NCBI RefSeq assembly: GCF_014486695.1 | Contig: NZ_JACTAB010000001.1 | Span: forward strand, 806,001 to 870,000 | Reading direction: 5' to 3' | Source of the DNA: Flavobacterium buctense | GTDB lineage: Bacteria > Bacteroidota > Bacteroidia > Flavobacteriales > Flavobacteriaceae | Length of the DNA stretch: 64,000 nucleotides | Shown: in pieces, positions 1 to 64,000 of the stretch | Layout of the letters: every line of letters starts with the position of its first letter | How positions within the stretch are numbered: position 1 is the stretch's first letter | Program-made: the position numbers and the translations under genes | The notes under the pieces: generated by a model | The model's input: only the letters and a program-made list of their open reading frames with translations | Database searches by the model: none | What the model was told of the DNA's origin: nothing

Positions 1-1711
1 CCCAACGGGAACCCCAATACCCATTTTCTACAAAGACCGCAATAGCAATCTTTGGATTGTCTTTCGGAGCAAAAGCAACAAAAATAGAATGGTCTTGAAG
101 TTTGACTCTTTTGCCATTTATTTTGGTATAATTTTCTGCAGTTCCAGTTTTTCCGCAAATGTCAATTCCTTCTACATTCAATCCGTGAGCAGTACCAAGG
201 TTATAAACATCGAATAAACCATTAATCATGGGCTCATAATATTTTCGGTCAATGGTGGTTAGATGCTTTGTGGTAAATTTTTTATCAATTTGACCACCTT
301 TAATCTTTTTGATGATATGAGGAGTATAATAAAAACCTCTATTGGCTACAGTAGCAATCATATTGGCCAATTGGATGGGTGTCATCAATACTTCTCCTTG
401 ACCAATAGCATTAGAAACAATAGTTTTACTTGACCAACCCCAGCCAGGATACATTTTTTTATAGGTTTTAGAAGTTGGAAGGCTGCCTTTTTTACCGGTT
501 GGTAAGTCATATCCCATGAATTGTCCTAATCCAAAACTTCTTAAATGTTTGCTCCAAGCATCAACGCCAACAGGTGGGCTTGAAAATTTATTAATGGTTT
601 TCATGTAAATACTAGCAAAGTAGGTGTTACACGAATTATAGATTCCGTTATGTAATACAGATACGCCGGAATCGTGGCATCTCATGAATCGCCCTGGAGC
701 ATAACTGAAGCCATGATGACAAACAAAACTGGTATTTTCGTCAATTACTCCTTCTTGTAAGGCAACTAAACCGGTTAGAATTTTAAATGGCGAGCCCGGG
801 GTATATTCTGCTAAAAGTCCACGGTCATATAATGGTTTTGCAATAGAATCATGATACAACATGGTATAATTTTTAGAGCGCTGTCTTCCCACCAAAATGG
901 CTGGATCATAAGATGGCGCTGTAACTAAAGCCAAGATTTCACCTGTGCTTGGTTCAATGGCAACAATACCGCCACGTTTGTTAATCATTAATTCTTCGCC
1001 ATATTTTTGCAATTCTGCATCGAGTGTCAAATTAATGTCTTTTCCTTGTACAGCAATAGTATCAAATCTACCTTCCTTATAAGAACCAATATCACGATTG
1101 TATTTGTCTTTTTGAATGTACTTTATACCTTTAATACCGCGTAAAATATCTTCATAACTTTCTTCAACACCTTGTCTTCCTATTAAATCACCACTATTAT
1201 AGTATTTGTTTTTGGCAATAATACCTTCGTTTACTTGGGTAATAAAACCAAAAACATTAGCTCCAAAAGCTACTTGATAATCTCTTAAAGAACGTTTTTG
1301 GATGTAAAATCCATTAAATATTCTTTGCATTTCCTGAAAGGCAGCATATTCTTTTTTGTTTAATTGTGCCAAAAATACTGAAGGAAGACGTGGACTGTAT
1401 ACCCTAGCTTTTTCAATTTTTTTAATGAAATCTTCTTTGGTAATATTAAGTAAAGAACAAAATTCAGTGGTATCAATATCTTTGACATCTTTTGGAATCA
1501 CCATGATGTCATATGAGGGTTGATTGGCTACCAAAAGTTTGCCGTTTCTGTCGTAGATATAGCCTCTCTCAGGATATTCGTATAATTTTTTAATGGCGTT
1601 ATTGTCTGACTTTAACTTTAAAGTATCATCAATTACTTGCAGATAAAAAAGGCGTATTACAAGTAAAATGGCAACGACAAAAATGATGGTGGGCAACAAA
1701 ACTTTTCTCAT
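1..1711 (-). CDS. mrdA: Penicillin-binding protein 2, C-terminus cut by window edge
   Basis: Class B PBP that cross-links peptidoglycan in the periplasm during lateral growth, working with RodA and MreBCD. About 570 residues are visible. One membrane segment lies near residues 5-22, then a pedestal region, then the transpeptidase motifs in order: SxxK as SPFK at residue 307, SCN at 360 and KTGT at 521. The frame runs off the left edge just after VENGYWGSRW, so only the extreme C-terminus is missing. The start is fixed by an ATGA overlap with the mreD stop. It is the last visible gene of the mreBCD operon; rodA would be expected next, outside the window. Confidence 0.95.
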   Translation of the reverse strand, partial: MRKVLLPTIIFVVAILLVIRLFYLQVIDDTLKLKSDNNAIKKLYEYPERGYIYDRNGKLLVANQPSYDIMVIPKDVKDIDTTEFCSLLNITKEDFIKKIEKARVYSPRLPSVFLAQLNKKEYAAFQEMQRIFNGFYIQKRSLRDYQVAFGANVFGFITQVNEGIIAKNKYYNSGDLIGRQGVEESYEDILRGIKGIKYIQKDKYNRDIGSYKEGRFDTIAVQGKDINLTLDAELQKYGEELMINKRGGIVAIEPSTGEILALVTAPSYDPAILVGRQRSKNYTMLYHDSIAKPLYDRGLLAEYTPGSPFKILTGLVALQEGVIDENTSFVCHHGFSYAPGRFMRCHDSGVSVLHNGIYNSCNTYFASIYMKTINKFSSPPVGVDAWSKHLRSFGLGQFMGYDLPTGKKGSLPTSKTYKKMYPGWGWSSKTIVSNAIGQGEVLMTPIQLANMIATVANRGFYYTPHIIKKIKGGQIDKKFTTKHLTTIDRKYYEPMINGLFDVYNLGTAHGLNVEGIDICGKTGTAENYTKINGKRVKLQDHSIFVAFAPKDNPKIAIAVFVENGYWGSRW

Positions 1712-2214
1712 CGTTTACTTGGCTTAATGATGTAGATGATAATAATACAAGTGATAAGCGTAAAAACGGTACTTAAAAGAGTTCGCAACAAAATGTCCCA
1801 AAGGAAACTCAACTTAAATACCTCGAGTACAAATAAAACAATATGGTGTAAAACAACGGCAATTAGTATAAATGAAAATCGTTCAGGGGTTAAAACATCA
1901 TTCAATTTTACCGTTTGGTATTCATAACTCAATCCGAAAGAAAATTTAAATATCGCCGGTCTGAAATAAGCCAGCATGATACAGGCGGCAGCGTGAACGC
2001 CACCCGAATTACAAAACATATCCATCAAAATTCCTATAAAGAAACTGGCCATCAAAAGACCGGTTTTATTTCCGTTTACCGGGAAAAGAATGATAAATAA
2101 GACATAGGGAAACGGATTGATAAATCCGAACAAATCAATTCTGTTAAAAATCAAAACTTGTGCAGCAAGCAACAAGATGAAACGGGCGATATTTCCTAAT
2201 AAAGCACTATTCAT
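1708..2214 (-). CDS. mreD: Rod shape-determining protein MreD
   Basis: Small integral membrane protein of the elongasome that links MreC/MreB to the peptidoglycan synthases. The 168 residues are almost wholly hydrophobic with about five predicted membrane segments, which is the usual size and look of MreD in Bacteroidota. Sequence conservation in this family is low, so the call rests largely on position: it overlaps mreC by 8 nt upstream and mrdA by 4 nt downstream. The tight overlaps indicate translational coupling. Confidence 0.88.
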   Translation of the reverse strand: MNSALLGNIARFILLLAAQVLIFNRIDLFGFINPFPYVLFIILFPVNGNKTGLLMASFFIGILMDMFCNSGGVHAAACIMLAYFRPAIFKFSFGLSYEYQTVKLNDVLTPERFSFILIAVVLHHIVLFVLEVFKLSFLWDILLRTLLSTVFTLITCIIIIYIIKPSKR

Positions 2215-3034
2215 CTTTCTTGTTTTGGTTTTCTAAGTTTGTAATTTCTGCGGCATCTTTGTTTTTAATGATGTAGACGTGACCTAAATTGGTCATGTCA
2301 TTAAACAATTTAATGTTCAGTGTATAATAATTCGTTTTGTCGTCAATGTATACGTTTTCGATAGTTCCGATGCCTATGTTTGGAGGGAAAATAACCGACT
2401 GTTCGCCAGTTACAATCGTGTCGCCTTTACGAACACCAGCCAATCTTGGTACGTCAATTAACTGAACAAATCCGGTGCTTTTTCCGTTCCAAACTAAAGA
2501 GCCAAAGTGATTGGACTTTTTGATTTTAGCATTGATTTGAGATTTGACATTCAAAATACTAATAATAGTGGAGTAGTTTTTTGAGGTATTGTCTACAATT
2601 CCAATAATACCGGAGCTATTAATGACACCCATGTTTGGTTTAATGCCTGAAACGGAACCATTATTAATGGTCAAGTAGTTTTCGTGAACACTATAGGAAT
2701 TGCGAATAACTTTAGATACTATGATGTCAATTTTTTTGATGCCTTTTATCGAATCAATTTGCGGTAATTTGGTGGTATCTTTTTGATTGAATAAAAGCGA
2801 TTTTAAACGTGCATTTTCTTGTGCCAATTGATCGTTTTGTGATTTCAAATTAAAATACTCATCGATATTATTGACCTTTTCATAGATGCCGCCAGTGAAG
2901 AAATTGGCAGAACTTATGACCTTACTTTTATGATAGGAATGCGACTGAATTGTCAAAGAAAAGGATATTACCAAAAGCAGCAAAAACAGTAAGCGATTAC
3001 TGTTTTTTAGTATGAAATTAAAAATTTGCTGCAT
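2207..3034 (-). CDS. mreC: Rod shape-determining protein MreC
   Basis: Periplasmic scaffold of the elongasome, anchored by one N-terminal membrane helix (about residues 13-30) and followed by a coiled coil (about 55-85, rich in Q, N and L) that mediates dimerisation. Two beta-barrel lobes follow; conserved pieces include 'NNGSVSGIKPNMGVI' and the 'GDTIVTG' turn. Length 275 aa is typical. It lies between mreB and mreD, and the 76-nt gap to mreB holds a short direct repeat rather than an obvious promoter. Confidence 0.95.
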   Translation of the reverse strand: MQQIFNFILKNSNRLLFLLLLVISFSLTIQSHSYHKSKVISSANFFTGGIYEKVNNIDEYFNLKSQNDQLAQENARLKSLLFNQKDTTKLPQIDSIKGIKKIDIIVSKVIRNSYSVHENYLTINNGSVSGIKPNMGVINSSGIIGIVDNTSKNYSTIISILNVKSQINAKIKKSNHFGSLVWNGKSTGFVQLIDVPRLAGVRKGDTIVTGEQSVIFPPNIGIGTIENVYIDDKTNYYTLNIKLFNDMTNLGHVYIIKNKDAAEITNLENQNKKDE

Positions 3035-3047
3035 CTTTTTTTAGTAT

Positions 3048-3097
3048 TCAGTGTTCAGTATTACTTCGTCAGTTCGCTTGAGTCAGTGTTCAGTATT
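3048..3097. repeat. 15-bp exact direct repeat between mreB and mreC
   Basis: TCAGTGTTCAGTATT occurs at 3048-3062 and again at 3083-3097, separated by 20 nt. Related words (CTGAACACTGAACACT) occur near 55072. Function unknown; it looks like one of the short-word spacer repeats that fill intergenic gaps in this genome. Confidence 0.8.
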
Positions 3098-3110
3098 TTA
3101 ACAACCAACA

Positions 3111-4139
3111 CTATTTTATAAGTATGCTTCGGAATTTCGGAATATTTTTAAGGGCCATTCCGGTGCCGCGAACTACCGCTCTTAATGGATCTTCAGCAAT
3201 ATATACCGGTAAATCTGTTTTTTGAGAAATACGTTTGTCTAGACCTCTTAACATTGATCCTCCACCGGCAAGGTAAATTCCGGTGTTGTAAATATCTGCC
3301 GCTAATTCCGGTGGCGTTTGTGATAAGGTTTCCATAATCGCATCTTCAATACGTTGGATAGATTTGTCTAAAGCTTTGGCGATTTCTCTATAAGATACTT
3401 CCACTTGTTTTGGTTTTCCGGTCAATAAATCTCGACCTTGTACCGACATGTCATCCGGTGGTGTTTCTAAATCATCTGTAGCGGCTCCGATAGTAATTTT
3501 GATTTTCTCAGCCGTACTTTCTCCAACAAATAAATTGTGTTGCGTTCTCATGTAGTAAACGATATCATTCGTGAAAACGTCACCGGCAATTTTAACCGAT
3601 TTGTCACAAACAATTCCACCCAAAGCGATAACCGCAATTTCTGTTGTTCCACCTCCGATATCGACAATCATGTTTCCTTTTGGTTGCATAATATCGATCC
3701 CAATACCAATTGCCGCAGCCATTGGTTCGTGGATTAAGTAGACTTCTTTTCCATTTACGCGTTCACACGATTCTTTTACCGCTCGCATTTCCACTTCAGT
3801 AATTCCCGATGGAATACAAACTACCATGCGAAGTGCCGGAGTGAACATTTTTTTCTTTAAAGCCGGTATGCTTTTGATAAACATACTGATCATTTTCTCA
3901 GACGCATCAAAATCGGCAATAACCCCGTCTTTCAACGGACGTATGGTCTTAATGTTTTCATGGGTTTTACCCTGCATCATATTGGCTTCTTTTCCTACCG
4001 CTATGATTTTGCCTGATATTCGGTCACGAGCTACAATTGAAGGGCTATCAATTACAACTTTGTCATTGTGAATTATCAGTGTGTTGGCTGTACCAAGGTC
4101 AATGGCTATATCCTCGGTCATGAAATCAAAAAATCCCAT
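3111..4139 (-). CDS. mreB: Rod shape-determining protein MreB (bacterial actin)
   Basis: Cytoplasmic actin homologue whose membrane-bound filaments organise cell-wall elongation. The 342-residue protein has the family phosphate-1 motif near the start (IDLGTANTL), the phosphate-2 region (VDIGGGTTEIAV) and the C-terminal adenosine motif (YLAGGGSMLRG). It is the first gene of the mreBCD-mrdA operon on the minus strand. The next upstream gene, purH, ends only 56 nt away in the same direction, so it may share a transcript with purH or use a promoter within that gap. Confidence 0.97.
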   Translation of the reverse strand: MGFFDFMTEDIAIDLGTANTLIIHNDKVVIDSPSIVARDRISGKIIAVGKEANMMQGKTHENIKTIRPLKDGVIADFDASEKMISMFIKSIPALKKKMFTPALRMVVCIPSGITEVEMRAVKESCERVNGKEVYLIHEPMAAAIGIGIDIMQPKGNMIVDIGGGTTEIAVIALGGIVCDKSVKIAGDVFTNDIVYYMRTQHNLFVGESTAEKIKITIGAATDDLETPPDDMSVQGRDLLTGKPKQVEVSYREIAKALDKSIQRIEDAIMETLSQTPPELAADIYNTGIYLAGGGSMLRGLDKRISQKTDLPVYIAEDPLRAVVRGTGMALKNIPKFRSILIK

Positions 4140-4195
4140 AAGTCTTTTAAGGGTTTAAACGTTTATATAATTTTTAACGCACAAAGTTAAACAAA

Positions 4196-5722
4196 TTAAT
4201 GTTTGAAATGACGTGTTCCTGTAAATACCATTGCAACTTTATTTTCGTTGCAAAAATTAATACTCAATTCATCTTTTATAGAGCCGCCGGGCTGAATAAC
4301 TGCCGTAATTCCTGCGTTGTGAGCGATTTCAACACAATCCGGAAAAGGGAAAAAGGCATCACTCGCCATCACTGCTCCATTCAAATCAAACCCAAAAGTA
4401 GTCGCTTTTTCAATCGCTTGTTTCAAAGCATCCACTCGCGAAGTTTGTCCGGTTCCCGATGCTACTAATGTACTGTTTTTTGCAAATACAATCGTATTTG
4501 ATTTGGTATTTTTACAAATTTTTGAAGCAAATAATAAATCATCGATTTCTTGTTCGCTGGGCTTTGTATTAGTAACGTAAGTTAGGTGTGTTTTATTGTC
4601 CGTGATGTTGTTTTTATCTTGTACTAACAAACCATTCAAACAAGTTCTCACTTGACGGTTTGGCAATTCCACATCGTGTTGCACCAAAATAATTCTGTTT
4701 TTCTTTTCGGATAAAATGGCAATTGCTTCGTCATCATAGCTCGGAGCGATTACTACTTCACAGAACAAGCTGTTGATTTCGTTTGCCGTAGCTTCATCAA
4801 TATTTCCGTTGGCAATCAAAACACCACCAAAGGCTGATGTTGGATCACCCGCTAAAGCGGCTAAATAAGCGTTTTTCATGTTGCTTCTCGTAGCTAAACC
4901 GCAAGCGTTGTTGTGTTTTAATATGGCGAAAGTTGGGTCGTTTTCTTTGAATTCTAAAATCAAGTTTACCGCTGCATCAACGTCTAATAAATTATTGTAT
5001 GACAATTCTTTTCCGTGTAGTTTGGTGAACATTTTTTCAAATTCGCCAAAGAAAAATCCTTTCTGGTGTGGATTTTCTCCGTAACGCAACACTTGTCCGT
5101 TATCAATGCTTACTTTGAAAATGGTTTCGTCGGTATTGAAATAATTAAAAATGGCACTGTCATAATTCGAAGAAACATGGAATGCTTTGGCCGCCATCAC
5201 TTTTCTTTGTTCCAATGTTGTAGCACCATTTTGAGTTGAAATCAAATCCAGCAAAAGGGAATATTCATTTACCGAAGCTACGATTACGGTGTCTTTAAAG
5301 TTTTTAGCAGCAGCGCGTATCAATGAAATTCCACCAATATCTATTTTTTCAATAATGTCTGCTTCACTTGCTCCGGAAGCCACTGTTTTTTCGAATGGGT
5401 ATAAATCAACAATCACTAAGTCAATTTGAGGAATATCAAATTCTTTCATTTGTTCCACATCTGAAGAATTGTCTTGACGGTTTAAAATTCCACCAAAAAT
5501 TTTTGGGTGCAAAGTTTTGACTCTTCCGCCCAAAATTTCCGGGAACGAAGTGATTTCTTCTACGGGAACTACAGGAATTCCTAATTTATTGATGAATTCT
5601 TCTGTCCCGCCGGTGGAATAAAGGGTTACATTTTGTTCGTGTAGTTTGCGAACAATAGGCTCTAAACCGTCTTTTGAAAAAACTGAAATCAAGGCTGATT
5701 GGATTGTTTTTGGTGTGCTCAT
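4196..5722 (-). CDS. purH: Bifunctional AICAR transformylase / IMP cyclohydrolase
   Basis: Catalyses the last two steps of de novo purine synthesis: formylation of AICAR from 10-formyl-THF, then ring closure to IMP. Residues 1 to about 150 form the MGS-like cyclohydrolase domain (SALISVFSKDG start, STGGT phosphate loop). The remainder is the transformylase domain with the catalytic Lys-His pair in ILKHNNACG and the DAFFPFPD segment. The 508-aa length is normal. A good minus-strand promoter lies 46-76 nt upstream. The folate product links it functionally to folA and thyA elsewhere in the window. Confidence 0.97.
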   Translation of the reverse strand: MSTPKTIQSALISVFSKDGLEPIVRKLHEQNVTLYSTGGTEEFINKLGIPVVPVEEITSFPEILGGRVKTLHPKIFGGILNRQDNSSDVEQMKEFDIPQIDLVIVDLYPFEKTVASGASEADIIEKIDIGGISLIRAAAKNFKDTVIVASVNEYSLLLDLISTQNGATTLEQRKVMAAKAFHVSSNYDSAIFNYFNTDETIFKVSIDNGQVLRYGENPHQKGFFFGEFEKMFTKLHGKELSYNNLLDVDAAVNLILEFKENDPTFAILKHNNACGLATRSNMKNAYLAALAGDPTSAFGGVLIANGNIDEATANEINSLFCEVVIAPSYDDEAIAILSEKKNRIILVQHDVELPNRQVRTCLNGLLVQDKNNITDNKTHLTYVTNTKPSEQEIDDLLFASKICKNTKSNTIVFAKNSTLVASGTGQTSRVDALKQAIEKATTFGFDLNGAVMASDAFFPFPDCVEIAHNAGITAVIQPGGSIKDELSINFCNENKVAMVFTGTRHFKH

Positions 5723-5767
5723 GTTGTGTGTGTTGTTGTTGTCTGTTGATACAGAGTTTTAAGGGGA

Positions 5768-5798
5768 CAAAAGTAGTTTTTTTAAGGGTAAAATTCAA
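5768..5798 (-). promoter_or_regulatory. Bacteroidota-type promoter for purH
   Basis: On the minus strand TTG (5798-5796), 20 nt, then TACTTTTG (5775-5768), an exact match to TAnnTTTG with consensus spacing. Confidence 0.7.
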
Positions 5799-5908
5799 GC
5801 AAGAGTTGTAACAATATTTTGTTTTTTGACACAAATAAGTCTGTAAACAAAACAGTAGGGATTTTCAATATTTTTATTGAAATTTACCATGACTAAAATC
5901 AGCGATAA

Positions 5909-7165
5909 ATGTTACTCTATCTAAGACTGCTTAAAGAAAGTTTTGCCTTTGCCATGAATGCTTTGCGCAACAATAAATTGCGAACCATGCTTTCTTTGTT
6001 GGGTGTAACAATTGGTATATTTTCGATTATTGCGGTTTTGGCAGCAGTAGATTCTTTGGATCGAAAAATAAAAGCAGATTTAAGTACGCTAGATAAAAAC
6101 ACCATTTATTTGACCAGCAGATCATTTGGTCCAAGTGATATTCCCAGATGGAAGCGAGACCAATTTCCGAAAGTAAATTATGAAGAGTACCAATATTTAA
6201 AAAATTCTCTGAATAATGTGGAAGATGTATGTTTTCAGTATTTTACTTTAAACCAAACGCTAAAATACGAAGCGAATACTGTAGACAATGTCAATATGGT
6301 TCCGGTTACCGCTGAGTTCACAGACATACAACGAATGGAATTTTCATCCGGACGTTTTTTTAACGAGTCAGAGTCAAATTCGGGAAAACAAGTGGTGGTT
6401 TTAGGACACGACATAGCCGAATCACTTTTTGGAAATATTGATCCAATCGGAAAATCAATTCGCATGTATGGACAAGAATTTAACATAATTGGTATAACCA
6501 AAAAGAAAGGCGAATCTATGCTGGGTATGGGCGGAGGTGATGATGTTTCAGCTTTTTTACCCTCTAATTTTTTAAGAAGAATTTATGGCGATAACAATCC
6601 GAAAGTTTCAGCATTAATTATAATCAAACCCGAAAAGGGAATCGATATTGAGGCGCTTAAAGGGGAAATCACTCAAAAACTAAGAGCCTTTAGAGGCGTT
6701 AAACAAGGCGATATCGATAACTTTTTTATCAGTGTACTTTCCGGATTTACTGATTTGATTGATAGTGCCATCGGTCAAGTGAGGATTGGTGGAATTCTAA
6801 TCAGTATTTTATCGTTTTTGGTGGGTGGATTTGGAATTGCCAATATCATGTTCGTTTCGGTAAAAGAAAGAACCAGTTTAATCGGTATTCAAAAATCATT
6901 GGGTGCCAAAAATAAGTTTATCCTATTGCAATTCTTGTTCGAAGCCATTATACTTTGTTTGATTGGCGGAATTATTGGATTGTTTATTGTATGGTTGTTG
7001 GCTATGTTAATGACTAATGTTTTAGAATTCGAATTTGTTTTGGGCTTAAATAATATTATTATCGGAACAGGATTGTCTGCTGTTGTTGGTTTAATTTCCG
7101 GGATTTTGCCTGCGATTTCGGCTTCCAAATTAGATCCAGTAGAAGCTATTAGAAGCGGACAATAA
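5909..7165 (+). CDS. MacB/FtsX-type ABC transporter permease
   Basis: Inner-membrane permease of an export or mechanotransmission-type ABC transporter. The 418-aa protein has the family layout: an N-terminal helix after the conserved ALRNNKLRTMLSLLGV segment (about 20-50), a large periplasmic MacB-like domain (about 60-290), and three C-terminal FtsX-type helices, ending in the family signature LDPVEAIRSG. No ATPase or membrane-fusion gene is adjacent, so partners must be encoded elsewhere; substrate unknown. It is divergent from purH with a 186-nt gap. Confidence 0.9.
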   Translation: MLLYLRLLKESFAFAMNALRNNKLRTMLSLLGVTIGIFSIIAVLAAVDSLDRKIKADLSTLDKNTIYLTSRSFGPSDIPRWKRDQFPKVNYEEYQYLKNSLNNVEDVCFQYFTLNQTLKYEANTVDNVNMVPVTAEFTDIQRMEFSSGRFFNESESNSGKQVVVLGHDIAESLFGNIDPIGKSIRMYGQEFNIIGITKKKGESMLGMGGGDDVSAFLPSNFLRRIYGDNNPKVSALIIIKPEKGIDIEALKGEITQKLRAFRGVKQGDIDNFFISVLSGFTDLIDSAIGQVRIGGILISILSFLVGGFGIANIMFVSVKERTSLIGIQKSLGAKNKFILLQFLFEAIILCLIGGIIGLFIVWLLAMLMTNVLEFEFVLGLNNIIIGTGLSAVVGLISGILPAISASKLDPVEAIRSGQ

Positions 7166-7236
7166 TTTAGCTTTAGGCAGCATTTTATTATTTTACTATG
7201 GTTTTTCCTCTAAATTTCTATTTGCTAATTTTAGTA

Positions 7237-8025
7237 TTATTCTTTAAACAAACTCCTTAACTCTACAATTTTTTGTTGAGTGTTGTCCACATTGATTAAA
7301 CCACGTCTAGGTCGGTCTAAATCCAAAATCAAAAAAACAGTTAGAGCGGTCATGAGTGAAAAGCCATAAATAAGAACTCGGTTCACTCTCTTTCCATTGG
7401 TACTATAACCAATAATAAAACTGGCAGAAAAAATAAGCATAAACAGCAACCAAAAAATGGATTCGGGAACAGTGGCGTTTTTGGTTTCTTCTCGGGTTGT
7501 TACTATATCAATCATGCTGTTTAAGGCAGGAATCATTTGTTGCGAGCGTAAAACATTTTCCGGTTTTTGGGATTCAGTCATAACGATGTTCCAAATAGCA
7601 GCCGATTTTTGTTCGGTTTTATTTTTGGCAGCACTTATTTTTCCGTTATCAATTCCTGCATCGTAATATTCGATTCGAGCTTCAACATAATCTTTAAAAT
7701 TTAATCTCAATTGTTTTTTAATGCTGTCAGGATACATGTCACAACGCAATACAGCTGTTCCTATATCATTTGCTTCTTCAATCATTACTTGTCTTCGCTC
7801 ATCGTATCTTGAGGCTGACATTCCGAAAGTGAAAGACAAAAGCAAGGCTAATAATCCGAGTAGAGAACCTTCAATTGGGCCTAAACCTTCATTTGCAATA
7901 AACTTGTCTTTTTTAATATGAGATTGTTTTAGCAAGTGTCCCAACTTATTGAAGACTAACATTAGAATAAACAATGCAATTACGATAAGTAATGCCGGTG
8001 TTTGGTATAAAAAGGATTGATTCAT
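7237..8025 (-). CDS. DUF4239-like (bestrophin-like) membrane protein
   Basis: A 262-aa membrane protein resembling the DUF4239/bestrophin-like family. A first helix lies near residues 10-28, a GLLALLLSFTFGMSASRYDERRQ segment (about 57-79) marks the family-like second helix followed by a charged stretch, and two more helices lie at about 190-230. The middle soluble part is helical. No biochemical role is established that I can assign. It is convergent with the ABC permease and lies directly downstream of the accD terminator. Confidence 0.7.
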   Translation of the reverse strand: MNQSFLYQTPALLIVIALFILMLVFNKLGHLLKQSHIKKDKFIANEGLGPIEGSLLGLLALLLSFTFGMSASRYDERRQVMIEEANDIGTAVLRCDMYPDSIKKQLRLNFKDYVEARIEYYDAGIDNGKISAAKNKTEQKSAAIWNIVMTESQKPENVLRSQQMIPALNSMIDIVTTREETKNATVPESIFWLLFMLIFSASFIIGYSTNGKRVNRVLIYGFSLMTALTVFLILDLDRPRRGLINVDNTQQKIVELRSLFKE

Positions 8026-8046
8026 AAGCGTTGTTTTGGTAAAAAT

Positions 8047-8078
8047 AAAAAATCCCGAGGATTACTCGGGATTTTTTT
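8047..8078 (-). terminator. Intrinsic terminator of accD
   Basis: Minus-strand hairpin with arms AAATCCCGAG and CTCGGGATTT, followed by a T-rich tract. The stem begins at the accD stop codon. Confidence 0.85.
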
Positions 8079-8931
8079 ATCTAATATCTTGATTCAGAAT
8101 CAAATCGATATATAAGTTAATTTTGTCTTTCAATTCTTTTCGCGGAGCGATAAAATCAAGGAAACCATGATCCAATACGAATTCAGCCGTTTGGAAACCT
8201 TCCGGTAAATCTTTTCCTGTCGTATCTCGAACAACTCTTGGTCCGGCAAAGCCTATTAATGCACCCGGTTCAGAGATGTTAATGTCTCCTAACATGGCAT
8301 AAGATGCCGTAGTTCCTCCTGTGGTTGGGTCGGTGCATAATGAAATGTAAGGAATTTTGGCTTCGGCTAATTGGGCTAATTTTGCGGAAGTTTTTGCTAA
8401 TTGCATCAAAGAATAAGCCGCTTCCATCATACGTGCACCACCCGATTTTGAAATCATTACAAAAGGGATTTTGTTTTTGATGGAATAATCGATACCACGT
8501 GCAATTTTTTCACCTACAACAGCGCCCATTGAACCACCAATAAAAGCAAAGTCCATACAGCAAACCACCAAGTCTTTTCCTTTTGATTTTCCAACACCTG
8601 TTCGAACAGCATCTTTCAATCCTGTTTTGTCGATAGCGTCTTTTAAACGGTCAGAATATTTTTTAGTATCTACAAAGTTCAAAGGATCTTTAGAGGTCAT
8701 TTTGGCATCTAATTCTTTGAATTCGTTGTTGTCAAACAAGATTTCAAAGTACTCTTTGCTACCAATTCTTACGTGAAAATCATCTTCCGGACTAACCCAT
8801 AAATTTCTAGCCAATTCATCTTGGTCAATAATTTTTCCGGTAGGCGATTTATACCAAAGTCCTTTGGGAACGTCTTTTTTGTCTTCTGTAGCGGTTTGTA
8901 TTCCTTTTTCTGTTCTTTTAAACCAAGCCAT
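8077..8931 (-). CDS. accD: Acetyl-CoA carboxylase carboxyltransferase subunit beta, zinc-ribbon cysteines lost
   Basis: Carboxyltransferase beta subunit that, with AccA, moves carboxyl groups from carboxy-biotin to acetyl-CoA to start fatty acid synthesis. The 284-aa protein is collinear with AccD, including the crotonase-fold core ([51 protein letters not shown]). In E. coli AccD an N-terminal zinc ribbon has two CPxC motifs; the equivalent sites here read SPTG (29-32) and SPED (47-50), so all four cysteines are replaced. The fold around them is otherwise recognisable. It is followed by its own terminator; fbaA is upstream in the same direction. Confidence 0.95.
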
Positions 8932-9006
8932 AATTAATTGTGAATTATGTATTATGAATTACGAAGTATAAGTTGACCCAATAATTCGTAATTCGTAATT
9001 TGAAAT

Positions 9007-10074
9007 TTATAATGTATTTACGTTATTTAAGTCGGCAAACGCTTGCTCTAATCGGGTGTTGAAAGTCACTTCCCCTTCACGAATCCATTTTCTTGGATCG
9101 TAGTGTTTTTTGTTAGGGGAATCAGCGCCTTCCGGACTTCCGATTTGGGTTCTTAAATAATCAATTTTTGAGACCATATAATCTCTGATGCCTTCCGTGA
9201 AAGCAAATTGTAAGTCGGTATCGATGTTCATTTTGATTACTCCATAAGAAATCGCTTCTCTGATTTCTTCCAAAGTAGAGCCAGAACCACCATGGAAAAC
9301 AAAGTCAACCGGATTTGGTCCGGTATTGAATTTATTTTGAACATAATCTTGAGAGTTTTTCAATATTTTCGGAGTTAATTTTACGTTACCCGGTTTGTAA
9401 ACCCCGTGTACGTTCCCAAAAGCTGCTGCTATGGTAAATTTTGGAGAGATTTTCATCAACTCTTCATAGGCATAAGCTACTTCTTCCGGTTGTGTGTATA
9501 ATTTAGAACTATCTACATCTGAATTGTCAACGCCATCTTCTTCACCGCCTGTAATTCCTAACTCGATTTCCAAAGTCATGCCCATTTTGCTCATACGAGC
9601 TAAGTATTCTTTACAAATCTCGATGTTTTCTTCAATCGGCTCTTCCGATAAATCAATCATGTGTGAGGAGAATAAGGGTTTTCCGGTTTCAGCGAAATGT
9701 TTTTCAGAAGCATCTAATAAACCATCAATCCAAGGTAATAATTTTTTAGCACAATGGTCAGTATGCAAAATAACAGTTGCGCCATAAGTTTCTGCTAAAG
9801 TATGAATGTGTTTGGCTCCGGCAATTCCACCGGCAATGGCTGCTTTTTCACCTGCATTTGACAATCCTTTTCCGGCATTAAACTGAGCGCCACCATTTGA
9901 AAATTGGATGATAACCGGTGCATTTAATTTAGCAGCCGTTTCCAATACACCATTTATAGTGCTCGAACCGATTACGTTTACTGCAGGAAGAGCAAATCCC
10001 TTTTCTTTAGCATAATTAAAAATTGCTTGTACTTCATCTCCGGTAGCAACTCCTGGTTTGATATTGTGCGCCAT
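9007..10074 (-). CDS. fbaA: Class II fructose-bisphosphate aldolase
   Basis: Zinc-dependent aldolase of glycolysis/gluconeogenesis, splitting fructose 1,6-bisphosphate into DHAP and glyceraldehyde 3-phosphate. The 355-aa length and motifs match the E. coli FbaA (type A) branch: HTDHCAK at 104-110 supplies the catalytic Asp and a zinc His, GNVHGVYKPG the second zinc His, and FHGGSGS and NIDTDLQ bind the phosphate and substrate. It lies upstream of accD in the same direction with a 75-nt AT-rich spacer containing repeated AATTCGTAATT-like words. Confidence 0.96.
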   Translation of the reverse strand: MAHNIKPGVATGDEVQAIFNYAKEKGFALPAVNVIGSSTINGVLETAAKLNAPVIIQFSNGGAQFNAGKGLSNAGEKAAIAGGIAGAKHIHTLAETYGATVILHTDHCAKKLLPWIDGLLDASEKHFAETGKPLFSSHMIDLSEEPIEENIEICKEYLARMSKMGMTLEIELGITGGEEDGVDNSDVDSSKLYTQPEEVAYAYEELMKISPKFTIAAAFGNVHGVYKPGNVKLTPKILKNSQDYVQNKFNTGPNPVDFVFHGGSGSTLEEIREAISYGVIKMNIDTDLQFAFTEGIRDYMVSKIDYLRTQIGSPEGADSPNKKHYDPRKWIREGEVTFNTRLEQAFADLNNVNTL

Positions 10075-10136
10075 TTTTTGTGTCGTTTTTAAGTTAATCC
10101 CGATTGTTCGGGTTACAAAAATAATAATTTCTAATT

Positions 10137-12683
10137 TTAGAAAGGATAATTTATTCCAATATTTAGAACGGATTTGTTAAAACGTAATTCTCTCAACCAT
10201 CTTTCATTTTCTTCTAATGCCGGGTTATAGGTTTTAAACCCTAGATCCAATCGAATAATAAAAAAATTAAAGTCGTAACGGAAACCGAATCCGGTGCCGA
10301 CCGCAATATTTTCAAGTGATTTTATACCGCTGAAAACAGATGGTTTATTGGTAGTGTTGTCTAACACGTTCCAAATATTTCCCACATCGGCAAAAAGCGC
10401 TCCATTTAATTGTTGGAAAATGTTAAACCTGAATTCGCTACTGAAAGTCAGTTTCATGTTGGCTTCATTAAAATCCAAAAAACTTCCGCTTGCTCCAGGT
10501 CCCAAACTATACGATTGCCAAGCTCTGATATCGTTGGTACCACCGGCAAAATAACTTCGAGAGAAAGGAATACTGTTTGAGTTTCCATAAGGAATGGCAA
10601 TACCGCCAAAAGCTCTGAAAGCCAATATTTTTTTACGACTTAAATCCCAATGTTTAATGTATTCAAATTCAGTTTTGATGTATTGTGAAAATTCTACATC
10701 TAAAAAAGTGTTGGCGCCATTTTGATTTTGTAATTGTTCAGAAGCTTTAGCAATTAAGGCGAGTATATTTCCAGCGGATTCAACTTTAGCTTTAATGGCA
10801 TAAAATTCATTGTCAAACAAATCCTTTTTGGAGGTTTTGGTAAAGGTAATATTAGAAGCAAAAATCAAGTTGTTTTCAATTAGTCTTTTCCTTCTTTCCA
10901 TGATGCTTAAAAGTGATTTGGCATCGGTTATAGTGATCGGCACTTCTTGATTGGCAACATCAGTAACAAACCCAAGTACACCGTCTTCAATAATCAAATC
11001 ATCATTGTCATTAAAATAGTCTGAATTTACAGTAGGATAACTTTGTGCAATTTCATTAATAGTATTGTAAGATGATTTGTAAATATTAAAGTAATTTGAA
11101 GGATTTAAATTTTTTACAAATTGGATGTTGAATAAATCAACTTTAAAAGTCATATTTCTTTTGGGCGTCCAATTATAGCTGAGTGAGCTCGTAAAGTTTT
11201 GCTTGTCCAATCCAATATTTGTCTGTTTTGAATAACCCACACTCATAGTGGTGTAGGGAATCATAGTTTTTGGAATAATTTTATCTGTTTTGAATGGAAA
11301 AAAGATGCGAGGAAAATTCAATTTAGCATCCACTCCAATTTCAGAAATATTAAAGAAAGTGTTATTTGGGTTGGCTAAATCTTTTGATGACCCAATATTA
11401 CCTCTGAAACCTAATTCAAAAGTTTCAGCACCGTTAAAAACATTTCGAATAGCCAAAAAAGTATTTCCTGATATACCAAAATCCTGAATGTTGGAGTGGG
11501 TAAAGTCAGTAGAAAACCCGAAAGTGTATTTTTTTCTTGGAGTTAAATAAACATTGGCAATCAAACTGTTTTTCTCGTTTTTGTCTTCCACGTATTGGAT
11601 TAACGGATAGTTGAAAACTTTCAGGTTACTCAAATATCTTGACGTCACTGAAGTTCTGAAATCTGAAAAATAATTGCCTTTGGTTACAAAAATTCCGTCA
11701 GTAAGTGCTTTGGGACGGTATTTTAATTTGTTGACACTGTACAAAGTGATGTCGTTATAAGTGATACTGTCTTGAATGGCAGCGTTAGGGTTGGTTGGAC
11801 TGTGGTCAGTAAAAATATTTACTTTACTGATTTTATACAATTCGAAAGGTTTGGTTTGGATGCTGTCTTCAAACCGAATGCTTTCATCCTCGATTATTAA
11901 AGTCACATTAGGGTTGTATTTTCTGCCTATGGTATCAATATCAAAGTTAACATAATTCTGTTGGAACCGAAAAGCACCATTGTTTCTAAAGTCCTCGGTA
12001 ATGCGTTTTTTTTCTTCGTTAAAATTGCTTGTTTCGTAACGCTGACCTGACTTTATGTATGAATTTCTTTTTCTCAATTCGAACATAGAGTCTAAAGGCT
12101 TACTTGAAATATTAGCGGTAATGCTATCCAAAATGTAAGGTTTGCCAGTATTGATATTGTATTTTAGTTTGACTTTTTTAGGGTCAAGGCTGTCTATTTT
12201 ATATTGAGCTGTTACGTCAAAATAACCTCGATTATAATAATAGGACTTCAATCGGCGAATTGATTTTTTTGTACTAGACGTGTCCAATATCACAGGTGCT
12301 TCTCCGGTTTTTCTCAAAAAATTATCAAGACCTGAATACAAGAAAGATTCTCCTAATCGTTTGACTTGTTTTTTTGAAAGCCATTTGGCTTTTCGGTAAT
12401 AACGCTTAGGGTTTTTAATCATTTTGTCTCTGAACAACGAATCTGATTTTGGTTTTGCCAAATTATAAAGATTCAAACGCAGACGATAGCCTAATAGTGA
12501 GCTGTTCTGTTTTTGATAGAGCTGATTCGTGATTTCTTCACCATTGTCTTTTTTGTCATCAATATAAATGTCATTTTTGGTCAGTAGTCTTTTTCCATCA
12601 GGAACCCTTTTTGTAGAGTTACAACCAAAGATAATTAGTCCGGTTAGAATAAATAGTGATATTTTTGTGATACTCTTTTTCAA
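10137..12683 (-). CDS. tamL: Translocation and assembly module lipoprotein TamL (Omp85 family)
   Basis: Outer-membrane Omp85/BamA-superfamily protein. In Bacteroidota the TamA role is taken by a lipoprotein, TamL, thought to work with a TamB-like partner. The 848-aa product has a lipoprotein signal (hydrophobic run then FGC at residue 21), POTRA-like repeats in roughly residues 30-330, and a long C-terminal barrel that ends NIGINYPF, with the typical surface-antigen segment FAGGTNDIRAWQSYSLGPG. No tamB follows it here. It is divergent from the methyltransferase at 12721 with a 37-nt gap. Confidence 0.87.
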   Translation of the reverse strand: MKKSITKISLFILTGLIIFGCNSTKRVPDGKRLLTKNDIYIDDKKDNGEEITNQLYQKQNSSLLGYRLRLNLYNLAKPKSDSLFRDKMIKNPKRYYRKAKWLSKKQVKRLGESFLYSGLDNFLRKTGEAPVILDTSSTKKSIRRLKSYYYNRGYFDVTAQYKIDSLDPKKVKLKYNINTGKPYILDSITANISSKPLDSMFELRKRNSYIKSGQRYETSNFNEEKKRITEDFRNNGAFRFQQNYVNFDIDTIGRKYNPNVTLIIEDESIRFEDSIQTKPFELYKISKVNIFTDHSPTNPNAAIQDSITYNDITLYSVNKLKYRPKALTDGIFVTKGNYFSDFRTSVTSRYLSNLKVFNYPLIQYVEDKNEKNSLIANVYLTPRKKYTFGFSTDFTHSNIQDFGISGNTFLAIRNVFNGAETFELGFRGNIGSSKDLANPNNTFFNISEIGVDAKLNFPRIFFPFKTDKIIPKTMIPYTTMSVGYSKQTNIGLDKQNFTSSLSYNWTPKRNMTFKVDLFNIQFVKNLNPSNYFNIYKSSYNTINEIAQSYPTVNSDYFNDNDDLIIEDGVLGFVTDVANQEVPITITDAKSLLSIMERRKRLIENNLIFASNITFTKTSKKDLFDNEFYAIKAKVESAGNILALIAKASEQLQNQNGANTFLDVEFSQYIKTEFEYIKHWDLSRKKILAFRAFGGIAIPYGNSNSIPFSRSYFAGGTNDIRAWQSYSLGPGASGSFLDFNEANMKLTFSSEFRFNIFQQLNGALFADVGNIWNVLDNTTNKPSVFSGIKSLENIAVGTGFGFRYDFNFFIIRLDLGFKTYNPALEENERWLRELRFNKSVLNIGINYPF

Positions 12684-12720
12684 GTGGTGTGAAATATTTA
12701 ATTCAAAAATACAGTATTTT

Positions 12721-13449
12721 ATGGTTAGTAAAAACCAAATAAAATTAATTACCAGTCTTCAACATAAAAAATACCGAAACGAGCATCAATTGTTTATAGC
12801 CGAAGGCGTAAAAGTAATACAGGAATTGTTACTATCAAATATTGTGCTCGAACATTTATTTGTTACCGAAGCTGTTTTTGAAAAGATTGCACTTTCGCAT
12901 AAAACACTCATAAATGAAGGAGAAATGAAAAGAATTTCGGCCTTGACTTCACCAAGTTCTTGTTTGGCAATTTTTAAAATTCCAAAAGAAGTTAAGGTAG
13001 AAGAGAAAGGATTAATTGTAGCTTTAGATGATATTAGAGATCCCGGAAATTTAGGAACGATTATCCGTCTTTGCGATTGGTTTGGGATAAAGCAATTGCT
13101 TTGTTCTAATGAAACGGTTGATGTGTATAACCCAAAAGTGATTCAAGCCACGATGGGTTCTATTACTAGGGTAAATATTAATTATGTAGATTTAAATGCA
13201 TTTATTTCTACTACTTCACTACCGGTTTTCGGCACTTTTATGGATGGAAAGAATATCTATAAAGAAAGGCTGCCGGCACAAGGTATTTTAGTATTTGGTA
13301 ATGAAGCCAATGGTATTTCAGCAACTTTAGAAAAAAGCATTGAAAACAGAATTGCCATTCCGAGATTTGGAGATATTCAAAAAACAGAAAGTTTGAATGT
13401 AGCTACAGCTACGGCTATATTTTTAAGCGAATTTAGGAGAAACGCTTAA
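12721..13449 (+). CDS. TrmH/SpoU-family RNA 2'-O-ribose methyltransferase
   Basis: SAM-dependent methyltransferase of the SPOUT class acting on rRNA or tRNA. An N-terminal substrate-binding domain (KYRNEHQLFIAEG, residues about 15-27) precedes the knotted catalytic domain with its motifs in order: ALDDIRDPGNLGTIIR, VFGNEANGIS and ESLNVATATAIFL. I chose the ATG at 12721 (242 aa) because the longer upstream frame overlaps tamL and has no family similarity. Its stop overlaps the stop of convergent porT by 4 nt. Target nucleotide cannot be told from the sequence. Confidence 0.9.
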   Translation: MVSKNQIKLITSLQHKKYRNEHQLFIAEGVKVIQELLLSNIVLEHLFVTEAVFEKIALSHKTLINEGEMKRISALTSPSSCLAIFKIPKEVKVEEKGLIVALDDIRDPGNLGTIIRLCDWFGIKQLLCSNETVDVYNPKVIQATMGSITRVNINYVDLNAFISTTSLPVFGTFMDGKNIYKERLPAQGILVFGNEANGISATLEKSIENRIAIPRFGDIQKTESLNVATATAIFLSEFRRNA

Positions 13450-14147
13450 TGAAAAGTAAAGTTAATTAAAACCGCACGGGTTTTCAACGATTCAATATTG
13501 CCTGTCCATGGACTGTTTGGGTCATCATCACGAATTAACTCATCGTTAAACCCAAAAACACCTCGAATAGAAGGAGAAAATTTGAAATATTCAAAATACA
13601 AATCAATGCCAAAACCAAAGGTATAATTTTGAGTCCAAGGTTTTACTCTAAACTTTTGTTCCGAGTTGTCATCTTTTGATTTAGAATTACTCGATAAGTT
13701 CAACGTACTTCCAACGCCTCCAAGCAAATAAGGTCTGACGTTTCCGGTTCGTAAAGACATAAATTTAAGCATCAGCGGAAAATCGATGTACGTTGCTTTT
13801 ACTTCTCTTAGTGCATCTCTTTCTTGGGTAAATCCGGAATAAGTTAGTGTTCTGCTAGCATAATACAACCCCGGTTCGAAACGCAATTCTAAATATTCGT
13901 GTAATCGTAACACACCAACCAAACCTACATTAAAGCCGCTATTCCCTTTTACATCAATGTCTTGTCCCGGTACTTTATAATCGGTTTTGAAATCAAAGGT
14001 GCTAAAACCTAAAAAATAACCCCAATAGACTCTTTGTTTGTCAAAGTTTTCCAAATTGATAATAGGGTCTTTCGAAAAGATACTTGTCCCAAATTGTGCT
14101 TGAGCATTTAGGGAAAAGAGTATAAAAAGGACAATTATTTTTTTCAT
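13446..14147 (-). CDS. porT: PorT/SprT-like type IX secretion and gliding outer-membrane protein
   Basis: A 233-aa protein with a signal peptide (to about residue 17, ending AQA) and an eight-strand-like beta-barrel pattern (alternating aromatic strands such as VGLVGVLRLHEYLELRFEPG and a final VLINFTFH). Size, barrel form and position directly after ubiE match the PorT/SprT component of the Bacteroidota type IX secretion system as I remember it; I cannot run a family search. If right, it acts in the outer membrane or periplasm in protein secretion and gliding. The alternative is a generic porin-family barrel. Confidence 0.75.
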   Translation of the reverse strand: MKKIIVLFILFSLNAQAQFGTSIFSKDPIINLENFDKQRVYWGYFLGFSTFDFKTDYKVPGQDIDVKGNSGFNVGLVGVLRLHEYLELRFEPGLYYASRTLTYSGFTQERDALREVKATYIDFPLMLKFMSLRTGNVRPYLLGGVGSTLNLSSNSKSKDDNSEQKFRVKPWTQNYTFGFGIDLYFEYFKFSPSIRGVFGFNDELIRDDDPNSPWTGNIESLKTRAVLINFTFH

Positions 14148-14171
14148 GCTAAGGCTGAAAATTCATTTTTA

Positions 14172-14903
14172 TTATTTTGTGGCGGTGTAAATGGTGGCTA
14201 CTCCAAAAGTTTGTGGCATGGCATTACATTCTTTAAACGAAATTTTTCGCAAAATATTGTTTAAGGCTTCGCCAAAAGGAAAATTTGCCGCAGATTCAGA
14301 CAGATAGCCATACGCCTTGTTGTCTTTAGAAAACAATTTCCCTATTAATGGCAGAATGAATTTAGTGTAAAAACCATAACCTTGCTTGAAAGGAAATTTC
14401 GTAGGAACCGAAGTCTCTAAAATCACAAAAATTCCATTTGGTTTTAAAACTCTATAAATTTCGGCCAAACCTTTTTCCAACGTTTCAAAATTTCTGATGC
14501 CAAAAGAAACTGTAATCGCGTCAAAATAATTATCAGGATAAGGAATGTTTTCACTGTCGCCAACGACCATTTCTATTTTGTCTGCCAGATTTTTATCGAG
14601 AATTTTTTTCTTACCTACTTCAAGCATGCCAACAGATAAATCCAAACCAATAATTTTTTTAGCAGCAGTTGATTCGGCCATCATGATCGCTAAATCTCCT
14701 GTTCCGGTGGCAATGTCAAGGGCATTTTCGGGGTTTTTAGCTTTAACCAATTCGATTACTTTCTTACGCCATTTGACATCAATTCCCATTGAAATAACTC
14801 TGTTCAACCCATCATATTCTCCGGAAATGGTGTCAAACATTTGGGTGACTTGTTCTTTTTTACCTAATGTTGATTCTTTATAAGGTGTTATTTGCTTTGA
14901 CAT
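14172..14903 (-). CDS. ubiE: Demethylmenaquinone methyltransferase (MenG/UbiE)
   Basis: SAM-dependent C-methyltransferase that completes menaquinone. Bacteroidota use menaquinone, so the MenG activity is the relevant one. The 243-aa protein has motif I (ALDIATGTGDLAI), motif II (PYPDNYFDAITVSFGIRN, the UbiE/COQ5 signature) and motif III (EIYRVLKPNGIFVILE). A minus-strand TATATTTG box lies at 14918-14925 without a clear TTG partner. It precedes porT with a 24-nt gap, an arrangement I recall as recurrent in Bacteroidota. Confidence 0.95.
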   Translation of the reverse strand: MSKQITPYKESTLGKKEQVTQMFDTISGEYDGLNRVISMGIDVKWRKKVIELVKAKNPENALDIATGTGDLAIMMAESTAAKKIIGLDLSVGMLEVGKKKILDKNLADKIEMVVGDSENIPYPDNYFDAITVSFGIRNFETLEKGLAEIYRVLKPNGIFVILETSVPTKFPFKQGYGFYTKFILPLIGKLFSKDNKAYGYLSESAANFPFGEALNNILRKISFKECNAMPQTFGVATIYTATK

Positions 14904-14982
14904 TCTCGAATTTTTGACAAATATAAGCCAATATTTTAATTGCGATAAAGCATATCGTTTTCTTTAAGAATTGTGGAACTAA

Positions 14983-15468
14983 TTATTGTTTTCGAACAAA
15001 GGTTTGAAAAGTAAAATCGAATTCGTGTCGGTCGTCTTTAGGATGGAATTCTTCAAAAACCAATTGCCATTCTTTTAAATCAATCTCAGGAAAATAAGTA
15101 TCGGCTTCAAAAGAATGATGTACCCGTGTGATGTCAACTTTATCTGCAATGGCGATTGATTGTTTGTAGATTTGACCGCCGCCAATGACAAAAATGTCTT
15201 CTTCTTTAGGGCAAACTTCAATGGCTTTCTCTAAAGAATCAACTACTATACAGCCTTCAGGTTTGTAGTCTTTTTGACGAGAGATGATTATATGGGTTCT
15301 ATTGGGCAAAGGTTTTGGAAAACTTTCAAATGTTTTTCTACCCATAATAATATAATGACCGGAAGTCAGTGTTTTGAATCTTTTAAAATCATCTGGTAAA
15401 TGCCAAAGCAGTTGGTTGTCTTTGCCCAATGCATTGTTTTCCGACACAGCGGCTATAAGTGTTATCAT
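14983..15468 (-). CDS. folA: Dihydrofolate reductase
   Basis: Reduces dihydrofolate to tetrahydrofolate with NADPH; needed to recycle folate after thymidylate synthase (thyA lies 1.9 kb away). The 161-aa sequence shows the Met20-loop region (NNALGKDNQLLWHLPDDF), the catalytic acidic residue in that loop, the NADPH-binding GRKTFESFPKPLPNR and IFVIGGGQIYKQ motifs. The start overlaps the stop of the upstream 2TM gene in a TAATG arrangement, so the two are probably translated together. Confidence 0.96.
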   Translation of the reverse strand: MITLIAAVSENNALGKDNQLLWHLPDDFKRFKTLTSGHYIIMGRKTFESFPKPLPNRTHIIISRQKDYKPEGCIVVDSLEKAIEVCPKEEDIFVIGGGQIYKQSIAIADKVDITRVHHSFEADTYFPEIDLKEWQLVFEEFHPKDDRHEFDFTFQTFVRKQ

Positions 15469-15821
15469 TATTTTGTAGGGTTTGAATTTTCCAAGTCGTT
15501 TTTGAGTTGTTCAATTTTTTTGGATTGTTTGAGCATCAACTTGTCTATTTGGGCTCTTTCCCAGTTTTTATTCATAAAACTATCAGTGAAAAGTACTTTG
15601 ATAACATGAAAAACGAACAGACAACACCAAATCACTACTATCCATATCCACCAATTGGTTTCGTCGTGATAGTTTAATAAATGATTCGCAGTAAATAAAA
15701 ACATGCTGCCAATGCAAAGCACAATAAAGTGCTGAAACAAACGCTTTTTTTGGTTGATTCTGTTCCTGGCGTATTCGTATAATTCGTGTTGGTTGCTCTC
15801 CATAAGACGAAATTTGTGCAT
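15468..15821 (-). CDS. Small 2TM-domain membrane protein
   Basis: A 117-aa protein with a 2TM-domain layout (PF13239-like): a basic amphipathic N-terminus with NRINQKKRLFQHFIV, two membrane helices (about 33-52 and 62-83), and a basic helical tail. The ATG at 15803 (residue 7) is an alternative start and fits family proteins better at the N-terminus. Function unknown; in Flavobacteriaceae such proteins are common and often next to LytTR regulators, which are absent here. Coupled to folA through a TAATG overlap. Confidence 0.75.
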   Translation of the reverse strand: MHKFRLMESNQHELYEYARNRINQKKRLFQHFIVLCIGSMFLFTANHLLNYHDETNWWIWIVVIWCCLFVFHVIKVLFTDSFMNKNWERAQIDKLMLKQSKKIEQLKNDLENSNPTK

Positions 15822-16041
15822 TAAAGGTAAAATTTATTTTTAAAATAGTACAATCCCTTTTTGTAATAATGTATTACGAAACCGATTTCTTAATTACAGA
15901 TGTAAAATTTTAATGCTTTTAAATTGTAAATCTTCTTTTTATTTGGCTATGTTTTTAGCAATGTCATAAAAATAATTGAGCGTGTAAAAGATATAAAAAA
16001 ATCACTTTACTTTGCCTCAGTAATCTATAAATGAATTAGTT

Positions 16042-16338
16042 ATGGCTATCAAAAAACAAGTTATAAAAACAAAACCGGTTGTTAAAGTTACCTTTTCAAT
16101 CGAAGCAAAAGAAGCAAATACTGCAGCAGTAATAGGAGATTTCAACAATTGGAATCCGGCTGAAGGCGAATTATCTAAATTGAAAAACGGAACATTCAAA
16201 GCAACTTTTGATTTACCAAAAGACAACTCATTTGAGTTTAAATATTTAGTGGATGGTTCTTATGTAAACGATCCTGAGGCAGACAGTTATGCATATAACG
16301 AATTTGCCGGCGCAGAAAATAGTGTGTTAGCACTATAG
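16042..16338 (+). CDS. Small stand-alone CBM48 / glycogen-binding-like domain protein
   Basis: A 98-aa cytoplasmic protein made almost entirely of one early-set/CBM48 domain: VTFSIEAKEANTAAVIGDFN, then WNP, then FEFKYLVDGSYVNDPEAD, the pattern of AMPK-beta and isoamylase N-terminal domains that bind alpha-glucan. There is no catalytic partner, so it probably binds glycogen or a similar ligand or acts as an adaptor. The domain begins near residue 14 after a Lys-rich lead. It stands alone between a 220-nt AT-rich upstream region and a strong terminator. Confidence 0.85.
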   Translation: MAIKKQVIKTKPVVKVTFSIEAKEANTAAVIGDFNNWNPAEGELSKLKNGTFKATFDLPKDNSFEFKYLVDGSYVNDPEADSYAYNEFAGAENSVLAL

Positions 16339-16360
16339 GTTTTAGTTTTGGTTAGAAGAA

Positions 16361-16391
16361 AAAATCCGTCTCGATTTCGAGACGGATTTTT
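16361..16391. terminator. Bidirectional terminator between CBM48 gene and the TonB-like gene
   Basis: Thirteen-bp stem AAAATCCGTCTCG / CGAGACGGATTTT with a short loop and T-runs on both strands; genes on either side converge on it. Confidence 0.9.
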
Positions 16392-16408
16392 TTATAGGAT
16401 AACCCGAT

Positions 16409-17347
16409 TTATTGTTCTGCGGTTATAGTAATGGGTATCGTGTAATGTACACGGACGATTCGACCTCTGTATTTTCCGGGTTCCCAATCCGGATAAGATT
16501 CAATCAAACGAATGGCTTCGTTATCAAGCTCTTCTCCGGCACTTTTAAGCACTTTTATGTCACTGATAGTTCCGTTTTTTTCAACAATAAAAGACAATAC
16601 TATTTTCCCACTTTGTCTCTCTGTTTTTTTTGTAAATCTGAACTTTTTGCCAATGTATTTATAGAAGTGTTCGTATCCTTTTCGAGGTTTTGCACTTTCC
16701 CTAACCGAGGTGTAGCTTTGTTCATTTGACACGCTGTCCATAGAAACGCCTTTGATTAGTTTCCCGTTTTCGTAATCCTCTTCAAACTTGATTTTAAATC
16801 TTTTATCAACGCCTTCCCATTTGCCGATTCTTAATCCGTTTTGAAGTTTTCCTTTTTCATAACAATGGTTTTCTTCACCTTCAAAATAACCATTGCCATC
16901 GATAACCTTTTGAACATTATTAATGTCCCAAAATTGGAGAATTCTAACCGTTGAGATTAACTCGTTTTTTTCTTTAAAATAATCTTTAACGTATTTTTTA
17001 TTCCCATTTTCATACCAAGCCGTTTGATTTCCTGCTATAGAACCTTTATCGGAATAATACTCTTCTTTTCTATTTCCATTTTCAAAATAGGTAGTAATAA
17101 ATCCGTTTTGGAGGATGGATTTATTGGAACGTGTGTTTCCCTCTATATAAACTTTTCCGGATTTGTAAAAAGTTTTAAATTTATATTCTTCTTTGTTGGT
17201 ATTTTCGTCTTCAATAATTCTGTAATAAGGGCTATCCGAGTTTTCGGTTTCTTTAAATAAGGAATCTAAATAAACTCTTCTGTCTTCAGAATTTTGGGCA
17301 TAAAAAAGATTTGAAAATAATATAAACAGGAAGTATAACTTTTTCAT
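16409..17347 (-). CDS. Exported protein with MORN-like repeats and a TonB C-terminal domain
   Basis: About 312 aa from the ATG at 17347, which begins a clean signal peptide (MKKLYFLFILF to AQN); an in-frame ATG at 17359 overlaps the thyA stop and adds four residues. The middle (about 45-170) has repeats of the MORN_2 kind (GFITTYFENGNRKEEYY, QTAWYENGNKKYV). The C-terminus (about 240-312) is TonB_C-like: SGKIVLSFIVEKNGTISDIKVLKSAGEELDNEA. With a signal peptide instead of a membrane anchor and no proline-rich linker, it is unlikely to be a classical energiser; role unknown. Confidence 0.75.
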   Translation of the reverse strand: MKKLYFLFILFSNLFYAQNSEDRRVYLDSLFKETENSDSPYYRIIEDENTNKEEYKFKTFYKSGKVYIEGNTRSNKSILQNGFITTYFENGNRKEEYYSDKGSIAGNQTAWYENGNKKYVKDYFKEKNELISTVRILQFWDINNVQKVIDGNGYFEGEENHCYEKGKLQNGLRIGKWEGVDKRFKIKFEEDYENGKLIKGVSMDSVSNEQSYTSVRESAKPRKGYEHFYKYIGKKFRFTKKTERQSGKIVLSFIVEKNGTISDIKVLKSAGEELDNEAIRLIESYPDWEPGKYRGRIVRVHYTIPITITAEQ

Positions 17348-17358
17348 AGACAATAACA

Positions 17359-18183
17359 TTAAACCGCAACTATACCCTTTATATGCGGATGCGGATCATA
17401 ATCTACTAACGTAAAATCTTCAAAAGTAAAATCGAAAATATTTTTCACTTCCGGATTTAAAATCATTTTTGGTAATGGTCTTGGTTCGCGCGACAATTGT
17501 AATTCTACTTGTTCGAAATGGTTATTATAAATGTGTGCATCGCCAAAAGTGTGAATAAATTCTCCAACTTGTAACTCACAAACCTGAGCAATCATCATGG
17601 TAAACAAAGCATAAGAAGCAATGTTAAAAGGAACGCCTAAGAAAATATCAGCACTTCTTTGGTACAACTGACAGGACAATTTTCCATCGGCTACATAAAA
17701 CTGAAAGAATGCGTGACATGGCGGTAAAGCCGCTTTGCCATTGGCCACATTTTCGGCAAATGATTTAGAAGTATCCGGCAATACTGAAGGATTCCAAGCG
17801 GAAACCAACATACGGCGGCTGTTTGGGTTTTTCTTTAAGGTTTCGATTAACTCCGTGATTTGATCGATTTCTTCGCTGTTCCAATTGCGCCATTGGTGAC
17901 CGTAAACCGGACCTAAATCGCCATTTTCATCGGCCCATTCGTCCCAAATTTTTACGCCGTTTTCTTTGAGGTAAGCAATATTAGTATCGCCTTTTAAGAA
18001 CCAAAGCAATTCATAAACAATCGATTTTAAATGCAGTTTTTTGGTCGTCACCATGGGGAAACCTTCATTTAAATCAAAGCGCATTTGGTAGCCAAAAACA
18101 CTTTTGGTTCCCGTTCCGGTTCTGTCTCCTTTTTGGCAACCGTTTTCCAAAACGTGTCGCACTAAATCATGGTACTGCTTCAT
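17359..18183 (-). CDS. thyA: Thymidylate synthase
   Basis: Makes dTMP from dUMP using methylene-THF, generating dihydrofolate for FolA. The 274-aa protein has the folate/dUMP arginine loop (GDRTGTGT at about 20-27), the catalytic cysteine in [12 protein letters not shown] and the C-terminal residues [10 protein letters not shown]. It is a classic ThyA rather than the flavin-dependent ThyX. It lies upstream of the TonB-like gene with a 1-nt or larger gap depending on that gene's start, and downstream of bfn. Confidence 0.97.
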
Positions 18184-18267
18184 GGGTTTTAGTATAAATT
18201 ATAAATTCTGAATTATAAATTATTAGCAATCCATTTAAAATTTATCATTCAAAATTTAAAATAATTT

Positions 18268-18894
18268 TTAGCTTTCTCTTTTCGAAATTTCGTCTCTAAT
18301 CTTCGCTGCCTTTTCGTAATCTTCGTCCTGAACGGCTTTTTCCAATGATTCGTGCAGTTCGGAAAGACTCATGCTAACATAAATATCGCCTGCTTTACCT
18401 TCGCTGTCCAATCCGAAAGTTTCCGGTGTAGATAATACGCCTTCATCTTCGATGTTTTGATTTTCGAGGTCGGTTGGATTGGTGTTGAGGTAAATTCCGG
18501 CTTTGTCTAAGATGTTTTTATAGGTAAAAATTGGTGCGTTGAATCGAAGTGCCAAAGCAATAGCGTCTGAAGTTCGGGCATCGATAATTTCCTCTATTTT
18601 GTCGCGTTCGCAAATGATACTCGAGTAAAAAACACCGTCAACTAATTTGTGGATGATGACTTGTTTAACTACGATATCGAATCTATCGGCGAAACTTTTG
18701 AATAAATCGTGGGTTAAAGGTCGTGGCGGTTTGATTTCTTTTTCCAAAGCAATAGCTATGGATTGTGCTTCGAAAGCGCCAATGACAATAGGTAATTTTC
18801 TTTCGCCGTCTACTTCATTTAAAATCAGGGCATAAGCACCGTTTTGCGTTTGGCTATAAGAAATTCCTTTTATGGTTAGTTTTACTAAACTCAT
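18268..18894 (-). CDS. Bifunctional nuclease family protein (DUF151) with UVR motif
   Basis: A 208-aa protein with an N-terminal BFN/DUF151 domain (residues about 1-140; LPIVIGAFEAQSIAIALE and IDARTSDAIALALRFNAPIF are family hallmarks) and a C-terminal UvrB/UvrC-type helical hairpin (EKAVQDEDYEKAAKIRDEIS, about 185-205). Plant and archaeal homologues degrade RNA and DNA; the role in Bacteroidota is unclear. The 261-nt region upstream contains a 16-bp direct repeat and a copy of the dispersed hairpin repeat. Confidence 0.87.
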   Translation of the reverse strand: MSLVKLTIKGISYSQTQNGAYALILNEVDGERKLPIVIGAFEAQSIAIALEKEIKPPRPLTHDLFKSFADRFDIVVKQVIIHKLVDGVFYSSIICERDKIEEIIDARTSDAIALALRFNAPIFTYKNILDKAGIYLNTNPTDLENQNIEDEGVLSTPETFGLDSEGKAGDIYVSMSLSELHESLEKAVQDEDYEKAAKIRDEISKRES

Positions 18895-18931
18895 TTAGAT
18901 TTTAGATTTCTGATATTAGATTTTAGATTTC
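18895..18931. repeat. 16-bp exact direct repeat upstream of bfn
   Basis: TTAGATTTTAGATTTC at 18895-18910 and again at 18916-18931. It begins immediately before the bfn start codon (minus) and would lie in its 5' UTR or promoter. Confidence 0.85.
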
Positions 18932-18979
18932 AGAATTGAAATAAATAGTCGAAAAAGTTTCCAAAAGTTCAATACAATT

Positions 18980-19080
18980 CCCCTCTTAGCCCTGACAGTA
19001 ACGTAAAGCTCCCGATTCATCGGGACTTGCAGTGTATGGCAGGAATATGGACTGCAAAGTAACAAAAACTTTTCGCTTCT
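18980..19080 (+). repeat. Dispersed hairpin repeat, copy A
   Basis: Copy of a family also at 35336-35458, 48135-48216 and 53030-53127. It has TAGCCC near 18986, a central hairpin TCCCGAT/ATCGGGA (19010-19025), then GGAATATGGACTGCAAA and TTTTCGCTTC. It is the most degenerate of the four. Confidence 0.75.
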
Positions 19081-19155
19081 AAAAATGGAAAGCACAAAAA
19101 AAGAGTCGCTAAAAAATAAAGTTTTCAACGACTCTTGGAATGAATTAATAACGGT

Positions 19156-20124
19156 TTATGCGTTTTGCGCTTTAAACTCTTTTAGTTTTTGTGTCAAACG
19201 GGGTAAAATGTCAAAGGCATCACCAACGATTCCGTAATCTGCTACTTTGAAGAAAGGTGCTTCGGCATCACTGTTGATTACTACTTTTACTTTAGAAGAG
19301 TTGATTCCGGCAATGTGTTGAATGGCTCCGGAAATGCCCACGGCTATGTATAAATTGGTCGCTACCGGTTTTCCGGTTTGGCCTACGTGTTCGCTGTGAG
19401 GTCTCCAACCTAAATCAGAAACAGGTTTCGAGCATGCAGTTGCAGCACCAAGAACTGAAGCTAAATCTTCAATTAATCCCCAATTTTCCGGACCTTTTAA
19501 ACCACGTCCGCCGGATACTACAACATCGGCATCGGCAATGGTTACTTTGCCTGAAGATTTTTCTACTGATTCTACTTTTACATTAAAATCGGCGTCGTTT
19601 AAGTTGGGGGCGAAATCTTCTTCGGTAGCTGAAGCAGCGCTTTCTACTAAACCATAAGAGTTTTTGGCTAAGCTTAATACTTTAACTTCTGTTGAGATTT
19701 CAGTGATGTTAAACGCTTTGTTTGAAAACGCATTTCTTTTTACTTGGAAAGGTGTAGTGCTCAATGGCAATCCCACTACATTCGAAGCAAATCCGGCGTC
19801 TAAACCAACGGCTACCAATGGCGCCATGTATAAACTGTCGGTAGTAGAAGAAAGCAAAATGACTTTCGCACCTTCTTTTTGCGCGGCTTGTTTCACTACG
19901 TCAGCATAGGCTTTTGCATTAAAGTTGGCTAATTTGTCGTTAGATACTTTTAATACTTTGTCTACACCGTATTTTGATAAATCGGATACATTACCGGCGT
20001 TAACTGTTACAGCGGTTACGGTTGTTCCCAGTGATTCGGCTACATTTTTCGCATATGACGCCAATTCAAAAGCTACTTTTTTGAATTTTCCGTCGGCCGA
20101 TTCTGCGTATATTAATAATGACAT
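19156..20124 (-). CDS. etfA: Electron transfer flavoprotein subunit alpha
   Basis: FAD-carrying subunit of ETF, which passes electrons from acyl-CoA dehydrogenases toward the quinone pool. The 322-aa protein has an adenine-nucleotide-hydrolase-like N-terminal half and the C-terminal FAD domain with SEHVGQTGKPVATNLYIAVG and GISGAIQHIAG, which form the FAD-binding loops. It lies 77 nt downstream of etfB in the same direction. The spacer is made of repeated AAATTTAAAAT words and no separate promoter is obvious, so the two are likely co-transcribed. Confidence 0.96.
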   Translation of the reverse strand: MSLLIYAESADGKFKKVAFELASYAKNVAESLGTTVTAVTVNAGNVSDLSKYGVDKVLKVSNDKLANFNAKAYADVVKQAAQKEGAKVILLSSTTDSLYMAPLVAVGLDAGFASNVVGLPLSTTPFQVKRNAFSNKAFNITEISTEVKVLSLAKNSYGLVESAASATEEDFAPNLNDADFNVKVESVEKSSGKVTIADADVVVSGGRGLKGPENWGLIEDLASVLGAATACSKPVSDLGWRPHSEHVGQTGKPVATNLYIAVGISGAIQHIAGINSSKVKVVINSDAEAPFFKVADYGIVGDAFDILPRLTQKLKEFKAQNA

Positions 20125-20201
20125 AATTTTTATTATTTTGAATGTTGAATTATAAATTTTAAATGACTTTTAATTCATCATTTAAAATTCAAAATTTAAA
20201 A

Positions 20202-20948
20202 TTAAATTACTTTTGCTTCGTTGTGTAAGGCATTTACCAATCCGTCCAAATCATCAGCAGAGAATAATTTTACCGCAGATTTTGGCGCCGGTTTTTCAAA
20301 TTTTACGGCTTTTGTATTTATATTGGCTCCAACAGGTTCCAACACCGTTAATACTTTGGTTCTGGCGGTCATGATACCACGCATGTTTGGAATGCGCAGG
20401 TCTTTTTCTTCTACTAATCCTTTTTGGCCTCCAATAACTAAAGGTAAAGAAGCGGCAATCGTTTCTTTTCCACCGTCAATTTCACGGGCTGCTTTGGCTG
20501 AGTTTCCGTCGATAGTCAATTCGGTACAAGAATTTACAAAGTTGTAATTCAATAATCCGGCTAACATTCCCGGAACCATTCCGCCGTTGTAATCCAAAGA
20601 TTCTTTTCCGCAGATTACTAAATCGTAAGCGCCATTTTTTACTACTTCTGCTAATTGTTTCGCCACAAAAAACCCGTCAGTAGGCGTAGCGTTTACACGA
20701 ATCGCTTCATTAGCACCTATCGCTAATGCTTTTCTTAAGGTTGGTTCAGTATCGGCACCGCCAACATTTACGACAGTTACATTCGCGCCTTGTTGTTCTT
20801 GGAACCAAATCGCTCTGGTTAACCCGAACTCGTCATTAGGGTTGATTACGAATTGCACCCCATTGGTGTCAAATTCAGAATCACCGTTCACGAAGTTGAT
20901 TTTTGAAGTAGTATCAGGCACATGACTGATGCAAACTAATATTTTCAT
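20202..20948 (-). CDS. etfB: Electron transfer flavoprotein subunit beta
   Basis: AMP-binding subunit of ETF; pairs with EtfA. The 248-aa sequence has the N-terminal KILVCISHVPDT, the ICGKESLDYNGGMVPGMLAG segment and a family-typical GGQKGLVEEKDLRIPNMRGIMTA near 175-197 (the ETF-beta signature and recognition-loop area). It is the first gene of the etfBA pair, divergent from pdhB. A degenerate TACTTTTA box lies at 20981-20988 (minus), with a 20-bp palindrome just upstream of it. Confidence 0.96.
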   Translation of the reverse strand: MKILVCISHVPDTTSKINFVNGDSEFDTNGVQFVINPNDEFGLTRAIWFQEQQGANVTVVNVGGADTEPTLRKALAIGANEAIRVNATPTDGFFVAKQLAEVVKNGAYDLVICGKESLDYNGGMVPGMLAGLLNYNFVNSCTELTIDGNSAKAAREIDGGKETIAASLPLVIGGQKGLVEEKDLRIPNMRGIMTARTKVLTVLEPVGANINTKAVKFEKPAPKSAVKLFSADDLDGLVNALHNEAKVI

Positions 20949-21006
20949 TGCAATATTTATTTAGTGATTTTTTCTGAGCGTAAAAGTATAAAATATATTT
21001 CTAATT

Positions 21007-21026
21007 TTTATATGCATGCATATAAA
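21007..21026. promoter_or_regulatory. 20-bp perfect palindrome between etfB and pdhB, candidate operator
   Basis: TTTATATGCATGCATATAAA is a perfect inverted repeat. It sits 18 nt upstream of the possible etfB -7 box on the minus strand, where the -33 element would be, and about 110 nt upstream of the pdhB -7 box. Function is inferred from position only. Confidence 0.5.
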
Positions 21027-21138
21027 TTTTTCAATTTTCAATCGATTTCGTAAGAGATGAAAAACAAGCTTGCTTCGAAGACTTGTTAATAGGCTATTAA
21101 TTAAGGGCAAGAAATGTTTTTTAATCATTTTTAATTTT

Positions 21139-21146
21139 TATTTTTG
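21139..21146 (+). promoter_or_regulatory. pdhB -7 promoter box
   Basis: TATTTTTG matches TAnnTTTG; no clear TTG at -33. It lies 35 nt before the ATG at 21181. Confidence 0.5.
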
Positions 21147-21180
21147 CCTTTCAAAATTATGGACAGTAACACAATCATAT

Positions 21181-22158
21181 ATGAGAACGATACAATTTAG
21201 AGAAGCGATTGCCGAAGCGATGAGTGAAGAAATGCGTCGCGATGAATCAGTCTATTTAATGGGAGAAGAAGTAGCCGAATACAACGGTGCTTATAAAGCC
21301 TCTAAAGGAATGTTGGACGAATTTGGACCCAAAAGAGTAATTGATACACCAATTGCAGAGCTAGGTTTTGCCGGAATTGCCGTTGGTTCAGCAATGAACG
21401 GTTGTCGTCCGATTGTAGAATACATGACATTCAACTTCTCATTGGTTGGTATTGATCAAATCATCAACAACGCTGCTAAAATGCGTCAAATGTCGGCCGG
21501 ACAATTCCCAATGCCGATGGTTTTCCGCGGTCCAACGGCTTCAGCCGGACAATTAGGAGCAACACACTCTCAAGCTTTTGAAAACTGGTTTGCCAATACA
21601 CCGGGTTTGAAAGTTGTAGTACCATCAACAGTTTATGATGCCAAAGGTTTGTTGAAAGCCGCCATTCGCGATAATGATCCGGTGATTTTCATGGAATCAG
21701 AGCAAATGTACGGTGACAAAGGCGAAGTGCCGGAAGAAGAATACACGATTCCATTAGGAGTAGCCGATATTAAAAGAGAAGGAACTGATGTAACCATCGT
21801 TTCTTTTGGAAAAATCATCAAAGAAGCATTTATTGCAGCAGACGAATTAGCGAAAGAAGGTATTTCTTGTGAAATCATCGACTTGAGAACGGTTCGTCCA
21901 ATGGATTATGATGCGATTATCAATTCGGTTAAAAAAACAAACCGATTGGTTGTTTTAGAAGAAGCTTGGCCATTTGCCAGTGTGGCTTCTGAAATAACTT
22001 ATATGGTTCAGGAAAGAGCGTTCGATTATTTAGATGCCCCAATTCAAAGAATCACAACGGCAGACACGCCAGCGCCTTATTCACCAACCTTATTAAAAGA
22101 ATGGTTGCCAAATGCCGAAGATGTGGTTAAAGCTGTCAAAAAAGTAACTTATAAATAG
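21181..22158 (+). CDS. pdhB: Pyruvate dehydrogenase E1 component subunit beta
   Basis: Beta subunit of the alpha2beta2 E1 enzyme, which decarboxylates pyruvate with thiamine diphosphate and feeds acetyl groups to E2. I start it at the ATG at 21181 (325 aa, MRTIQFREAIAEAMSEEM), matching the family N-terminus; the longer frame from 21070 would run through the promoter. Visible family motifs include VYLMGEEVAEYNGAYKASKG, DTPIAELGFAGIAVGSAM, and the C-terminal DLRTVRPMD and VVLEEAWPFASVASEI. pdhA and pdhC are not in the window, so E1 is encoded at separate loci. Confidence 0.95.
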   Translation: MRTIQFREAIAEAMSEEMRRDESVYLMGEEVAEYNGAYKASKGMLDEFGPKRVIDTPIAELGFAGIAVGSAMNGCRPIVEYMTFNFSLVGIDQIINNAAKMRQMSAGQFPMPMVFRGPTASAGQLGATHSQAFENWFANTPGLKVVVPSTVYDAKGLLKAAIRDNDPVIFMESEQMYGDKGEVPEEEYTIPLGVADIKREGTDVTIVSFGKIIKEAFIAADELAKEGISCEIIDLRTVRPMDYDAIINSVKKTNRLVVLEEAWPFASVASEITYMVQERAFDYLDAPIQRITTADTPAPYSPTLLKEWLPNAEDVVKAVKKVTYK

Positions 22159-22250
22159 ATTGTTAGATCGTTAGATGTTTAGATTGTTAGAAAATTCAAT
22201 CCAAAAATCTAATAATCCAGAAATCTAATAATCTAAATACTTATATTTGA

Positions 22251-22286
22251 AACTTCATCCTACTAAATAAGATGGAGTTTTTTTTT
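22251..22286 (+). terminator. Terminator of pdhB overlapping the promoter of the next gene
   Basis: Stem AACTTCATC (22251-22259) / GATGGAGTT (22271-22279) with one G-U pair and a T-run to 22286, ending 4 nt before the next ATG. A TATATTTG box (22242-22249) sits just before it, so the downstream transcript probably starts within the hairpin. Confidence 0.7.
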
Positions 22287-22290
22287 GCCC

Positions 22291-24774
22291 ATGAAAAAGA
22301 TATTTGCACTATTTATTTTTCTTTTAACTTACAGTCTTTCGGCCCAAACTAAAGTCAGCGGAATTGTTGTCGATAATTCCAATGAACCTATCCCTTATGC
22401 TAATATTGTTTTTAAAGGCTCTCAAGTTGGGGTAGTTTCCAATGAAGACGGAAGATTTTACATTGAATCTCCCGAGACTTATACCGCTTTGATTGTTTCC
22501 TTTGTAGGGTTTCCCGATAAAGAAGTCAAGTTACCGAAATTGGTTAATTACGATTTTAAAATTGTGTTGACCGAAGGAAACGCTTTAAAAGAAGTCAAAA
22601 TATTTGCCGGTAAAACGTCTAAGAAAAATAATCCAGCGCTTGATATTTTAAGGAAAATTTGGGAACGCAGAAGAAAGAACGGGCTAAAAATGTTCAAGCA
22701 ATACCAATACGAAAAGTATGAGAAAGTAGAGTTTGATATGAACACTATCGACAGCGCTTTTATGAAAAGCAAAATTTTTAAAGGCATGGAGTTTGTCTTC
22801 AAAAACATCGATACTTCCAGCGTTACCGGAAAAACCTATTTGCCTATTTTTATCAACGAATCACTCTCTGATTTTTATGGTGATAATGAAGCCAAAAAAA
22901 CCAAAGAAATCCTCAAAGCAAATAAAAATTCAGGTTTAGGAAATGGCGATGGCGTGAATATGTTTATCAAAGATTTGTACAACGATTTTGACATTTATGA
23001 CAACTATTTAAACTTCTTTGACAAGAGTTTCGTGAGTCCGTTATCGCGCACCGGAATTGACGTTTATAATTATGTTTTAACCGATACCGCGTTCATCGAC
23101 AACAAGTGGTGTTACAATATCGTGTTTTATCCGAGACGTAAAAACGAGTTGACTTTTAAAGGAGATTTTTGGGTAAACGATTCCACTTTTGCCATCAAAA
23201 CCATCAATATGGCGGTGACGAAAAGTGCCAACATCAACTGGGTAAAAGACATTTATATCGAACAAGAATTTGAAGTGTTGAACGATTCTGTTTTCTTGCC
23301 AACCCGTGATTATATGATGTCCGATTTCGCTTTGCGCAAAAAAGAAGAATCCAAAGGTGTTTATGGCAAAAGAACCACTTTGTACCGCAATTTTAAATTT
23401 GACGAAAAGAAACCGGAGAAGTTCTACAAAGAGGAAGTCAATTTTATCGATAATGAAGTCTACGCCAAAACCGATGAATATTGGGAAGAAAATCGTTTTG
23501 AAAAACTCAATAAAGATGAGCAGAAAATCTATGAAATGATTGATACGCTCAAAACGGTTAAGAAATTTAAACGACTTTACAGTTTGGTTTCCATTTTAGG
23601 AAGTGGTTATATCGAAATTCCGAAATGGCATTTGGATTATGGACCGATTTTTTCCACCGTTGGATTCAATGAAGTGGAAGGTTGGCGTTTGAGAGCCGGC
23701 GGAAGAACTTATTTCGGGCCGAATGATACTTGGCGTTTGCAAGGCTACACTGCTTACGGATTTGAAGACAATAAATTCAAATATGGTGCGTCAGGAAAAT
23801 GGATGATTGACAAAAAAAACCGAATTATTCTTTCGGGAGGAAATAGGCGTGATGTGGAGCAAATAGGTGCGAGTTTGACCACAACCAATGATGTTTTAGG
23901 TAGAAGTTATGCTTCGTCCGGATTGTTTACGACTGGCGCTAATGGGAAGTTGACTAATATCAATTTGACTTCGCTTGCCGCAGAAATCGAACCGGTGAAA
24001 AACTTAACCTTCCAACTCGGATTTACCTATCGAACGTTAGAATCAGCTTCGGATACTTTTAGTTTGAATTACTATACCGATGATACTTTTACTACCACAG
24101 CCAGTGAAGTAAAACAATCAGAGTTGAACTTACAGGTGGAATATACGCCGAAGCGAAAAACCATTGGTTACGGAGTAGAAAGAAGAGAAGTTGACAGTCC
24201 GTACAGCCGTTTCTTTATCAACTATAGTCAAGGTTTCAAAGGATTAATCAGTAGCGACTTTGACTATCAGAAAATCCAATTGTACTACAAACAACCCATT
24301 GTTATAGGGCCATTAGGCCGTTCTAATTTCACAATGGAATTAGGGAAAACCTTTGGTCAAATTCCGCTAGGTTTAATGAGTGTGGTTCCGGGGAATCAAA
24401 CTTATTTTATCATACAAAATACCTTCAGCAATTTGAATTTCTACGAATTTGTAGCCGATGAATATGCTACTCTTCAATGGGAGCACAATTTCAACGGGAA
24501 AATATTTGCTCGAATTCCGGGATTGCGAAAATTAAATCTGCGCGAAATTGTGGGTGTCAGAGGTGTTTACGGAACCATTTCCGATGAAAATCGTGCCATA
24601 AATGCTTCCGGATTACTATACAAAGCGCCTGAAAAACCGTATTGGGAATACAGCGCCGGTATTGGTAATATTTTCAAAGTATTCCGTTTGGATTTTGCAT
24701 GGAGAGGCAACTACAGAAACTTACCGGATACCGATAATTTTACCATCAAAGGTTCGTTCGGATTCTATTTCTAA
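22291..24774 (+). CDS. DUF5686 / carboxypeptidase-regulatory-like domain outer-membrane protein
   Basis: An 827-aa exported protein starting at the ATG at 22291 (signal peptide MKKIFALFIFLLTYSLSAQ). Residues about 20-105 form a CarboxypepD_reg-like beta domain (TKVSGIVVDNSNEPIPYANI), as in TonB-dependent receptors; the rest is DUF5686, a large beta-rich region ending in aromatic strands and FGFYF, consistent with an outer-membrane barrel. No plug domain is visible, so it is not a normal TonB receptor. Function unknown. The next gene starts 1 nt after its stop. Confidence 0.85.
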   Translation: MKKIFALFIFLLTYSLSAQTKVSGIVVDNSNEPIPYANIVFKGSQVGVVSNEDGRFYIESPETYTALIVSFVGFPDKEVKLPKLVNYDFKIVLTEGNALKEVKIFAGKTSKKNNPALDILRKIWERRRKNGLKMFKQYQYEKYEKVEFDMNTIDSAFMKSKIFKGMEFVFKNIDTSSVTGKTYLPIFINESLSDFYGDNEAKKTKEILKANKNSGLGNGDGVNMFIKDLYNDFDIYDNYLNFFDKSFVSPLSRTGIDVYNYVLTDTAFIDNKWCYNIVFYPRRKNELTFKGDFWVNDSTFAIKTINMAVTKSANINWVKDIYIEQEFEVLNDSVFLPTRDYMMSDFALRKKEESKGVYGKRTTLYRNFKFDEKKPEKFYKEEVNFIDNEVYAKTDEYWEENRFEKLNKDEQKIYEMIDTLKTVKKFKRLYSLVSILGSGYIEIPKWHLDYGPIFSTVGFNEVEGWRLRAGGRTYFGPNDTWRLQGYTAYGFEDNKFKYGASGKWMIDKKNRIILSGGNRRDVEQIGASLTTTNDVLGRSYASSGLFTTGANGKLTNINLTSLAAEIEPVKNLTFQLGFTYRTLESASDTFSLNYYTDDTFTTTASEVKQSELNLQVEYTPKRKTIGYGVERREVDSPYSRFFINYSQGFKGLISSDFDYQKIQLYYKQPIVIGPLGRSNFTMELGKTFGQIPLGLMSVVPGNQTYFIIQNTFSNLNFYEFVADEYATLQWEHNFNGKIFARIPGLRKLNLREIVGVRGVYGTISDENRAINASGLLYKAPEKPYWEYSAGIGNIFKVFRLDFAWRGNYRNLPDTDNFTIKGSFGFYF

Positions 24775-24775
24775 A

Positions 24776-25375
24776 ATGGATGCGATTGCTTATTTGGTCG
24801 AGAAAGATGACATTTTTAAAAAATTGCATCAGCAATATGGCAATCCATATATTCCATCCCGACCGGAAGGTTTTCAAACGTTGTGCAAACTCATTTTAGA
24901 ACAACAGGTTTCCATCGAATCTGCTCGTGCTTGTTATGTCAAAATTGAAAATTCATTAGGCGATGTTACTGAGCAAACCATAATTTCGGCTTCAGAAGAA
25001 ACACTCAGAAATTGTGGTGTCAGTAGGCAAAAAACCATTTATTTAAAAGCTTTGGCAGAAGCTATTTCGAATAAAACCTTAGTTTTAGATAGCCTTTCTC
25101 AAAAACATCCCGACGAAGTCAGAAGCGAATTAATCAAAATCAAAGGCATTGGCCATTGGACTATTGATGTCTATTTGATGTTTTCCTTGCAATCGCCGGA
25201 TATACTTCCGATAGGCGATATCGCTGTGGTTAATACCATTAAAGAGCTTTATGGTTGTAAAGAAAAAGAGGAGATGATTATTCTATCCGAAAACTGGAAA
25301 CCTTACCGAAGTATGGCGACTTTTTTTCTTTGGCACCATTATTTGGTCAAACGAAACCGTAAATTTATCGTGTAG
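24776..25375 (+). CDS. AlkA-like DNA-3-methyladenine glycosylase (HhH-GPD)
   Basis: Base-excision repair glycosylase of the HhH-GPD superfamily that removes alkylated bases. I use the ATG at 24776 (199 aa), one base after the upstream stop; a longer frame from 24602 lies inside the DUF5686 gene. Motifs: LCKLILEQQVSIESA (about 38-52), the helix-hairpin-helix LIKIKGIGHWTIDVYLMF (about 119-136) and the catalytic Asp in LPIGDIAV. It lacks the extra N-terminal beta domain of E. coli AlkA, and is therefore of the short type. Confidence 0.9.
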   Translation: MDAIAYLVEKDDIFKKLHQQYGNPYIPSRPEGFQTLCKLILEQQVSIESARACYVKIENSLGDVTEQTIISASEETLRNCGVSRQKTIYLKALAEAISNKTLVLDSLSQKHPDEVRSELIKIKGIGHWTIDVYLMFSLQSPDILPIGDIAVVNTIKELYGCKEKEEMIILSENWKPYRSMATFFLWHHYLVKRNRKFIV

Positions 25376-25377
25376 TT

Positions 25378-26097
25378 TTATTTGAAAATTCCATATTTGA
25401 AAATGCAATAAATCGCGTGAAAACCATCGCGCCAACTGATTTTTTTCCCTTCTTCAAAAGTTCGTCCGTAGTAACTAATCCCCACTTCATAAATTCTGAT
25501 TTTTGGAATGCGAGCCACTTTAAGCGTGACTTCGGGTTCGAAACCAAAACGTTTTTCTTTGAGTGTAATCGATTTCAAAACATCGGCACGAAACATTTTA
25601 TAGCAAGTTTCCATATCGGTTAAGTTCAAATTGGAAAACATATTGCTCAAAAAAGTCAAAAATTTATTCCCGATACTGTGCCAAAAGAAAAGAATTCGAT
25701 GTGGTTTTCCACCCATAAACCGACTGCCGTATACTACATCGGCCACTTCATCAACTATGGGTTTTAAAAGGATATTGTATTCCTGTGGATCGTATTCTAA
25801 ATCGGCGTCTTGAATCACAATCACATCGCCGGTAGCTTTTGCAATTCCGGTGTGCAATGCCGCGCCTTTCCCTTTGTTTTCAATGTGTTCCAAAAAAACA
25901 ATAGACAATTCAGGATTACTTTCAATATAAGTTTTAATACTTTCAACCGTGTTATCCGTACTGCAATCATTCACAATAATGACTTCTTTTTGAATATCAT
26001 TAAGGAGAGAAACAGCTTTTATTTTGTCCAATATTTTATAAATAGTCGGGCCTTCATTATAGGCTGGAATTACGATAGAAAGGGTTTTAATCGCCAT
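25378..26097 (-). CDS. Family 2 glycosyltransferase (polyprenyl-phosphate sugar transferase type)
   Basis: A 239-aa GT-A fold enzyme close to dolichyl-phosphate mannosyl/glucosyl transferases. It shows [26 protein letters not shown], the [16 protein letters not shown] segment and the metal-binding QDADLEYDP. No C-terminal membrane helices are evident, so it is the soluble DPM1-like form. Likely role: making a lipid-linked sugar for surface glycans or protein O-glycosylation. It converges with the glycosylase gene and diverges from hppA. Confidence 0.88.
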
Positions 26098-26197
26098 TTG
26101 GATTTAAATATTTCTCAAAAATAGTTTTTTTGGTTTAGTAAGCAATAATTTACTTTAAATACATGTATACCAATTGAACTAATATTCCCGAATTATA

Positions 26198-26230
26198 TTG
26201 TTTTTATTTGTTAAAGTTTTGTTACTTTTG
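26198..26230 (+). promoter_or_regulatory. Promoter of hppA
   Basis: TTG (26198-26200), 22 nt, TACTTTTG (26223-26230), matching the Bacteroidota consensus. Confidence 0.7.
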
Positions 26231-26263
26231 CGACCGATAAAATTTATAACGAAAATTATATTT

Positions 26264-28816
26264 ATGGAATCAATGATGATTTATGTGCCGATAGTAATGG
26301 CATTAATTGGTTTGCTTTTTATGGCAATCAAAAGAAGTTGGGTTTTAAAACAAGACGCCGGTGATGGTAAGATGAAAGAGATTTCAGATTACATCTATGA
26401 AGGAGCCTTGGCTTTCTTAAAAGCGGAATACAGATTACTAGCCATCTTTGTTGTATTGGCGAGTGCAGTATTGGCCGGAATTTCTTTTGTTGTTCCTACA
26501 ACACACATATTAATTGTAGTAGCTTTTATTTTCGGAGCTTTCTTTTCGGCTTTAGCCGGAAATATGGGGATGAAAATTGCTACGAAAACTAACGTAAGAA
26601 CTACACAAGCAGCTCGTAGCAGTTTGCCACAAGCCTTGAAAGTTTCTTTCGGTGGTGGAACTGTAATGGGATTAGGAGTGGCCGGTTTAGCCGTTTTAGG
26701 GTTAACAGGTTTCTTCATTATTTTCTTCAATTACTTCATGAAAGGTGCTTGGACAACTACAGAAGACATGACTATCGTTTTAGAAACGTTAGCCGGTTTC
26801 TCTTTAGGAGCTGAGTCTATCGCTTTGTTTGCTCGTGTTGGTGGTGGTATTTATACCAAAGCGGCTGACGTTGGTGCCGACTTAGTAGGTAAAGTTGAAG
26901 CAGGAATCCCGGAAGATGATCCAAGAAATCCAGCTACAATTGCTGATAACGTTGGAGATAACGTAGGTGACGTTGCCGGAATGGGCGCCGATTTATTCGG
27001 TTCTTATGTAGCAACCGTTTTAGCTGCTATGGTTTTAGGGAACTACGTAATTAAAGACATGGGCGGAAAAATCGAAGACGCTTTTGGAGGTATCGGTCCA
27101 ATTTTATTGCCAATGGCCATCGCCGGTTTCGGAATCTTATTCTCAATCATCGGAACGATGTTAGTTAAAATATCAAGTGATGATGCAAAAGAAAAACAAG
27201 TACAAGGTGCGTTAAACGTTGGAAACTGGGTTTCTATCATCTTAACCGCTATCTCTTGTTTCTTCTTAGTACAATACATGTTACCAGAAGTAATGACTAT
27301 GGAATTCTTCGGTGAAGGAGCACAACAAATCTCATCCATGAGAGTATTCTACGCTACTATCGTTGGATTAGTGGTTGGTGGAGTTATCTCTTCTGTAACA
27401 GAATACTACACAGGTTTAGGTACAAAACCGGTTTTGGCTATCGTACAAAAATCTTCAACAGGTGCAGGAACTAACGTAATCGCCGGTTTAGCGACGGGTA
27501 TGATTTCTACATTCCCAACCGTATTATTATTCGCCGGTGCTATCTGGGCTTCTTATGCTTTTGCAGGTTTCTACGGGGTGGCTTTAGCAGCTTCTGCTAT
27601 GATGGCAACTACTGCAATGCAATTAGCAATCGACGCTTTCGGACCAATCTCTGACAACGCCGGTGGTATCGCTGAAATGAGTGAATTACCAAAAGAAGTT
27701 CGAACAAGAACAGACATTTTGGATTCAGTGGGTAACACAACTGCTGCAACAGGAAAAGGTTTCGCTATCGCTTCTGCAGCGTTGACTTCATTGGCCTTAT
27801 TTGCGGCGTATGTAACTTTTACAGGAATTGATGGTATCAATATCTTCAAAGCGCCTGTACTAGCTATGTTATTCGTTGGAGGTATGATTCCGGTTGTGTT
27901 CTCTGCTTTGGCAATGAATTCTGTTGGAAAAGCTGCAATGGACATGGTTTACGAAGTACGTCGTCAGTTCAAAGAAATTCCGGGTATCATGGAAGGTACA
28001 GGAAAACCGGAATACGGTAAATGTGTGGAAATTTCGACTAAAGCAGCTTTAAGAGAAATGATGTTGCCGGGCGTTTTAACTATCGGTTTCCCAATTGCAA
28101 TCGTATTATTAGGTAAATTAGTTTATGCTGATAACAACCAATTAATCGCTGAAATGTTGGGTGGTTATATGGCCGGAGTTACCGTTTCTGGTGTACTTTG
28201 GGCTGTGTTCCAAAATAACGCCGGTGGTGCTTGGGATAATGCTAAAAAATCTTTCGAAGCGGGTGTTGAAATCAACGGAGAAATGACATACAAAGGTTCT
28301 GATGCTCACAAAGCGGCCGTAACCGGAGATACTGTTGGTGATCCATTTAAAGATACTTCTGGTCCGTCAATGAACATCTTAATCAAATTAACTTGTTTGA
28401 TTGGATTGGTAATTGCTCCAATTTTAGGAGGTCATGAAGCTGGTGCTGCAGACATTAAAGCCATGAATTGCAATATGGAAATGAAAGGAATGGAAGGCAA
28501 ATGCGATATGAGCAAATGCAAAGACATGACTAAAGAAGAATGTGCTAAAATGTGCGATTCTTTAGGTTGTACACCTGAGCAAAAAGAAGCTTGTTTGTCA
28601 CACTACGGTGCTGACGGGAAATTCATCGCTGATAAAAAAGACTGTTGCGCAAAACCGGAAGTAGCTACAGCGACTAAAGATGTAAGAGTTGAAATTACCA
28701 ACAACAACGGTAAAGCAACAGCAACGGTAACTACTACAGTAGGCGGAACAGCAACTACTCAAAAATTTGAAGGTACAGAAGCAGAAGTAAAAGCTAAAGT
28801 GGACGCTTTGAAATAA
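26264..28816 (+). CDS. hppA: K+-dependent membrane-bound pyrophosphatase with a Cys/Met-rich C-terminal extension
   Basis: Ion-pumping pyrophosphatase that couples PPi hydrolysis to H+ or Na+ export across the inner membrane. From the ATG at 26264 it is 850 aa. The core has about 16 helices, the PPi site motif (ADVGADLVGKVEAGIPEDDP and DNVGDNVGDVAG) and GNTTAATGKG, where Ala rather than Lys marks the K+-dependent class. H+ versus Na+ cannot be decided here. After the last helix (LIGLVIAPILGGHEAG) an unusual tail of about 125 residues follows. Its first half has nine cysteines and many Met and Lys (for example KCDMSKCKDMTKEECAKMC); the second half is Thr/Val-rich. M-PPase termini face the periplasm. 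Confidence 0.95.
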   Translation: MESMMIYVPIVMALIGLLFMAIKRSWVLKQDAGDGKMKEISDYIYEGALAFLKAEYRLLAIFVVLASAVLAGISFVVPTTHILIVVAFIFGAFFSALAGNMGMKIATKTNVRTTQAARSSLPQALKVSFGGGTVMGLGVAGLAVLGLTGFFIIFFNYFMKGAWTTTEDMTIVLETLAGFSLGAESIALFARVGGGIYTKAADVGADLVGKVEAGIPEDDPRNPATIADNVGDNVGDVAGMGADLFGSYVATVLAAMVLGNYVIKDMGGKIEDAFGGIGPILLPMAIAGFGILFSIIGTMLVKISSDDAKEKQVQGALNVGNWVSIILTAISCFFLVQYMLPEVMTMEFFGEGAQQISSMRVFYATIVGLVVGGVISSVTEYYTGLGTKPVLAIVQKSSTGAGTNVIAGLATGMISTFPTVLLFAGAIWASYAFAGFYGVALAASAMMATTAMQLAIDAFGPISDNAGGIAEMSELPKEVRTRTDILDSVGNTTAATGKGFAIASAALTSLALFAAYVTFTGIDGINIFKAPVLAMLFVGGMIPVVFSALAMNSVGKAAMDMVYEVRRQFKEIPGIMEGTGKPEYGKCVEISTKAALREMMLPGVLTIGFPIAIVLLGKLVYADNNQLIAEMLGGYMAGVTVSGVLWAVFQNNAGGAWDNAKKSFEAGVEINGEMTYKGSDAHKAAVTGDTVGDPFKDTSGPSMNILIKLTCLIGLVIAPILGGHEAGAADIKAMNCNMEMKGMEGKCDMSKCKDMTKEECAKMCDSLGCTPEQKEACLSHYGADGKFIADKKDCCAKPEVATATKDVRVEITNNNGKATATVTTTVGGTATTQKFEGTEAEVKAKVDALK

Positions 28817-28840
28817 TCGCAAGATTTTAATATAAGAAAG

Positions 28841-28868
28841 ATGCCTCGCAATTGCGGGGCATTTTTTT
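28841..28868 (+). terminator. Terminator of hppA
   Basis: Stem ATGCCTCGCA / TGCGGGGCAT followed by a T-run. The GH20 gene starts 40 nt later. Confidence 0.9.
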
Positions 28869-28908
28869 GTCTTTTTTGTGTAAATTAGCCAATACAAACA
28901 CAACTTCC

Positions 28909-31173
28909 ATGACTTATAGATTGACTGTATTTTTGGTACTGCTTTTCAATATTACCTTTTCGCAAAATCCATTGCCTTTAATTCCGCAACCCGAATCGAT
29001 TGAAATTCGAAAAGGACATTTTGTTTTAAATAAAGAAACAGTAATTCAGGCTGATGAAAATTCGTTTGAAGCACAATATTTGCAACAAGCCATAAAACAG
29101 CAAACGGGTTTACTATTAGCCATTGTTGCAAAATCAAATGTAGATTCTAAAATCATTTTGAAAGAAATGTACCCGATTGATCCTTATTGGAGCAAGGAAA
29201 GATATAATATTAACATTTCACCCACAGAAGTAATTATAACAGCTCCTTTCAATCATGGTTTTTTTACCGGAATCCAAACCTTACTTCAGTTGGTTCCAAT
29301 TGATAAAAATGAAACGTTTGTTTTGCCTTGTCTAAATATTTTTGACCAACCCAAATACGCCTGGCGAGGCATGCATCTCGATTGCGCCCGACATTTCTTC
29401 TCCCTAGATTTTGTCAAAAAGTATATCGATTACCTGGCTATGTACAAGTTCAATACCTTTCATTGGCACTTAACCGATGACCAAGGTTGGCGCATCGAAA
29501 TCAAACAATATCCTAAACTAACAGAAGTCGGAGCCTGGCGAAACGGTTCCATGATTGGCCATTACAACGAACAAAAATACGACGACAAACGTTACGGTGG
29601 ATTTTACACCCAAGACCAAATCAAAGAAGTTGTAGCTTATGCAAAACAACGTCATATTACAGTAGTTCCCGAAATCGAAATGCCGGGCCATGCCGTAGCC
29701 GCTTTGGCTGCTTATCCACAATATTCTTGTACCGGCGGACCATTTGAAGTGGGCAAACAATGGGGTGTTTTAGACGATGTGTTTTGTCCCAAAGACGAAA
29801 CGTTTACTTTTCTGGAAAATATTTTAAGCGAAGTGATGGCGCTATTTCCATCACAATACATTCATATTGGCGGAGATGAATGCCCGAAAACGCGTTGGAA
29901 AAACTGCCCGCATTGTCAAAATTTAATGAAAGAAAAAGGACTAAAAGACGAACACGAACTCCAAAGTTATTTCATCCAAAGAATTGAAAAATTTGTCAAT
30001 GCCAAAGGCCGAAAAATCATCGGTTGGGACGAAATCCTAGAAGGCGGTTTAGCTCCAAATGCTGCCGTAATGAGTTGGCGTGGCACTGAAGGCGGAATCG
30101 CAGCCGCAAAACAAAAACATTTCGTCGTAATGACTCCCGGTTCGCATTGTTATTTCGACCATTATCAAGGTGACCCAAAAAATGAACCATTGGCCATTGG
30201 CGGTTATACTCCCGTAGAAAAGGTGTATGCATTCAACCCCATTCCAAATGAACTATCCAACGAAGAATCAAAATACATTTTGGGTGCCCAAGCTAATGTT
30301 TGGACAGAATATATCGATACACCCGAACAAGTGGAATACATGATTTTTCCTCGAATGTTGGCGCTTTCCGAAGTGCTTTGGGGAACTTCCAATCCCCAGA
30401 AATACGCCGATTTCCAAAACCGAATGATACAGCAGTTTCCAACATTAGACAAAAAGGGAATCAATTACAGCAAAGCCATTTTCGAAATCACTACGAAAGT
30501 TAACCCGTCAACTGATGGTATTTTATTCGAATTAAACTCGGCCAATGATGCCAAAAAAATCAAATATACTACGGATGGAACGGACCCAACTATAAGCTCT
30601 AACGCATACGCCAATCCAATCGCAATTACTAAAAGTCAAACCATTAAAGCGGCTTATTTTGAAAGCGGGAAACAACAAAGCGCTACCATCGAACAAGCCT
30701 TTAATTTAAACAAAGCCACCGGAAAGAAAGTTACTTTGGTCAATTTGCCACACGAAAATTACAGCAACGGCGGTGCTTTCACCTTGGTAAACGGCATTTC
30801 AGCCAGTCGCGGTAAATTGGGTAAAGATTGGTTAGGTTTTTCAGGAAAAGATATGAATGCTACTATTGATTTAGGGAAATCGGAACCAATTAATAAAGTC
30901 AGTATCAGCGTGCTGGAAAGCCAAGGCAGCTGGATTTATTATCCAAAAGAAATAGCAATATTGGTCTCCAATGACGGACAGAATTTTCAAAGCATACACC
31001 AACTTTCTTTAGCCGAAATCAAAGAAGTAAAAGGAACAGTTGCCGTGAATTTTAAATCTCAAAATGCTCAATATATCAAAGTAATCGCCACCAATCTCGG
31101 TAAAATCTCCGAAGGAAATCCCGGCGCCGGTTCCGATGCTTGGTTGTTTGTGGATGAAATCGGTATTGAATAA
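28909..31173 (+). CDS. GH20 beta-N-acetylhexosaminidase
   Basis: Exported or lipoprotein-like hexosaminidase (754 aa from the ATG at 28909, signal peptide ending near FSQN) that removes terminal GlcNAc/GalNAc. Order: GH20b domain (about 25-150), GH20 barrel with WRGMHLDCARHFF, FHWHLTDDQGWRIEIK and the catalytic pair D323-E324 in HIGGDECPKTRW. A chitobiase-like immunoglobulin-fold piece (TTDGTDPTISSNAYANP) and a C-terminal F5/8-type-C-like domain follow. It heads a four-gene run (hexosaminidase, glycosylasparaginase, CutC, mannosidase) that together would take apart N-linked glycans. Confidence 0.95.
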   Translation: MTYRLTVFLVLLFNITFSQNPLPLIPQPESIEIRKGHFVLNKETVIQADENSFEAQYLQQAIKQQTGLLLAIVAKSNVDSKIILKEMYPIDPYWSKERYNINISPTEVIITAPFNHGFFTGIQTLLQLVPIDKNETFVLPCLNIFDQPKYAWRGMHLDCARHFFSLDFVKKYIDYLAMYKFNTFHWHLTDDQGWRIEIKQYPKLTEVGAWRNGSMIGHYNEQKYDDKRYGGFYTQDQIKEVVAYAKQRHITVVPEIEMPGHAVAALAAYPQYSCTGGPFEVGKQWGVLDDVFCPKDETFTFLENILSEVMALFPSQYIHIGGDECPKTRWKNCPHCQNLMKEKGLKDEHELQSYFIQRIEKFVNAKGRKIIGWDEILEGGLAPNAAVMSWRGTEGGIAAAKQKHFVVMTPGSHCYFDHYQGDPKNEPLAIGGYTPVEKVYAFNPIPNELSNEESKYILGAQANVWTEYIDTPEQVEYMIFPRMLALSEVLWGTSNPQKYADFQNRMIQQFPTLDKKGINYSKAIFEITTKVNPSTDGILFELNSANDAKKIKYTTDGTDPTISSNAYANPIAITKSQTIKAAYFESGKQQSATIEQAFNLNKATGKKVTLVNLPHENYSNGGAFTLVNGISASRGKLGKDWLGFSGKDMNATIDLGKSEPINKVSISVLESQGSWIYYPKEIAILVSNDGQNFQSIHQLSLAEIKEVKGTVAVNFKSQNAQYIKVIATNLGKISEGNPGAGSDAWLFVDEIGIE

Positions 31174-31186
31174 AAATATAAAGGTT

Positions 31187-32179
31187 ATGTCAAATCGCAG
31201 AAATTTTATCAAAACAGCCGCAGCCGGTTCAGTGGCTTTGGCATTGCAATCGTTTACTTCTAAAGAAGATAATTCGGCCAAGTCAAAAGGCAAAGCCAAT
31301 AAGCCTATCGTGCTTTCTACTTGGAATTTTGGTGTAAAAGCCAATGGCGCTGCGTGGGAAGTTTTAAAGAATAACGGTCGCGCGCTCGATGCCGTTGAAG
31401 CCGGTGTGAAGATTCCGGAAGGCGACCCAACAGAAAGAAGCGTAGGCTATGGAGGGCGACCTGACCGAGACGGACGAGTAACGCTCGACGCTTGTATCAT
31501 GGACGAGTTTGCCAATATCGGTTCGGTAGCGGCTTTGGAGCACATCAAACATCCAATTTCTGTCGCAAGAATGGTGATGGAAAAAACGCCACATGTAATG
31601 TTAGTAGGTGACGGCGCTCTGCAGTTTGCCTTGGCTCAAGGATTCAAAAAAGAAAATCTCCTAGTAGAAGCTTCCGAAAAAGAATGGAAGGAATGGCTCA
31701 AAACCAGTCAGTACAAACCCATTGCTAATATCGAAAACCACGATACGATTGGCATGATAGCCTTGGATGTTCACGGAAATTTGTCCGGAGCCTGTACTAC
31801 GAGCGGAATGGCGTTCAAAATGCACGGTCGGGTAGGTGATTCCCCTATTATCGGTGCCGGTTTGTATGTCGATAACGAAATCGGAGCTGCCACCGCCACC
31901 GGTCATGGCGAAGAAGTCATCAGAATTGCCGGTTGCCATTTGGTAGTCGAATTAATGCGTCAAGGAAAATCACCGCAAGTTGCCTGTGAAGAAGCCGTTT
32001 CACGCATCGTAAAACTGACCAAAAACAGAAACAAAAACTTAAAAGACATTCAAGTAGGTTTTATTGCTTTAGACAAACAAGGCAATTATGGCTCGTATTG
32101 CATTCAAGGCGGATTTAACTATGCGGTAAACGACAATTCCGGAAACAAATTAATTGATTCTGATTATTTCCTCAAGTAA
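31187..32179 (+). CDS. N4-(beta-N-acetylglucosaminyl)-L-asparaginase (Tat-type signal)
   Basis: Ntn-hydrolase of the glycosylasparaginase type, which cleaves the GlcNAc-Asn bond joining N-glycan to protein. The 330-aa product (ATG at 31187, preceded by AAGG) starts with a twin-arginine signal, NRRNFIKTAAAGSVALAL. The autoproteolysis site is NHDTIGM with Thr187 as the new N-terminal nucleophile. RVGDSPIIGAG and ATATGHGEEVIR complete the active site. It lies 13 nt after the GH20 gene, and its stop overlaps the cutC start (TAATG). A plain isoaspartyl peptidase is the main alternative. Confidence 0.93.
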   Translation: MSNRRNFIKTAAAGSVALALQSFTSKEDNSAKSKGKANKPIVLSTWNFGVKANGAAWEVLKNNGRALDAVEAGVKIPEGDPTERSVGYGGRPDRDGRVTLDACIMDEFANIGSVAALEHIKHPISVARMVMEKTPHVMLVGDGALQFALAQGFKKENLLVEASEKEWKEWLKTSQYKPIANIENHDTIGMIALDVHGNLSGACTTSGMAFKMHGRVGDSPIIGAGLYVDNEIGAATATGHGEEVIRIAGCHLVVELMRQGKSPQVACEEAVSRIVKLTKNRNKNLKDIQVGFIALDKQGNYGSYCIQGGFNYAVNDNSGNKLIDSDYFLK

Positions 32180-32847
32180 TGGCTAAACTCGAAATCGCTT
32201 GCTTTAATTTGGAATCAGCACTTATCGCCCAACAAAATGGAGCCGATAGAGTGGAACTTTGTGCCGAAATTGAAATGGGCGGAACCACAACCGATTTTGA
32301 AATCATTCAACAGGCAAGAGAGAATTTAACCCTCGATTTGTATGTGATGATTCGACCGCGTGGTGGCAATTTTGTTTATTCTGATGAAGAGTTTCAGCAA
32401 ATGCAAAAGAATATTTTAGCCGTAAAAGAATTGAAAGTTAACGGTTTTGTTTTTGGGATTTTGAAGGAAGACAACACTATTAATTCAGAACAAAATAGAG
32501 CTTTGGTTGATTTGGCCAAACCATTTCCGTGTACGTTTCACCGCGCGTTTGACGAAGTACAACATCCTTTTGAGGCTTTGGAACAACTCATCGACTGCGG
32601 TTTTAAAACGATTTTAACGTCGGGTCAAGCCCAAAATGTAACGGAAGGCATGAACCGTTTAACCGAATTAGTTTCGAAAGCCAATAACCGAATCACAATC
32701 ATGCCCGGCGGTGGTTTACGTTCAACGAATATTGAAGTCATCCAACAAAAGACTAAAGCGATTTTTTATCATTCTTCGGCGATAACTGATGGTAGTGAAA
32801 CGGCTTCTGCTACTGAAGTTCAAGCCTTAAAATCTAAACTCCAATGA
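32179..32847 (+). CDS. cutC: CutC family protein (PF03932)
   Basis: A 222-aa TIM-barrel protein: LEIACFNLESALIAQQNGADRVELCAEIEMGGTTTD at the N-terminus, MIRPRGGNFVYSD, CTFHRAFDEV and IMPGGGLRSTN are family hallmarks. CutC is named for copper homeostasis in E. coli, but that role is disputed. Here it is translationally coupled on both sides (TAATG with the glycosylasparaginase, ATGA with the mannosidase) inside a glycan-degradation operon, which suggests a part in glycan or sugar metabolism rather than copper. No signal peptide; cytoplasmic. Confidence 0.9.
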   Translation: MAKLEIACFNLESALIAQQNGADRVELCAEIEMGGTTTDFEIIQQARENLTLDLYVMIRPRGGNFVYSDEEFQQMQKNILAVKELKVNGFVFGILKEDNTINSEQNRALVDLAKPFPCTFHRAFDEVQHPFEALEQLIDCGFKTILTSGQAQNVTEGMNRLTELVSKANNRITIMPGGGLRSTNIEVIQQKTKAIFYHSSAITDGSETASATEVQALKSKLQ

Positions 32848-35330
32848 GAAAATTGTGGTTGACATTCGTAATCGTTTTTTTGTGGCCAATGGTACTTTGG
32901 GCACAAAATACCGAACGCAATTTAAGTTCCGAAAAATGGCAATTCAAAAGCGTCCATAACGATAAATACAAATGGTTTCCAGCCAAAGTTCCCGGAACGG
33001 TACACACCGATTTGTTGGCTAATAAACTCATTTCCGATCCTTTTTTTGGTGCCAATGAAAAGCAGTTGCAATGGATTGAAAACGAAGATTGGCAATACCA
33101 AACGACTTTCAAACTTTCCAAAGAAGAACTGAATCATCAAAATGCCATTTTACAATTCGATGGTTTAGACACTTTTGCGGAAGTCACATTAAACGGAACC
33201 AAAATTCTCACCGCCAACAATATGTTCCGAACATGGAAAGTAGATGTGAAAAAGCTGTTGAAAATTGGCCAAAACAAACTCGAAATCACCTTTGCTTCCG
33301 CCGTTAAAAAAGGTAAAGAAGAAGCTAAAAAACTAACTTACACTTTACCCGGAGACGAAAAAATATTCACCCGAAAAGCGCAATATCATTTCGGTTGGGA
33401 TTGGGGACCAAGATTCGTCACCGCTGGAATTTACAAGAAAGTAGCGCTCTATTTTTGGGATAATGTTCAGATAACCCATATCAAAACCAATCAGGATTTG
33501 ACGAATAAAGATGTGGCGAAAGTTGAGTTTACTCTCGAAATAAACAGTGCTAATGCTTCTCAATATGAATTAAAAATCAATGAGAAATCGGAATTCCTTC
33601 CACTTAAAAAAGGGAAAAATAACCTGACTTTGTTTTACGAAATTTCGAATCCAAAATTGTGGTGGCCCAACGGCTTAGGCAAAGCACATTTGTATCCGTT
33701 TGAAATTAGTTTAGTTCAAAATAATGCAATTATAGATTCCAAAAAACTAAACATCGGCCTACGCACAATTGAACTGGTTCAAGAGAAAGATGAAATTGGG
33801 AAGAGCTTTTATTTTAAAGTGAACGGAAAACCGGTATTTATGAAAGGCGCTAACGTCATTCCTCCCGATAGTTTTTTACCCAGAGCAACCGATTTGGATT
33901 ATAAATCAATTGTCAAAAATGCCGTCGTTGCGAATATGAATATGCTCCGAGTTTGGGGTGGAGGCGTTTATGCTGAAGATGTTTTTTATGACGAATGTGA
34001 TAAAAACGGCATTTTAGTGTGGCAGGATTTTATGTTTGCTTGCGCGATGTATCCCGGAGATGAAGCCTTTTTAGCCAACGTAAAACAGGAAGTCATCGAC
34101 AATGTAACCCGTTTGCAAAACCATCCGAGTATAGCGCTTTGGTGCGGCAATAATGAAAATGACGAAGGCTGGCACAATTGGGGTTGGCAAAAACAATACA
34201 ACTATTCGGAGCAAGATTCGACTAAAATTTGGGCCGATTACCAAAAGCTGTTTCACGACTTAATTCCGAAAACTTTAGACGGTTTATTAGCTAAAAACGA
34301 GAACCGTTATTGGCCGTCATCGCCTTCTATTGGTTGGGGAAGAAAGGAAAGTTTACTTAGTGGCGATGCCCATTATTGGGGCGTTTGGTGGGGAATGGAA
34401 CCGTTTGAGATGTATCAAAAAAAAGTCGGACGTTTTATGAGTGAATATGGTTTTCAAAGCATGCCGGATATTAAGACGTTTCAGGCTTTCGCCCAAAGTG
34501 ACGAACTCAACTTTAATTCGGAAGCGGTCAAAAATCACCAAAAACACCCAACGGGTTACAAAACCATCAACGAGTATATGGCGCGAGATTACCAAGTGCC
34601 AACGAATTTTGAAGACTATATTTACGTTTCCCAAGTACTTCAAGCCGAAGGCATGAAAATCGCTATTGAGGCCCATCGAACCGACCCAAAATGCATGGGA
34701 ACTTTATTTTGGCAAGGCAATGATTGTTGGCCCGTGACTTCCTGGAGTTCGGTGGATTATTATGGAAGATGGAAAGCTTTTCAATACCAGGCGAAGCGAA
34801 GTTTTGAGGATTTGTTGATTTCCATTAAGGAAAATGAAGTCAATTATGAAATTTATTTGGTTAGTGAAGCTTCTCACTCCGACAAAGTAAGGTTTGAAAT
34901 TGAATTATTGGATTTTTACGGAAAGCTAGTGGAAAAAGATGAAGTAGAATTTGATATTACGGCCGATACAAGAGATTTGTTTGTAGCGCTTCCAAAAGAG
35001 AATTACAGCGATAATAATTTAAAGGAGTTAGTCTTGTCGGTATCTTGTATATTACAAAATGGTAAAAAAGCAAATGCGCTATATTACTTTGTCAAATCCA
35101 AAGACTTACAATTAACCAAACCCAAGATTCAAATTACCAAGCTTGATGAGCAGACTTATGAAATATTTTCTGATGTCTTGGCCAAAAATGTTTTTCTATC
35201 TTCGGAAGAAGAGACTTTTTTTAGTGATAATTATTTTGATATTTTGCCGGGACAAAAAGTGGAAATTAAATTGTCTAAACCGGTGAAAGAGGTTCGTGTA
35301 AAATCGCTTTTTGAGGTTATTAAAAACTGA
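32844..35330 (+). CDS. GH2 beta-mannosidase
   Basis: An 828-aa exported enzyme (signal peptide to about WAQN, residue 22) of glycoside hydrolase family 2, most like beta-mannosidases that remove the core beta-mannose of N-glycans. It has a jelly-roll sugar-binding domain, an Ig-like domain, then the barrel. The acid/base Glu is in LWCGNNENDEGW and the nucleophile Glu in GRFMSEYGFQS. The substrate loop WWPNGLGKAHLYPFEI is typical of the mannosidase branch. Start overlaps the cutC stop (ATGA). A dispersed hairpin repeat follows it and may terminate the operon. Confidence 0.93.
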   Translation: MRKLWLTFVIVFLWPMVLWAQNTERNLSSEKWQFKSVHNDKYKWFPAKVPGTVHTDLLANKLISDPFFGANEKQLQWIENEDWQYQTTFKLSKEELNHQNAILQFDGLDTFAEVTLNGTKILTANNMFRTWKVDVKKLLKIGQNKLEITFASAVKKGKEEAKKLTYTLPGDEKIFTRKAQYHFGWDWGPRFVTAGIYKKVALYFWDNVQITHIKTNQDLTNKDVAKVEFTLEINSANASQYELKINEKSEFLPLKKGKNNLTLFYEISNPKLWWPNGLGKAHLYPFEISLVQNNAIIDSKKLNIGLRTIELVQEKDEIGKSFYFKVNGKPVFMKGANVIPPDSFLPRATDLDYKSIVKNAVVANMNMLRVWGGGVYAEDVFYDECDKNGILVWQDFMFACAMYPGDEAFLANVKQEVIDNVTRLQNHPSIALWCGNNENDEGWHNWGWQKQYNYSEQDSTKIWADYQKLFHDLIPKTLDGLLAKNENRYWPSSPSIGWGRKESLLSGDAHYWGVWWGMEPFEMYQKKVGRFMSEYGFQSMPDIKTFQAFAQSDELNFNSEAVKNHQKHPTGYKTINEYMARDYQVPTNFEDYIYVSQVLQAEGMKIAIEAHRTDPKCMGTLFWQGNDCWPVTSWSSVDYYGRWKAFQYQAKRSFEDLLISIKENEVNYEIYLVSEASHSDKVRFEIELLDFYGKLVEKDEVEFDITADTRDLFVALPKENYSDNNLKELVLSVSCILQNGKKANALYYFVKSKDLQLTKPKIQITKLDEQTYEIFSDVLAKNVFLSSEEETFFSDNYFDILPGQKVEIKLSKPVKEVRVKSLFEVIKN

Positions 35331-35335
35331 TTTTG

Positions 35336-35458
35336 AAAAAGACAAAACCTAAATAGCCCCGATAGTAATGAAAACAAAAATGTCCCGATTTATCGGGACA
35401 TTTTGTTGTAATGTATAGCGGGAAAATGGATTGCAAAAATGCCCAAGCCATTCGCTCC
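35336..35458 (+). repeat. Dispersed hairpin repeat, copy B
   Basis: Left flank AAAGACAAAACCTAAATAGC continuing into CCCGAT, central 13-bp hairpin AAAATGTCCCGAT / ATCGGGACATTTT (35377-35404), right flank AGCGGGAAAATGGATTGCAA with ATGCCC and TTCGCTCC. It lies just after the mannosidase stop, in its direction. Confidence 0.85.
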
Positions 35459-35463
35459 TTATT

Positions 35464-36078
35464 TTAAAACAACCCGTTAATCTCCGCGTCAATTCTATTA
35501 ATAATCATTCCTAAATCCTCCGGATTGTTTACAAAATCAACATTATCAACATCAATAATCAATAATTTTCCTTTGTCGTAAGTCGTAATCCAAGCTTCGT
35601 AGCGCTCGTTCAATCGGCTCAAATAGTCAATGGAAATAGTGTTTTCGTAATCGCGACCGCGTTTGTGAATTTGGGAAACCAAATTAGGAATGGAACTTCT
35701 CAAATAAATCAACAAATCAGGCGCGCCAACTAAACCTTCCATCAATTCAAAAAGTGAAGTATAATTTTGGAAATCACGGTTGGTCATTAAGCCCATCGCA
35801 TGTAAGTTGGGTGCAAAAATATGTGCGTCTTCATAAATCGTTCGATCCTGAATGATATTTTTGCCGCTTTCGCGAATTTGTAATACTTGACGAAAACGCG
35901 AATTCAAGAAATAAATTTGCAAGTTAAAACTCCAGCGTTCCATTTGGTGATAGAAATCATCCAAATACGGATTGTCAACCACATCTTCAAAATGAGGTTC
36001 CCACTTGAAATGTTTGGCTAAAAATCGGGTTAAAGTAGTCTTTCCTGCTCCTATATTTCCTGCTACTGCTATGTGCAT
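35464..36078 (-). CDS. Deoxynucleoside kinase
   Basis: Phosphorylates deoxynucleosides for nucleotide salvage. The 204-aa protein has the P-loop GNIGAGKTT at 7-15, EDVVDNPYLDDFY (the catalytic Glu and substrate region), the DRT(I)YEDAHIF motif with the catalytic DR(S/T) triplet, and the LID-type segment HKRGRDYENTISIDYL. This is the dNK/dGK/dAK family; the preferred base cannot be told from sequence. It overlaps the upstream gene in a TAATG junction. Confidence 0.92.
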   Translation of the reverse strand: MHIAVAGNIGAGKTTLTRFLAKHFKWEPHFEDVVDNPYLDDFYHQMERWSFNLQIYFLNSRFRQVLQIRESGKNIIQDRTIYEDAHIFAPNLHAMGLMTNRDFQNYTSLFELMEGLVGAPDLLIYLRSSIPNLVSQIHKRGRDYENTISIDYLSRLNERYEAWITTYDKGKLLIIDVDNVDFVNNPEDLGMIINRIDAEINGLF

Positions 36079-36872
36079 TATGGTAGTTTTATTTTAAAAT
36101 TCTTAATTTGTTGGTTGGTAAAAATAGCTAAAATTTGGTCTTTGTAATAAAAATTTTGGAACGATTTCTCAACAATGTCGATTTCGAAAACGGTTTTCGT
36201 TTGATTGTTCAGGCAGTAGAGCGTATTGTCTTGTAAAAACAATAATTGATCACGGTCAATAATCTGGATTTTTTCAAAAGGCGGAAGGTTAGCCAACAAA
36301 GTCACTTTGCCAAAAATATCAATCGCATACCAGTTGTTGATTTCATCAATCCAATAAAAAGTATTAAAATCCGTTTGGGTGTATTTGATATTTTCTGCAA
36401 TCGGATTGCCAATGTTTTTAGACGTGTTCTTCAAGTAATCAAATAAAAGAATTTGTTGGGTTAAAGCATTGTAAATCCATAATTGATTTTGTGATGCCAT
36501 GCCTATTTTAGAAGCGAAAATGGTATTGTCAATTTCAAAAAAATTGAGTTTTTGGATTTCATTTAATTGGTTATCAAGCGTAATAAGGGTATTGAAATCT
36601 TCATAGAAAAGGACAATTTTCAGTGGATTAACATAATCAACCGAAGTAATTTTCCCCAAAGCCACATTTTTATATTCCCAGGTTTGAACTTTATCCTGCT
36701 TGATGAAAACATTGTTTTTAAGGTAGTATTTGTTGCCCAATCCATCAAAGCCCAAATAGATTTTGTCTTCTACTATTTCAGTATCAATGACAGTTGTTTT
36801 GAGTTTTGGATTTTGTCCAAAACCATGGGCAGAGATGACTAGTAATAGAAGATAAAATGTCTTTTTCATCAT
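36078..36872 (-). CDS. Exported beta-propeller-like protein of unknown function
   Basis: A 264-aa product with a signal peptide (MMKKTFYLLLLVISAHGFGQ) and a series of short beta-rich units (KIYLGFDGLGNKYYLKNN, NTLYCLNNQTKTVFEID) that read like a small propeller or WD-type repeat fold. I do not recognise a named family. Start codons at 36872 and 36869 are both possible. It is coupled to the deoxynucleoside kinase gene by a TAATG overlap, which implies shared expression but not an obvious shared job. Confidence 0.7.
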   Translation of the reverse strand: MMKKTFYLLLLVISAHGFGQNPKLKTTVIDTEIVEDKIYLGFDGLGNKYYLKNNVFIKQDKVQTWEYKNVALGKITSVDYVNPLKIVLFYEDFNTLITLDNQLNEIQKLNFFEIDNTIFASKIGMASQNQLWIYNALTQQILLFDYLKNTSKNIGNPIAENIKYTQTDFNTFYWIDEINNWYAIDIFGKVTLLANLPPFEKIQIIDRDQLLFLQDNTLYCLNNQTKTVFEIDIVEKSFQNFYYKDQILAIFTNQQIKNFKIKLP

Positions 36873-36992
36873 AAGGCTAATTTACGGTAAACCAAATTAA
36901 TTTAATGAAGTCTTACCTAATATTTTAACAAAAGATTGGTAACAGATTTCGATTACTATCGTCATATTTGTTGTATCCAAAAACCTAAAACA

Positions 36993-37886
36993 ATGAAAAA
37001 AATAGTATTCGCTTCGTTTTTAGTATTCTCTTATTTAGCTACCCATGCCCAAAAAGACTTTCAAGGGATGGCCGTTTACGAATCAAAAACCAGTACTGCC
37101 GATTTCAAATCCCGTTTTGAAGGCAACAGAGAAATTACTCCCGAAATGCAGAAAATGATTGAAGAGCGCATGAAAAAAATGTTTGAAAAGACTTTTTTTC
37201 TAAACTTCGACAAATCGGCTTCCATTTATAAAGAAGAAGAAAAGCTTGATGCTCCGGGCCAAGGTGGTGGTGGCATGAGAATGATGGCTTCCTTTATGGG
37301 CGGCGGCGGAACGTATTATAAAAATGTAAAGGACAAAACGTATAAGGTCGATAAAGAATTTATGGGCAAAGAGTTTTTGGTGAAAGATTCTTTGAAAACC
37401 TATAATTGGCAAATGAGTAGTGAAACCCGAGTGATTGGAGGTTATAATTGTTTCAAAGCTACTGCTGTAATTCCGGCAAGTAAAACGGATTTTAGAAATT
37501 TCCGCCCTAAAAAAGAAGAAGAAAAAAAAGACGATAAAGCTAAAGAAGAAACCAAAGAAGGTGCCAAAACAAGTTTTATGGATCAAATTGAGTTACCGAA
37601 AGAAATAACAATTACGGCTTGGTACACTCCGGAAATTCCGGTAAGTCAAGGTCCGGAAGGGTATTGGGGTTTACCCGGATTAATTTTGGAAGTCAATGAT
37701 GGAAAAACCACCATTCTTTGTTCTAAAATTGTTTTAAATCCAAAAGAAAAAGCTGAAATCAAAGCGCCAAGCAACGGCAAAGAAGTGACACAAAAGGAGT
37801 ATGACGAAATCGTAACTAAAAAAATGGAAGAGATGAGCGAGATGAATAATGGACGTGGCGGCTTCCAAATGAGAATGAGTAGATAA
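36993..37886 (+). CDS. GLPGLI family protein 1
   Basis: Exported 297-aa protein (ATG at 36993; signal peptide ending ATHAQ) of the Bacteroidota GLPGLI family, named for the motif present here as YWGLPGLILEVNDG. It begins KDFQGMAVYESKTS and includes a Gly/Met-rich segment (APGQGGGGMRMMASFMGGGG, about 83-102) and an acidic-basic linker of EEEKKDDKAKEETKE type. Family function is unknown; members often sit beside outer-membrane barrels as here. The next gene is a clear paralogue, 22 nt downstream. Confidence 0.87.
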   Translation: MKKIVFASFLVFSYLATHAQKDFQGMAVYESKTSTADFKSRFEGNREITPEMQKMIEERMKKMFEKTFFLNFDKSASIYKEEEKLDAPGQGGGGMRMMASFMGGGGTYYKNVKDKTYKVDKEFMGKEFLVKDSLKTYNWQMSSETRVIGGYNCFKATAVIPASKTDFRNFRPKKEEEKKDDKAKEETKEGAKTSFMDQIELPKEITITAWYTPEIPVSQGPEGYWGLPGLILEVNDGKTTILCSKIVLNPKEKAEIKAPSNGKEVTQKEYDEIVTKKMEEMSEMNNGRGGFQMRMSR

Positions 37887-37908
37887 TCAATCAACAATCA
37901 ATTTTATA

Positions 37909-38748
37909 ATGACTAAAGTTATACTTGTTTTCACTTTTTTATTCGTGGGTTTGCAATCGGAAGCACAAGAATTCCAAGGGAAAGCCGAATATTTTTGGAA
38001 ACGAATTCCAAAGAAAAAAACCGAAAAAGTACAATCGGATAAAAAAGAACCTATTGATCCAGAGTTTGAAAAGGAGATTCAAGAAGCAGTGAAAAGAGCT
38101 TCTGAGAAACAATACGTCCTAACTTTTAACAAAACAGAGTGTCTGTACGAAGAAGAGAAGGCATTGGAAAAACCTAAAAACAATTCAGATGAAATCTCTA
38201 TTTCGATTACTTACGTTTCAGCCGGCAATAAATACCTGAATACAAAAGAGCTGAGCAGTGTAGTGGAAGACAATATTTTCGGCAAAGAATTTTTAGTGGT
38301 AGAACCGTTGGTTAAGCAGGATTGGAAATTAATTGATGAAACCAAGAAAATAGGCGATTATAATTGCTTCAAAGCTGAATTAGTTATTCCTGTCAGCGAT
38401 AAGCAGCAGCAAGCCTATGAGGACTTTTTAAAAAAAGACGCCAAAAAACCGGCACTTTTTAAAATGAATAAACCCGAAGATAAAGTAGTTACCGTTTGGT
38501 ATACTCCTGAAATTCCGGTGAGTTTTGGTCCGGATAATTATTGGGGTTTACCGGGATTGATTTTAGAAGTCAATGATGGAAATGCCATTTTGTTGTGCAC
38601 TAAAGTTACCCTGAGTAACAAAGAGAAAACCAAAATTAAAGCACCAACTAAAGGAGAAAAAGTCACCCAAAACAAATTTGATGAAATCAAAAAGAAAAAA
38701 GAGGACAGCATGAAAGATGAAGACGGTGTCATTTACTTTCAACATTAA
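37909..38748 (+). CDS. GLPGLI family protein 2
   Basis: A 279-aa exported paralogue of the preceding protein: EFQGKAEYFWKRIP at the mature start and TPEIPVSFGPDNYWGLPGLI near 197-216, followed by a matching IKAP(T/S).G..VTQ C-terminal part. It lacks the Gly/Met-rich insert of its neighbour. The pair probably arose by tandem duplication. It lies 25 nt upstream of the barrel gene, so the three form a likely operon. Function unknown. Confidence 0.87.
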   Translation: MTKVILVFTFLFVGLQSEAQEFQGKAEYFWKRIPKKKTEKVQSDKKEPIDPEFEKEIQEAVKRASEKQYVLTFNKTECLYEEEKALEKPKNNSDEISISITYVSAGNKYLNTKELSSVVEDNIFGKEFLVVEPLVKQDWKLIDETKKIGDYNCFKAELVIPVSDKQQQAYEDFLKKDAKKPALFKMNKPEDKVVTVWYTPEIPVSFGPDNYWGLPGLILEVNDGNAILLCTKVTLSNKEKTKIKAPTKGEKVTQNKFDEIKKKKEDSMKDEDGVIYFQH

Positions 38749-38773
38749 TCGATAAATTATCTAAGCCTAAACA

Positions 38774-41503
38774 ATGAAAAAAACAGTACTCTTTGTATTT
38801 CTTTTTATTACAACAATTTCTTTTGCCCAAACCATCCGATTTGAAGGGACAATCCAAGACAATGCTAAAGCACCATTGGAAATGGCCAATGTTATGGCGA
38901 TGAACCAAGCGACCAAAGCCATGGATGCTTATGCCATTACCAATGATAAAGGGAAATTTTTGCTGAACTTGAAAACCAACACAACTTACACCATTAAGCT
39001 AAGTTATTTGGGCATGCAAAACAAAGAAATTATAATTACCACCAATACAGAAAACATTTCCCAAAACATCACCATGGAAAGTGGCGGCATCGAATTAGAC
39101 GGTGTCGAAATCGTACGGGAAATGCCGGTTTCTATCAAAGGCGATACGATTGTTTACAATGCCGATTCGTTTAAAACCGGAACCGAAAGAAAACTCGAAG
39201 ACGTACTGAAAAAATTACCCGGTGTAGAAGTTGATGCCGAAGGTCAGGTAAAAGTCGAGGGAAAAGCAGTGACCAAATTGATGGTGGAAGGCAAAGATTT
39301 TTTCGATGGTGATACCAAATTAGGCGTAAAAAATATACCGGCCGATGCCATAGATAAAGTGCAGGTGTTGCGTAATTACAATGAAAATTCCATCCTAAAA
39401 GGCGTGGAAAACAACCAAGATAATTTGGCCATGAACATCAAATTGAAAGAAGGAAAGAAAAACTTTTGGTTTGGAGATATGACAGCCGGAATTGGAGTTG
39501 GCCACGAAGACACACGCTATGTTGTAGCACCCAAAGCCTTTTATTACAGTCCGAAATACAGCATCAACATTATGGGGAACAGTAATAATGTGGGTCAGCA
39601 AGCTTTCACCATCCAAGATTATTTCAGGTTTAGTGGTGGTTTCAGAAATATAATGGGCAAAGGCGGCGGAAGCATCAATGTGGGAAGCAATTCACTCGGC
39701 ATTAGCTTTTTTCAAGACAATCGCGTTAAGGAAATCGAATCGCATTTTGGCGCTACTAATTTCTCCTACAATCCTTCAAAAAGTTGGAGTTTGAGCGGAT
39801 TTATTATTGCAACTTCGACCTTAGTGGACACTGAAACCAATTCAACGGTTAATATATTGCAACCCAATACTACCAATGTTTCTTCTTCTGAAATTAGAGA
39901 CGACGCAGGAAGTCAGAAAAATAATTTGGGCTTATTCAAGTTCAGCGCCACTTATAAACCATCGGCTAAATTTCAATTGGATTACGACATCTTAAACCGA
40001 ATTTCAGCGCAAAGAGAGAACAACGAACTCAACCGTCAAGTGTTTAATTACGTTTCAGGCATAAATACAGATGAAAGTGTTTTCACCTCTAAAAAGCAAG
40101 ATCCGGTAAACATCAATCAAAATTTGAGTTTTTATTATACGCCAACAGACAAACATATTTTTGCCTTCGAAAGTCAGCATTTGTACCAAAACGAAGATCC
40201 GTTGTATAATGCTAATTTAGAGTTTCAACCTTTTGACTTTTTTGGATATAATGAAAATCAAAACCGAAATGACCTTACGCAAAGCCGATTTATCAAAACC
40301 AACAAACTCGACAGCCGTTTGGATTATTACTATGTGTTAACACCAAAGACCAACTTGAATTTTACGTTGGCCAATTCGTATGTTTACCAAAGTTTAAACT
40401 CGTCCATTTTTCAACGTTTGGACGACGGAACGGTCAATACGTTAAGTGCTGCAGAAAATAACAATGACGTCAGTTATCGTTTTAATGATACTTTTTTAGG
40501 CTTTCATTTTAAATGGTTGACCGGTAAATTTACGTTTACACCCGGCGTTACTTTACACCGATTTGACTTGACCAACACCCAATTAGGCACTGATGTCAAT
40601 CAGGAAATAGTTCGTTTGTTGCCCGATTTTCAAATGATTTACCAAATAAAAAAATCGGAGACCTTAACGTATAATTTCGGAATCTCTAACAATTTTACCA
40701 ATATCAACAATTACGCCTTGGGAACGATTTTCAACAGTTACAGCAATCTGTTTTCCGGTAATCGTGATTTGGAAAATTCTGTGGTTCAAAGCCATACTTT
40801 GTCGTATCAAAAATTTAATATGTTCAACTTTGAAAACTTCGGTGGCTTTTTAAACTACACTAAAACCAACGAGGCCATCAAAACCAGAGCATTATTTGAA
40901 GGCGCAAATCAAATAGGTTCCCCTTTTAATTCGCCTTTTGGCGATGAAAATTTTTCGGCGAATGTACGTTACGGACGTTCTTTTTTAAAGTATTACAAAG
41001 CCAATGTTAGCGCCAATGTAAATTGGAGTAAGTTCTATAATATCCAAGTAAACCCATTAAATGCTGCTGAGAATATTATCGATACCGAAAGCTTTACGCA
41101 CAATTATCGTTTTAGTGCTTCCACTAATTTTAAAAATATGCCCAATGTGGAATTGGCTTATTCTTACGCGGTAAACCAATACCCAAATGACACTTTTTAC
41201 ACCGATAGTCCATCCGTTAAATTGGATTATTTCTTCTTAAAAAGTTTTTCTTTTGTAAGCGAATATGAGTTTTTTCATTATTACAACAAAGCCAAAACAG
41301 TGGATCAAGAATACGACTTTTTATCGGCTAGCTTGACTTATCAAAAAACAAAAGACAGTAAATGGGAATACAAGGTTGCCGCTACAAATATATTAAACAC
41401 CACTTCGTTAAATGACGATAGTTTCTCGCAGTTCTCTACCCGAAATTCCCAGTACCGAGTGCAACCAAGGTATATTATTTTTAGTTTAAGGTATAATTTG
41501 TAG
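38774..41503 (+). CDS. TonB-receptor-like outer-membrane beta-barrel protein
   Basis: A 909-aa exported protein: signal peptide to about FAQT, a carboxypeptidase-regulatory-like domain (about 20-110; IRFEGTIQDNAKAPLEMANV), a plug-like region (SIKGDTIVYNADSFKTGTER, LEDVLKKLPGVEVDAEGQV) and a long barrel ending YIIFSLRYNL. This matches the 'outer membrane beta-barrel' class that resembles TonB-dependent receptors; a clear N-terminal TonB box is not seen. With the two GLPGLI genes before it, it may form an envelope complex. Ligand unknown. Confidence 0.87.
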   Translation: MKKTVLFVFLFITTISFAQTIRFEGTIQDNAKAPLEMANVMAMNQATKAMDAYAITNDKGKFLLNLKTNTTYTIKLSYLGMQNKEIIITTNTENISQNITMESGGIELDGVEIVREMPVSIKGDTIVYNADSFKTGTERKLEDVLKKLPGVEVDAEGQVKVEGKAVTKLMVEGKDFFDGDTKLGVKNIPADAIDKVQVLRNYNENSILKGVENNQDNLAMNIKLKEGKKNFWFGDMTAGIGVGHEDTRYVVAPKAFYYSPKYSINIMGNSNNVGQQAFTIQDYFRFSGGFRNIMGKGGGSINVGSNSLGISFFQDNRVKEIESHFGATNFSYNPSKSWSLSGFIIATSTLVDTETNSTVNILQPNTTNVSSSEIRDDAGSQKNNLGLFKFSATYKPSAKFQLDYDILNRISAQRENNELNRQVFNYVSGINTDESVFTSKKQDPVNINQNLSFYYTPTDKHIFAFESQHLYQNEDPLYNANLEFQPFDFFGYNENQNRNDLTQSRFIKTNKLDSRLDYYYVLTPKTNLNFTLANSYVYQSLNSSIFQRLDDGTVNTLSAAENNNDVSYRFNDTFLGFHFKWLTGKFTFTPGVTLHRFDLTNTQLGTDVNQEIVRLLPDFQMIYQIKKSETLTYNFGISNNFTNINNYALGTIFNSYSNLFSGNRDLENSVVQSHTLSYQKFNMFNFENFGGFLNYTKTNEAIKTRALFEGANQIGSPFNSPFGDENFSANVRYGRSFLKYYKANVSANVNWSKFYNIQVNPLNAAENIIDTESFTHNYRFSASTNFKNMPNVELAYSYAVNQYPNDTFYTDSPSVKLDYFFLKSFSFVSEYEFFHYYNKAKTVDQEYDFLSASLTYQKTKDSKWEYKVAATNILNTTSLNDDSFSQFSTRNSQYRVQPRYIIFSLRYNL

Positions 41504-41519
41504 ATTTGTTAAAAAAAAG

Positions 41520-41792
41520 ATGACTACTGAACAAGAAGCTAAGTTGCTGAAAAGCTTAGGGATTTTTACTCTACTGGTATTTTTGCCGTTAAATATTTTT
41601 GTAATAAAAAATGACATCGTCAAATTATTAATTTTTATTCCTATTTTAGTTTTGTTTTCCATACTTTATGTTCGACAATATAAAAGAGATAAAGCGGCCA
41701 ACAAGGATTTGTCAAGATATAAAATGCTGCTTTTTTTTCTTGGAATTTCACTACTGATGTTGGTTGCGGCCTTAGTTTATCCAAGTATATAA
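41520..41792 (+). CDS. Small three-helix membrane protein
   Basis: A 90-aa protein with three hydrophobic segments (about 12-28, 35-50 and 68-86) and a basic loop YVRQYKRDKAANKD between the last two. I recognise no family. It starts 17 nt after the barrel gene and is followed by a terminator, so it is probably the last gene of the GLPGLI operon. Codon use looks like its neighbours. Confidence 0.65.
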   Translation: MTTEQEAKLLKSLGIFTLLVFLPLNIFVIKNDIVKLLIFIPILVLFSILYVRQYKRDKAANKDLSRYKMLLFFLGISLLMLVAALVYPSI

Positions 41793-41800
41793 AAAACAAA

Positions 41801-41829
41801 AAACCCAACTCATTGAGTTGGGTTTTTCT
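41801..41829. terminator. Bidirectional terminator between the small membrane gene and metK
   Basis: Stem AAAACCCAACTC / GAGTTGGGTTTT with an ATT loop and flanking A- and T-runs; genes on both sides converge on it. Confidence 0.92.
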
Positions 41830-41864
41830 TTGCGAACTTCGCGTATAACTTTGCGTCTTTGCGG

Positions 41865-41866
<2 letters not shown>
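41829..41866. repeat. CTTTGCG word array next to metK stop
   Basis: The words CTTTGCG, ACTTCGCG, ACTTTGCG and TCTTTGCGG occur in succession. The same style of array occurs before metH at 48244-48275. Such strings recur in flavobacterial intergenic DNA as I recall; function unknown. Confidence 0.6.
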
Positions 41867-43115
<1,249 letters not shown>

Positions 43116-43147
43116 AACTATATTTTAGTTTAATATTAATTTTAGTG

Positions 43148-43196
43148 AAAAAAGAGGAGATTGCTACAAAAGCTAAAGGAGAGTTTCTGCTTTAGC
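43148..43196 (-). promoter_or_regulatory. Expression-platform candidate after the metK aptamer
   Basis: On the minus strand GCTAAAG (43196-43190), the 3' end of the aptamer, can pair with CTTTAGC (43178-43172), which is followed by TTTT. Further down GCAATCTCCTCT (43164-43153) can pair with GATTGC (43218-43213) and AGAGGA (43236-43231) of the aptamer and is followed by six T. These folds exclude the aptamer fold. Confidence 0.5.
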
Positions 43197-43237
43197 ATTT
43201 TTTTACGAGGTTGCAATCAGTTCAAATTTTTCCTCTC
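43187..43237 (-). promoter_or_regulatory. SAM-II-like riboswitch aptamer in the metK 5' UTR
   Basis: Read on the minus strand: GAGAGG, AAAAATTTGAACTGATTGCA, ACCTCGT, then AAAAAAATGCTAAAGCAG. The SAM-II family has a short P1 helix closing a loop with UUUgA and UUGCAA, then an A-rich strand ending uGCUAAA; all of these are present. P1 is GAGG (43235-43232) with CCTC (43210-43207). The usual UGAUUU is altered to AAAUUU, so this may be a variant. It begins just after the predicted start site of the metK promoter. Confidence 0.65.
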
Positions 43238-43249
43238 ATTTTTCGAGTG

Positions 43250-43278
43250 CAAATGTATAAAGACTATTTAGAATACAA
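43250..43278 (-). promoter_or_regulatory. Promoter of metK
   Basis: Minus strand TTG (43278-43276), 18 nt, TACATTTG (43257-43250); consensus in both boxes and spacing. It lies about 135 nt before metK and 13 nt before the aptamer. Confidence 0.8.
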
Positions 43279-43386
43279 AAAACTATTTTGCTTTTTTTAT
43301 TTTTTTTATGATTATTTCAAAATTCTAAATACGTAGTATTTAAATATATATAAACTATTCCCAAATGTTAAATTTTCAAATTTTGT

Positions 43387-43417
43387 TTGGTCAATTGAAA
43401 AAACATTCAGAAGTTTG
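43387..43417 (+). promoter_or_regulatory. Probable promoter of the metY leader
   Basis: TTG (43387-43389), 20 nt, GAAGTTTG (43410-43417); first two positions of the -7 box deviate from TAnnTTTG. It lies 23 nt before the first leader peptide. An inverted repeat TAAATAC-GTA-GTATTTA (43326-43342) lies upstream. Confidence 0.5.
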
Positions 43418-43440
43418 CTCCATCAAATAACAACAAGAAA

Positions 43441-43509
43441 ATGAAATTAATTATTTGCAATATGTGTCGCATGATGTGGAAATCTCCGCAGAGGACGCTT
43501 ATGGCATAA
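43441..43509 (+). CDS. Met/Cys-rich leader peptide 1 of the metY attenuator
   Basis: A 22-codon ORF (ATG to TAA) with five Met and two Cys; residues 6-12 are CNMCRMM. Codons 16-18 (CCG CAG AGG) contain GCAGAGG (43488-43494), identical to the 3' arm of the terminator that follows. GCAGAGG can therefore pair with the terminator 5' arm CCTCTGC and block termination. The segment starts 12 nt after the last codon of the Met/Cys run. This is the layout of ribosome-mediated attenuation: a ribosome stalled for Met- or Cys-tRNA leaves the antiterminator free. The peptide itself has no expected function. Confidence 0.85.
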   Translation: MKLIICNMCRMMWKSPQRTLMA

Positions 43510-43536
43510 TTTTAAATTTAAAATATATCCATCAAA

Positions 43537-43564
43537 CCTCTGCCAACAGCAGAGGTTTTTTTTT
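43537..43564 (+). terminator. Attenuator terminator 1 of metY
   Basis: Stem CCTCTGC (43537-43543) / GCAGAGG (43549-43555), five-nt loop, then nine T. The competing antiterminator is GCAGAGG at 43488-43494, extended by ATGG (43501-43504) with CCAT (43529-43532). Confidence 0.9.
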
Positions 43565-43565
43565 A

Positions 43566-43640
43566 CTCTGAATTTAGTTCAGAGTCTAATGAAAAGTAAA
43601 AACAATAATTTAAAACAGATGCTGAAACGAGTTCAGCATA
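43566..43640. repeat. Short inverted repeats between attenuator 1 and attenuator 2
   Basis: Two hairpins: CTCTGAA-TTTAG-TTCAGAG (43566-43584) and GCTGAA-ACGAG-TTCAGC (43621-43637). The second resembles a dispersed flavobacterial palindrome (GCTGAAAC..GTTCAGCAT) as I remember it. It lies just ahead of leader 2 or within its longer form. Confidence 0.65.
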
Positions 43641-43645
43641 AAACA

Positions 43646-43747
43646 ATGAAAGTAACAGCAAAAAATATGATGATGAACAACCGTATGATGCACGTGATGA
43701 TGTGTTGTTGTATCGACATACCCTGTTACCAAAAGCGAAAGACGTAA
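43646..43747 (+). CDS. Met/Cys-rich leader peptide 2 of the metY attenuator
   Basis: A 33-codon ORF from the ATG at 43646; in-frame ATGs at 43619 and 43589 would lengthen it to 42 or 52 residues. It has eight Met and four Cys, with the core NMMMNNRMMHVMMCCCIDIP. Codons 28-30 (TAC CAA AAG) include CCAAAAG (43729-43735) and GAC follows at 43741. Both match the 3' arm of terminator 2 (CCAAAAGGAC) with a 5-nt insertion, so they can pair with its 5' arm. The segment begins 18 nt after the Cys run. It forms a second attenuator in series before metY. Confidence 0.87.
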   Translation: MKVTAKNMMMNNRMMHVMMCCCIDIPCYQKRKT

Positions 43748-43770
43748 TCAAAGTTTATATACTTGTTCTT

Positions 43771-43808
43771 AAAGTCCTTTTGGTAAGCCATCCAAAAGGA
43801 CTTTTTTT
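43771..43808 (+). terminator. Attenuator terminator 2 of metY
   Basis: Thirteen-bp stem AAAGTCCTTTTGG / CCAAAAGGACTTT with an 8-nt loop and seven T (43802-43808). It ends 49 nt before metY. The antiterminator partner is CCAAAAG at 43729-43735. Confidence 0.92.
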
Positions 43809-43857
43809 ATTTCCAAAAATTAATAATCTAAATAGCTAACAATTAAATTTTAAAATC

Positions 43858-45150
43858 ATGAGCACACAAAAATTCGCAACAAACGCCTTACACGCAGGAC
43901 ACGACGTTACTAAAAACGCAGGAACCAGAGCCGTTCCGATTTACCAAACGACTTCGTATGTATTCAACAATTCTGACCACGCAGCCAATCTTTTTGGTCT
44001 AGCCGAAGCCGGATTCATTTACACTCGATTAAACAATCCAACCAACGACATTTTGGAACAACGCTTAGCCGCACTCGAAGGCGGAATCGGAGCCGTGGTT
44101 ACCGCTTCTGGAACTGCAGCAATTGCTACGAGTTTATTGGTTTTGCTAAAAGCGGGTGACCACATCGTAGCCTCCAACAGTCTTTACGGCGGAACTTACA
44201 ACTTGTTGAGTGTAACCTTACCAAGATTAGGCATCACCACCACTTTCGTAGATCCGTCTAATCCTGAAAACTTTACCAAAGCCGCCCAAGAAAATACCAG
44301 AGCTTTTTTCGCAGAAAGTTTGGGCAACCCTAAACTAGATGTGCTGGATTTGAAAGCAATTTCCAAAGAAGCCAAAGGGTTTAAAGTGCCTTTCATTGTG
44401 GACAACACAGTCGCTACGCCTTATTTGTTAAACCCAATTCAACATGGTGCTGATATTGTCATTCACTCGCTAACCAAATACATTACCGGAAACGGAACTT
44501 CACTTGGCGGTGTAATCATCGATGCCGGAAACTTTGACTGGAGCAACGGGAAATTCCCTGAATTTACCGAACCATCAGCCGGTTACCACGGTTTGAAATA
44601 CTATGAAGCTTTGGGCGCAGCGTCATTCATCGCCAAAGTAAGAATTGAAGGTTTGCGCGATTTCGGTTCATCTTTAAGTCCATTTAACGCCTTCCAAACG
44701 ATTCAAGGGTTGGAAACTTTGGAAATCAGAATTAAAAAACACAGCGAAAATGCTTTGGCCTTAGCCCAATGGTTGCAAACCCAAGAAGAAGTAGCATGGG
44801 TAAATTATCCCGGATTAGAAACTTCTAAATACAAAGCTCTAGCCGATGAATATCTACCGGAAGGCAAAAGTGGCATCGTAACTTTCGGTCTGAAAGGTGG
44901 CTTTGAAGCAGCCAAGAAAGTAGCTGATGAGACTAAATTATTCTCGTTGTTAGCCAACATTGGTGACACTAAATCCTTAATCATCCATCCGGCAAGCACG
45001 ACGCACCAACAATTATCTGACGCCGAACAAGAGTCAACCGGAGTAACCAAAGACTTAATCCGTTTATCCGTTGGTTTAGAAAATATCGACGACTTGAAAG
45101 CCGATTTGAAAGAAGCCTTTGTAAAAATTAAAACCCCACAAACCGTATAA
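43858..45150 (+). CDS. metY: O-acetylhomoserine aminocarboxypropyltransferase / sulfhydrylase
   Basis: PLP enzyme of the Cys/Met metabolism family that turns O-acetylhomoserine and sulfide into homocysteine (direct sulfhydrylation). The 430-aa length and motifs fit MetY: TNDILEQRLAALEGG, VASNSLYGGTYNLL, DNTVATPYLLNPIQHGADIV and the PLP lysine K207 in HSLTKYITGNGTSLGG. The C-terminal HPASTTHQQLS is typical. Two Met/Cys-sensing attenuators precede it. It is followed 1 nt later by osmC, and metX, which makes its substrate, is just downstream. Confidence 0.97.
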   Translation: MSTQKFATNALHAGHDVTKNAGTRAVPIYQTTSYVFNNSDHAANLFGLAEAGFIYTRLNNPTNDILEQRLAALEGGIGAVVTASGTAAIATSLLVLLKAGDHIVASNSLYGGTYNLLSVTLPRLGITTTFVDPSNPENFTKAAQENTRAFFAESLGNPKLDVLDLKAISKEAKGFKVPFIVDNTVATPYLLNPIQHGADIVIHSLTKYITGNGTSLGGVIIDAGNFDWSNGKFPEFTEPSAGYHGLKYYEALGAASFIAKVRIEGLRDFGSSLSPFNAFQTIQGLETLEIRIKKHSENALALAQWLQTQEEVAWVNYPGLETSKYKALADEYLPEGKSGIVTFGLKGGFEAAKKVADETKLFSLLANIGDTKSLIIHPASTTHQQLSDAEQESTGVTKDLIRLSVGLENIDDLKADLKEAFVKIKTPQTV

Positions 45151-45151
45151 C

Positions 45152-45613
45152 ATGAGCACAAAAACCGTAAACATAGTTGGTTATGCCAAAGAAAGCAATC
45201 AATTCGTAGTCAAAGCCCAAAACTTCGACATCAGAATTAGTAAAAATGATCAATTTCCTGAACTAGAAGGACCAAGTCCGATAGAATACATTTTGGCCGG
45301 TTATGCCGGTTGCATCAATGCTGTCGGGAAATTGGTAGCCAAAGAAAAAGGCATCGATTTAAAATCACTTCAAGTTGAAATCTCGGGAACCTTAAGTTTA
45401 GACAAATACCAGGGAAAAATTAGCGATGAAAGAGCCGGATTTAAATCTATTGAAGTTACGGTAAAGCCAACAACTGATGCGACTTTGGACCAATTAAAGG
45501 ATTGGTTAATCACCGTTGAAAACCGTTGCCCGGTTCAGGACAATTTGATCAATCCAACGCCGGTTTCTGTAGTGTTGGTTAAAGAATATGAAGCTACAGC
45601 AACAACGCTTTAA
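45152..45613 (+). CDS. OsmC family peroxiredoxin-like protein
   Basis: A 153-aa OsmC/Ohr-fold protein with the two redox cysteines in YAGCINAVGKLVAKEKG (about 50) and VENRCPVQDNL (about 130). OsmC proteins reduce organic hydroperoxides or handle reactive sulfur species. It starts 1 nt after metY, so it is co-translated with the sulfide-using enzyme; a role in removing persulfide or other reactive sulfur is a reasonable inference but untested. Its last codons contain TGAAGctACAGC, complementary to the terminator upstream of metX. Confidence 0.92.
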   Translation: MSTKTVNIVGYAKESNQFVVKAQNFDIRISKNDQFPELEGPSPIEYILAGYAGCINAVGKLVAKEKGIDLKSLQVEISGTLSLDKYQGKISDERAGFKSIEVTVKPTTDATLDQLKDWLITVENRCPVQDNLINPTPVSVVLVKEYEATATTL

Positions 45614-45703
45614 AAGAAAACCATTGGTTAGGTTTTATTCCGCTGCGCTCCAGATTAATTAATTTTTCTTAATCTCAAATGCCTCGGGTTGTTTGTTTGT
45701 TAA

Positions 45704-45739
45704 GGCTGTCTTCAAAGTTGAGTTTGAAGGCAGTCTTTT
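45704..45739 (+). terminator. Terminator or attenuator immediately upstream of metX
   Basis: Stem GGCTGTCTTCAAA (45704-45716) / TTTGAAGGCAGTC (45723-45735), 6-nt loop, four T. Only 21 nt separate it from the metX ATG and no promoter box is visible in them, so metX transcripts probably have to pass it. Confidence 0.8.
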
Positions 45740-45760
45740 AAAAAACTTTAAAAAAATAAT

Positions 45761-46762
45761 ATGAAAAAGTTGGAAAAAATAGTTTTGTTCAATTTTAGTT
45801 TGGAAAACGGAAAACAACGCCCTTATCTTCCGTTATTTTATCAAACTTTTGGTCAGCCCATTAGTACCGCGCCGGTCGTGGTAGTCAATCACGCATTAAC
45901 AGGCAATTCCAATGTCACCGGAGAAAACGGCTGGTGGAACGATATAATCGGTGAAGAAAAAATCATCGATACCAATCATTTCACGGTAATCGCTTTCAAC
46001 ATTCCGGGAAACGGTTACGATGACAACTTCGGTAATTTGATTTCCACTTACAAAGATTTTACCATTCGCGATGTCGCCAGAATTTTTTGGGAAGGTTTAG
46101 ATTTCCTCAAAATCGAACAAGTTTTTGCGGTTATCGGAGGAAGTTTAGGCGGAGCAGTTGCGTGGGAAATGGCGGTTTTGAAACCGAATGCTGTTCAAAA
46201 TCTAATTCCAATTGCCACCGATTGGAAAGCCACCGATTGGGTCATCGCCAATGTCCTAATCCAAGACCAAGTATTGAATAATTCTGATGATCCAATCGCA
46301 GATGCCAGATTGCACGCTATGTTGTTGTATCGAACACCTCAATCGATTAACCAACGTTTTCAAAGAAGCAAATTCAATGATTCCTCAGTGTTTCAAATCG
46401 AGAATTGGTTGGCCAATCACGGCGTAAAACTCAAAAACCGCTTTCGGTTATCGGCTTACAAATTGATGAACCACTTGCTCAAAACCAATGACATTACTCG
46501 TGACCGAAATGATTTTTTGGCTCTAGCCAAAGCCATTCAAGGAAACATTCACGTAGTCGCTGTTGATACTGATTATTTTTTTATTCCGGATGAAAATCGG
46601 GAAACGGTTGAAAACTTAAAACCGATAAAAGAAAATGTCTTCTATCACGAAATAAAATCCATCCACGGACACGATGCTTTTTTAATCGAATTCGAACAAT
46701 TAGCCCAAATTTTATCACCCATTTTTAACAAACAAAAACAACAAACTTATGTCAGCGCTTAG
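45761..46762 (+). CDS. metX: Homoserine O-acetyltransferase (MetX, alpha/beta hydrolase fold)
   Basis: Acetylates homoserine with acetyl-CoA, the first committed step to methionine; its product is the MetY substrate. The 333-aa alpha/beta-hydrolase shows NHALTGNSN (oxyanion region), the nucleophile Ser in VIGGSLGGAVAWEM, the Asp in VDTDYFF and the His in HGHDAFLIEF. It is somewhat shorter than many MetX proteins. hom overlaps its end by 14 nt, so the two consecutive enzymes are coupled. Confidence 0.93.
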   Translation: MKKLEKIVLFNFSLENGKQRPYLPLFYQTFGQPISTAPVVVVNHALTGNSNVTGENGWWNDIIGEEKIIDTNHFTVIAFNIPGNGYDDNFGNLISTYKDFTIRDVARIFWEGLDFLKIEQVFAVIGGSLGGAVAWEMAVLKPNAVQNLIPIATDWKATDWVIANVLIQDQVLNNSDDPIADARLHAMLLYRTPQSINQRFQRSKFNDSSVFQIENWLANHGVKLKNRFRLSAYKLMNHLLKTNDITRDRNDFLALAKAIQGNIHVVAVDTDYFFIPDENRETVENLKPIKENVFYHEIKSIHGHDAFLIEFEQLAQILSPIFNKQKQQTYVSA

Positions 46763-47849
46763 AATCAATATAGTCCTTTTCGGTATCGGAAATGTCGGTA
46801 GTACTTTAGTCAACCAAGTTATTGAAAGTCAAAAATTCTTCCTTGAGAAGAAGAATATCGATTTGAGATTTCCCATCATCACCAATTCCACTTTAGCTTT
46901 CTTCGAAAAAGACGGTCTCAAAAACCAATGGGAAGCCAATTTCGCCCAATCCGCCATTCCGTTCAGAATCGAAGACATCATCGAATATGTTCAAGAACAA
47001 CAATTGGAAAACCTGATTGCTGTGGATGCCACTGCCAGTCAGGACATCATCAAAAATTATATTCCGCTTATCCAAAACGGTTTCAATATCGTCGCCGCCA
47101 ATAAAAAAGCGAATACATTGCACTTCGACTTCTACAAAGAACTGAGAAGAAACCTCAAGAAACACGACAAAACATTTCTTTACGAAACCAATGTCGGAGC
47201 CGGTTTACCGGTCGTTCAAACAATAAACGACTTGCACTTTTCGGGCGAAGAAATCACTAAAATCCGTGGCGTATTCTCGGGTTCGCTGAGTTATATCTTT
47301 AATAGATTTTCTTCCGAAGACTTACCGTTTTCCAAAATCTTACTCGATGCGGAGAAAAACGGCTATACCGAACCCGATTCCCGTGATGATTTATCCGGAC
47401 ACGACGTCGCCAGAAAACTATTGATTCTCGCCCGAGAAATCGAACAGGAATTTGAATTCACCGATATCAAAATAGAATCCCTTTTGCTTCCAAACCTAAA
47501 TGAAAAAAGCGCCAAATCGGAATATGCAGTCAACAAGCAATTGTTTGACAAACCGTTCCAAATTGCCAAAATTACCCAAGCCGATAACCATGTCTTGCGC
47601 TATGTGGGCGAATTAGATGTCAAGACCAAGCAACTAGAAGTAAAACTGATTTCAGTTCCGAAGACTTCAGCGCTTGGCCAACTCAAAGGCGCCGACAATC
47701 TTATTGAAATTTACACCAAATCCTATGGCGAAATCCCAATCGTCATTCAAGGCGCCGGAGCCGGAAAACAGGTTACGGCTCGTGGCGTTTTGACTGATAT
47801 TCTCAAAGTCGCCGAGAAAATCAAAATCAAAGAAGCGATTTGGTTATAA
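46749..47849 (+). CDS. hom: Homoserine dehydrogenase (monofunctional)
   Basis: Reduces aspartate semialdehyde to homoserine with NAD(P)H. The 366-aa protein has an N-terminal Rossmann fold (INIVLFGIGNVGSTLVNQV), the catalytic-region signature GVFSGSLSYIFNRF, and DGYxEPD-like NGYTEPDSRDDLSGHDVARKLLIL. There is no aspartokinase domain and no C-terminal ACT domain, so it differs from ThrA-type fusions and may serve methionine mainly. It overlaps metX by 14 nt and is followed by a strong terminator. Confidence 0.94.
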   Translation: MSALRINIVLFGIGNVGSTLVNQVIESQKFFLEKKNIDLRFPIITNSTLAFFEKDGLKNQWEANFAQSAIPFRIEDIIEYVQEQQLENLIAVDATASQDIIKNYIPLIQNGFNIVAANKKANTLHFDFYKELRRNLKKHDKTFLYETNVGAGLPVVQTINDLHFSGEEITKIRGVFSGSLSYIFNRFSSEDLPFSKILLDAEKNGYTEPDSRDDLSGHDVARKLLILAREIEQEFEFTDIKIESLLLPNLNEKSAKSEYAVNKQLFDKPFQIAKITQADNHVLRYVGELDVKTKQLEVKLISVPKTSALGQLKGADNLIEIYTKSYGEIPIVIQGAGAGKQVTARGVLTDILKVAEKIKIKEAIWL

Positions 47850-47884
47850 ACCGATTCAAATATAACTAGCCAACCATTCACCCC

Positions 47885-47924
47885 AAAAACCTACAGCGCG
47901 AAAACGTTGTAGGTTTTTATTTTT
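47885..47924 (+). terminator. Terminator of metX-hom
   Basis: Stem AAAAACCTACAGCG (47885-47898) / CGTTGTAGGTTTTT (47905-47918) with one G-U pair, then an AT-rich T tract. Confidence 0.92.
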
Positions 47925-47933
47925 CCAAAACCC

Positions 47934-47964
47934 TTGCAAATGTGAATTCTGTGTCATTACTTTG
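47934..47964 (+). promoter_or_regulatory. Promoter of the metH operon leader
   Basis: TTG (47934-47936), 20 nt, TTACTTTG (47957-47964), one mismatch to TAnnTTTG. It lies about 24 nt before the SAM-I aptamer. Confidence 0.6.
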
Positions 47965-47987
47965 CAGCGTTCATAAACTTATTGTTC

Positions 47988-48088
47988 GTTATCACGAAAG
48001 CTGGAGGGAATAGACCCGTTGAAAGCTTAGCAACCCTTTGCCAAAAGAAGGTGCTACATTCTATCTCGATTTATCGAGAGCAGATAAC
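47988..48088 (+). promoter_or_regulatory. SAM-I (S-box) riboswitch upstream of metH
   Basis: P1 is GTTATC (47988-47993) with GATAAC (48083-48088). The core reads AAAGCTGGAGGGAATAGACC, then TTGAAAGC, TTAGCAACC, AAGGTGCTACATTC, matching the conserved S-box order (kink-turn GGAGGGA, GCAACC, AAGGUGC). P4 is TCTCGAT/ATCGAGA (48064-48079). It should bind SAM and repress the metH-metF operon. The ORF starts about 200 nt later. Confidence 0.9.
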
Positions 48089-48134
48089 CCCGAGAATTCT
48101 TCTCACTTTCACGATAACATACTATAATTTTTTA
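48089..48134 (+). promoter_or_regulatory. Possible expression platform after the SAM-I aptamer
   Basis: CTTTC-AC-GATAAC (48106-48118) is complementary to GTTATC-AC-GAAAG (47988-48000) at 11 of 13 positions, and repeats the P1 3' strand GATAAC. Pairing would disrupt P1. A run of six T follows at 48128-48133, without an adjacent GC-rich stem. Confidence 0.5.
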
Positions 48135-48216
48135 GGAGCGAATGGCTTGCGCATTTTTGCAGTCCATATTCCCGCTTTCCGTCTCGTTCCAAAAAACGAG
48201 ACTGCAATCGGGGCTA
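48135..48216 (-). repeat. Dispersed hairpin repeat, copy C, inside the metH leader
   Basis: In the orientation opposite to metH: TAGCCCCGATTGCA (minus, from 48216), hairpin GTCTCGTT/AACGAGAC (48181-48202), AAAGCGGGAATATGGACTGC, then ATGCGC and TTCGCTCC. It sits between the riboswitch and metH. Confidence 0.85.
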
Positions 48217-48243
48217 ATTAGTAAATCATAGTACAAATTAAAC

Positions 48244-48275
48244 TCTGCAACTTTGCAACTTTGCGACTTTGCAAC
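48244..48275. repeat. Four 8-bp tandem units before metH
   Basis: TCTGCAAC, TTTGCAAC, TTTGCGAC and TTTGCAAC in direct succession, ending 11 nt before the metH start at 48287. Confidence 0.85.
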
Positions 48276-48286
48276 TCGAAAAAGAC

Positions 48287-49273
48287 ATGTCAAAAATTCA
48301 AGACGCCATCAAAGAAAGAATTCTCGTTCTCGACGGTGCGATGGGAACCATGCTGCAGCGCAACAACTTCTCCGAAGAAGACTTCCGAGGCGAGCGTTTC
48401 AAAGATTTTCCACATCCGCTAAAAGGCAACAACGATTTGCTTTCCATCACCCAACCCGAAGCGGTAAAACAAGTTCATCGCTTGTATTTTCAAGCCGGAG
48501 CAGATATTGTTGAAACGAATACATTCTCAGGAACCACCATCGGGATGGCCGATTACCACTTAGAAGATTTGGTTTACGAACTCAACTACCAATCCGCCAA
48601 AATAGCCAGAGAAGTCGCCGACGAATTCACCGACAGACCGCGTTTCGTAGCCGGTTCCATCGGACCAACGAACAGAACAGCAAGTATGTCACCGGACGTA
48701 AATGATCCTGGATTTAGAGCCGTAACTTTTGACGATTTACGCATCGCCTACAAACAACAAGTAGAAGCTTTGATTGATGGTGGTTGCGATGTTTTATTGG
48801 TAGAAACTATTTTTGATACACTTAACGCCAAAGCCGCTTTATTCGCCATAGAAGAAGTAAAAGAAGAACGCAATCTCGATATACCCGTAATGGTGTCAGG
48901 AACAATAACCGATGCGTCAGGAAGAACTTTATCAGGTCAAACGGTAGAAGCGTTTTTAATTTCAATTCAGCATATCGATTTGTTGAGTGTTGGATTTAAT
49001 TGTGCACTCGGAGCCGACCAATTGAAACCTTATTTAAAAAGATTAGCCCACAACACCACTTTAAATATTTCAGCACATCCAAACGCCGGTTTACCCAACG
49101 CTTTTGGGCAATACGACCAAACACCGGAGGAAATGCAAGCACTTATTAAAGAATATTTACAAGACAATTTAGTCAACATCATTGGCGGTTGTTGCGGTAC
49201 GACTCCGGAACATATTAAGGCTATTGCTGATGTAGCCAAAGATTTCCAACCACGTTCATTAGAATTAACATAA
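48287..49273 (+). CDS. metH: Methionine synthase, homocysteine-binding module (split MetH, N-terminal part)
   Basis: A 328-aa protein equal to the N-terminal Hcy-binding (S-methyltransferase) domain of cobalamin-dependent MetH. It has [12 protein letters not shown] at the start, and the zinc ligands in [11 protein letters not shown] and [11 protein letters not shown] (two adjacent Cys). The ATG at 48287 is chosen; the frame upstream enters the tandem repeat with a TTG only. The rest of MetH is the next gene, 38 nt on. The two-gene form is, as I recall, usual in Flavobacteriaceae. It is the first gene after the SAM-I riboswitch. Confidence 0.94.
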
Positions 49274-49311
49274 AAAATTATTTGTGCATTCGTGGCAAAA
49301 ACAAAACAATA

Positions 49312-51984
49312 ATGTCAGAAACAAAATATTTAAAATTATCCGGATTAGAACCGCTAATCGTTACGCCAGAAAGTAATTTCATCAACGTAGGCGAACGAAC
49401 CAACGTAACCGGTTCGCGTAAATTCCTCCGTTTAATCAAAGAAGAGAATTACAACGAAGCCCTAACCGTAGCGAGAGACCAAGTAGAAGGAGGAGCGCAA
49501 ATCATCGACGTCAATATGGACGAAGGAATGTTGGATGGTGTTTACGCCATGACCAAATTCCTAAACCTAATCGCCGCCGAACCCGATATCGCTCGTGTAC
49601 CGGTCATGATTGACAGCTCCAAATGGGAAATCATCGAAGCCGGTTTGAAAGTCGTGCAAGGTAAAGGTGTAGTGAATTCTATCTCACTTAAAGAAGGAAA
49701 AGAAGCGTTCATTCATCACGCCAAATTGATTAAAAGATACGGCGCAGCAGTAATCGTAATGGCTTTCGACGAAGAAGGTCAAGCCGATAACTACGACAGA
49801 AGAATTGAAATCTGTAAACGTTCGTATGATATTTTAGTGAATGAAGTCCATTTTCCTGCAGAAGACATCATCTTCGACCCGAATATTTTCCCTGTCGCCA
49901 CCGGAATGGAAGAACACAAACTAAACGCATTAGACTTTTTCAGAGCGACCAAATGGATTCGTGAAAACTTGCCTTATGCCGGAGTTTCAGGTGGTGTGAG
50001 TAACGTTTCGTTTTCGTTTCGTGGGAATGACAAAGTGCGCGAAGCAATGCATTCGGCTTTTCTTTATCATGCCATTAAAAACGGCATGACGATGGGCATC
50101 GTAAATCCGGAAATGCTCGAGATTTATGATGAAATCGATCCAATTTTATTGGAACATGTAGAAGATGTTTTATTGAACAGAAGAGAAGATGCTACCGAAA
50201 GATTATTGGATTTGGCTGAAAGTTTCAAAGGCGATTTCAAAACCAATGAAAAGGCGATTCAAGAATGGAGAAACGGTTCAGTGCAAGACCGATTAACCCA
50301 TTCGTTAGTCAAAGGAATTGACGAATTTATAGAGATTGATGTCGAAGAAGCACGACAATTAGCCGAAAAACCCATCGAAGTCATTGAAGTCAATTTGATG
50401 GCCGGAATGAATGTCGTAGGTGATTTATTCGGAAGCGGAAAAATGTTCTTGCCACAAGTAGTCAAATCGGCACGAGTGATGAAAAAAGCCGTGGCCTATT
50501 TACTACCTTATATAGAAGCTTCGAAAGACGGAAAATCTTCCTCAGCCGGAAAAGTGTTGATGGCAACGGTAAAAGGTGATGTACACGACATTGGTAAAAA
50601 TATAGTAGCGGTAGTTCTAGGTTGCAACAACTTCGAAATTATCGATTTAGGCGTAATGGTACCGCCGGAAAAAATCATTGAAGCTGCAGTTCGTGAAAAC
50701 GTAGACATCATTGGTTTAAGCGGATTGATTACGCCGTCATTAGACGAAATGGTGTATTTGGCCAAAGAAATGGACAAACTCAACATCAAAATTCCGGTAA
50801 TGATTGGCGGTGCAACGACTTCGAGAGCGCATACGGCTGTAAAAATTGCCCCGGAATATAAAGAAACTGTCGTTCACGTAAACGATGCGTCGCGTGCGGT
50901 AACGGTTGCAAGTAACTTGCTTCAAGCGGAAACCAAAGTAGAATACGCCAAAACCGTTCGGGCAGAATATGACAAACTCCGTGAAGGTTATTTAAATAGA
51001 AGCCGAGACAAAAATTACCATTCGATTGAAGATGCGCGTAAAAACAAATTACAATTGGATTGGAACAATTTCACACCTGTAAAACCGAATTTTATCGGCA
51101 CCAAAACCGTTACAGTGGAATTATCGGAACTGGTTGATTTTATTGACTGGACGCCGTTTTTCAGTTCGTGGGAATTGTTCGGGAAATATCCGGCGATTTT
51201 GACCGATGTGGTTGTAGGTGAACAAGCAACTTCGTTATTCGCAGACGCGCAAAATATGCTAAACCAAATCGTTTCCGAAAAGTGGTTAGTCGCTAAGGGA
51301 ATTCTCGGGATTTATCCGGCAAACCAAGTCAATGATGACGATATTCAGGTTTCCGATGAAAGCGGAAAAGACTTGGTGAAGTTCCTAACTTTAAGACAAC
51401 AATCGCAAAAAACTGCAGGCGCACCTAACATCGCATTAGCCGATTTCGTAGCGCCAAAAGACAACGGAAAACAAGATTATATTGGTTGTTTTTGTGTAAC
51501 TACCGGATTTGGGGTCGATGAAAAAGCAACCGAATTCGAAAAACAATTAGACGATTACAACTCGATTTTAGTGAAAGCACTTGGTGACCGATTGGCCGAA
51601 GCTTTCGCAGAATATTTACACTTAAAAGTGCGTAAAGAAATTTGGGGCTACGCTTCCGATGAATCTTTATCAAACCAAGATTTGATTGACGAGGAATATA
51701 AAGGGATTCGTCCAGCGCCGGGTTATCCTGCGTGTCCTGATCATTTGGAAAAACCAACGATTTGGAAACTTTTAAATGTCGAACAAGAAATAGGCGTCAA
51801 ACTGACTGAAAGCATGGCGATGTGGCCGGCTTCTTCGGTGTCGGGCTATTATTTTGCCAATCCGGAAAGTAAGTATTTCGGACTCGGAAAAATCAAAGAA
51901 GACCAAGTAATTGATTACGCCAAAAGAAGAGGAATTTCAACAGAACAAGCCACTAAGTGGTTAAGTCCAAATATAGCAGATTAA
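49312..51984 (+). CDS. metH: Cobalamin-dependent methionine synthase, folate/B12/reactivation modules (split MetH, C-terminal part)
   Basis: An 890-aa protein carrying the remaining MetH modules: pterin-binding barrel ([20 protein letters not shown], about 20-290), B12 cap and Rossmann domain with the His ligand in [12 protein letters not shown] (about 422-433), and the C-terminal SAM activation domain ([13 protein letters not shown], near 803). Together with the upstream Hcy module it transfers methyl from methyl-THF through cob(I)alamin to homocysteine. ATG at 49312 is used. Cobalamin must be imported or made; no B12 riboswitch is seen here. Confidence 0.96.
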
Positions 51985-52063
51985 TTTAGTCGTAAAGTCA
52001 AAAGTCATAAAGTCTGTAATGGACTTTCGACATTAAGACATTAAAATATTAAGACATAAAAAA

Positions 52064-53020
52064 ATGAAAGTAACCCAACATATCGAAAACGCCAACGGGA
52101 AACCGTTATTCTCTTTCGAGATTTTACCGCCATTGAAAGGGCAAAATATCCAATCGATTTTTGACAGTATTGATCCATTGATGGAATTCAATCCGCCGTT
52201 TATTGATGTGACGTATCACCGTGAGGAATACGAATACAAAGAATTGCCAAGCGGTTTGTTGCAAAAGAAAGTAGTGAAAAAACGTCCGGGAACGGTTGGG
52301 ATTTGTGCCGGTATTCAGAACAAATACAATGTCGATGCTATTCCACACATATTATGTGGCGGATTTACCAAAGAAGACACCGAGAACTTGTTGATTGACT
52401 TAGATTTCTTGGGCATTGATAATGTTGTAGCCCTTCGCGGCGATGCTTTGAAAACCGAAACCTATTTTCATCCGGAGAAAGATGGAAATATGTATGCTAC
52501 CGAATTGGTTACCCAAATCAGCAATTTGAACAACGGAATTTATTTGGATGAAGATTTGAGAAATTCGGCGCAGACTAATTTCTGCATTGGTGTTGCCGGT
52601 TATCCTGAGAAACACATGGAAGCGCCGAGTTTGGACAGCGATATTCATTTCTTAAAACAAAAAATCAAAAACGGCGCTGAATATATCATCACGCAAATGT
52701 TTTTTGACAATAAAAAATTCTTTGATTTTGTGGATAAATGTCGCGCTGCCGGAATCACGGTTCCGATTATACCGGGTTTGAAACCGATTGCGACTAAGAA
52801 GCAATTGAATTTGATTCCGCACCGATTTAGTTTAGAATTGCCCGATGATTTAATCATGGCGGTTGTAAAAGCCAAAGACAACGATGACGTAAAGCAAATT
52901 GGAATCGAATGGTGCATAGCACAAAGTAAGGAACTGGTTGCGGCCGGAATTCCGGTGTTGCATTATTATTCAATGGGGAAAGCAGAAAATATTAAGGCGA
53001 TTGCGAAAGAAGTTTTTTAA
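52064..53020 (+). CDS. metF: Methylenetetrahydrofolate reductase
   Basis: FAD enzyme that makes methyl-THF for MetH. The 318-aa barrel shows FSFEILPPLKG at the start (catalytic Glu), DVTYHREE, ALRGD (FAD site), GVAGYPEKH and EYIITQMFFDN. It is the last gene of the riboswitch-controlled metH-metF operon, 79 nt after metH(C); that spacer is made of repeated TAAAGTC and ATTAAGACAT words. A dispersed hairpin repeat follows. Confidence 0.97.
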   Translation: MKVTQHIENANGKPLFSFEILPPLKGQNIQSIFDSIDPLMEFNPPFIDVTYHREEYEYKELPSGLLQKKVVKKRPGTVGICAGIQNKYNVDAIPHILCGGFTKEDTENLLIDLDFLGIDNVVALRGDALKTETYFHPEKDGNMYATELVTQISNLNNGIYLDEDLRNSAQTNFCIGVAGYPEKHMEAPSLDSDIHFLKQKIKNGAEYIITQMFFDNKKFFDFVDKCRAAGITVPIIPGLKPIATKKQLNLIPHRFSLELPDDLIMAVVKAKDNDDVKQIGIEWCIAQSKELVAAGIPVLHYYSMGKAENIKAIAKEVF

Positions 53021-53029
53021 ACAGATTTC

Positions 53030-53127
53030 GCAAAAGACAAATCCTAACTAGCCCCGATTGACAGTGTTACCGTGTAACACCAAAAGCGGGAACAAGGCCA
53101 ACAAAAATGCCCTAACTTTTCGCTCCA
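53030..53127 (+). repeat. Dispersed hairpin repeat, copy D
   Basis: AAAAGACAAATCCTAACTAG then CCCCGATTGACA, hairpin GTGTTAC-CGT-GTAACAC (53064-53080), AAAAGCGGGAACAAGG, AAAAATGCCCTAAC, TTTTCGCTCC. It follows metF in the same direction, as copy B follows the mannosidase. Confidence 0.85.
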
Positions 53128-53205
53128 GATTTCTCCTTCGTCGAAATGACAATTAGGTATTCTATTAATTATATTCTACTATATTTGTGCGTTTTAAATT
53201 TTAGG

Positions 53206-54294
53206 ATGAAGAAAATTTACCTGCTTTTTTTATTGTTTTCCCTTTCCCTCTTAGGTCAGAATGCCAATCCTTTTGCCGTTGAAGCATCAGTTTTAAGAGG
53301 AAATATTTTGCCGCATACCGAAGACATGCATCATTTGGTTAACGGCCATCCGCAGGGTTTTATGTTGAGTTTTATCAAAAAAACCGATGGTTCTAAAGAA
53401 TGGCATCGAGCTTATAATTACCCGGATTATGGCGGTTATTTTTTGTATCAGGATTTTAAAAGTCAGCCGTTAGGACAGAATTATGCGGCAGGTGTTTTTT
53501 ACAATTTTCACTTCTGGAAAAGGCGATTGCAATTTAGATTGTCCCAAGGAATCGGGTACAGCACGAATCCGTATGACAAAGTGGATAATAGTAAGAATAA
53601 AGCTTTTGGCAATCAATGGATGGCCAATACGAATTTCGGGTTAACTTATACTGCGCCGCCTTTGTTTAATGCTGTTAGCTTGCAGGCCGGACTTCTATTT
53701 ACGCATTATTCTAATGGAAGAGTTGTATCGCCAAATAGCGGTATTAATACTTATGTGTTAAATTTAGGGATGCATTATGATTTTGCAGAAGATTTTAAAA
53801 GGAAAGCGGATACCACGACTGTCCAAAAATCTTATAAAGAACCTATTCGATATAATGTTGTGTTTCGAACCGGAATCAATGAAAGTCCGATAATTAATAG
53901 TGGTCAATATCCTTTTTACCATATTGGTTTTTATGCCGATAAGCGTATCAATAGAAAGTCGGCTTTGCAATTGGGCGCCGAATTATTTTTAACCAAATCT
54001 ATTGAAGAGTACATTAATTATTATTCAGTGGCATATCCTGAAGACGGAATCGATTCGGATACGGATTATAGAAGAATTGGGATTTTTATTGGGCATGAAT
54101 TAATCATCAATAAAATTTCCATTGAAGCACAATTGGGGTATTATGCTTACCAACCTTTCAAAAAGGATATTGCCATATACGACAGAGTTGGGATGAAATA
54201 TAGGTTATCCGATAAGCTTTTTGTTGGATTTTCACTTAAAACGCATTTGTTTTTGGCAGAAGCTTTAGAAATTGGCATTGGATATAGAATTTAA
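53206..54294 (+). CDS. PagL-like acyloxyacyl hydrolase / lipid A 3-O-deacylase family protein
   Basis: A 362-aa outer-membrane protein from the ATG at 53206 (signal peptide MKKIYLLFLLFSLSLLGQN). The mature part has beta strands and the family-like segment LLFTHYSNGRVVSPNSGINTY, where His-Ser in THYSNG corresponds to the catalytic pair of PagL-type deacylases. It ends in a barrel strand IGIGYRI. Likely role: trimming lipid A acyl chains. It is longer than PagL, as is usual in Bacteroidota. A TATATTTG box lies at 53180-53187. The next gene is 9 nt away. Confidence 0.8.
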   Translation: MKKIYLLFLLFSLSLLGQNANPFAVEASVLRGNILPHTEDMHHLVNGHPQGFMLSFIKKTDGSKEWHRAYNYPDYGGYFLYQDFKSQPLGQNYAAGVFYNFHFWKRRLQFRLSQGIGYSTNPYDKVDNSKNKAFGNQWMANTNFGLTYTAPPLFNAVSLQAGLLFTHYSNGRVVSPNSGINTYVLNLGMHYDFAEDFKRKADTTTVQKSYKEPIRYNVVFRTGINESPIINSGQYPFYHIGFYADKRINRKSALQLGAELFLTKSIEEYINYYSVAYPEDGIDSDTDYRRIGIFIGHELIINKISIEAQLGYYAYQPFKKDIAIYDRVGMKYRLSDKLFVGFSLKTHLFLAEALEIGIGYRI

Positions 54295-54303
54295 ACAGAC
54301 AGT

Positions 54304-55053
54304 ATGAAAAAGTTTTCAGTATTGATAATGTTGTTTTGGCTCTTCAACGCTTGTGAAAAACCGAGTGATTGTATTGAAAGTTCGGGCGCGATAATTACCA
54401 AAGAAGTAACCGTTCAACCGTTCAAAAAGATAAAGGTCTACCGTGGGATTGAAGTGGTCATTACGCAAGGCGCAGAATACAAAGTAGCAATTGTAGCCGG
54501 TGAAAACTTTATTGATAATGTGGAAGTACGCCAAAATGGTGACCAACTGATTTTTAAAGATGACGCCAGTTGCAATTGGGTTCGTGCTTACGGAACCACA
54601 AAAATTTTGGTGACAACGCCAACTTTGGAAGAAGTGTATTCAAAAACCGATAGAAATATTAGTTCCAATGGCGTTTTGACATTCCCAAATATTGCTTTTA
54701 TTGCTATGGATAAAGACGGCGATGGAGAAAGCGGTGCCGGAACCGGAGATTTTATGCTGAATGTCAACAATAGTTATTTGTATATCGCCAATAATAATGT
54801 GTCTCGGTTTTATCTTTCGGGGCAAACCAACTTGGCTGAGTTTAATTTTTATTTTGGGGATGGCAGAATTGAAGCCGAAAGTCTAACCGCACAAAACATC
54901 AAAGTTTTTCACCGTGGTTCTAACGATATGACGGTAAAACCCATTCAAAGTATTATTGGCACTATGAATAGTACCGGAAACATCATCTTAAAAAACGTAC
55001 CGCCGGTAGTTGATGTAGCTGAGTTATACCAAGGGAATGTGATTTATCCTTAA
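54304..55053 (+). CDS. DUF2807 (head GIN domain) lipoprotein
   Basis: A 249-aa lipoprotein (lipobox LFNAC, Cys17) with the putative auto-transporter adhesin head GIN domain (DUF2807): VTVQPFKKIKVYRGIEVVIT at the start, then a run of parallel-beta-helix-like strands with many N, G and S. Such proteins are common in Bacteroidota and their function is unknown. It lies 9 nt downstream of the PagL-like gene and converges with gldA. Confidence 0.85.
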   Translation: MKKFSVLIMLFWLFNACEKPSDCIESSGAIITKEVTVQPFKKIKVYRGIEVVITQGAEYKVAIVAGENFIDNVEVRQNGDQLIFKDDASCNWVRAYGTTKILVTTPTLEEVYSKTDRNISSNGVLTFPNIAFIAMDKDGDGESGAGTGDFMLNVNNSYLYIANNNVSRFYLSGQTNLAEFNFYFGDGRIEAESLTAQNIKVFHRGSNDMTVKPIQSIIGTMNSTGNIILKNVPPVVDVAELYQGNVIYP

Positions 55054-55085
55054 ATTACTGAACAGTAACAACTGAACACTGAACA

Positions 55086-55985
55086 CTACTTCTTAGTCTT
55101 CTCCCTAAAAATCTGCTCCAAATTTTTACTCTTCAAACTAATCTGTAGTGTTTTCAACCCGTTGTCATGAGCAAAGTCGAATATTTTCGGGCGCATGTCT
55201 TCTTCGGTGTTGAAGGTAAGTAGCCAAAGGTTGTCGTTTGTGTTTTTGTAAGTTTTGATGTTCGCTAGATTGGCTAATAAATTGGCGTTAATGGCTTTGT
55301 CAAATTCGACTTCAATGAGTTGTTCTTTTTCTTCCGAAACCAGTTTGTCCAGTTTTTTGTCGGTTACAATTTTGCCATGGTCAATGATGATTACGCGGTC
55401 GCAAATGGCTTCCACTTCTTGCATGATGTGCGTGGAAAGAAATACTGTTTTGTCTTTGCCCACATTCTTAATCACGTTTCTGATTTCTACCAATTGATTT
55501 GGGTCAAGACCAGTGGTTGGTTCATCCAAAATCAACACATCCGGATTGTGTAAAAGCGCAGTGGCTAAACCAACACGCTGGCGAAATCCTTTAGACAATT
55601 GCCCTATTTTTTTATGACTTTCCGGAGTTAAACCGGTTAATTCGATTACTTCTTCGATGCGTGATTTGGCTACTTTATACACATCGGCATTGAAAGCTAA
55701 ATATTCGCGAACGTATAAATCCAGATATAACGGATTGTGTTCGGGTAAATACCCAACGGATTTTTGCACCAAGATTTGAGCTTCGTTTACATCATTGCCA
55801 TTCACAGCTGCGGAACCTTCATCGGCGTTGATATAAGTCGTTAAAATTTTCATCAAAGTTGATTTTCCGGCGCCATTCGGACCCAAAAAACCCACGATTT
55901 CTCCTTTTTTAATGGAAAACGAAACATTATCTAATGCTTTTTGAGCACCGTAACTTTTGGAAATATTTTGAACTTCTATCGACAT
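55086..55985 (-). CDS. gldA: Gliding motility ABC transporter ATP-binding subunit GldA
   Basis: ATPase of the GldA-GldF-GldG transporter linked to gliding in Flavobacterium. From the second Met (55985, MSIEVQNISKSYG) it is 299 aa; the first Met adds two residues. Walker A is GPNGAGKST (about 35-43), the signature LSKGFRQRVGLATALL, Walker B LILDEPTTGLDP, and the H-loop STHIMQEVE. GYLPEHNPLYLDLYVREYLAFNADVY and the C-terminal NLEQIFREKTKK resemble GldA as I remember it. gldF/gldG are not adjacent. A minus-strand TACATTTG box lies at 56003-56010. Confidence 0.88.
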   Translation of the reverse strand: MSIEVQNISKSYGAQKALDNVSFSIKKGEIVGFLGPNGAGKSTLMKILTTYINADEGSAAVNGNDVNEAQILVQKSVGYLPEHNPLYLDLYVREYLAFNADVYKVAKSRIEEVIELTGLTPESHKKIGQLSKGFRQRVGLATALLHNPDVLILDEPTTGLDPNQLVEIRNVIKNVGKDKTVFLSTHIMQEVEAICDRVIIIDHGKIVTDKKLDKLVSEEKEQLIEVEFDKAINANLLANLANIKTYKNTNDNLWLLTFNTEEDMRPKIFDFAHDNGLKTLQISLKSKNLEQIFREKTKK

Positions 55986-56090
55986 AAACATACTATTTGG
56001 AGCAAATGTAATAATTAATAAAAGTATAACGAAGAATTACTGCTTTTATGATGTTCACGAAAACGATTCCTTAAATTTTTTTGCCAAGTC

Positions 56091-56123
56091 TTGTAAAACC
56101 TACACTTTAATTTTTTACATTAG
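56091..56123 (+). promoter_or_regulatory. Promoter of the pheA leader
   Basis: TTG (56091-56093), 22 nt, TACATTAG (56116-56123), one mismatch to TAnnTTTG; 18 nt before the leader ATG. Confidence 0.6.
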
Positions 56124-56141
56124 CCAAACAGAATAACAACA

Positions 56142-56231
56142 ATGAGACAATTCAACACTTTTTATACCTATTTCTTTTATTTCTTCTTCGGACAGAAAAA
56201 GGGATTAGTATTGTGTTATGTGAAAAAGTAA
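56142..56231 (+). CDS. Phe/Tyr-rich leader peptide of the pheA attenuator
   Basis: A 29-codon ORF with seven Phe and four Tyr; residues 7-16 are FYTYFFYFFF. Codons 20-26 contain GGGAT (56201-56205) and TATTGTGTT (56209-56217), complementary to ATCCC (56255-56259, the terminator 5' arm) and to AACaACAATA (56239-56248). The antiterminator begins 12 nt after the last Phe codon of the run, the same spacing as in the first metY leader. A ribosome stalled at Phe or Tyr codons would allow read-through into pheA. Confidence 0.88.
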   Translation: MRQFNTFYTYFFYFFFGQKKGLVLCYVKK

Positions 56232-56254
56232 ATTTTAAAACAACAATAATATAG

Positions 56255-56283
56255 ATCCCAACGAAAGTTGGGATTTTTTTTTT
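56255..56283 (+). terminator. Attenuator terminator of pheA
   Basis: Stem ATCCCAAC (56255-56262) / GTTGGGAT (56267-56274) closed by a GAAA loop, with ten T (56274-56283). It ends 6 nt before the pheA ATG at 56290. Confidence 0.93.
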
Positions 56284-56289
56284 GACTAT

Positions 56290-57117
56290 ATGGAAGTAAA
56301 AATAGCAATACAAGGAATCAAGGGTTCGTTTCACCACCAAGTGGCGCAAGAATATTTTGAAGATGTAAATGATTTAGATGAATGCATGTCGTTTGATGAT
56401 TTGGTGAAAAGTTTAGTGAATAATCAAGCACACAAAGGTGTCATGGCGTTGGAGAATTCTATCGCCGGTTCGATTATTCCCAATTACGCTTTAATCGACC
56501 GCAATAATTTACACATCATTGGCGAGCATTATCTTGACATTCACATGAATTTAATGGTGTTGAAAGGCCAAACGATTGAAGACATCAAAGAAGTCCATTC
56601 GCATCCGATTGCCTTGTTGCAATGTGCCGTTTTCTTTAGCCAATATCCGCATATCAAATTGGTCGAAAGTGGCGATACTGCCGAAACTGCGCGCAGAATT
56701 CAAGAACAAAAACTAACCGAAATTGGCGCTGTTGCCGCTCCGATTGCCGCGAAATTATACGATTTAGAAATATTAGCTGCCGGCATTCACACCGTGCAAA
56801 GTAATAAAACCCGTTTCGTGATTGTCAAAACCACAAATAAAGAATTACCCATAGAAATGATAAACAAAGCCTCAATCAAATTTGAATTGGATGACACTCC
56901 GGGTAGTTTGGCTACGGTTTTAAATGTCATGAACAATTGCAAATTGAACCTGACTAAAATCCAGTCGATGCCAATCATAGAAACGCCTTTTCAATATTCT
57001 TTTTTTGTGGATGTGATTTTTGAAAAGTACAAACATTACGAAAAAGCCAAAAATATTTTAGCCCTAATGACCACCCATTTCAAAGTTTTGGGTGAATACA
57101 AAAGAGGAATACAATAA
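56290..57117 (+). CDS. pheA: Prephenate dehydratase
   Basis: Converts prephenate to phenylpyruvate for phenylalanine synthesis. The 275-aa protein has the periplasmic-binding-like PDT domain (IAIQGIKGSFHHQVAQEYF; GVMALENSIAGSI; the TRF motif in SNKTRFVIV) and a C-terminal ACT domain (IKFELDDTPGSLATVLNVM) for Phe feedback. It has no fused chorismate mutase; that domain is on the DAHP synthase two genes downstream. Expression is probably controlled by the Phe/Tyr leader. Confidence 0.96.
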   Translation: MEVKIAIQGIKGSFHHQVAQEYFEDVNDLDECMSFDDLVKSLVNNQAHKGVMALENSIAGSIIPNYALIDRNNLHIIGEHYLDIHMNLMVLKGQTIEDIKEVHSHPIALLQCAVFFSQYPHIKLVESGDTAETARRIQEQKLTEIGAVAAPIAAKLYDLEILAAGIHTVQSNKTRFVIVKTTNKELPIEMINKASIKFELDDTPGSLATVLNVMNNCKLNLTKIQSMPIIETPFQYSFFVDVIFEKYKHYEKAKNILALMTTHFKVLGEYKRGIQ

Positions 57118-57196
57118 CAATAACAAAAATCAATAGAAGATAACGAGTATTGAATTTTGCCATTGCCATTGAATTTTGAAATTGAAATAAAAAGAC

Positions 57197-58339
57197 ATGA
57201 TTAAAACAGCAGAAAGACTAAACAGCGTTCAAGAATATTACTTCTCCAGAAAATTGCGAGAAGTACGCCAACTCATAGCCGAAGGAAAACCTGTCATTAA
57301 TATGGGTATCGGCAGTCCCGATTTAGCGCCAGATAAAACCGTAATTGACGCGATGAGCCAATCTATGATGGATGAAAAAGCCCACGAATACCAAAGCTAT
57401 CAAGGCTTGCCCGAATTGCGAAAAGGCATGGCTGATTTTTATGCCAATCAATTTGGAGTAGTATTGGATTTCAATACAGAAATTTTACCATTAATGGGTT
57501 CCAAAGAAGGCATCATGCATATTTCGCTAGCTTTTTTAAACGAAGGCGATGAGGTGTTGATACCCAATCCGGGGTATCCGACTTATGCTTCGGTCACCGA
57601 ATTGGTACAGGCGAAAGCAATCAGTTATGATTTGACGGAAGCCAACGATTGGCAACCCGATTTTGAAGCTTTGGAGCAAACGGATTTGTCGAAAGTCAAA
57701 CTCATGTGGGTTTCGTATCCGCACATGCCAACCGGAGCCAATGGTACAAAGGAATTGTTTGAAAAATTAATTGCTTTTGGTAAAAAACACCATATTTTAA
57801 TCGTAAACGACAATCCGTATAGTTTTGTCTTAAACGACAATCCAATATCGATTTTGCAAGTTGAGGGTGCCAAAGACATTGCTTTAGAGTTGAATTCTTT
57901 ATCCAAAACCTACAACATGGCCGGTTGGCGTGTGGGAATGGTTTTAGGAAATCCAACGTTAATCGATGCGGTGTTGAAAGTCAAAAGCAATATGGACAGC
58001 GGGATGTTTTACGGAATTCAGAAAGGTGCGATTGAAGCATTGAAATTGGACAAAGATTGGTTTGGCAAGCAAAACGAAATTTACACTAAACGCCGAAATC
58101 GTATCTTCCAATTGGCTGAAAAATTGGATTGTACTTTTGACAAAAACAGTGTCGGTTTATTCGTTTGGGCCAAATTACCGCAAGGTATTTCAGCGGAAGC
58201 CTTCATCGATAAGGTTTTAATCGAAAAGCACATTTTTATTACACCCGGAATTATTTTCGGTAGCAATGGCGAAGGTTACATCCGATTTTCGCTCTGCGTT
58301 ACCGAAGAAAAAATACAAGAAGCAATTGCCCGATTTTAA
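57197..58339 (+). CDS. PLP-dependent class I/II aminotransferase (probable aromatic/aspartate type)
   Basis: A 380-aa fold-type I aminotransferase with NMGIGSPDLAPD, PNPGYPTY, the PLP lysine K237 in LNSLSKTYNMAGWRVGM and a C-terminal YIRFSLC. Position between pheA and DAHP synthase points to transamination of phenylpyruvate or a related keto acid. The specificity (aromatic, aspartate or LL-DAP-like) cannot be settled from sequence alone. The 79-nt gap to pheA consists of repeated CAATAACAA and CCATTGAATTTTGAA words. Confidence 0.9.
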   Translation: MIKTAERLNSVQEYYFSRKLREVRQLIAEGKPVINMGIGSPDLAPDKTVIDAMSQSMMDEKAHEYQSYQGLPELRKGMADFYANQFGVVLDFNTEILPLMGSKEGIMHISLAFLNEGDEVLIPNPGYPTYASVTELVQAKAISYDLTEANDWQPDFEALEQTDLSKVKLMWVSYPHMPTGANGTKELFEKLIAFGKKHHILIVNDNPYSFVLNDNPISILQVEGAKDIALELNSLSKTYNMAGWRVGMVLGNPTLIDAVLKVKSNMDSGMFYGIQKGAIEALKLDKDWFGKQNEIYTKRRNRIFQLAEKLDCTFDKNSVGLFVWAKLPQGISAEAFIDKVLIEKHIFITPGIIFGSNGEGYIRFSLCVTEEKIQEAIARF

Positions 58340-58375
58340 ACGAAAAGAAATTAATTTTACAGAAGATAAAAAGCT

Positions 58376-59458
58376 ATGAATATAACAGCAGAAAACAGAA
58401 AATGGTTAGATGATTTCAAGTTGAGTCATCCCTTGGTAATTGCAGGACCATGCAGTGCGGAAACCGAAGAACAAGTGTTGAAGATAGCACACGAATTGAA
58501 AGATTCTGATGTGTCTATTTATCGTGCCGGAATTTGGAAACCGCGAACGCGTCCGGGCGGATTTGAAGGTGTTGGAGTCATCGGTTTAAAATGGTTGCAA
58601 AAAGCCAAAGCAGAAACAGGTTTGTTAATGGCGACCGAAGTGGCTAATGCAGCGCATGTAAAACTAGCCTTGGAACACGATATCGATGTGCTTTGGATTG
58701 GCGCAAGAACTACGGTAAACCCATTTGCCGTTCAGGAAATCGCCGATGCTTTGCAAGGAACGGATAAAATTGTTTTAGTGAAAAATCCGGTGAATCCCGA
58801 TTTGGCGCTATGGATTGGCGGAGTTGAGAGATTGTACAATGCCGGCATCAAAAAACTAGGCGTTATACACAGAGGTTTTTCGACTTATGACAAAACCAAA
58901 TACAGAAATATCCCCGAATGGCAATTGGCTATCGAATTACAAAGCCGTTTTCCCGATTTACCTTTGATTTGTGATCCGTCGCACATTACCGGAAGACGCG
59001 ATATGATACAGGAAGTGTCGCAGCAAGCTTTAGATCTGAATTATGACGGCTTAATAATAGAAACCCATATCGATCCTGACAATGCTTGGAGCGATGCGGC
59101 GCAACAAGTAACACCGACAGTTCTGAAACAAATTTTTCAGGATTTGAGAATCCGTAAAGAGACTGATGATGCCGATGAATACAATAACCGTTTGGCCAGA
59201 TTTCGTGTCGATATAGATGAATATGACGGAAAGTTGTTGGAAATTTTAGGCAAAAGAATGAAAGTAGCCGACAAAATCGGAGCGTTAAAAAAAGAAAAAA
59301 ACGTAGCGGTTTTGCAGAATAAGCGTTGGAACGAAATCTTAGGTAAAATGATTTTGGACGGAGAAGAAAAAGGCTTGAGCGAGGAGTTTATTTTAAAAAT
59401 TTTCAAAGCCATCCATCAAGAAAGTATCAGTCATCAAGAGAAGATAATTAACGGATAA
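58376..59458 (+). CDS. Bifunctional DAHP synthase / chorismate mutase
   Basis: A 360-aa fusion. Residues about 15-265 are a DAHP synthase of the type related to KDO8P synthase (LVIAGPCSAETEEQV, WKPRTRPGGFEG, LICDPSHITGRRD), the entry point of the shikimate pathway. Residues about 270-360 are an AroQ-type chorismate mutase helical domain (RVDIDEYDGKLLEILGKRM, VADKIGALKKEK). The fused mutase may give feedback to the synthase, as known for such fusions in other bacteria. It follows the aminotransferase by 36 nt; no tyrA lies between. Confidence 0.95.
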   Translation: MNITAENRKWLDDFKLSHPLVIAGPCSAETEEQVLKIAHELKDSDVSIYRAGIWKPRTRPGGFEGVGVIGLKWLQKAKAETGLLMATEVANAAHVKLALEHDIDVLWIGARTTVNPFAVQEIADALQGTDKIVLVKNPVNPDLALWIGGVERLYNAGIKKLGVIHRGFSTYDKTKYRNIPEWQLAIELQSRFPDLPLICDPSHITGRRDMIQEVSQQALDLNYDGLIIETHIDPDNAWSDAAQQVTPTVLKQIFQDLRIRKETDDADEYNNRLARFRVDIDEYDGKLLEILGKRMKVADKIGALKKEKNVAVLQNKRWNEILGKMILDGEEKGLSEEFILKIFKAIHQESISHQEKIING

Positions 59459-59486
59459 ACGGATAATTTGTGAGAATATCGGTAAA

Positions 59487-59519
59487 TTGGTGCTGACATA
59501 GTAGTTTTTTTTATATTTG
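59487..59519 (+). promoter_or_regulatory. Promoter of the small exported protein gene at 59563
   Basis: TTG (59487-59489), 22 nt, TATATTTG (59512-59519), consensus in both boxes. Confidence 0.75.
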
Positions 59520-59562
59520 TTGGTACCATTTTAAAAATCTATTAATGCTAAAAATAATGAAT

Positions 59563-60045
59563 ATGAAAAAAATTATCTTACTACTAACATTGGTTTTTGG
59601 TTTTAACCTAGCCAGTGCCCAAGTTGATGTGATTAAAAAACAAGTTGGAGAAACCCTTAAAGGAAAAATTGTAAGTGTTGATGACAATGTAATTGTGTTC
59701 ACTTATCAAGGGCAAAATGTAGAATACACTATTGCCAAGAATGCCGTTGAAAAAATCACTTACGGTAATACAGGTCAGGTTGTGCAAACATCCAATAAGA
59801 TTGTGATTACCGGAGAAGCAGATTGGCAAAAAGTACAAATTGTTGAAAATGTAAATCACACAGCCGGTCTTGAAGTAGGAGTACAACTGGGAACTAGTGC
59901 TGATTTAGCCAATTATCAATCAGGTAACGGTAATTCACCGGTAATTAAAAGATTGAAAATGCAAGCGGCAAAATTAGGCTATCAGTTTATTCTTGTGACC
60001 ACTGATGCTTCCTCTAACAGAGTAGCTTACGGATATAAATATTAA
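59563..60045 (+). CDS. Small exported protein of unknown function
   Basis: A 160-aa product from the ATG at 59563, which gives a clean signal peptide (MKKIILLLTLVFGFNLASAQ); ATGs at 59545 and 59557 are in frame but add nothing family-like. The mature part starts with a short beta domain (LKGKIVSVDDNVIVFTYQGQ, a pattern seen in small OB/SH3-like periplasmic domains) and ends with a helix-strand unit AAKLGYQFILVTTD. I do not recognise the family. It has its own promoter and terminator, so it is monocistronic. Confidence 0.75.
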   Translation: MKKIILLLTLVFGFNLASAQVDVIKKQVGETLKGKIVSVDDNVIVFTYQGQNVEYTIAKNAVEKITYGNTGQVVQTSNKIVITGEADWQKVQIVENVNHTAGLEVGVQLGTSADLANYQSGNGNSPVIKRLKMQAAKLGYQFILVTTDASSNRVAYGYKY

Positions 60046-60070
60046 TTTAATTTTTAATAAAGTTAAACTA

Positions 60071-60097
60071 AAGTTGCCCGAAACGGCAACTTTTTTT
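60071..60097 (+). terminator. Terminator of the gene at 59563
   Basis: Stem AAGTTGCC (60071-60078) / GGCAACTT (60085-60092), loop CGAAAC, T-run to 60097. Confidence 0.92.
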
Positions 60098-60160
60098 ATG
60101 TCCAAAAACGAATGATAGCATCAGAAATCCACCTAAATAGCATTCATTTTAATCTAAATC

Positions 60161-60192
60161 AAAACCTACTGATATTTTGGCAGGTTTTTTTT
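60161..60192 (+). terminator. Second, weaker terminator-like hairpin before the gene at 60242
   Basis: AACCT (60163-60167) pairs with AGGTT (60182-60186), with a further C-G pair inside, then a run of T. It lies about 50 nt before the next ATG. Confidence 0.5.
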
Positions 60193-60241
60193 GTATCATT
60201 GCGCAACAATAAAAACAATCTCTAATTTTAAAACAACCAAA

Positions 60242-61897
60242 ATGAAACAAACCTTTTTAGGTTTTATCTTTTTTGTTTGCAGTTGCATAAGCTTGAATGC
60301 ACAAAACAAAATTGATAAGATCAACGTGACTTACGGTGAAGAATTACCGGAAGACAAGCAAAAAATCGTAAAAATTATTGGTGAAACCGACACTAAAATT
60401 TACGCACTCGGATTCAAAGAAAAGGAAGATTATTTCCTTAAAATTTTTGAGCCGAAAACCATGAAACTTATTTCTTCCAACTTAATCGTTATTCCGCAAA
60501 TTAGCGATAGAGAAGTAGATTTTGAAGATGTTTTTTTACTAAACGGAAAACTTTACGCTATCGGAAGTGTTTATAATAAAAAAGAAAAAATATTCAATTT
60601 AGTCGGTGCAGAGATTTCTGAGAAAGGCATCTTGAGCAAAACAACGGTTACCTTATTCAATTCTGAAGTGGCTAAAAAGTCAGAGCGCGGTGGGTTTTAC
60701 TTCAAACAATCTCCGGATGAAGGCGCTTTGTTAATCATGCATACCTCGCGTTTTCCCAAAGAAGATGCCATCAAATATGAAGTTAAATTGTTTGATGATA
60801 AATTAGCAACCCTTTTCACCAGTGAAGAGAAAGTGAAATTTGATGACAGTAAAAAAGATTACGAGTTTACTATTTCTGATTTTGAATTGAATTTTCAAGA
60901 TGATGTCTTTTTGGTAATTAATGAAAGTTACAGAGATTCTAAAAAGAAAGAGCAAATTGAAAAATTTCAAATTCATACCTTCAAGAGATCCAACAACTAC
61001 ACTAAAGAAGTTATTGACATCAACATCAAAGGAAAAGAAATTATCAATTGCAAAATGTTGTCAACCAACAAAAACACATTGCAATTGGTTGGTTTTTACT
61101 CCAGCGTTCGCGAAAATGGTAAGGCTAATAAAGAGTTGAAAGGTGTTTATAATGCGACTATTAATTTGGCAACCAATGCCAATGACAACTTGAAATTCAA
61201 CGAGTTTGACTATGCTACTAAAGTTAAATTGTTAGGGGAAAGAAAAGCCAAAAAAGGGAGAGATGTAAAACCTTTGTACAATATTACCACACTTATTGAA
61301 AAAAATGATGGTGGAATCATTGTATTGTCTGAATTGCAGTTTGTGTATGTTGGACAAAGCTCAGGAATTGGGCCATTGGCGTTTACTCCTGTGACTTATA
61401 CTAAAAATGAAATCATTATCACGTGTTTAAAGCCGGATGGTTCGTTAGATTGGAGTAATGTATTGCCAAAAGAACAATCGGCGACAGTGACCACTATGTC
61501 ATTTGTTTTTGGTTTTGGTGGTGGAAACGGAAATTTTGCCGTTGGTGGTGCCATCGCTATTCCATTGGCGCAAATGGGCAAAGGACCTGAATATTTAGGC
61601 GCTATTCCAATTTACAAAAATGGGGTTTTGAATTTGCTTTTCAATGATAATGTGAAAAACAAAGGGGTAACCGATATCGAAGCCATCAAATCATTAGGAA
61701 ATTACAATAATGCAGTTCCGTCACTTTTCGTTTTTGATGCTAAAGGTCAAATTACCAGAAAAGATCCTGAAGAAGTTATCAAAAATGAATTGGTCCTTCG
61801 TCCGGGCATTTATTACCGAAAAAATCAGAACGAGTTTATTATCTATTCTTCCAGAAGGAAACAAGATAAATTGGGACGTATGATTCTAGAGGATTAA
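60242..61897 (+). CDS. Exported protein of unknown function (propeller-like)
   Basis: A 551-aa product from the ATG at 60242 with a signal peptide (MKQTFLGFIFFVCSCISLNA). The body is rich in beta-strand patterns with repeated FLLNGKLYAIGS / FSLDYAT-like units and a Gly-rich segment VFGFGGGNGNFAVGG (about 417-431), compatible with a beta-propeller. I recognise no named domain, lipobox or catalytic motif. The C-terminus (RKQDKLGRMILED) lacks a type IX sorting signal. It is monocistronic, flanked by terminators. Confidence 0.75.
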   Translation: MKQTFLGFIFFVCSCISLNAQNKIDKINVTYGEELPEDKQKIVKIIGETDTKIYALGFKEKEDYFLKIFEPKTMKLISSNLIVIPQISDREVDFEDVFLLNGKLYAIGSVYNKKEKIFNLVGAEISEKGILSKTTVTLFNSEVAKKSERGGFYFKQSPDEGALLIMHTSRFPKEDAIKYEVKLFDDKLATLFTSEEKVKFDDSKKDYEFTISDFELNFQDDVFLVINESYRDSKKKEQIEKFQIHTFKRSNNYTKEVIDINIKGKEIINCKMLSTNKNTLQLVGFYSSVRENGKANKELKGVYNATINLATNANDNLKFNEFDYATKVKLLGERKAKKGRDVKPLYNITTLIEKNDGGIIVLSELQFVYVGQSSGIGPLAFTPVTYTKNEIIITCLKPDGSLDWSNVLPKEQSATVTTMSFVFGFGGGNGNFAVGGAIAIPLAQMGKGPEYLGAIPIYKNGVLNLLFNDNVKNKGVTDIEAIKSLGNYNNAVPSLFVFDAKGQITRKDPEEVIKNELVLRPGIYYRKNQNEFIIYSSRRKQDKLGRMILED

Positions 61898-61908
61898 AAA
61901 AAAAACTA

Positions 61909-61937
61909 AAGGCTGTGAAATTTTCGCAGCCTTTTTT
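61909..61937 (+). terminator. Terminator of the gene at 60242
   Basis: Stem AAGGCTG / CAGCCTT with an inner GAAA/TTTC extension, then T-run to 61937. Confidence 0.92.
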
Positions 61938-62006
61938 ATTACAATCAATATTAACGCAAATACCAGTTTCAATTTTTTTACCTTTGCTAAATCCTAAATT
62001 CAAAAA

Positions 62007-62984
62007 ATGACCGGACTCGTATATAAATCTACCGGAAGTTGGTACACCGTAAAAGCCGATGACGATACGTTCTATGAATGTCGTATTAAAGGTAAGTTCC
62101 GTATGAAAGGTATCAAAAGCACTAATCCGATTGCGGTAGGCGACGTGGTTGATTTTGAGTTGGATGACACTTCAGATGACATTACAGGCACTATCCACAA
62201 CATTCACGACCGAAAGAATTATATCGTGAGAAAATCAGTGAATTTGTCAAAGCAAACGCATATTATCGCCTCTAATATTGACATTGTCTTTTTGTTGATT
62301 ACTATTAATAATCCACCAACAACGACTAGTTTTATCGATAGGTTTTTGGTTACCGCCGAAGCTTATGGGATTGAAGCGGTTTTGGTTTTCAATAAAATAG
62401 ACACTTTTGATGAAGCCATGCGTGATGAGCAACTGTACTTACAATACATTTATTCTGCCATTGGTTACAAATGTTTGCGAGCTTCTGCCATTGAGAAGAA
62501 AGGGATTGACGAGTTGAAATCGATGATGACCGGAAAAGTGAGTATGTTCTCCGGACACTCCGGTGTTGGTAAATCGACTTTGGTGAATGCTTTGGAGCCC
62601 AATTTGAATTTAAAAACCAAACACATCTCCGAACAAAGTAAGCAAGGCCAACACACCACCACTTTTGCCGAAATGTATGATTTGTCTTTTGACGCCAAAA
62701 TTATCGATACACCCGGAATTAAAGGTTTCGGTATTGTAGATATGGAACCTACAGAAATCAGTGATTATTTTCCGGAGTTTTTTAAGTTGAAAGACCAATG
62801 TAAATTCAACAATTGTTTGCACAAAGAAGAACCGCATTGCGCAGTAAAACAAGCTTTAGAAGACAATAAAATTGCTTGGTCAAGATACAACAGTTACCTT
62901 AAAATTCTCGAAGGTGATGACGAACATTACCGTTCTGACATTTACAATGATGATAGAATTGCAAGTGATGAAACCAGAAAATAG
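62007..62984 (+). CDS. rsgA: Ribosome small subunit-dependent GTPase RsgA
   Basis: Circularly permuted GTPase that assists late 30S assembly. The 325-aa protein has an N-terminal OB fold (about 1-75), then G motifs in permuted order: FNKID (G4), SAIEKKGID (G5 area), GHSGVGKST (G1) and DTPGIKGFG (G3). The C-terminal zinc-binding part reads CKFNNCLHKEEPHC. A TACCTTTG box (61979-61986) lies 20 nt before the start. dtd follows 21 nt downstream, so both probably form one translation-quality operon. Confidence 0.96.
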   Translation: MTGLVYKSTGSWYTVKADDDTFYECRIKGKFRMKGIKSTNPIAVGDVVDFELDDTSDDITGTIHNIHDRKNYIVRKSVNLSKQTHIIASNIDIVFLLITINNPPTTTSFIDRFLVTAEAYGIEAVLVFNKIDTFDEAMRDEQLYLQYIYSAIGYKCLRASAIEKKGIDELKSMMTGKVSMFSGHSGVGKSTLVNALEPNLNLKTKHISEQSKQGQHTTTFAEMYDLSFDAKIIDTPGIKGFGIVDMEPTEISDYFPEFFKLKDQCKFNNCLHKEEPHCAVKQALEDNKIAWSRYNSYLKILEGDDEHYRSDIYNDDRIASDETRK

Positions 62985-63005
62985 TGTTCTGTAATTTTAT
63001 TCAAG

Positions 63006-63458
63006 ATGAAAACAGTAATTCAAAGGGTAACGCAAGCTTCTGTAACAATCGAAGGGCAAAAAGTAGCCGATATTCAAAACGGATTGTTGGTGTTGGTTGG
63101 TTTTGAAGACTCTGATAATCAAGAAGATATTAATTGGTTAACCGCAAAATTAGCCAACCTCAGAATCTTTGCAGATGAAAATCAAGTCATGAATCTTTCG
63201 CTTAAAGATATTGATGGCGATATGATTATCGTAAGTCAATTTACACTTCACGCACTTACTAAAAAAGGCAATCGTCCCTCTTACATCAAGGCTTCCAAGC
63301 CAGAAATAGCCATTCCGTTATACGAAAGTTTTATAGTACAAATGGAAACTGAATTAGGCAAAAAAGTACAAACCGGACAATTTGGCGCTGATATGAAAGT
63401 AGCCTTGCTAAATGATGGTCCGGTGACCTTAATCATTGATACAAAAAATAAAGAATAA
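63006..63458 (+). CDS. dtd: D-aminoacyl-tRNA deacylase
   Basis: Hydrolyses D-aminoacyl-tRNAs and mischarged Gly-tRNA(Ala). The 150-aa protein is full length, with MKTVIQRVTQASVTI at the start, the active-site motif SQFTLHA (about 78-84) and GPVTLIIDT near the end carrying the Gly-Pro dipeptide of the chiral selectivity motif. Co-directional with rsgA, 21 nt upstream. Confidence 0.96.
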   Translation: MKTVIQRVTQASVTIEGQKVADIQNGLLVLVGFEDSDNQEDINWLTAKLANLRIFADENQVMNLSLKDIDGDMIIVSQFTLHALTKKGNRPSYIKASKPEIAIPLYESFIVQMETELGKKVQTGQFGADMKVALLNDGPVTLIIDTKNKE

Positions 63459-63483
63459 TATTATAAATTTAGTTATAATTTTT

Positions 63484-63491
63484 TATATTTG
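63484..63491 (+). promoter_or_regulatory. -7 promoter box of the DUF3857-type gene
   Basis: TATATTTG, 16 nt before the ATG at 63508; no clear TTG at -33. Confidence 0.5.
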
Positions 63492-63507
63492 GGCAAACTT
63501 ACTGCCG

Positions 63508-64000
63508 ATGAAAACTAAAATTGTCACTTGTTTTTTATTGCTTTCTTCCTTTTTAACTTCTGCCCAAAAATTAGACTATTCCATCTTAACTATTCCCGAT
63601 AGTTTGAAGCAAAATGCCAATGCGGTGGTGCGTTTAAAGCAAATTGAGATCAATATTTCTTCCCAAAAATCGATGACATATAAAACCTTAAGCGTTATAA
63701 CGGTTTTGAATGAATATGGCCTTCGAAGTCTGGACTTAGGGGAAAATTATGATAGAAATAATAGAATAAACAAGATTGAAGCGGTAGCCTATGATGCTTT
63801 TGGGAAAGAGCTGAAAACATACAAAAGAAAGGATTTTAAAGATCAAAGTGCTACGGATGACGGCACAATCTTCTCTGATAATAGGGTTTTGTATTTAGAT
63901 TATACGCCTATAACTTACCCTTTTACTATGGTATACGAATCCGAAATAGAATCGGCAAATACTGTTTTTATTCCGTCTTGGTTTCCCATGGAAAGTTATT
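63508..64000 (+). CDS. DUF3857-type exported protein, N-terminal part only
   Basis: The frame is open to the window end (164 codons). It has a signal peptide (MKTKIVTCFLLLSSFLTSAQ) followed by a region resembling the DUF3857 N-terminal part of Bacteroidota transglutaminase-like proteins: NANAVVRLKQIEINISSQKS, YDRNNRINKIEAVAYDAFGK, and YPFTMVYESEIES. Such proteins usually continue to a transglutaminase-like domain beyond this point. Function unknown; the missing C-terminus prevents a firmer call. Confidence 0.75.
   Translation, partial: MKTKIVTCFLLLSSFLTSAQKLDYSILTIPDSLKQNANAVVRLKQIEINISSQKSMTYKTLSVITVLNEYGLRSLDLGENYDRNNRINKIEAVAYDAFGKELKTYKRKDFKDQSATDDGTIFSDNRVLYLDYTPITYPFTMVYESEIESANTVFIPSWFPMESY

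Follow-up and report, generated by a model that had tools for sequence, protein, structure and literature searches.

The region upstream of metY in Flavobacterium buctense, lying within a stretch of 64,000 nucleotides (the window), raises the question of whether this gene is controlled by two ribosome-mediated transcription attenuators in series, each reading methionine and cysteine codons in a short leader ORF, as an initial annotation of the sequence had claimed. That annotation described a 22-codon ORF with the residues CNMCRMM (LP1), a terminator with arms CCTCTGC/GCAGAGG and nine T (T1), an ORF of 33-52 codons with MMM, MM, MM and CCC runs (LP2) and a second terminator with a 13-bp stem and seven T (T2). 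Inspection of the letters placed all four where it had put them, three of the seven T of T2 being shared with its stem. It had also reported, inside each ORF, a copy of the 3' arm of the following terminator that could act as an antiterminator; both copies are present (GCAGAGG at 43488-43494 and CCAAAAG at 43729-43735), but the segment given for the second was too short, the full pairing being that of TTACCAAAAG with CTTTTGGTAA. Each terminator lies at most 25 nt 3' of the stop codon of its leader ORF. LP1 with T1 and LP2 with T2 are referred to as modules 1 and 2, and the features of the locus are as follows.

43410-43417, forward strand: possible -7 promoter box upstream of LP1, GAAGTTTG, weak
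43441-43509, forward strand: LP1, leader ORF 1, 22 codons, encoding MKLIICNMCRMMWKSPQRTLMA, control codons C6, M8, C9, M11 and M12
43475-43490, forward strand: 1:2 protector hairpin of module 1, TGTGGA / TCCGCA, predicted to mask the start of the antiterminator segment
43488-43494, forward strand: region 2 of module 1, GCAGAGG, antiterminator 5' strand within LP1
43501-43504, forward strand: second antiterminator segment in the LP1 tail, ATGG, pairing with CCAT at 43529-43532
43529-43532, forward strand: partner of the LP1 tail, CCAT, immediately 5' of T1
43534-43564, forward strand: T1, intrinsic terminator 1, CCTCTGC at 43537-43543, GCAGAGG at 43549-43555, nine T at 43556-43564
43589, forward strand: start of the longest LP2 frame, 52 amino acids, an in-frame alternative start
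43646-43747, forward strand: LP2, leader ORF 2, 33 codons from the inner ATG, encoding MKVTAKNMMMNNRMMHVMMCCCIDIPCYQKRKT, with MMM, MM, MM and CCC
43726-43735, forward strand: region 2 of module 2, TTACCAAAAG, antiterminator 5' strand within LP2
43771-43808, forward strand: T2, intrinsic terminator 2, 13-bp arms at 43771-43783 and 43792-43804, seven T at 43802-43808
43777-43786, forward strand: antiterminator 3' strand of module 2, CTTTTGGTAA, T2 arm plus loop
43858-45150, forward strand: metY, O-acetylhomoserine aminocarboxypropyltransferase/cysteine synthase family (TIGR01326, 641.8 bits, above cut-off)
45152-45613, forward strand: OsmC-like gene, presumed metY operon
45761-46762, forward strand: metX-like gene, presumed metY operon, match below the NCBIfam curated cut-off
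46749-47849, forward strand: homoserine dehydrogenase-like gene, presumed metY operon, match below the NCBIfam curated cut-off
43182-43241, reverse strand: SAM-II riboswitch before metK (Rfam)
47986-48090, forward strand: SAM-I riboswitch before metH (Rfam)
18984-19050 and 35351-35429: Flavo-1 RNA, two Rfam matches of unknown function

The four genes from metY to the homoserine dehydrogenase-like gene are probably co-transcribed, judging from their spacing. The divergent gene is metK (NCBIfam, above cut-off), and downstream of the presumed operon lie metH, split in two genes of which the first falls below the NCBIfam cut-off because it is partial, and then metF. With SAM-II at metK and SAM-I at metH, attenuators at metY would thus bring three kinds of control to one methionine cluster. 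The sequence TANNTTTG, which we take to be the -7 promoter box consensus, occurs within 60 nt upstream of LP1 at 39 of 75 loci, compared with 5.7% of background stretches; the box of the window itself deviates from it. Between T1 and LP2 lie two palindromes, ACTCTGAATTTAGTTCAGAGT at 43565-43585 and ATGCTGAAACGAGTTCAGCAT at 43619-43639, which look like interspersed repeats.

In the proposed mechanism, transcription would begin at a putative promoter upstream of LP1. With charged Met- and Cys-tRNA plentiful, the ribosome would reach the LP1 stop codon and cover region 2 (GCAGAGG plus tail), leaving region 3 (CCTCTGC) to pair with region 4, and T1 would halt transcription; were LP1 not translated, the 1:2 hairpin would mask region 2 with an identical outcome at T1. 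When Met or Cys is scarce, the ribosome would stall on the Met/Cys codons of LP1, the last of which would leave region 2 just beyond the stalled ribosome's reach. Region 2, being free, would then pair with region 3 and the LP1 tail with the bases before T1, so that T1 is blocked and the polymerase continues, after which LP2, its region 2 TTACCAAAAG and T2 would repeat the decision before metY. Cellular translation, termination and antitermination, the starvation signal and the series logic are all deduced here from nucleotide sequence. Control of metY by two such attenuators in series is nonetheless considered very likely, and the initial annotation's central claim is supported by three lines of comparative evidence: codon runs that keep their frame, terminators and antiterminators that change together, and sulphur genes downstream.

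Conservation was assessed in 80 named metY loci from one scan, mostly Flavobacterium and hence close relatives rather than independent cases, and in 109 other upstream regions of the family, drawn from the 201 genomes, out of 299, in which metY was matched, and including one region from the same genus. The 109 comprise 29 loci listed and 80 from further down the ranking, many entries with an internal stop having been skipped. A module was called from Met/Cys density together with a terminator after the ORF, with terminator type assigned by arm motif, T1 of L112 added by hand, and L095 and L142, which are SAM-I or other loci with chance Met/Cys-dense ORFs, excluded from the leader counts. At least one complete module was present in all 80 named loci: 61 have LP1 with T1 behind it, 68 have LP2 with T2 behind it and 49 have both, leaving 31 with one complete module only (module 1 alone in 12, module 2 alone in 19). 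In the other regions the corresponding counts were 13, 9 and 9 of 109, so that leaders occurred in 13, nine with both modules and four with module 1 only. In the comparison across the family that the initial annotation had proposed, the Met/Cys codon runs recur in relatives, and terminators and antiterminators change together. F. psychrophilum (L036) was scored as module 2 only, since its LP1-like ORF has fewer Met/Cys and falls below the density threshold. Met and Cys together make up 27% of LP1 residues and 37% of LP2 residues, with means of 3.9 Met and 2.3 Cys in LP1 and 6.0 and 4.5 in LP2, and the two codon types are mixed in both.

Several of the named loci had further peculiarities. At 12 of them (L040-L042, L045, L046, L048-L050, L056-L058, L074) a short ORF that ends in NPRRCCRMC[SC] takes the place of module 2, about 60 nt upstream of metY and with no terminator, possibly a Cys-sensing leader acting on translation. 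A small ORF of about 60 amino acids (MNTLDINTIAF...) lies between T2 and metY in L073, L075 and similar loci, and in L234 and L245. The contigs of L003 and L010 are titled Bifidobacterium breve and Nitrotoga, yet carry a Flavobacterium-type metY, and were probably mis-binned.

The same leaders also precede genes other than metY. A module 1 model searched against 395 genomes of the phylum gave matches in 84 at E up to 0.01, many of them weak; the weak matches inspected (e.g. L253, L268, L270, L271, L274) lacked a Met/Cys leader, and only strong ones were counted. Strong matches (E < 1e-8) were found in 22 genomes, 21 of them in the same genus and the remaining one (G181) elsewhere in the family. 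Across the 22 loci inspected (L231-L252), the next gene was metY in seven, a TonB-dependent receptor gene in seven, cysE-cysK in two, an OsmC-like or homoserine dehydrogenase-like gene in three and the metX region in three, so that the genes behind module 1 relatives are mostly sulphur genes. The cysE-cysK cases (L237, L238) carry module 1 alone; CysE scores above the EpsC cut-off and cysK is a cut-off fragment, while metX was recognised only by likeness to the MetX of the window, from a fragment without a Pfam match. Module 1 stands upstream of a TonB-dependent receptor at L240-L243, L246-L248 and L275, the last being the same place as L242 and confirmed by Pfam; this is a position that would suit a sulphur-compound receptor. 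A leader related to module 1 but poorer in Met/Cys codons occurs upstream of the metX region at L263-L267, L272, L273, L277 and L278, with a second short ORF in several of these loci. Modules 1 and 2 separate in evolution.

Among the sulphate-assimilation genes, cysH-cysD-cysN at L269 is preceded by a Met/Cys leader with another region 2 and terminator (CAAGAGG / CCTCTTG). Of the genus's 30 cysH loci, Met/Cys leaders were found at four (L281-L284), in tandem at three; the other 26 lacked a Met/Cys leader with terminator directly upstream of cysH. Eight longer cysH upstream stretches, from seven of those 26 genomes and from G127, contained no Met/Cys-dense ORF, while six of the eight had an ORF of a type identified as Rrf2 in one, and that of L318 had no ORF of 110 amino acids. 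A search for cysH in the genome of the window returned no match, although an empty answer of this kind proves little. In a genome from another family of the phylum, two Met/Cys-dense ORFs (NTMMMAMCMCMN..., SMSCLMYCCCCC) lie upstream of a sulphate-binding protein gene (L254, 1354-1943), and no match to region 2 was seen there.

These distributions bear on what a series of two gates would do. The initial annotation held that metY is read only when ribosomes stall at both peptides. This follows from the layout, and an AND gate may operate where both modules are present; it would not be universal, since the 12 named loci with module 1 only and the 19 with module 2 only mean that a double gate is not needed in the genus. 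The alternative is that the gates are redundant, both sensing the same shortage, with the pair deepening repression or steepening the response. The mixing of Met and Cys codons in both ORFs favours redundancy, as do the one-module loci, where a single gate is evidently enough for some lineages; the greater Met and Cys content of LP2 than LP1 and the Cys-heavy modules that can precede cysH (L281) hint instead at different weightings, in both cases from small numbers. Redundant gates are given an even chance of being correct. It is very unlikely that a Met/Cys-rich nascent peptide is itself the sensor, binding a metal or becoming oxidised on the ribosome and stalling it independently of tRNA charging. 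Cys/Met-rich peptides can bind copper, and metal-sensing leader ORFs are known in other systems; the order and number of Met and Cys here vary freely with no fixed CxxC-like motif, Cys is entirely lacking from LP2 of L102, and the genes downstream serve sulphur amino acids.

Translation of the leaders is favoured by alignments A1 and A2, which cover 38 of the 75 detected module 1 copies and 36 of the 78 module 2 copies, hand-picked for diversity. Gap runs inside the codon runs were multiples of three in 69 of 69 cases in A1 and 130 of 131 in A2, or 199 of 200 together. Frame is lost 3' of the codon run in module 1, where, of 75 loci, 44 have region 2 in one frame with respect to the ORF and 31 have it in another, indicating that nucleotides rather than residues are conserved there. 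At 68 of 75 loci, the last Met/Cys codon of module 1 begins 14-15 nt 5' of region 2; given the size of the ribosome footprint, a ribosome with this codon in its A site would have its leading edge at roughly that point. In module 2 the spacing is variable, the last control codon lying 3-19 nt from region 2 (L010, L016, L019 and L027 are missing from this analysis, their region 2 being unmatched by the patterns). Were the short ORFs functional small proteins that the terminators regulate, some conservation of residues would be expected, and some LP1 residues are indeed kept between genera (the C/N-M run, W and the A..IV tail); but the LP1 tail shifts frame while its nucleotides stay constant, lengths and the residues beyond the codon runs vary, and certain LP2 end before region 2 (L030), which makes this explanation very unlikely indeed.

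Attenuation predicts that region 2 and the terminator arms change together. In module 1, region 2 paired better with the terminator 5' arm of its own locus (-12.65) than with swapped arms (-11.61, n=75), and the difference was larger in a divergent subset (-13.06 versus -10.35, n=26). Module 2 behaved similarly (-12.87 versus -11.38, n=78; divergent subset -13.72 versus -10.76, n=25), and in none of these comparisons was any permutation (5000 and 20000) as good. The observed region 2 beat 95% of synonymous recodings at 58 of 75 loci in module 1 and 49 of 78 in module 2. A three-way change is visible at one site, where region 2 carries A, C or G and both terminator arms are altered alongside, and matched variants of region 2 and terminator include GCAGCG / CCGCTGC (L102), GCAAGGGC / GCCCTTGC (L192) and GCAGGG / CCCCTGC (L093).

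Counts of pairing within named structures, made on hand-picked alignment rows, gave the same picture with some unevenness. T1 was paired in 99.4% of 339 cells, with 23 both-side changes against 5.3 in shuffles, and T2 in 99.7% of 360 cells, with 36 against 10.7, its number of pair types showing no excess (394 of 500 shuffles as high). Antiterminator 1 was paired in 99.6% of 225 cells, with nine both-side changes against 1.2 shuffled, and its numbers of pairs with both-side changes and of pair types were equalled by 12 and 59 of 500 shuffles. For antiterminator 2 the values were 88.2% of 280 cells and six both-side changes against 1.1, with no excess in pairs with both-side changes or in pair types (121 and 244 of 500 shuffles as high). 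On pairing, spacing and recodings, module 2 is thus the weaker of the two.

Two additional elements were found in module 1. The LP1 tail through its stop codon paired better with its own pre-T1 bases (-4.05) than with swapped ones (-3.30) in the 71 of 75 loci that could be used, and none of 20000 permutations equalled this (divergent subset, n=25, -5.18 versus -3.89, 14 of 20000). The loci L023, L038, L043 and L069 are absent from this comparison because their region 2 was unmatched by the patterns. The 1:2 hairpin likewise favoured its own halves (-5.74 versus -5.15 kcal/mol, n=75; divergent subset, n=26, -5.40 versus -4.09; 0 of 20000 in each), and with it module 1 comprises the complete set of regions 1-4 known from textbook attenuators. 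That base pairing keeps the two gates fully independent was supported for module 2, where the own pairing was the stronger at 59 of 59 loci, and unsupported for module 1, whose leader segment can form a fairly good pairing with T2 as well (-10.88), its own T1 being stronger at only 37 of 59.

Similar features could in principle arise by chance in AT-rich DNA. Dinucleotide shuffling of the leader, repeated 2000 times, never produced an ORF with at least seven Met/Cys per nine residues or a pair of ORFs with at least five, and the two folds exceeded 200 shuffles in stability (z -3.63 and -4.82); LP1 and LP2 were both found again in relatives. No Rfam family matched the metY leader of the window at gathering scores, and with a permissive threshold no SAM or T-box family was listed; the best match, Phe_leader, reached 23.8 bits where the gathering score is 55 (E 0.12) and was discarded. 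The candidates inspected for a second copy in the same genome (L216 and L219 for module 1, L224 and L225 for module 2) proved to be plain terminators after genes without adjoining Met/Cys ORFs.

The attenuators also appear to occupy a position that in many relatives holds a riboswitch. SAM-I was found in 89 of the 109 other upstream regions and leaders in 13, with both in none and neither in seven, and SAM-I was found in 0 of the 80 named loci. The tally of 89 combines 37 Rfam-confirmed regions with 52 detected by an HMM built from those 37 matches; of two sets of 20 regions submitted to Rfam alone, 19 and 18 had SAM-I. When the 13 leader loci and the seven loci with neither were searched with Rfam, SAM-I was found upstream of metY in none, the sole SAM-I matches among those 20 (L089, L093) both lying downstream of metY. 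One of the seven, L167, has a further sensor at metY, a SAM-II at 91-150 on the reverse strand, in the orientation of metY and about 70-130 nt upstream of it.

On a tree of 69 MetY proteins, constructed without L202, the leader and SAM-I states require at least six changes, five of them forced by well-supported branches, and a single clade of leader-bearing MetY was rejected (p-AU 2e-11). The tree leaves both directions of exchange, so that leaders may have taken the place of SAM-I or SAM-I that of leaders. Distant carriers share LP1 nucleotides, and this likeness suggests descent or transfer, not repeated invention. The distribution indicates that the metY leaders stand in for the riboswitch carried by many relatives. 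That the structures are merely ordinary terminators of upstream or antisense transcripts beside chance Met-rich ORFs is extremely unlikely, for although plain terminators do account for the second matches inspected in the same genome, the shuffles, the conservation, frame-keeping and co-variation, and the mutual exclusion with SAM-I all oppose it.

The enzymes behind the attenuators are themselves poor in sulphur. Both MetY and the homoserine dehydrogenase-like protein are devoid of Cys and of internal Met, and the presumed operon's four products together contain five Met/Cys in 1282 amino acids, compared with a mean of 2.61 per 100 across 49 ORFs of the window. The MetY proteins of SAM-I relatives are nearly as poor (means of 0.17 Met and 0.03 Cys, n=35), which makes this a trait of the enzyme rather than of the attenuator. 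A joint reading of these observations, to be held tentatively and with slightly less than even confidence, is that a modular family of Met/Cys leader-peptide attenuators runs part of sulphur metabolism in Flavobacterium and some relatives and has been exchanged with SAM-I before metY, in either direction, several times; that the tandem arrangement would form an AND gate on the charging of Met-tRNA and Cys-tRNA; and that the MetY and homoserine dehydrogenase so released, nearly free of Met and Cys, could be made during that very shortage.

If metY is indeed controlled by such attenuators, methionine would join the amino acids sensed by leader-peptide attenuation, complete four-region attenuators would extend to a phylum in which they have been little studied, and a natural series of two attenuators on one gene, with one-module relatives, would become available. 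The exchange with SAM-I at metY raises the question of why tRNA charging rather than S-adenosylmethionine should be sensed, and the co-varying parts pinpoint the exact bases for testing.

Classical attenuators (trp, his, phe, thr, leu/ilv) combine a short ORF rich in codons for the pathway product with regions 1-4 that form 1:2, 2:3 and 3:4 alternatives. The metY leader resembles them in its short ORF of pathway codons, its regions 1-4, its intrinsic terminator and the biosynthetic gene downstream, and the his/trp/phe-type principle invoked by the initial annotation is right in principle. It differs in that the codons are those of Met and Cys, in having two complete units in series on one gene, and in its occurrence in Bacteroidota at the place of the relatives' SAM-I riboswitch. 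In the main texts of the open literature searched, no description of a Met or tandem Met/Cys leader attenuator was recognised; the initial annotation knew of no tandem Met/Cys attenuator described in Bacteroidota. The available text of one report states that leader peptides were then known only from Proteobacteria and Actinobacteria, besides its own Firmicutes hisS case (PMC2965389). Cys-rich leader ORFs of Actinobacteria share the runs of Cys codons before cysteine operons and differ, as far as the accessible parts of these sources describe, in the lack of a conserved terminator hairpin and of Met codons; for methionine operons, the same survey reported no conserved RNA structures upstream (PMC1262725, PMC9094748). 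The uORFC-8-2 motif before cysS in Rhodobacterales is similar in its Cys-codon leader ORF, hairpins, U run and proposed ribosome-mediated attenuation, whereas the portion of the source consulted describes a single unit with two Cys codons, at another gene and in another phylum (PMC8632094). SAM riboswitches before metY (SAM-I, SAM-II, SAM-V) share the gene, the place and control by the methionine pathway, but bind S-adenosylmethionine, and the metY leader gives no Rfam match at gathering score; for the SAM-V motif before metY, the available text mentions one case in Psychroflexus torquis (PMC2704228). A transcriptome study of F. psychrophilum reported clues for leader-peptide attenuation before amino-acid operons, with Met/Cys unnamed in the part available (PMC9723704), and is a possible predecessor of the present finding. 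A likeness in layout, two leader ORFs with separate attenuators on one gene, is seen in the Salmonella mgtCBR leader, whose tandem ORFs each lie within an attenuator and, according to the text available, respond additively to ATP and proline (Lee and Groisman 2012, PMC3641672); the metY leader has this same layout, with both ORFs rich in Met and Cys and each followed by its own intrinsic terminator.
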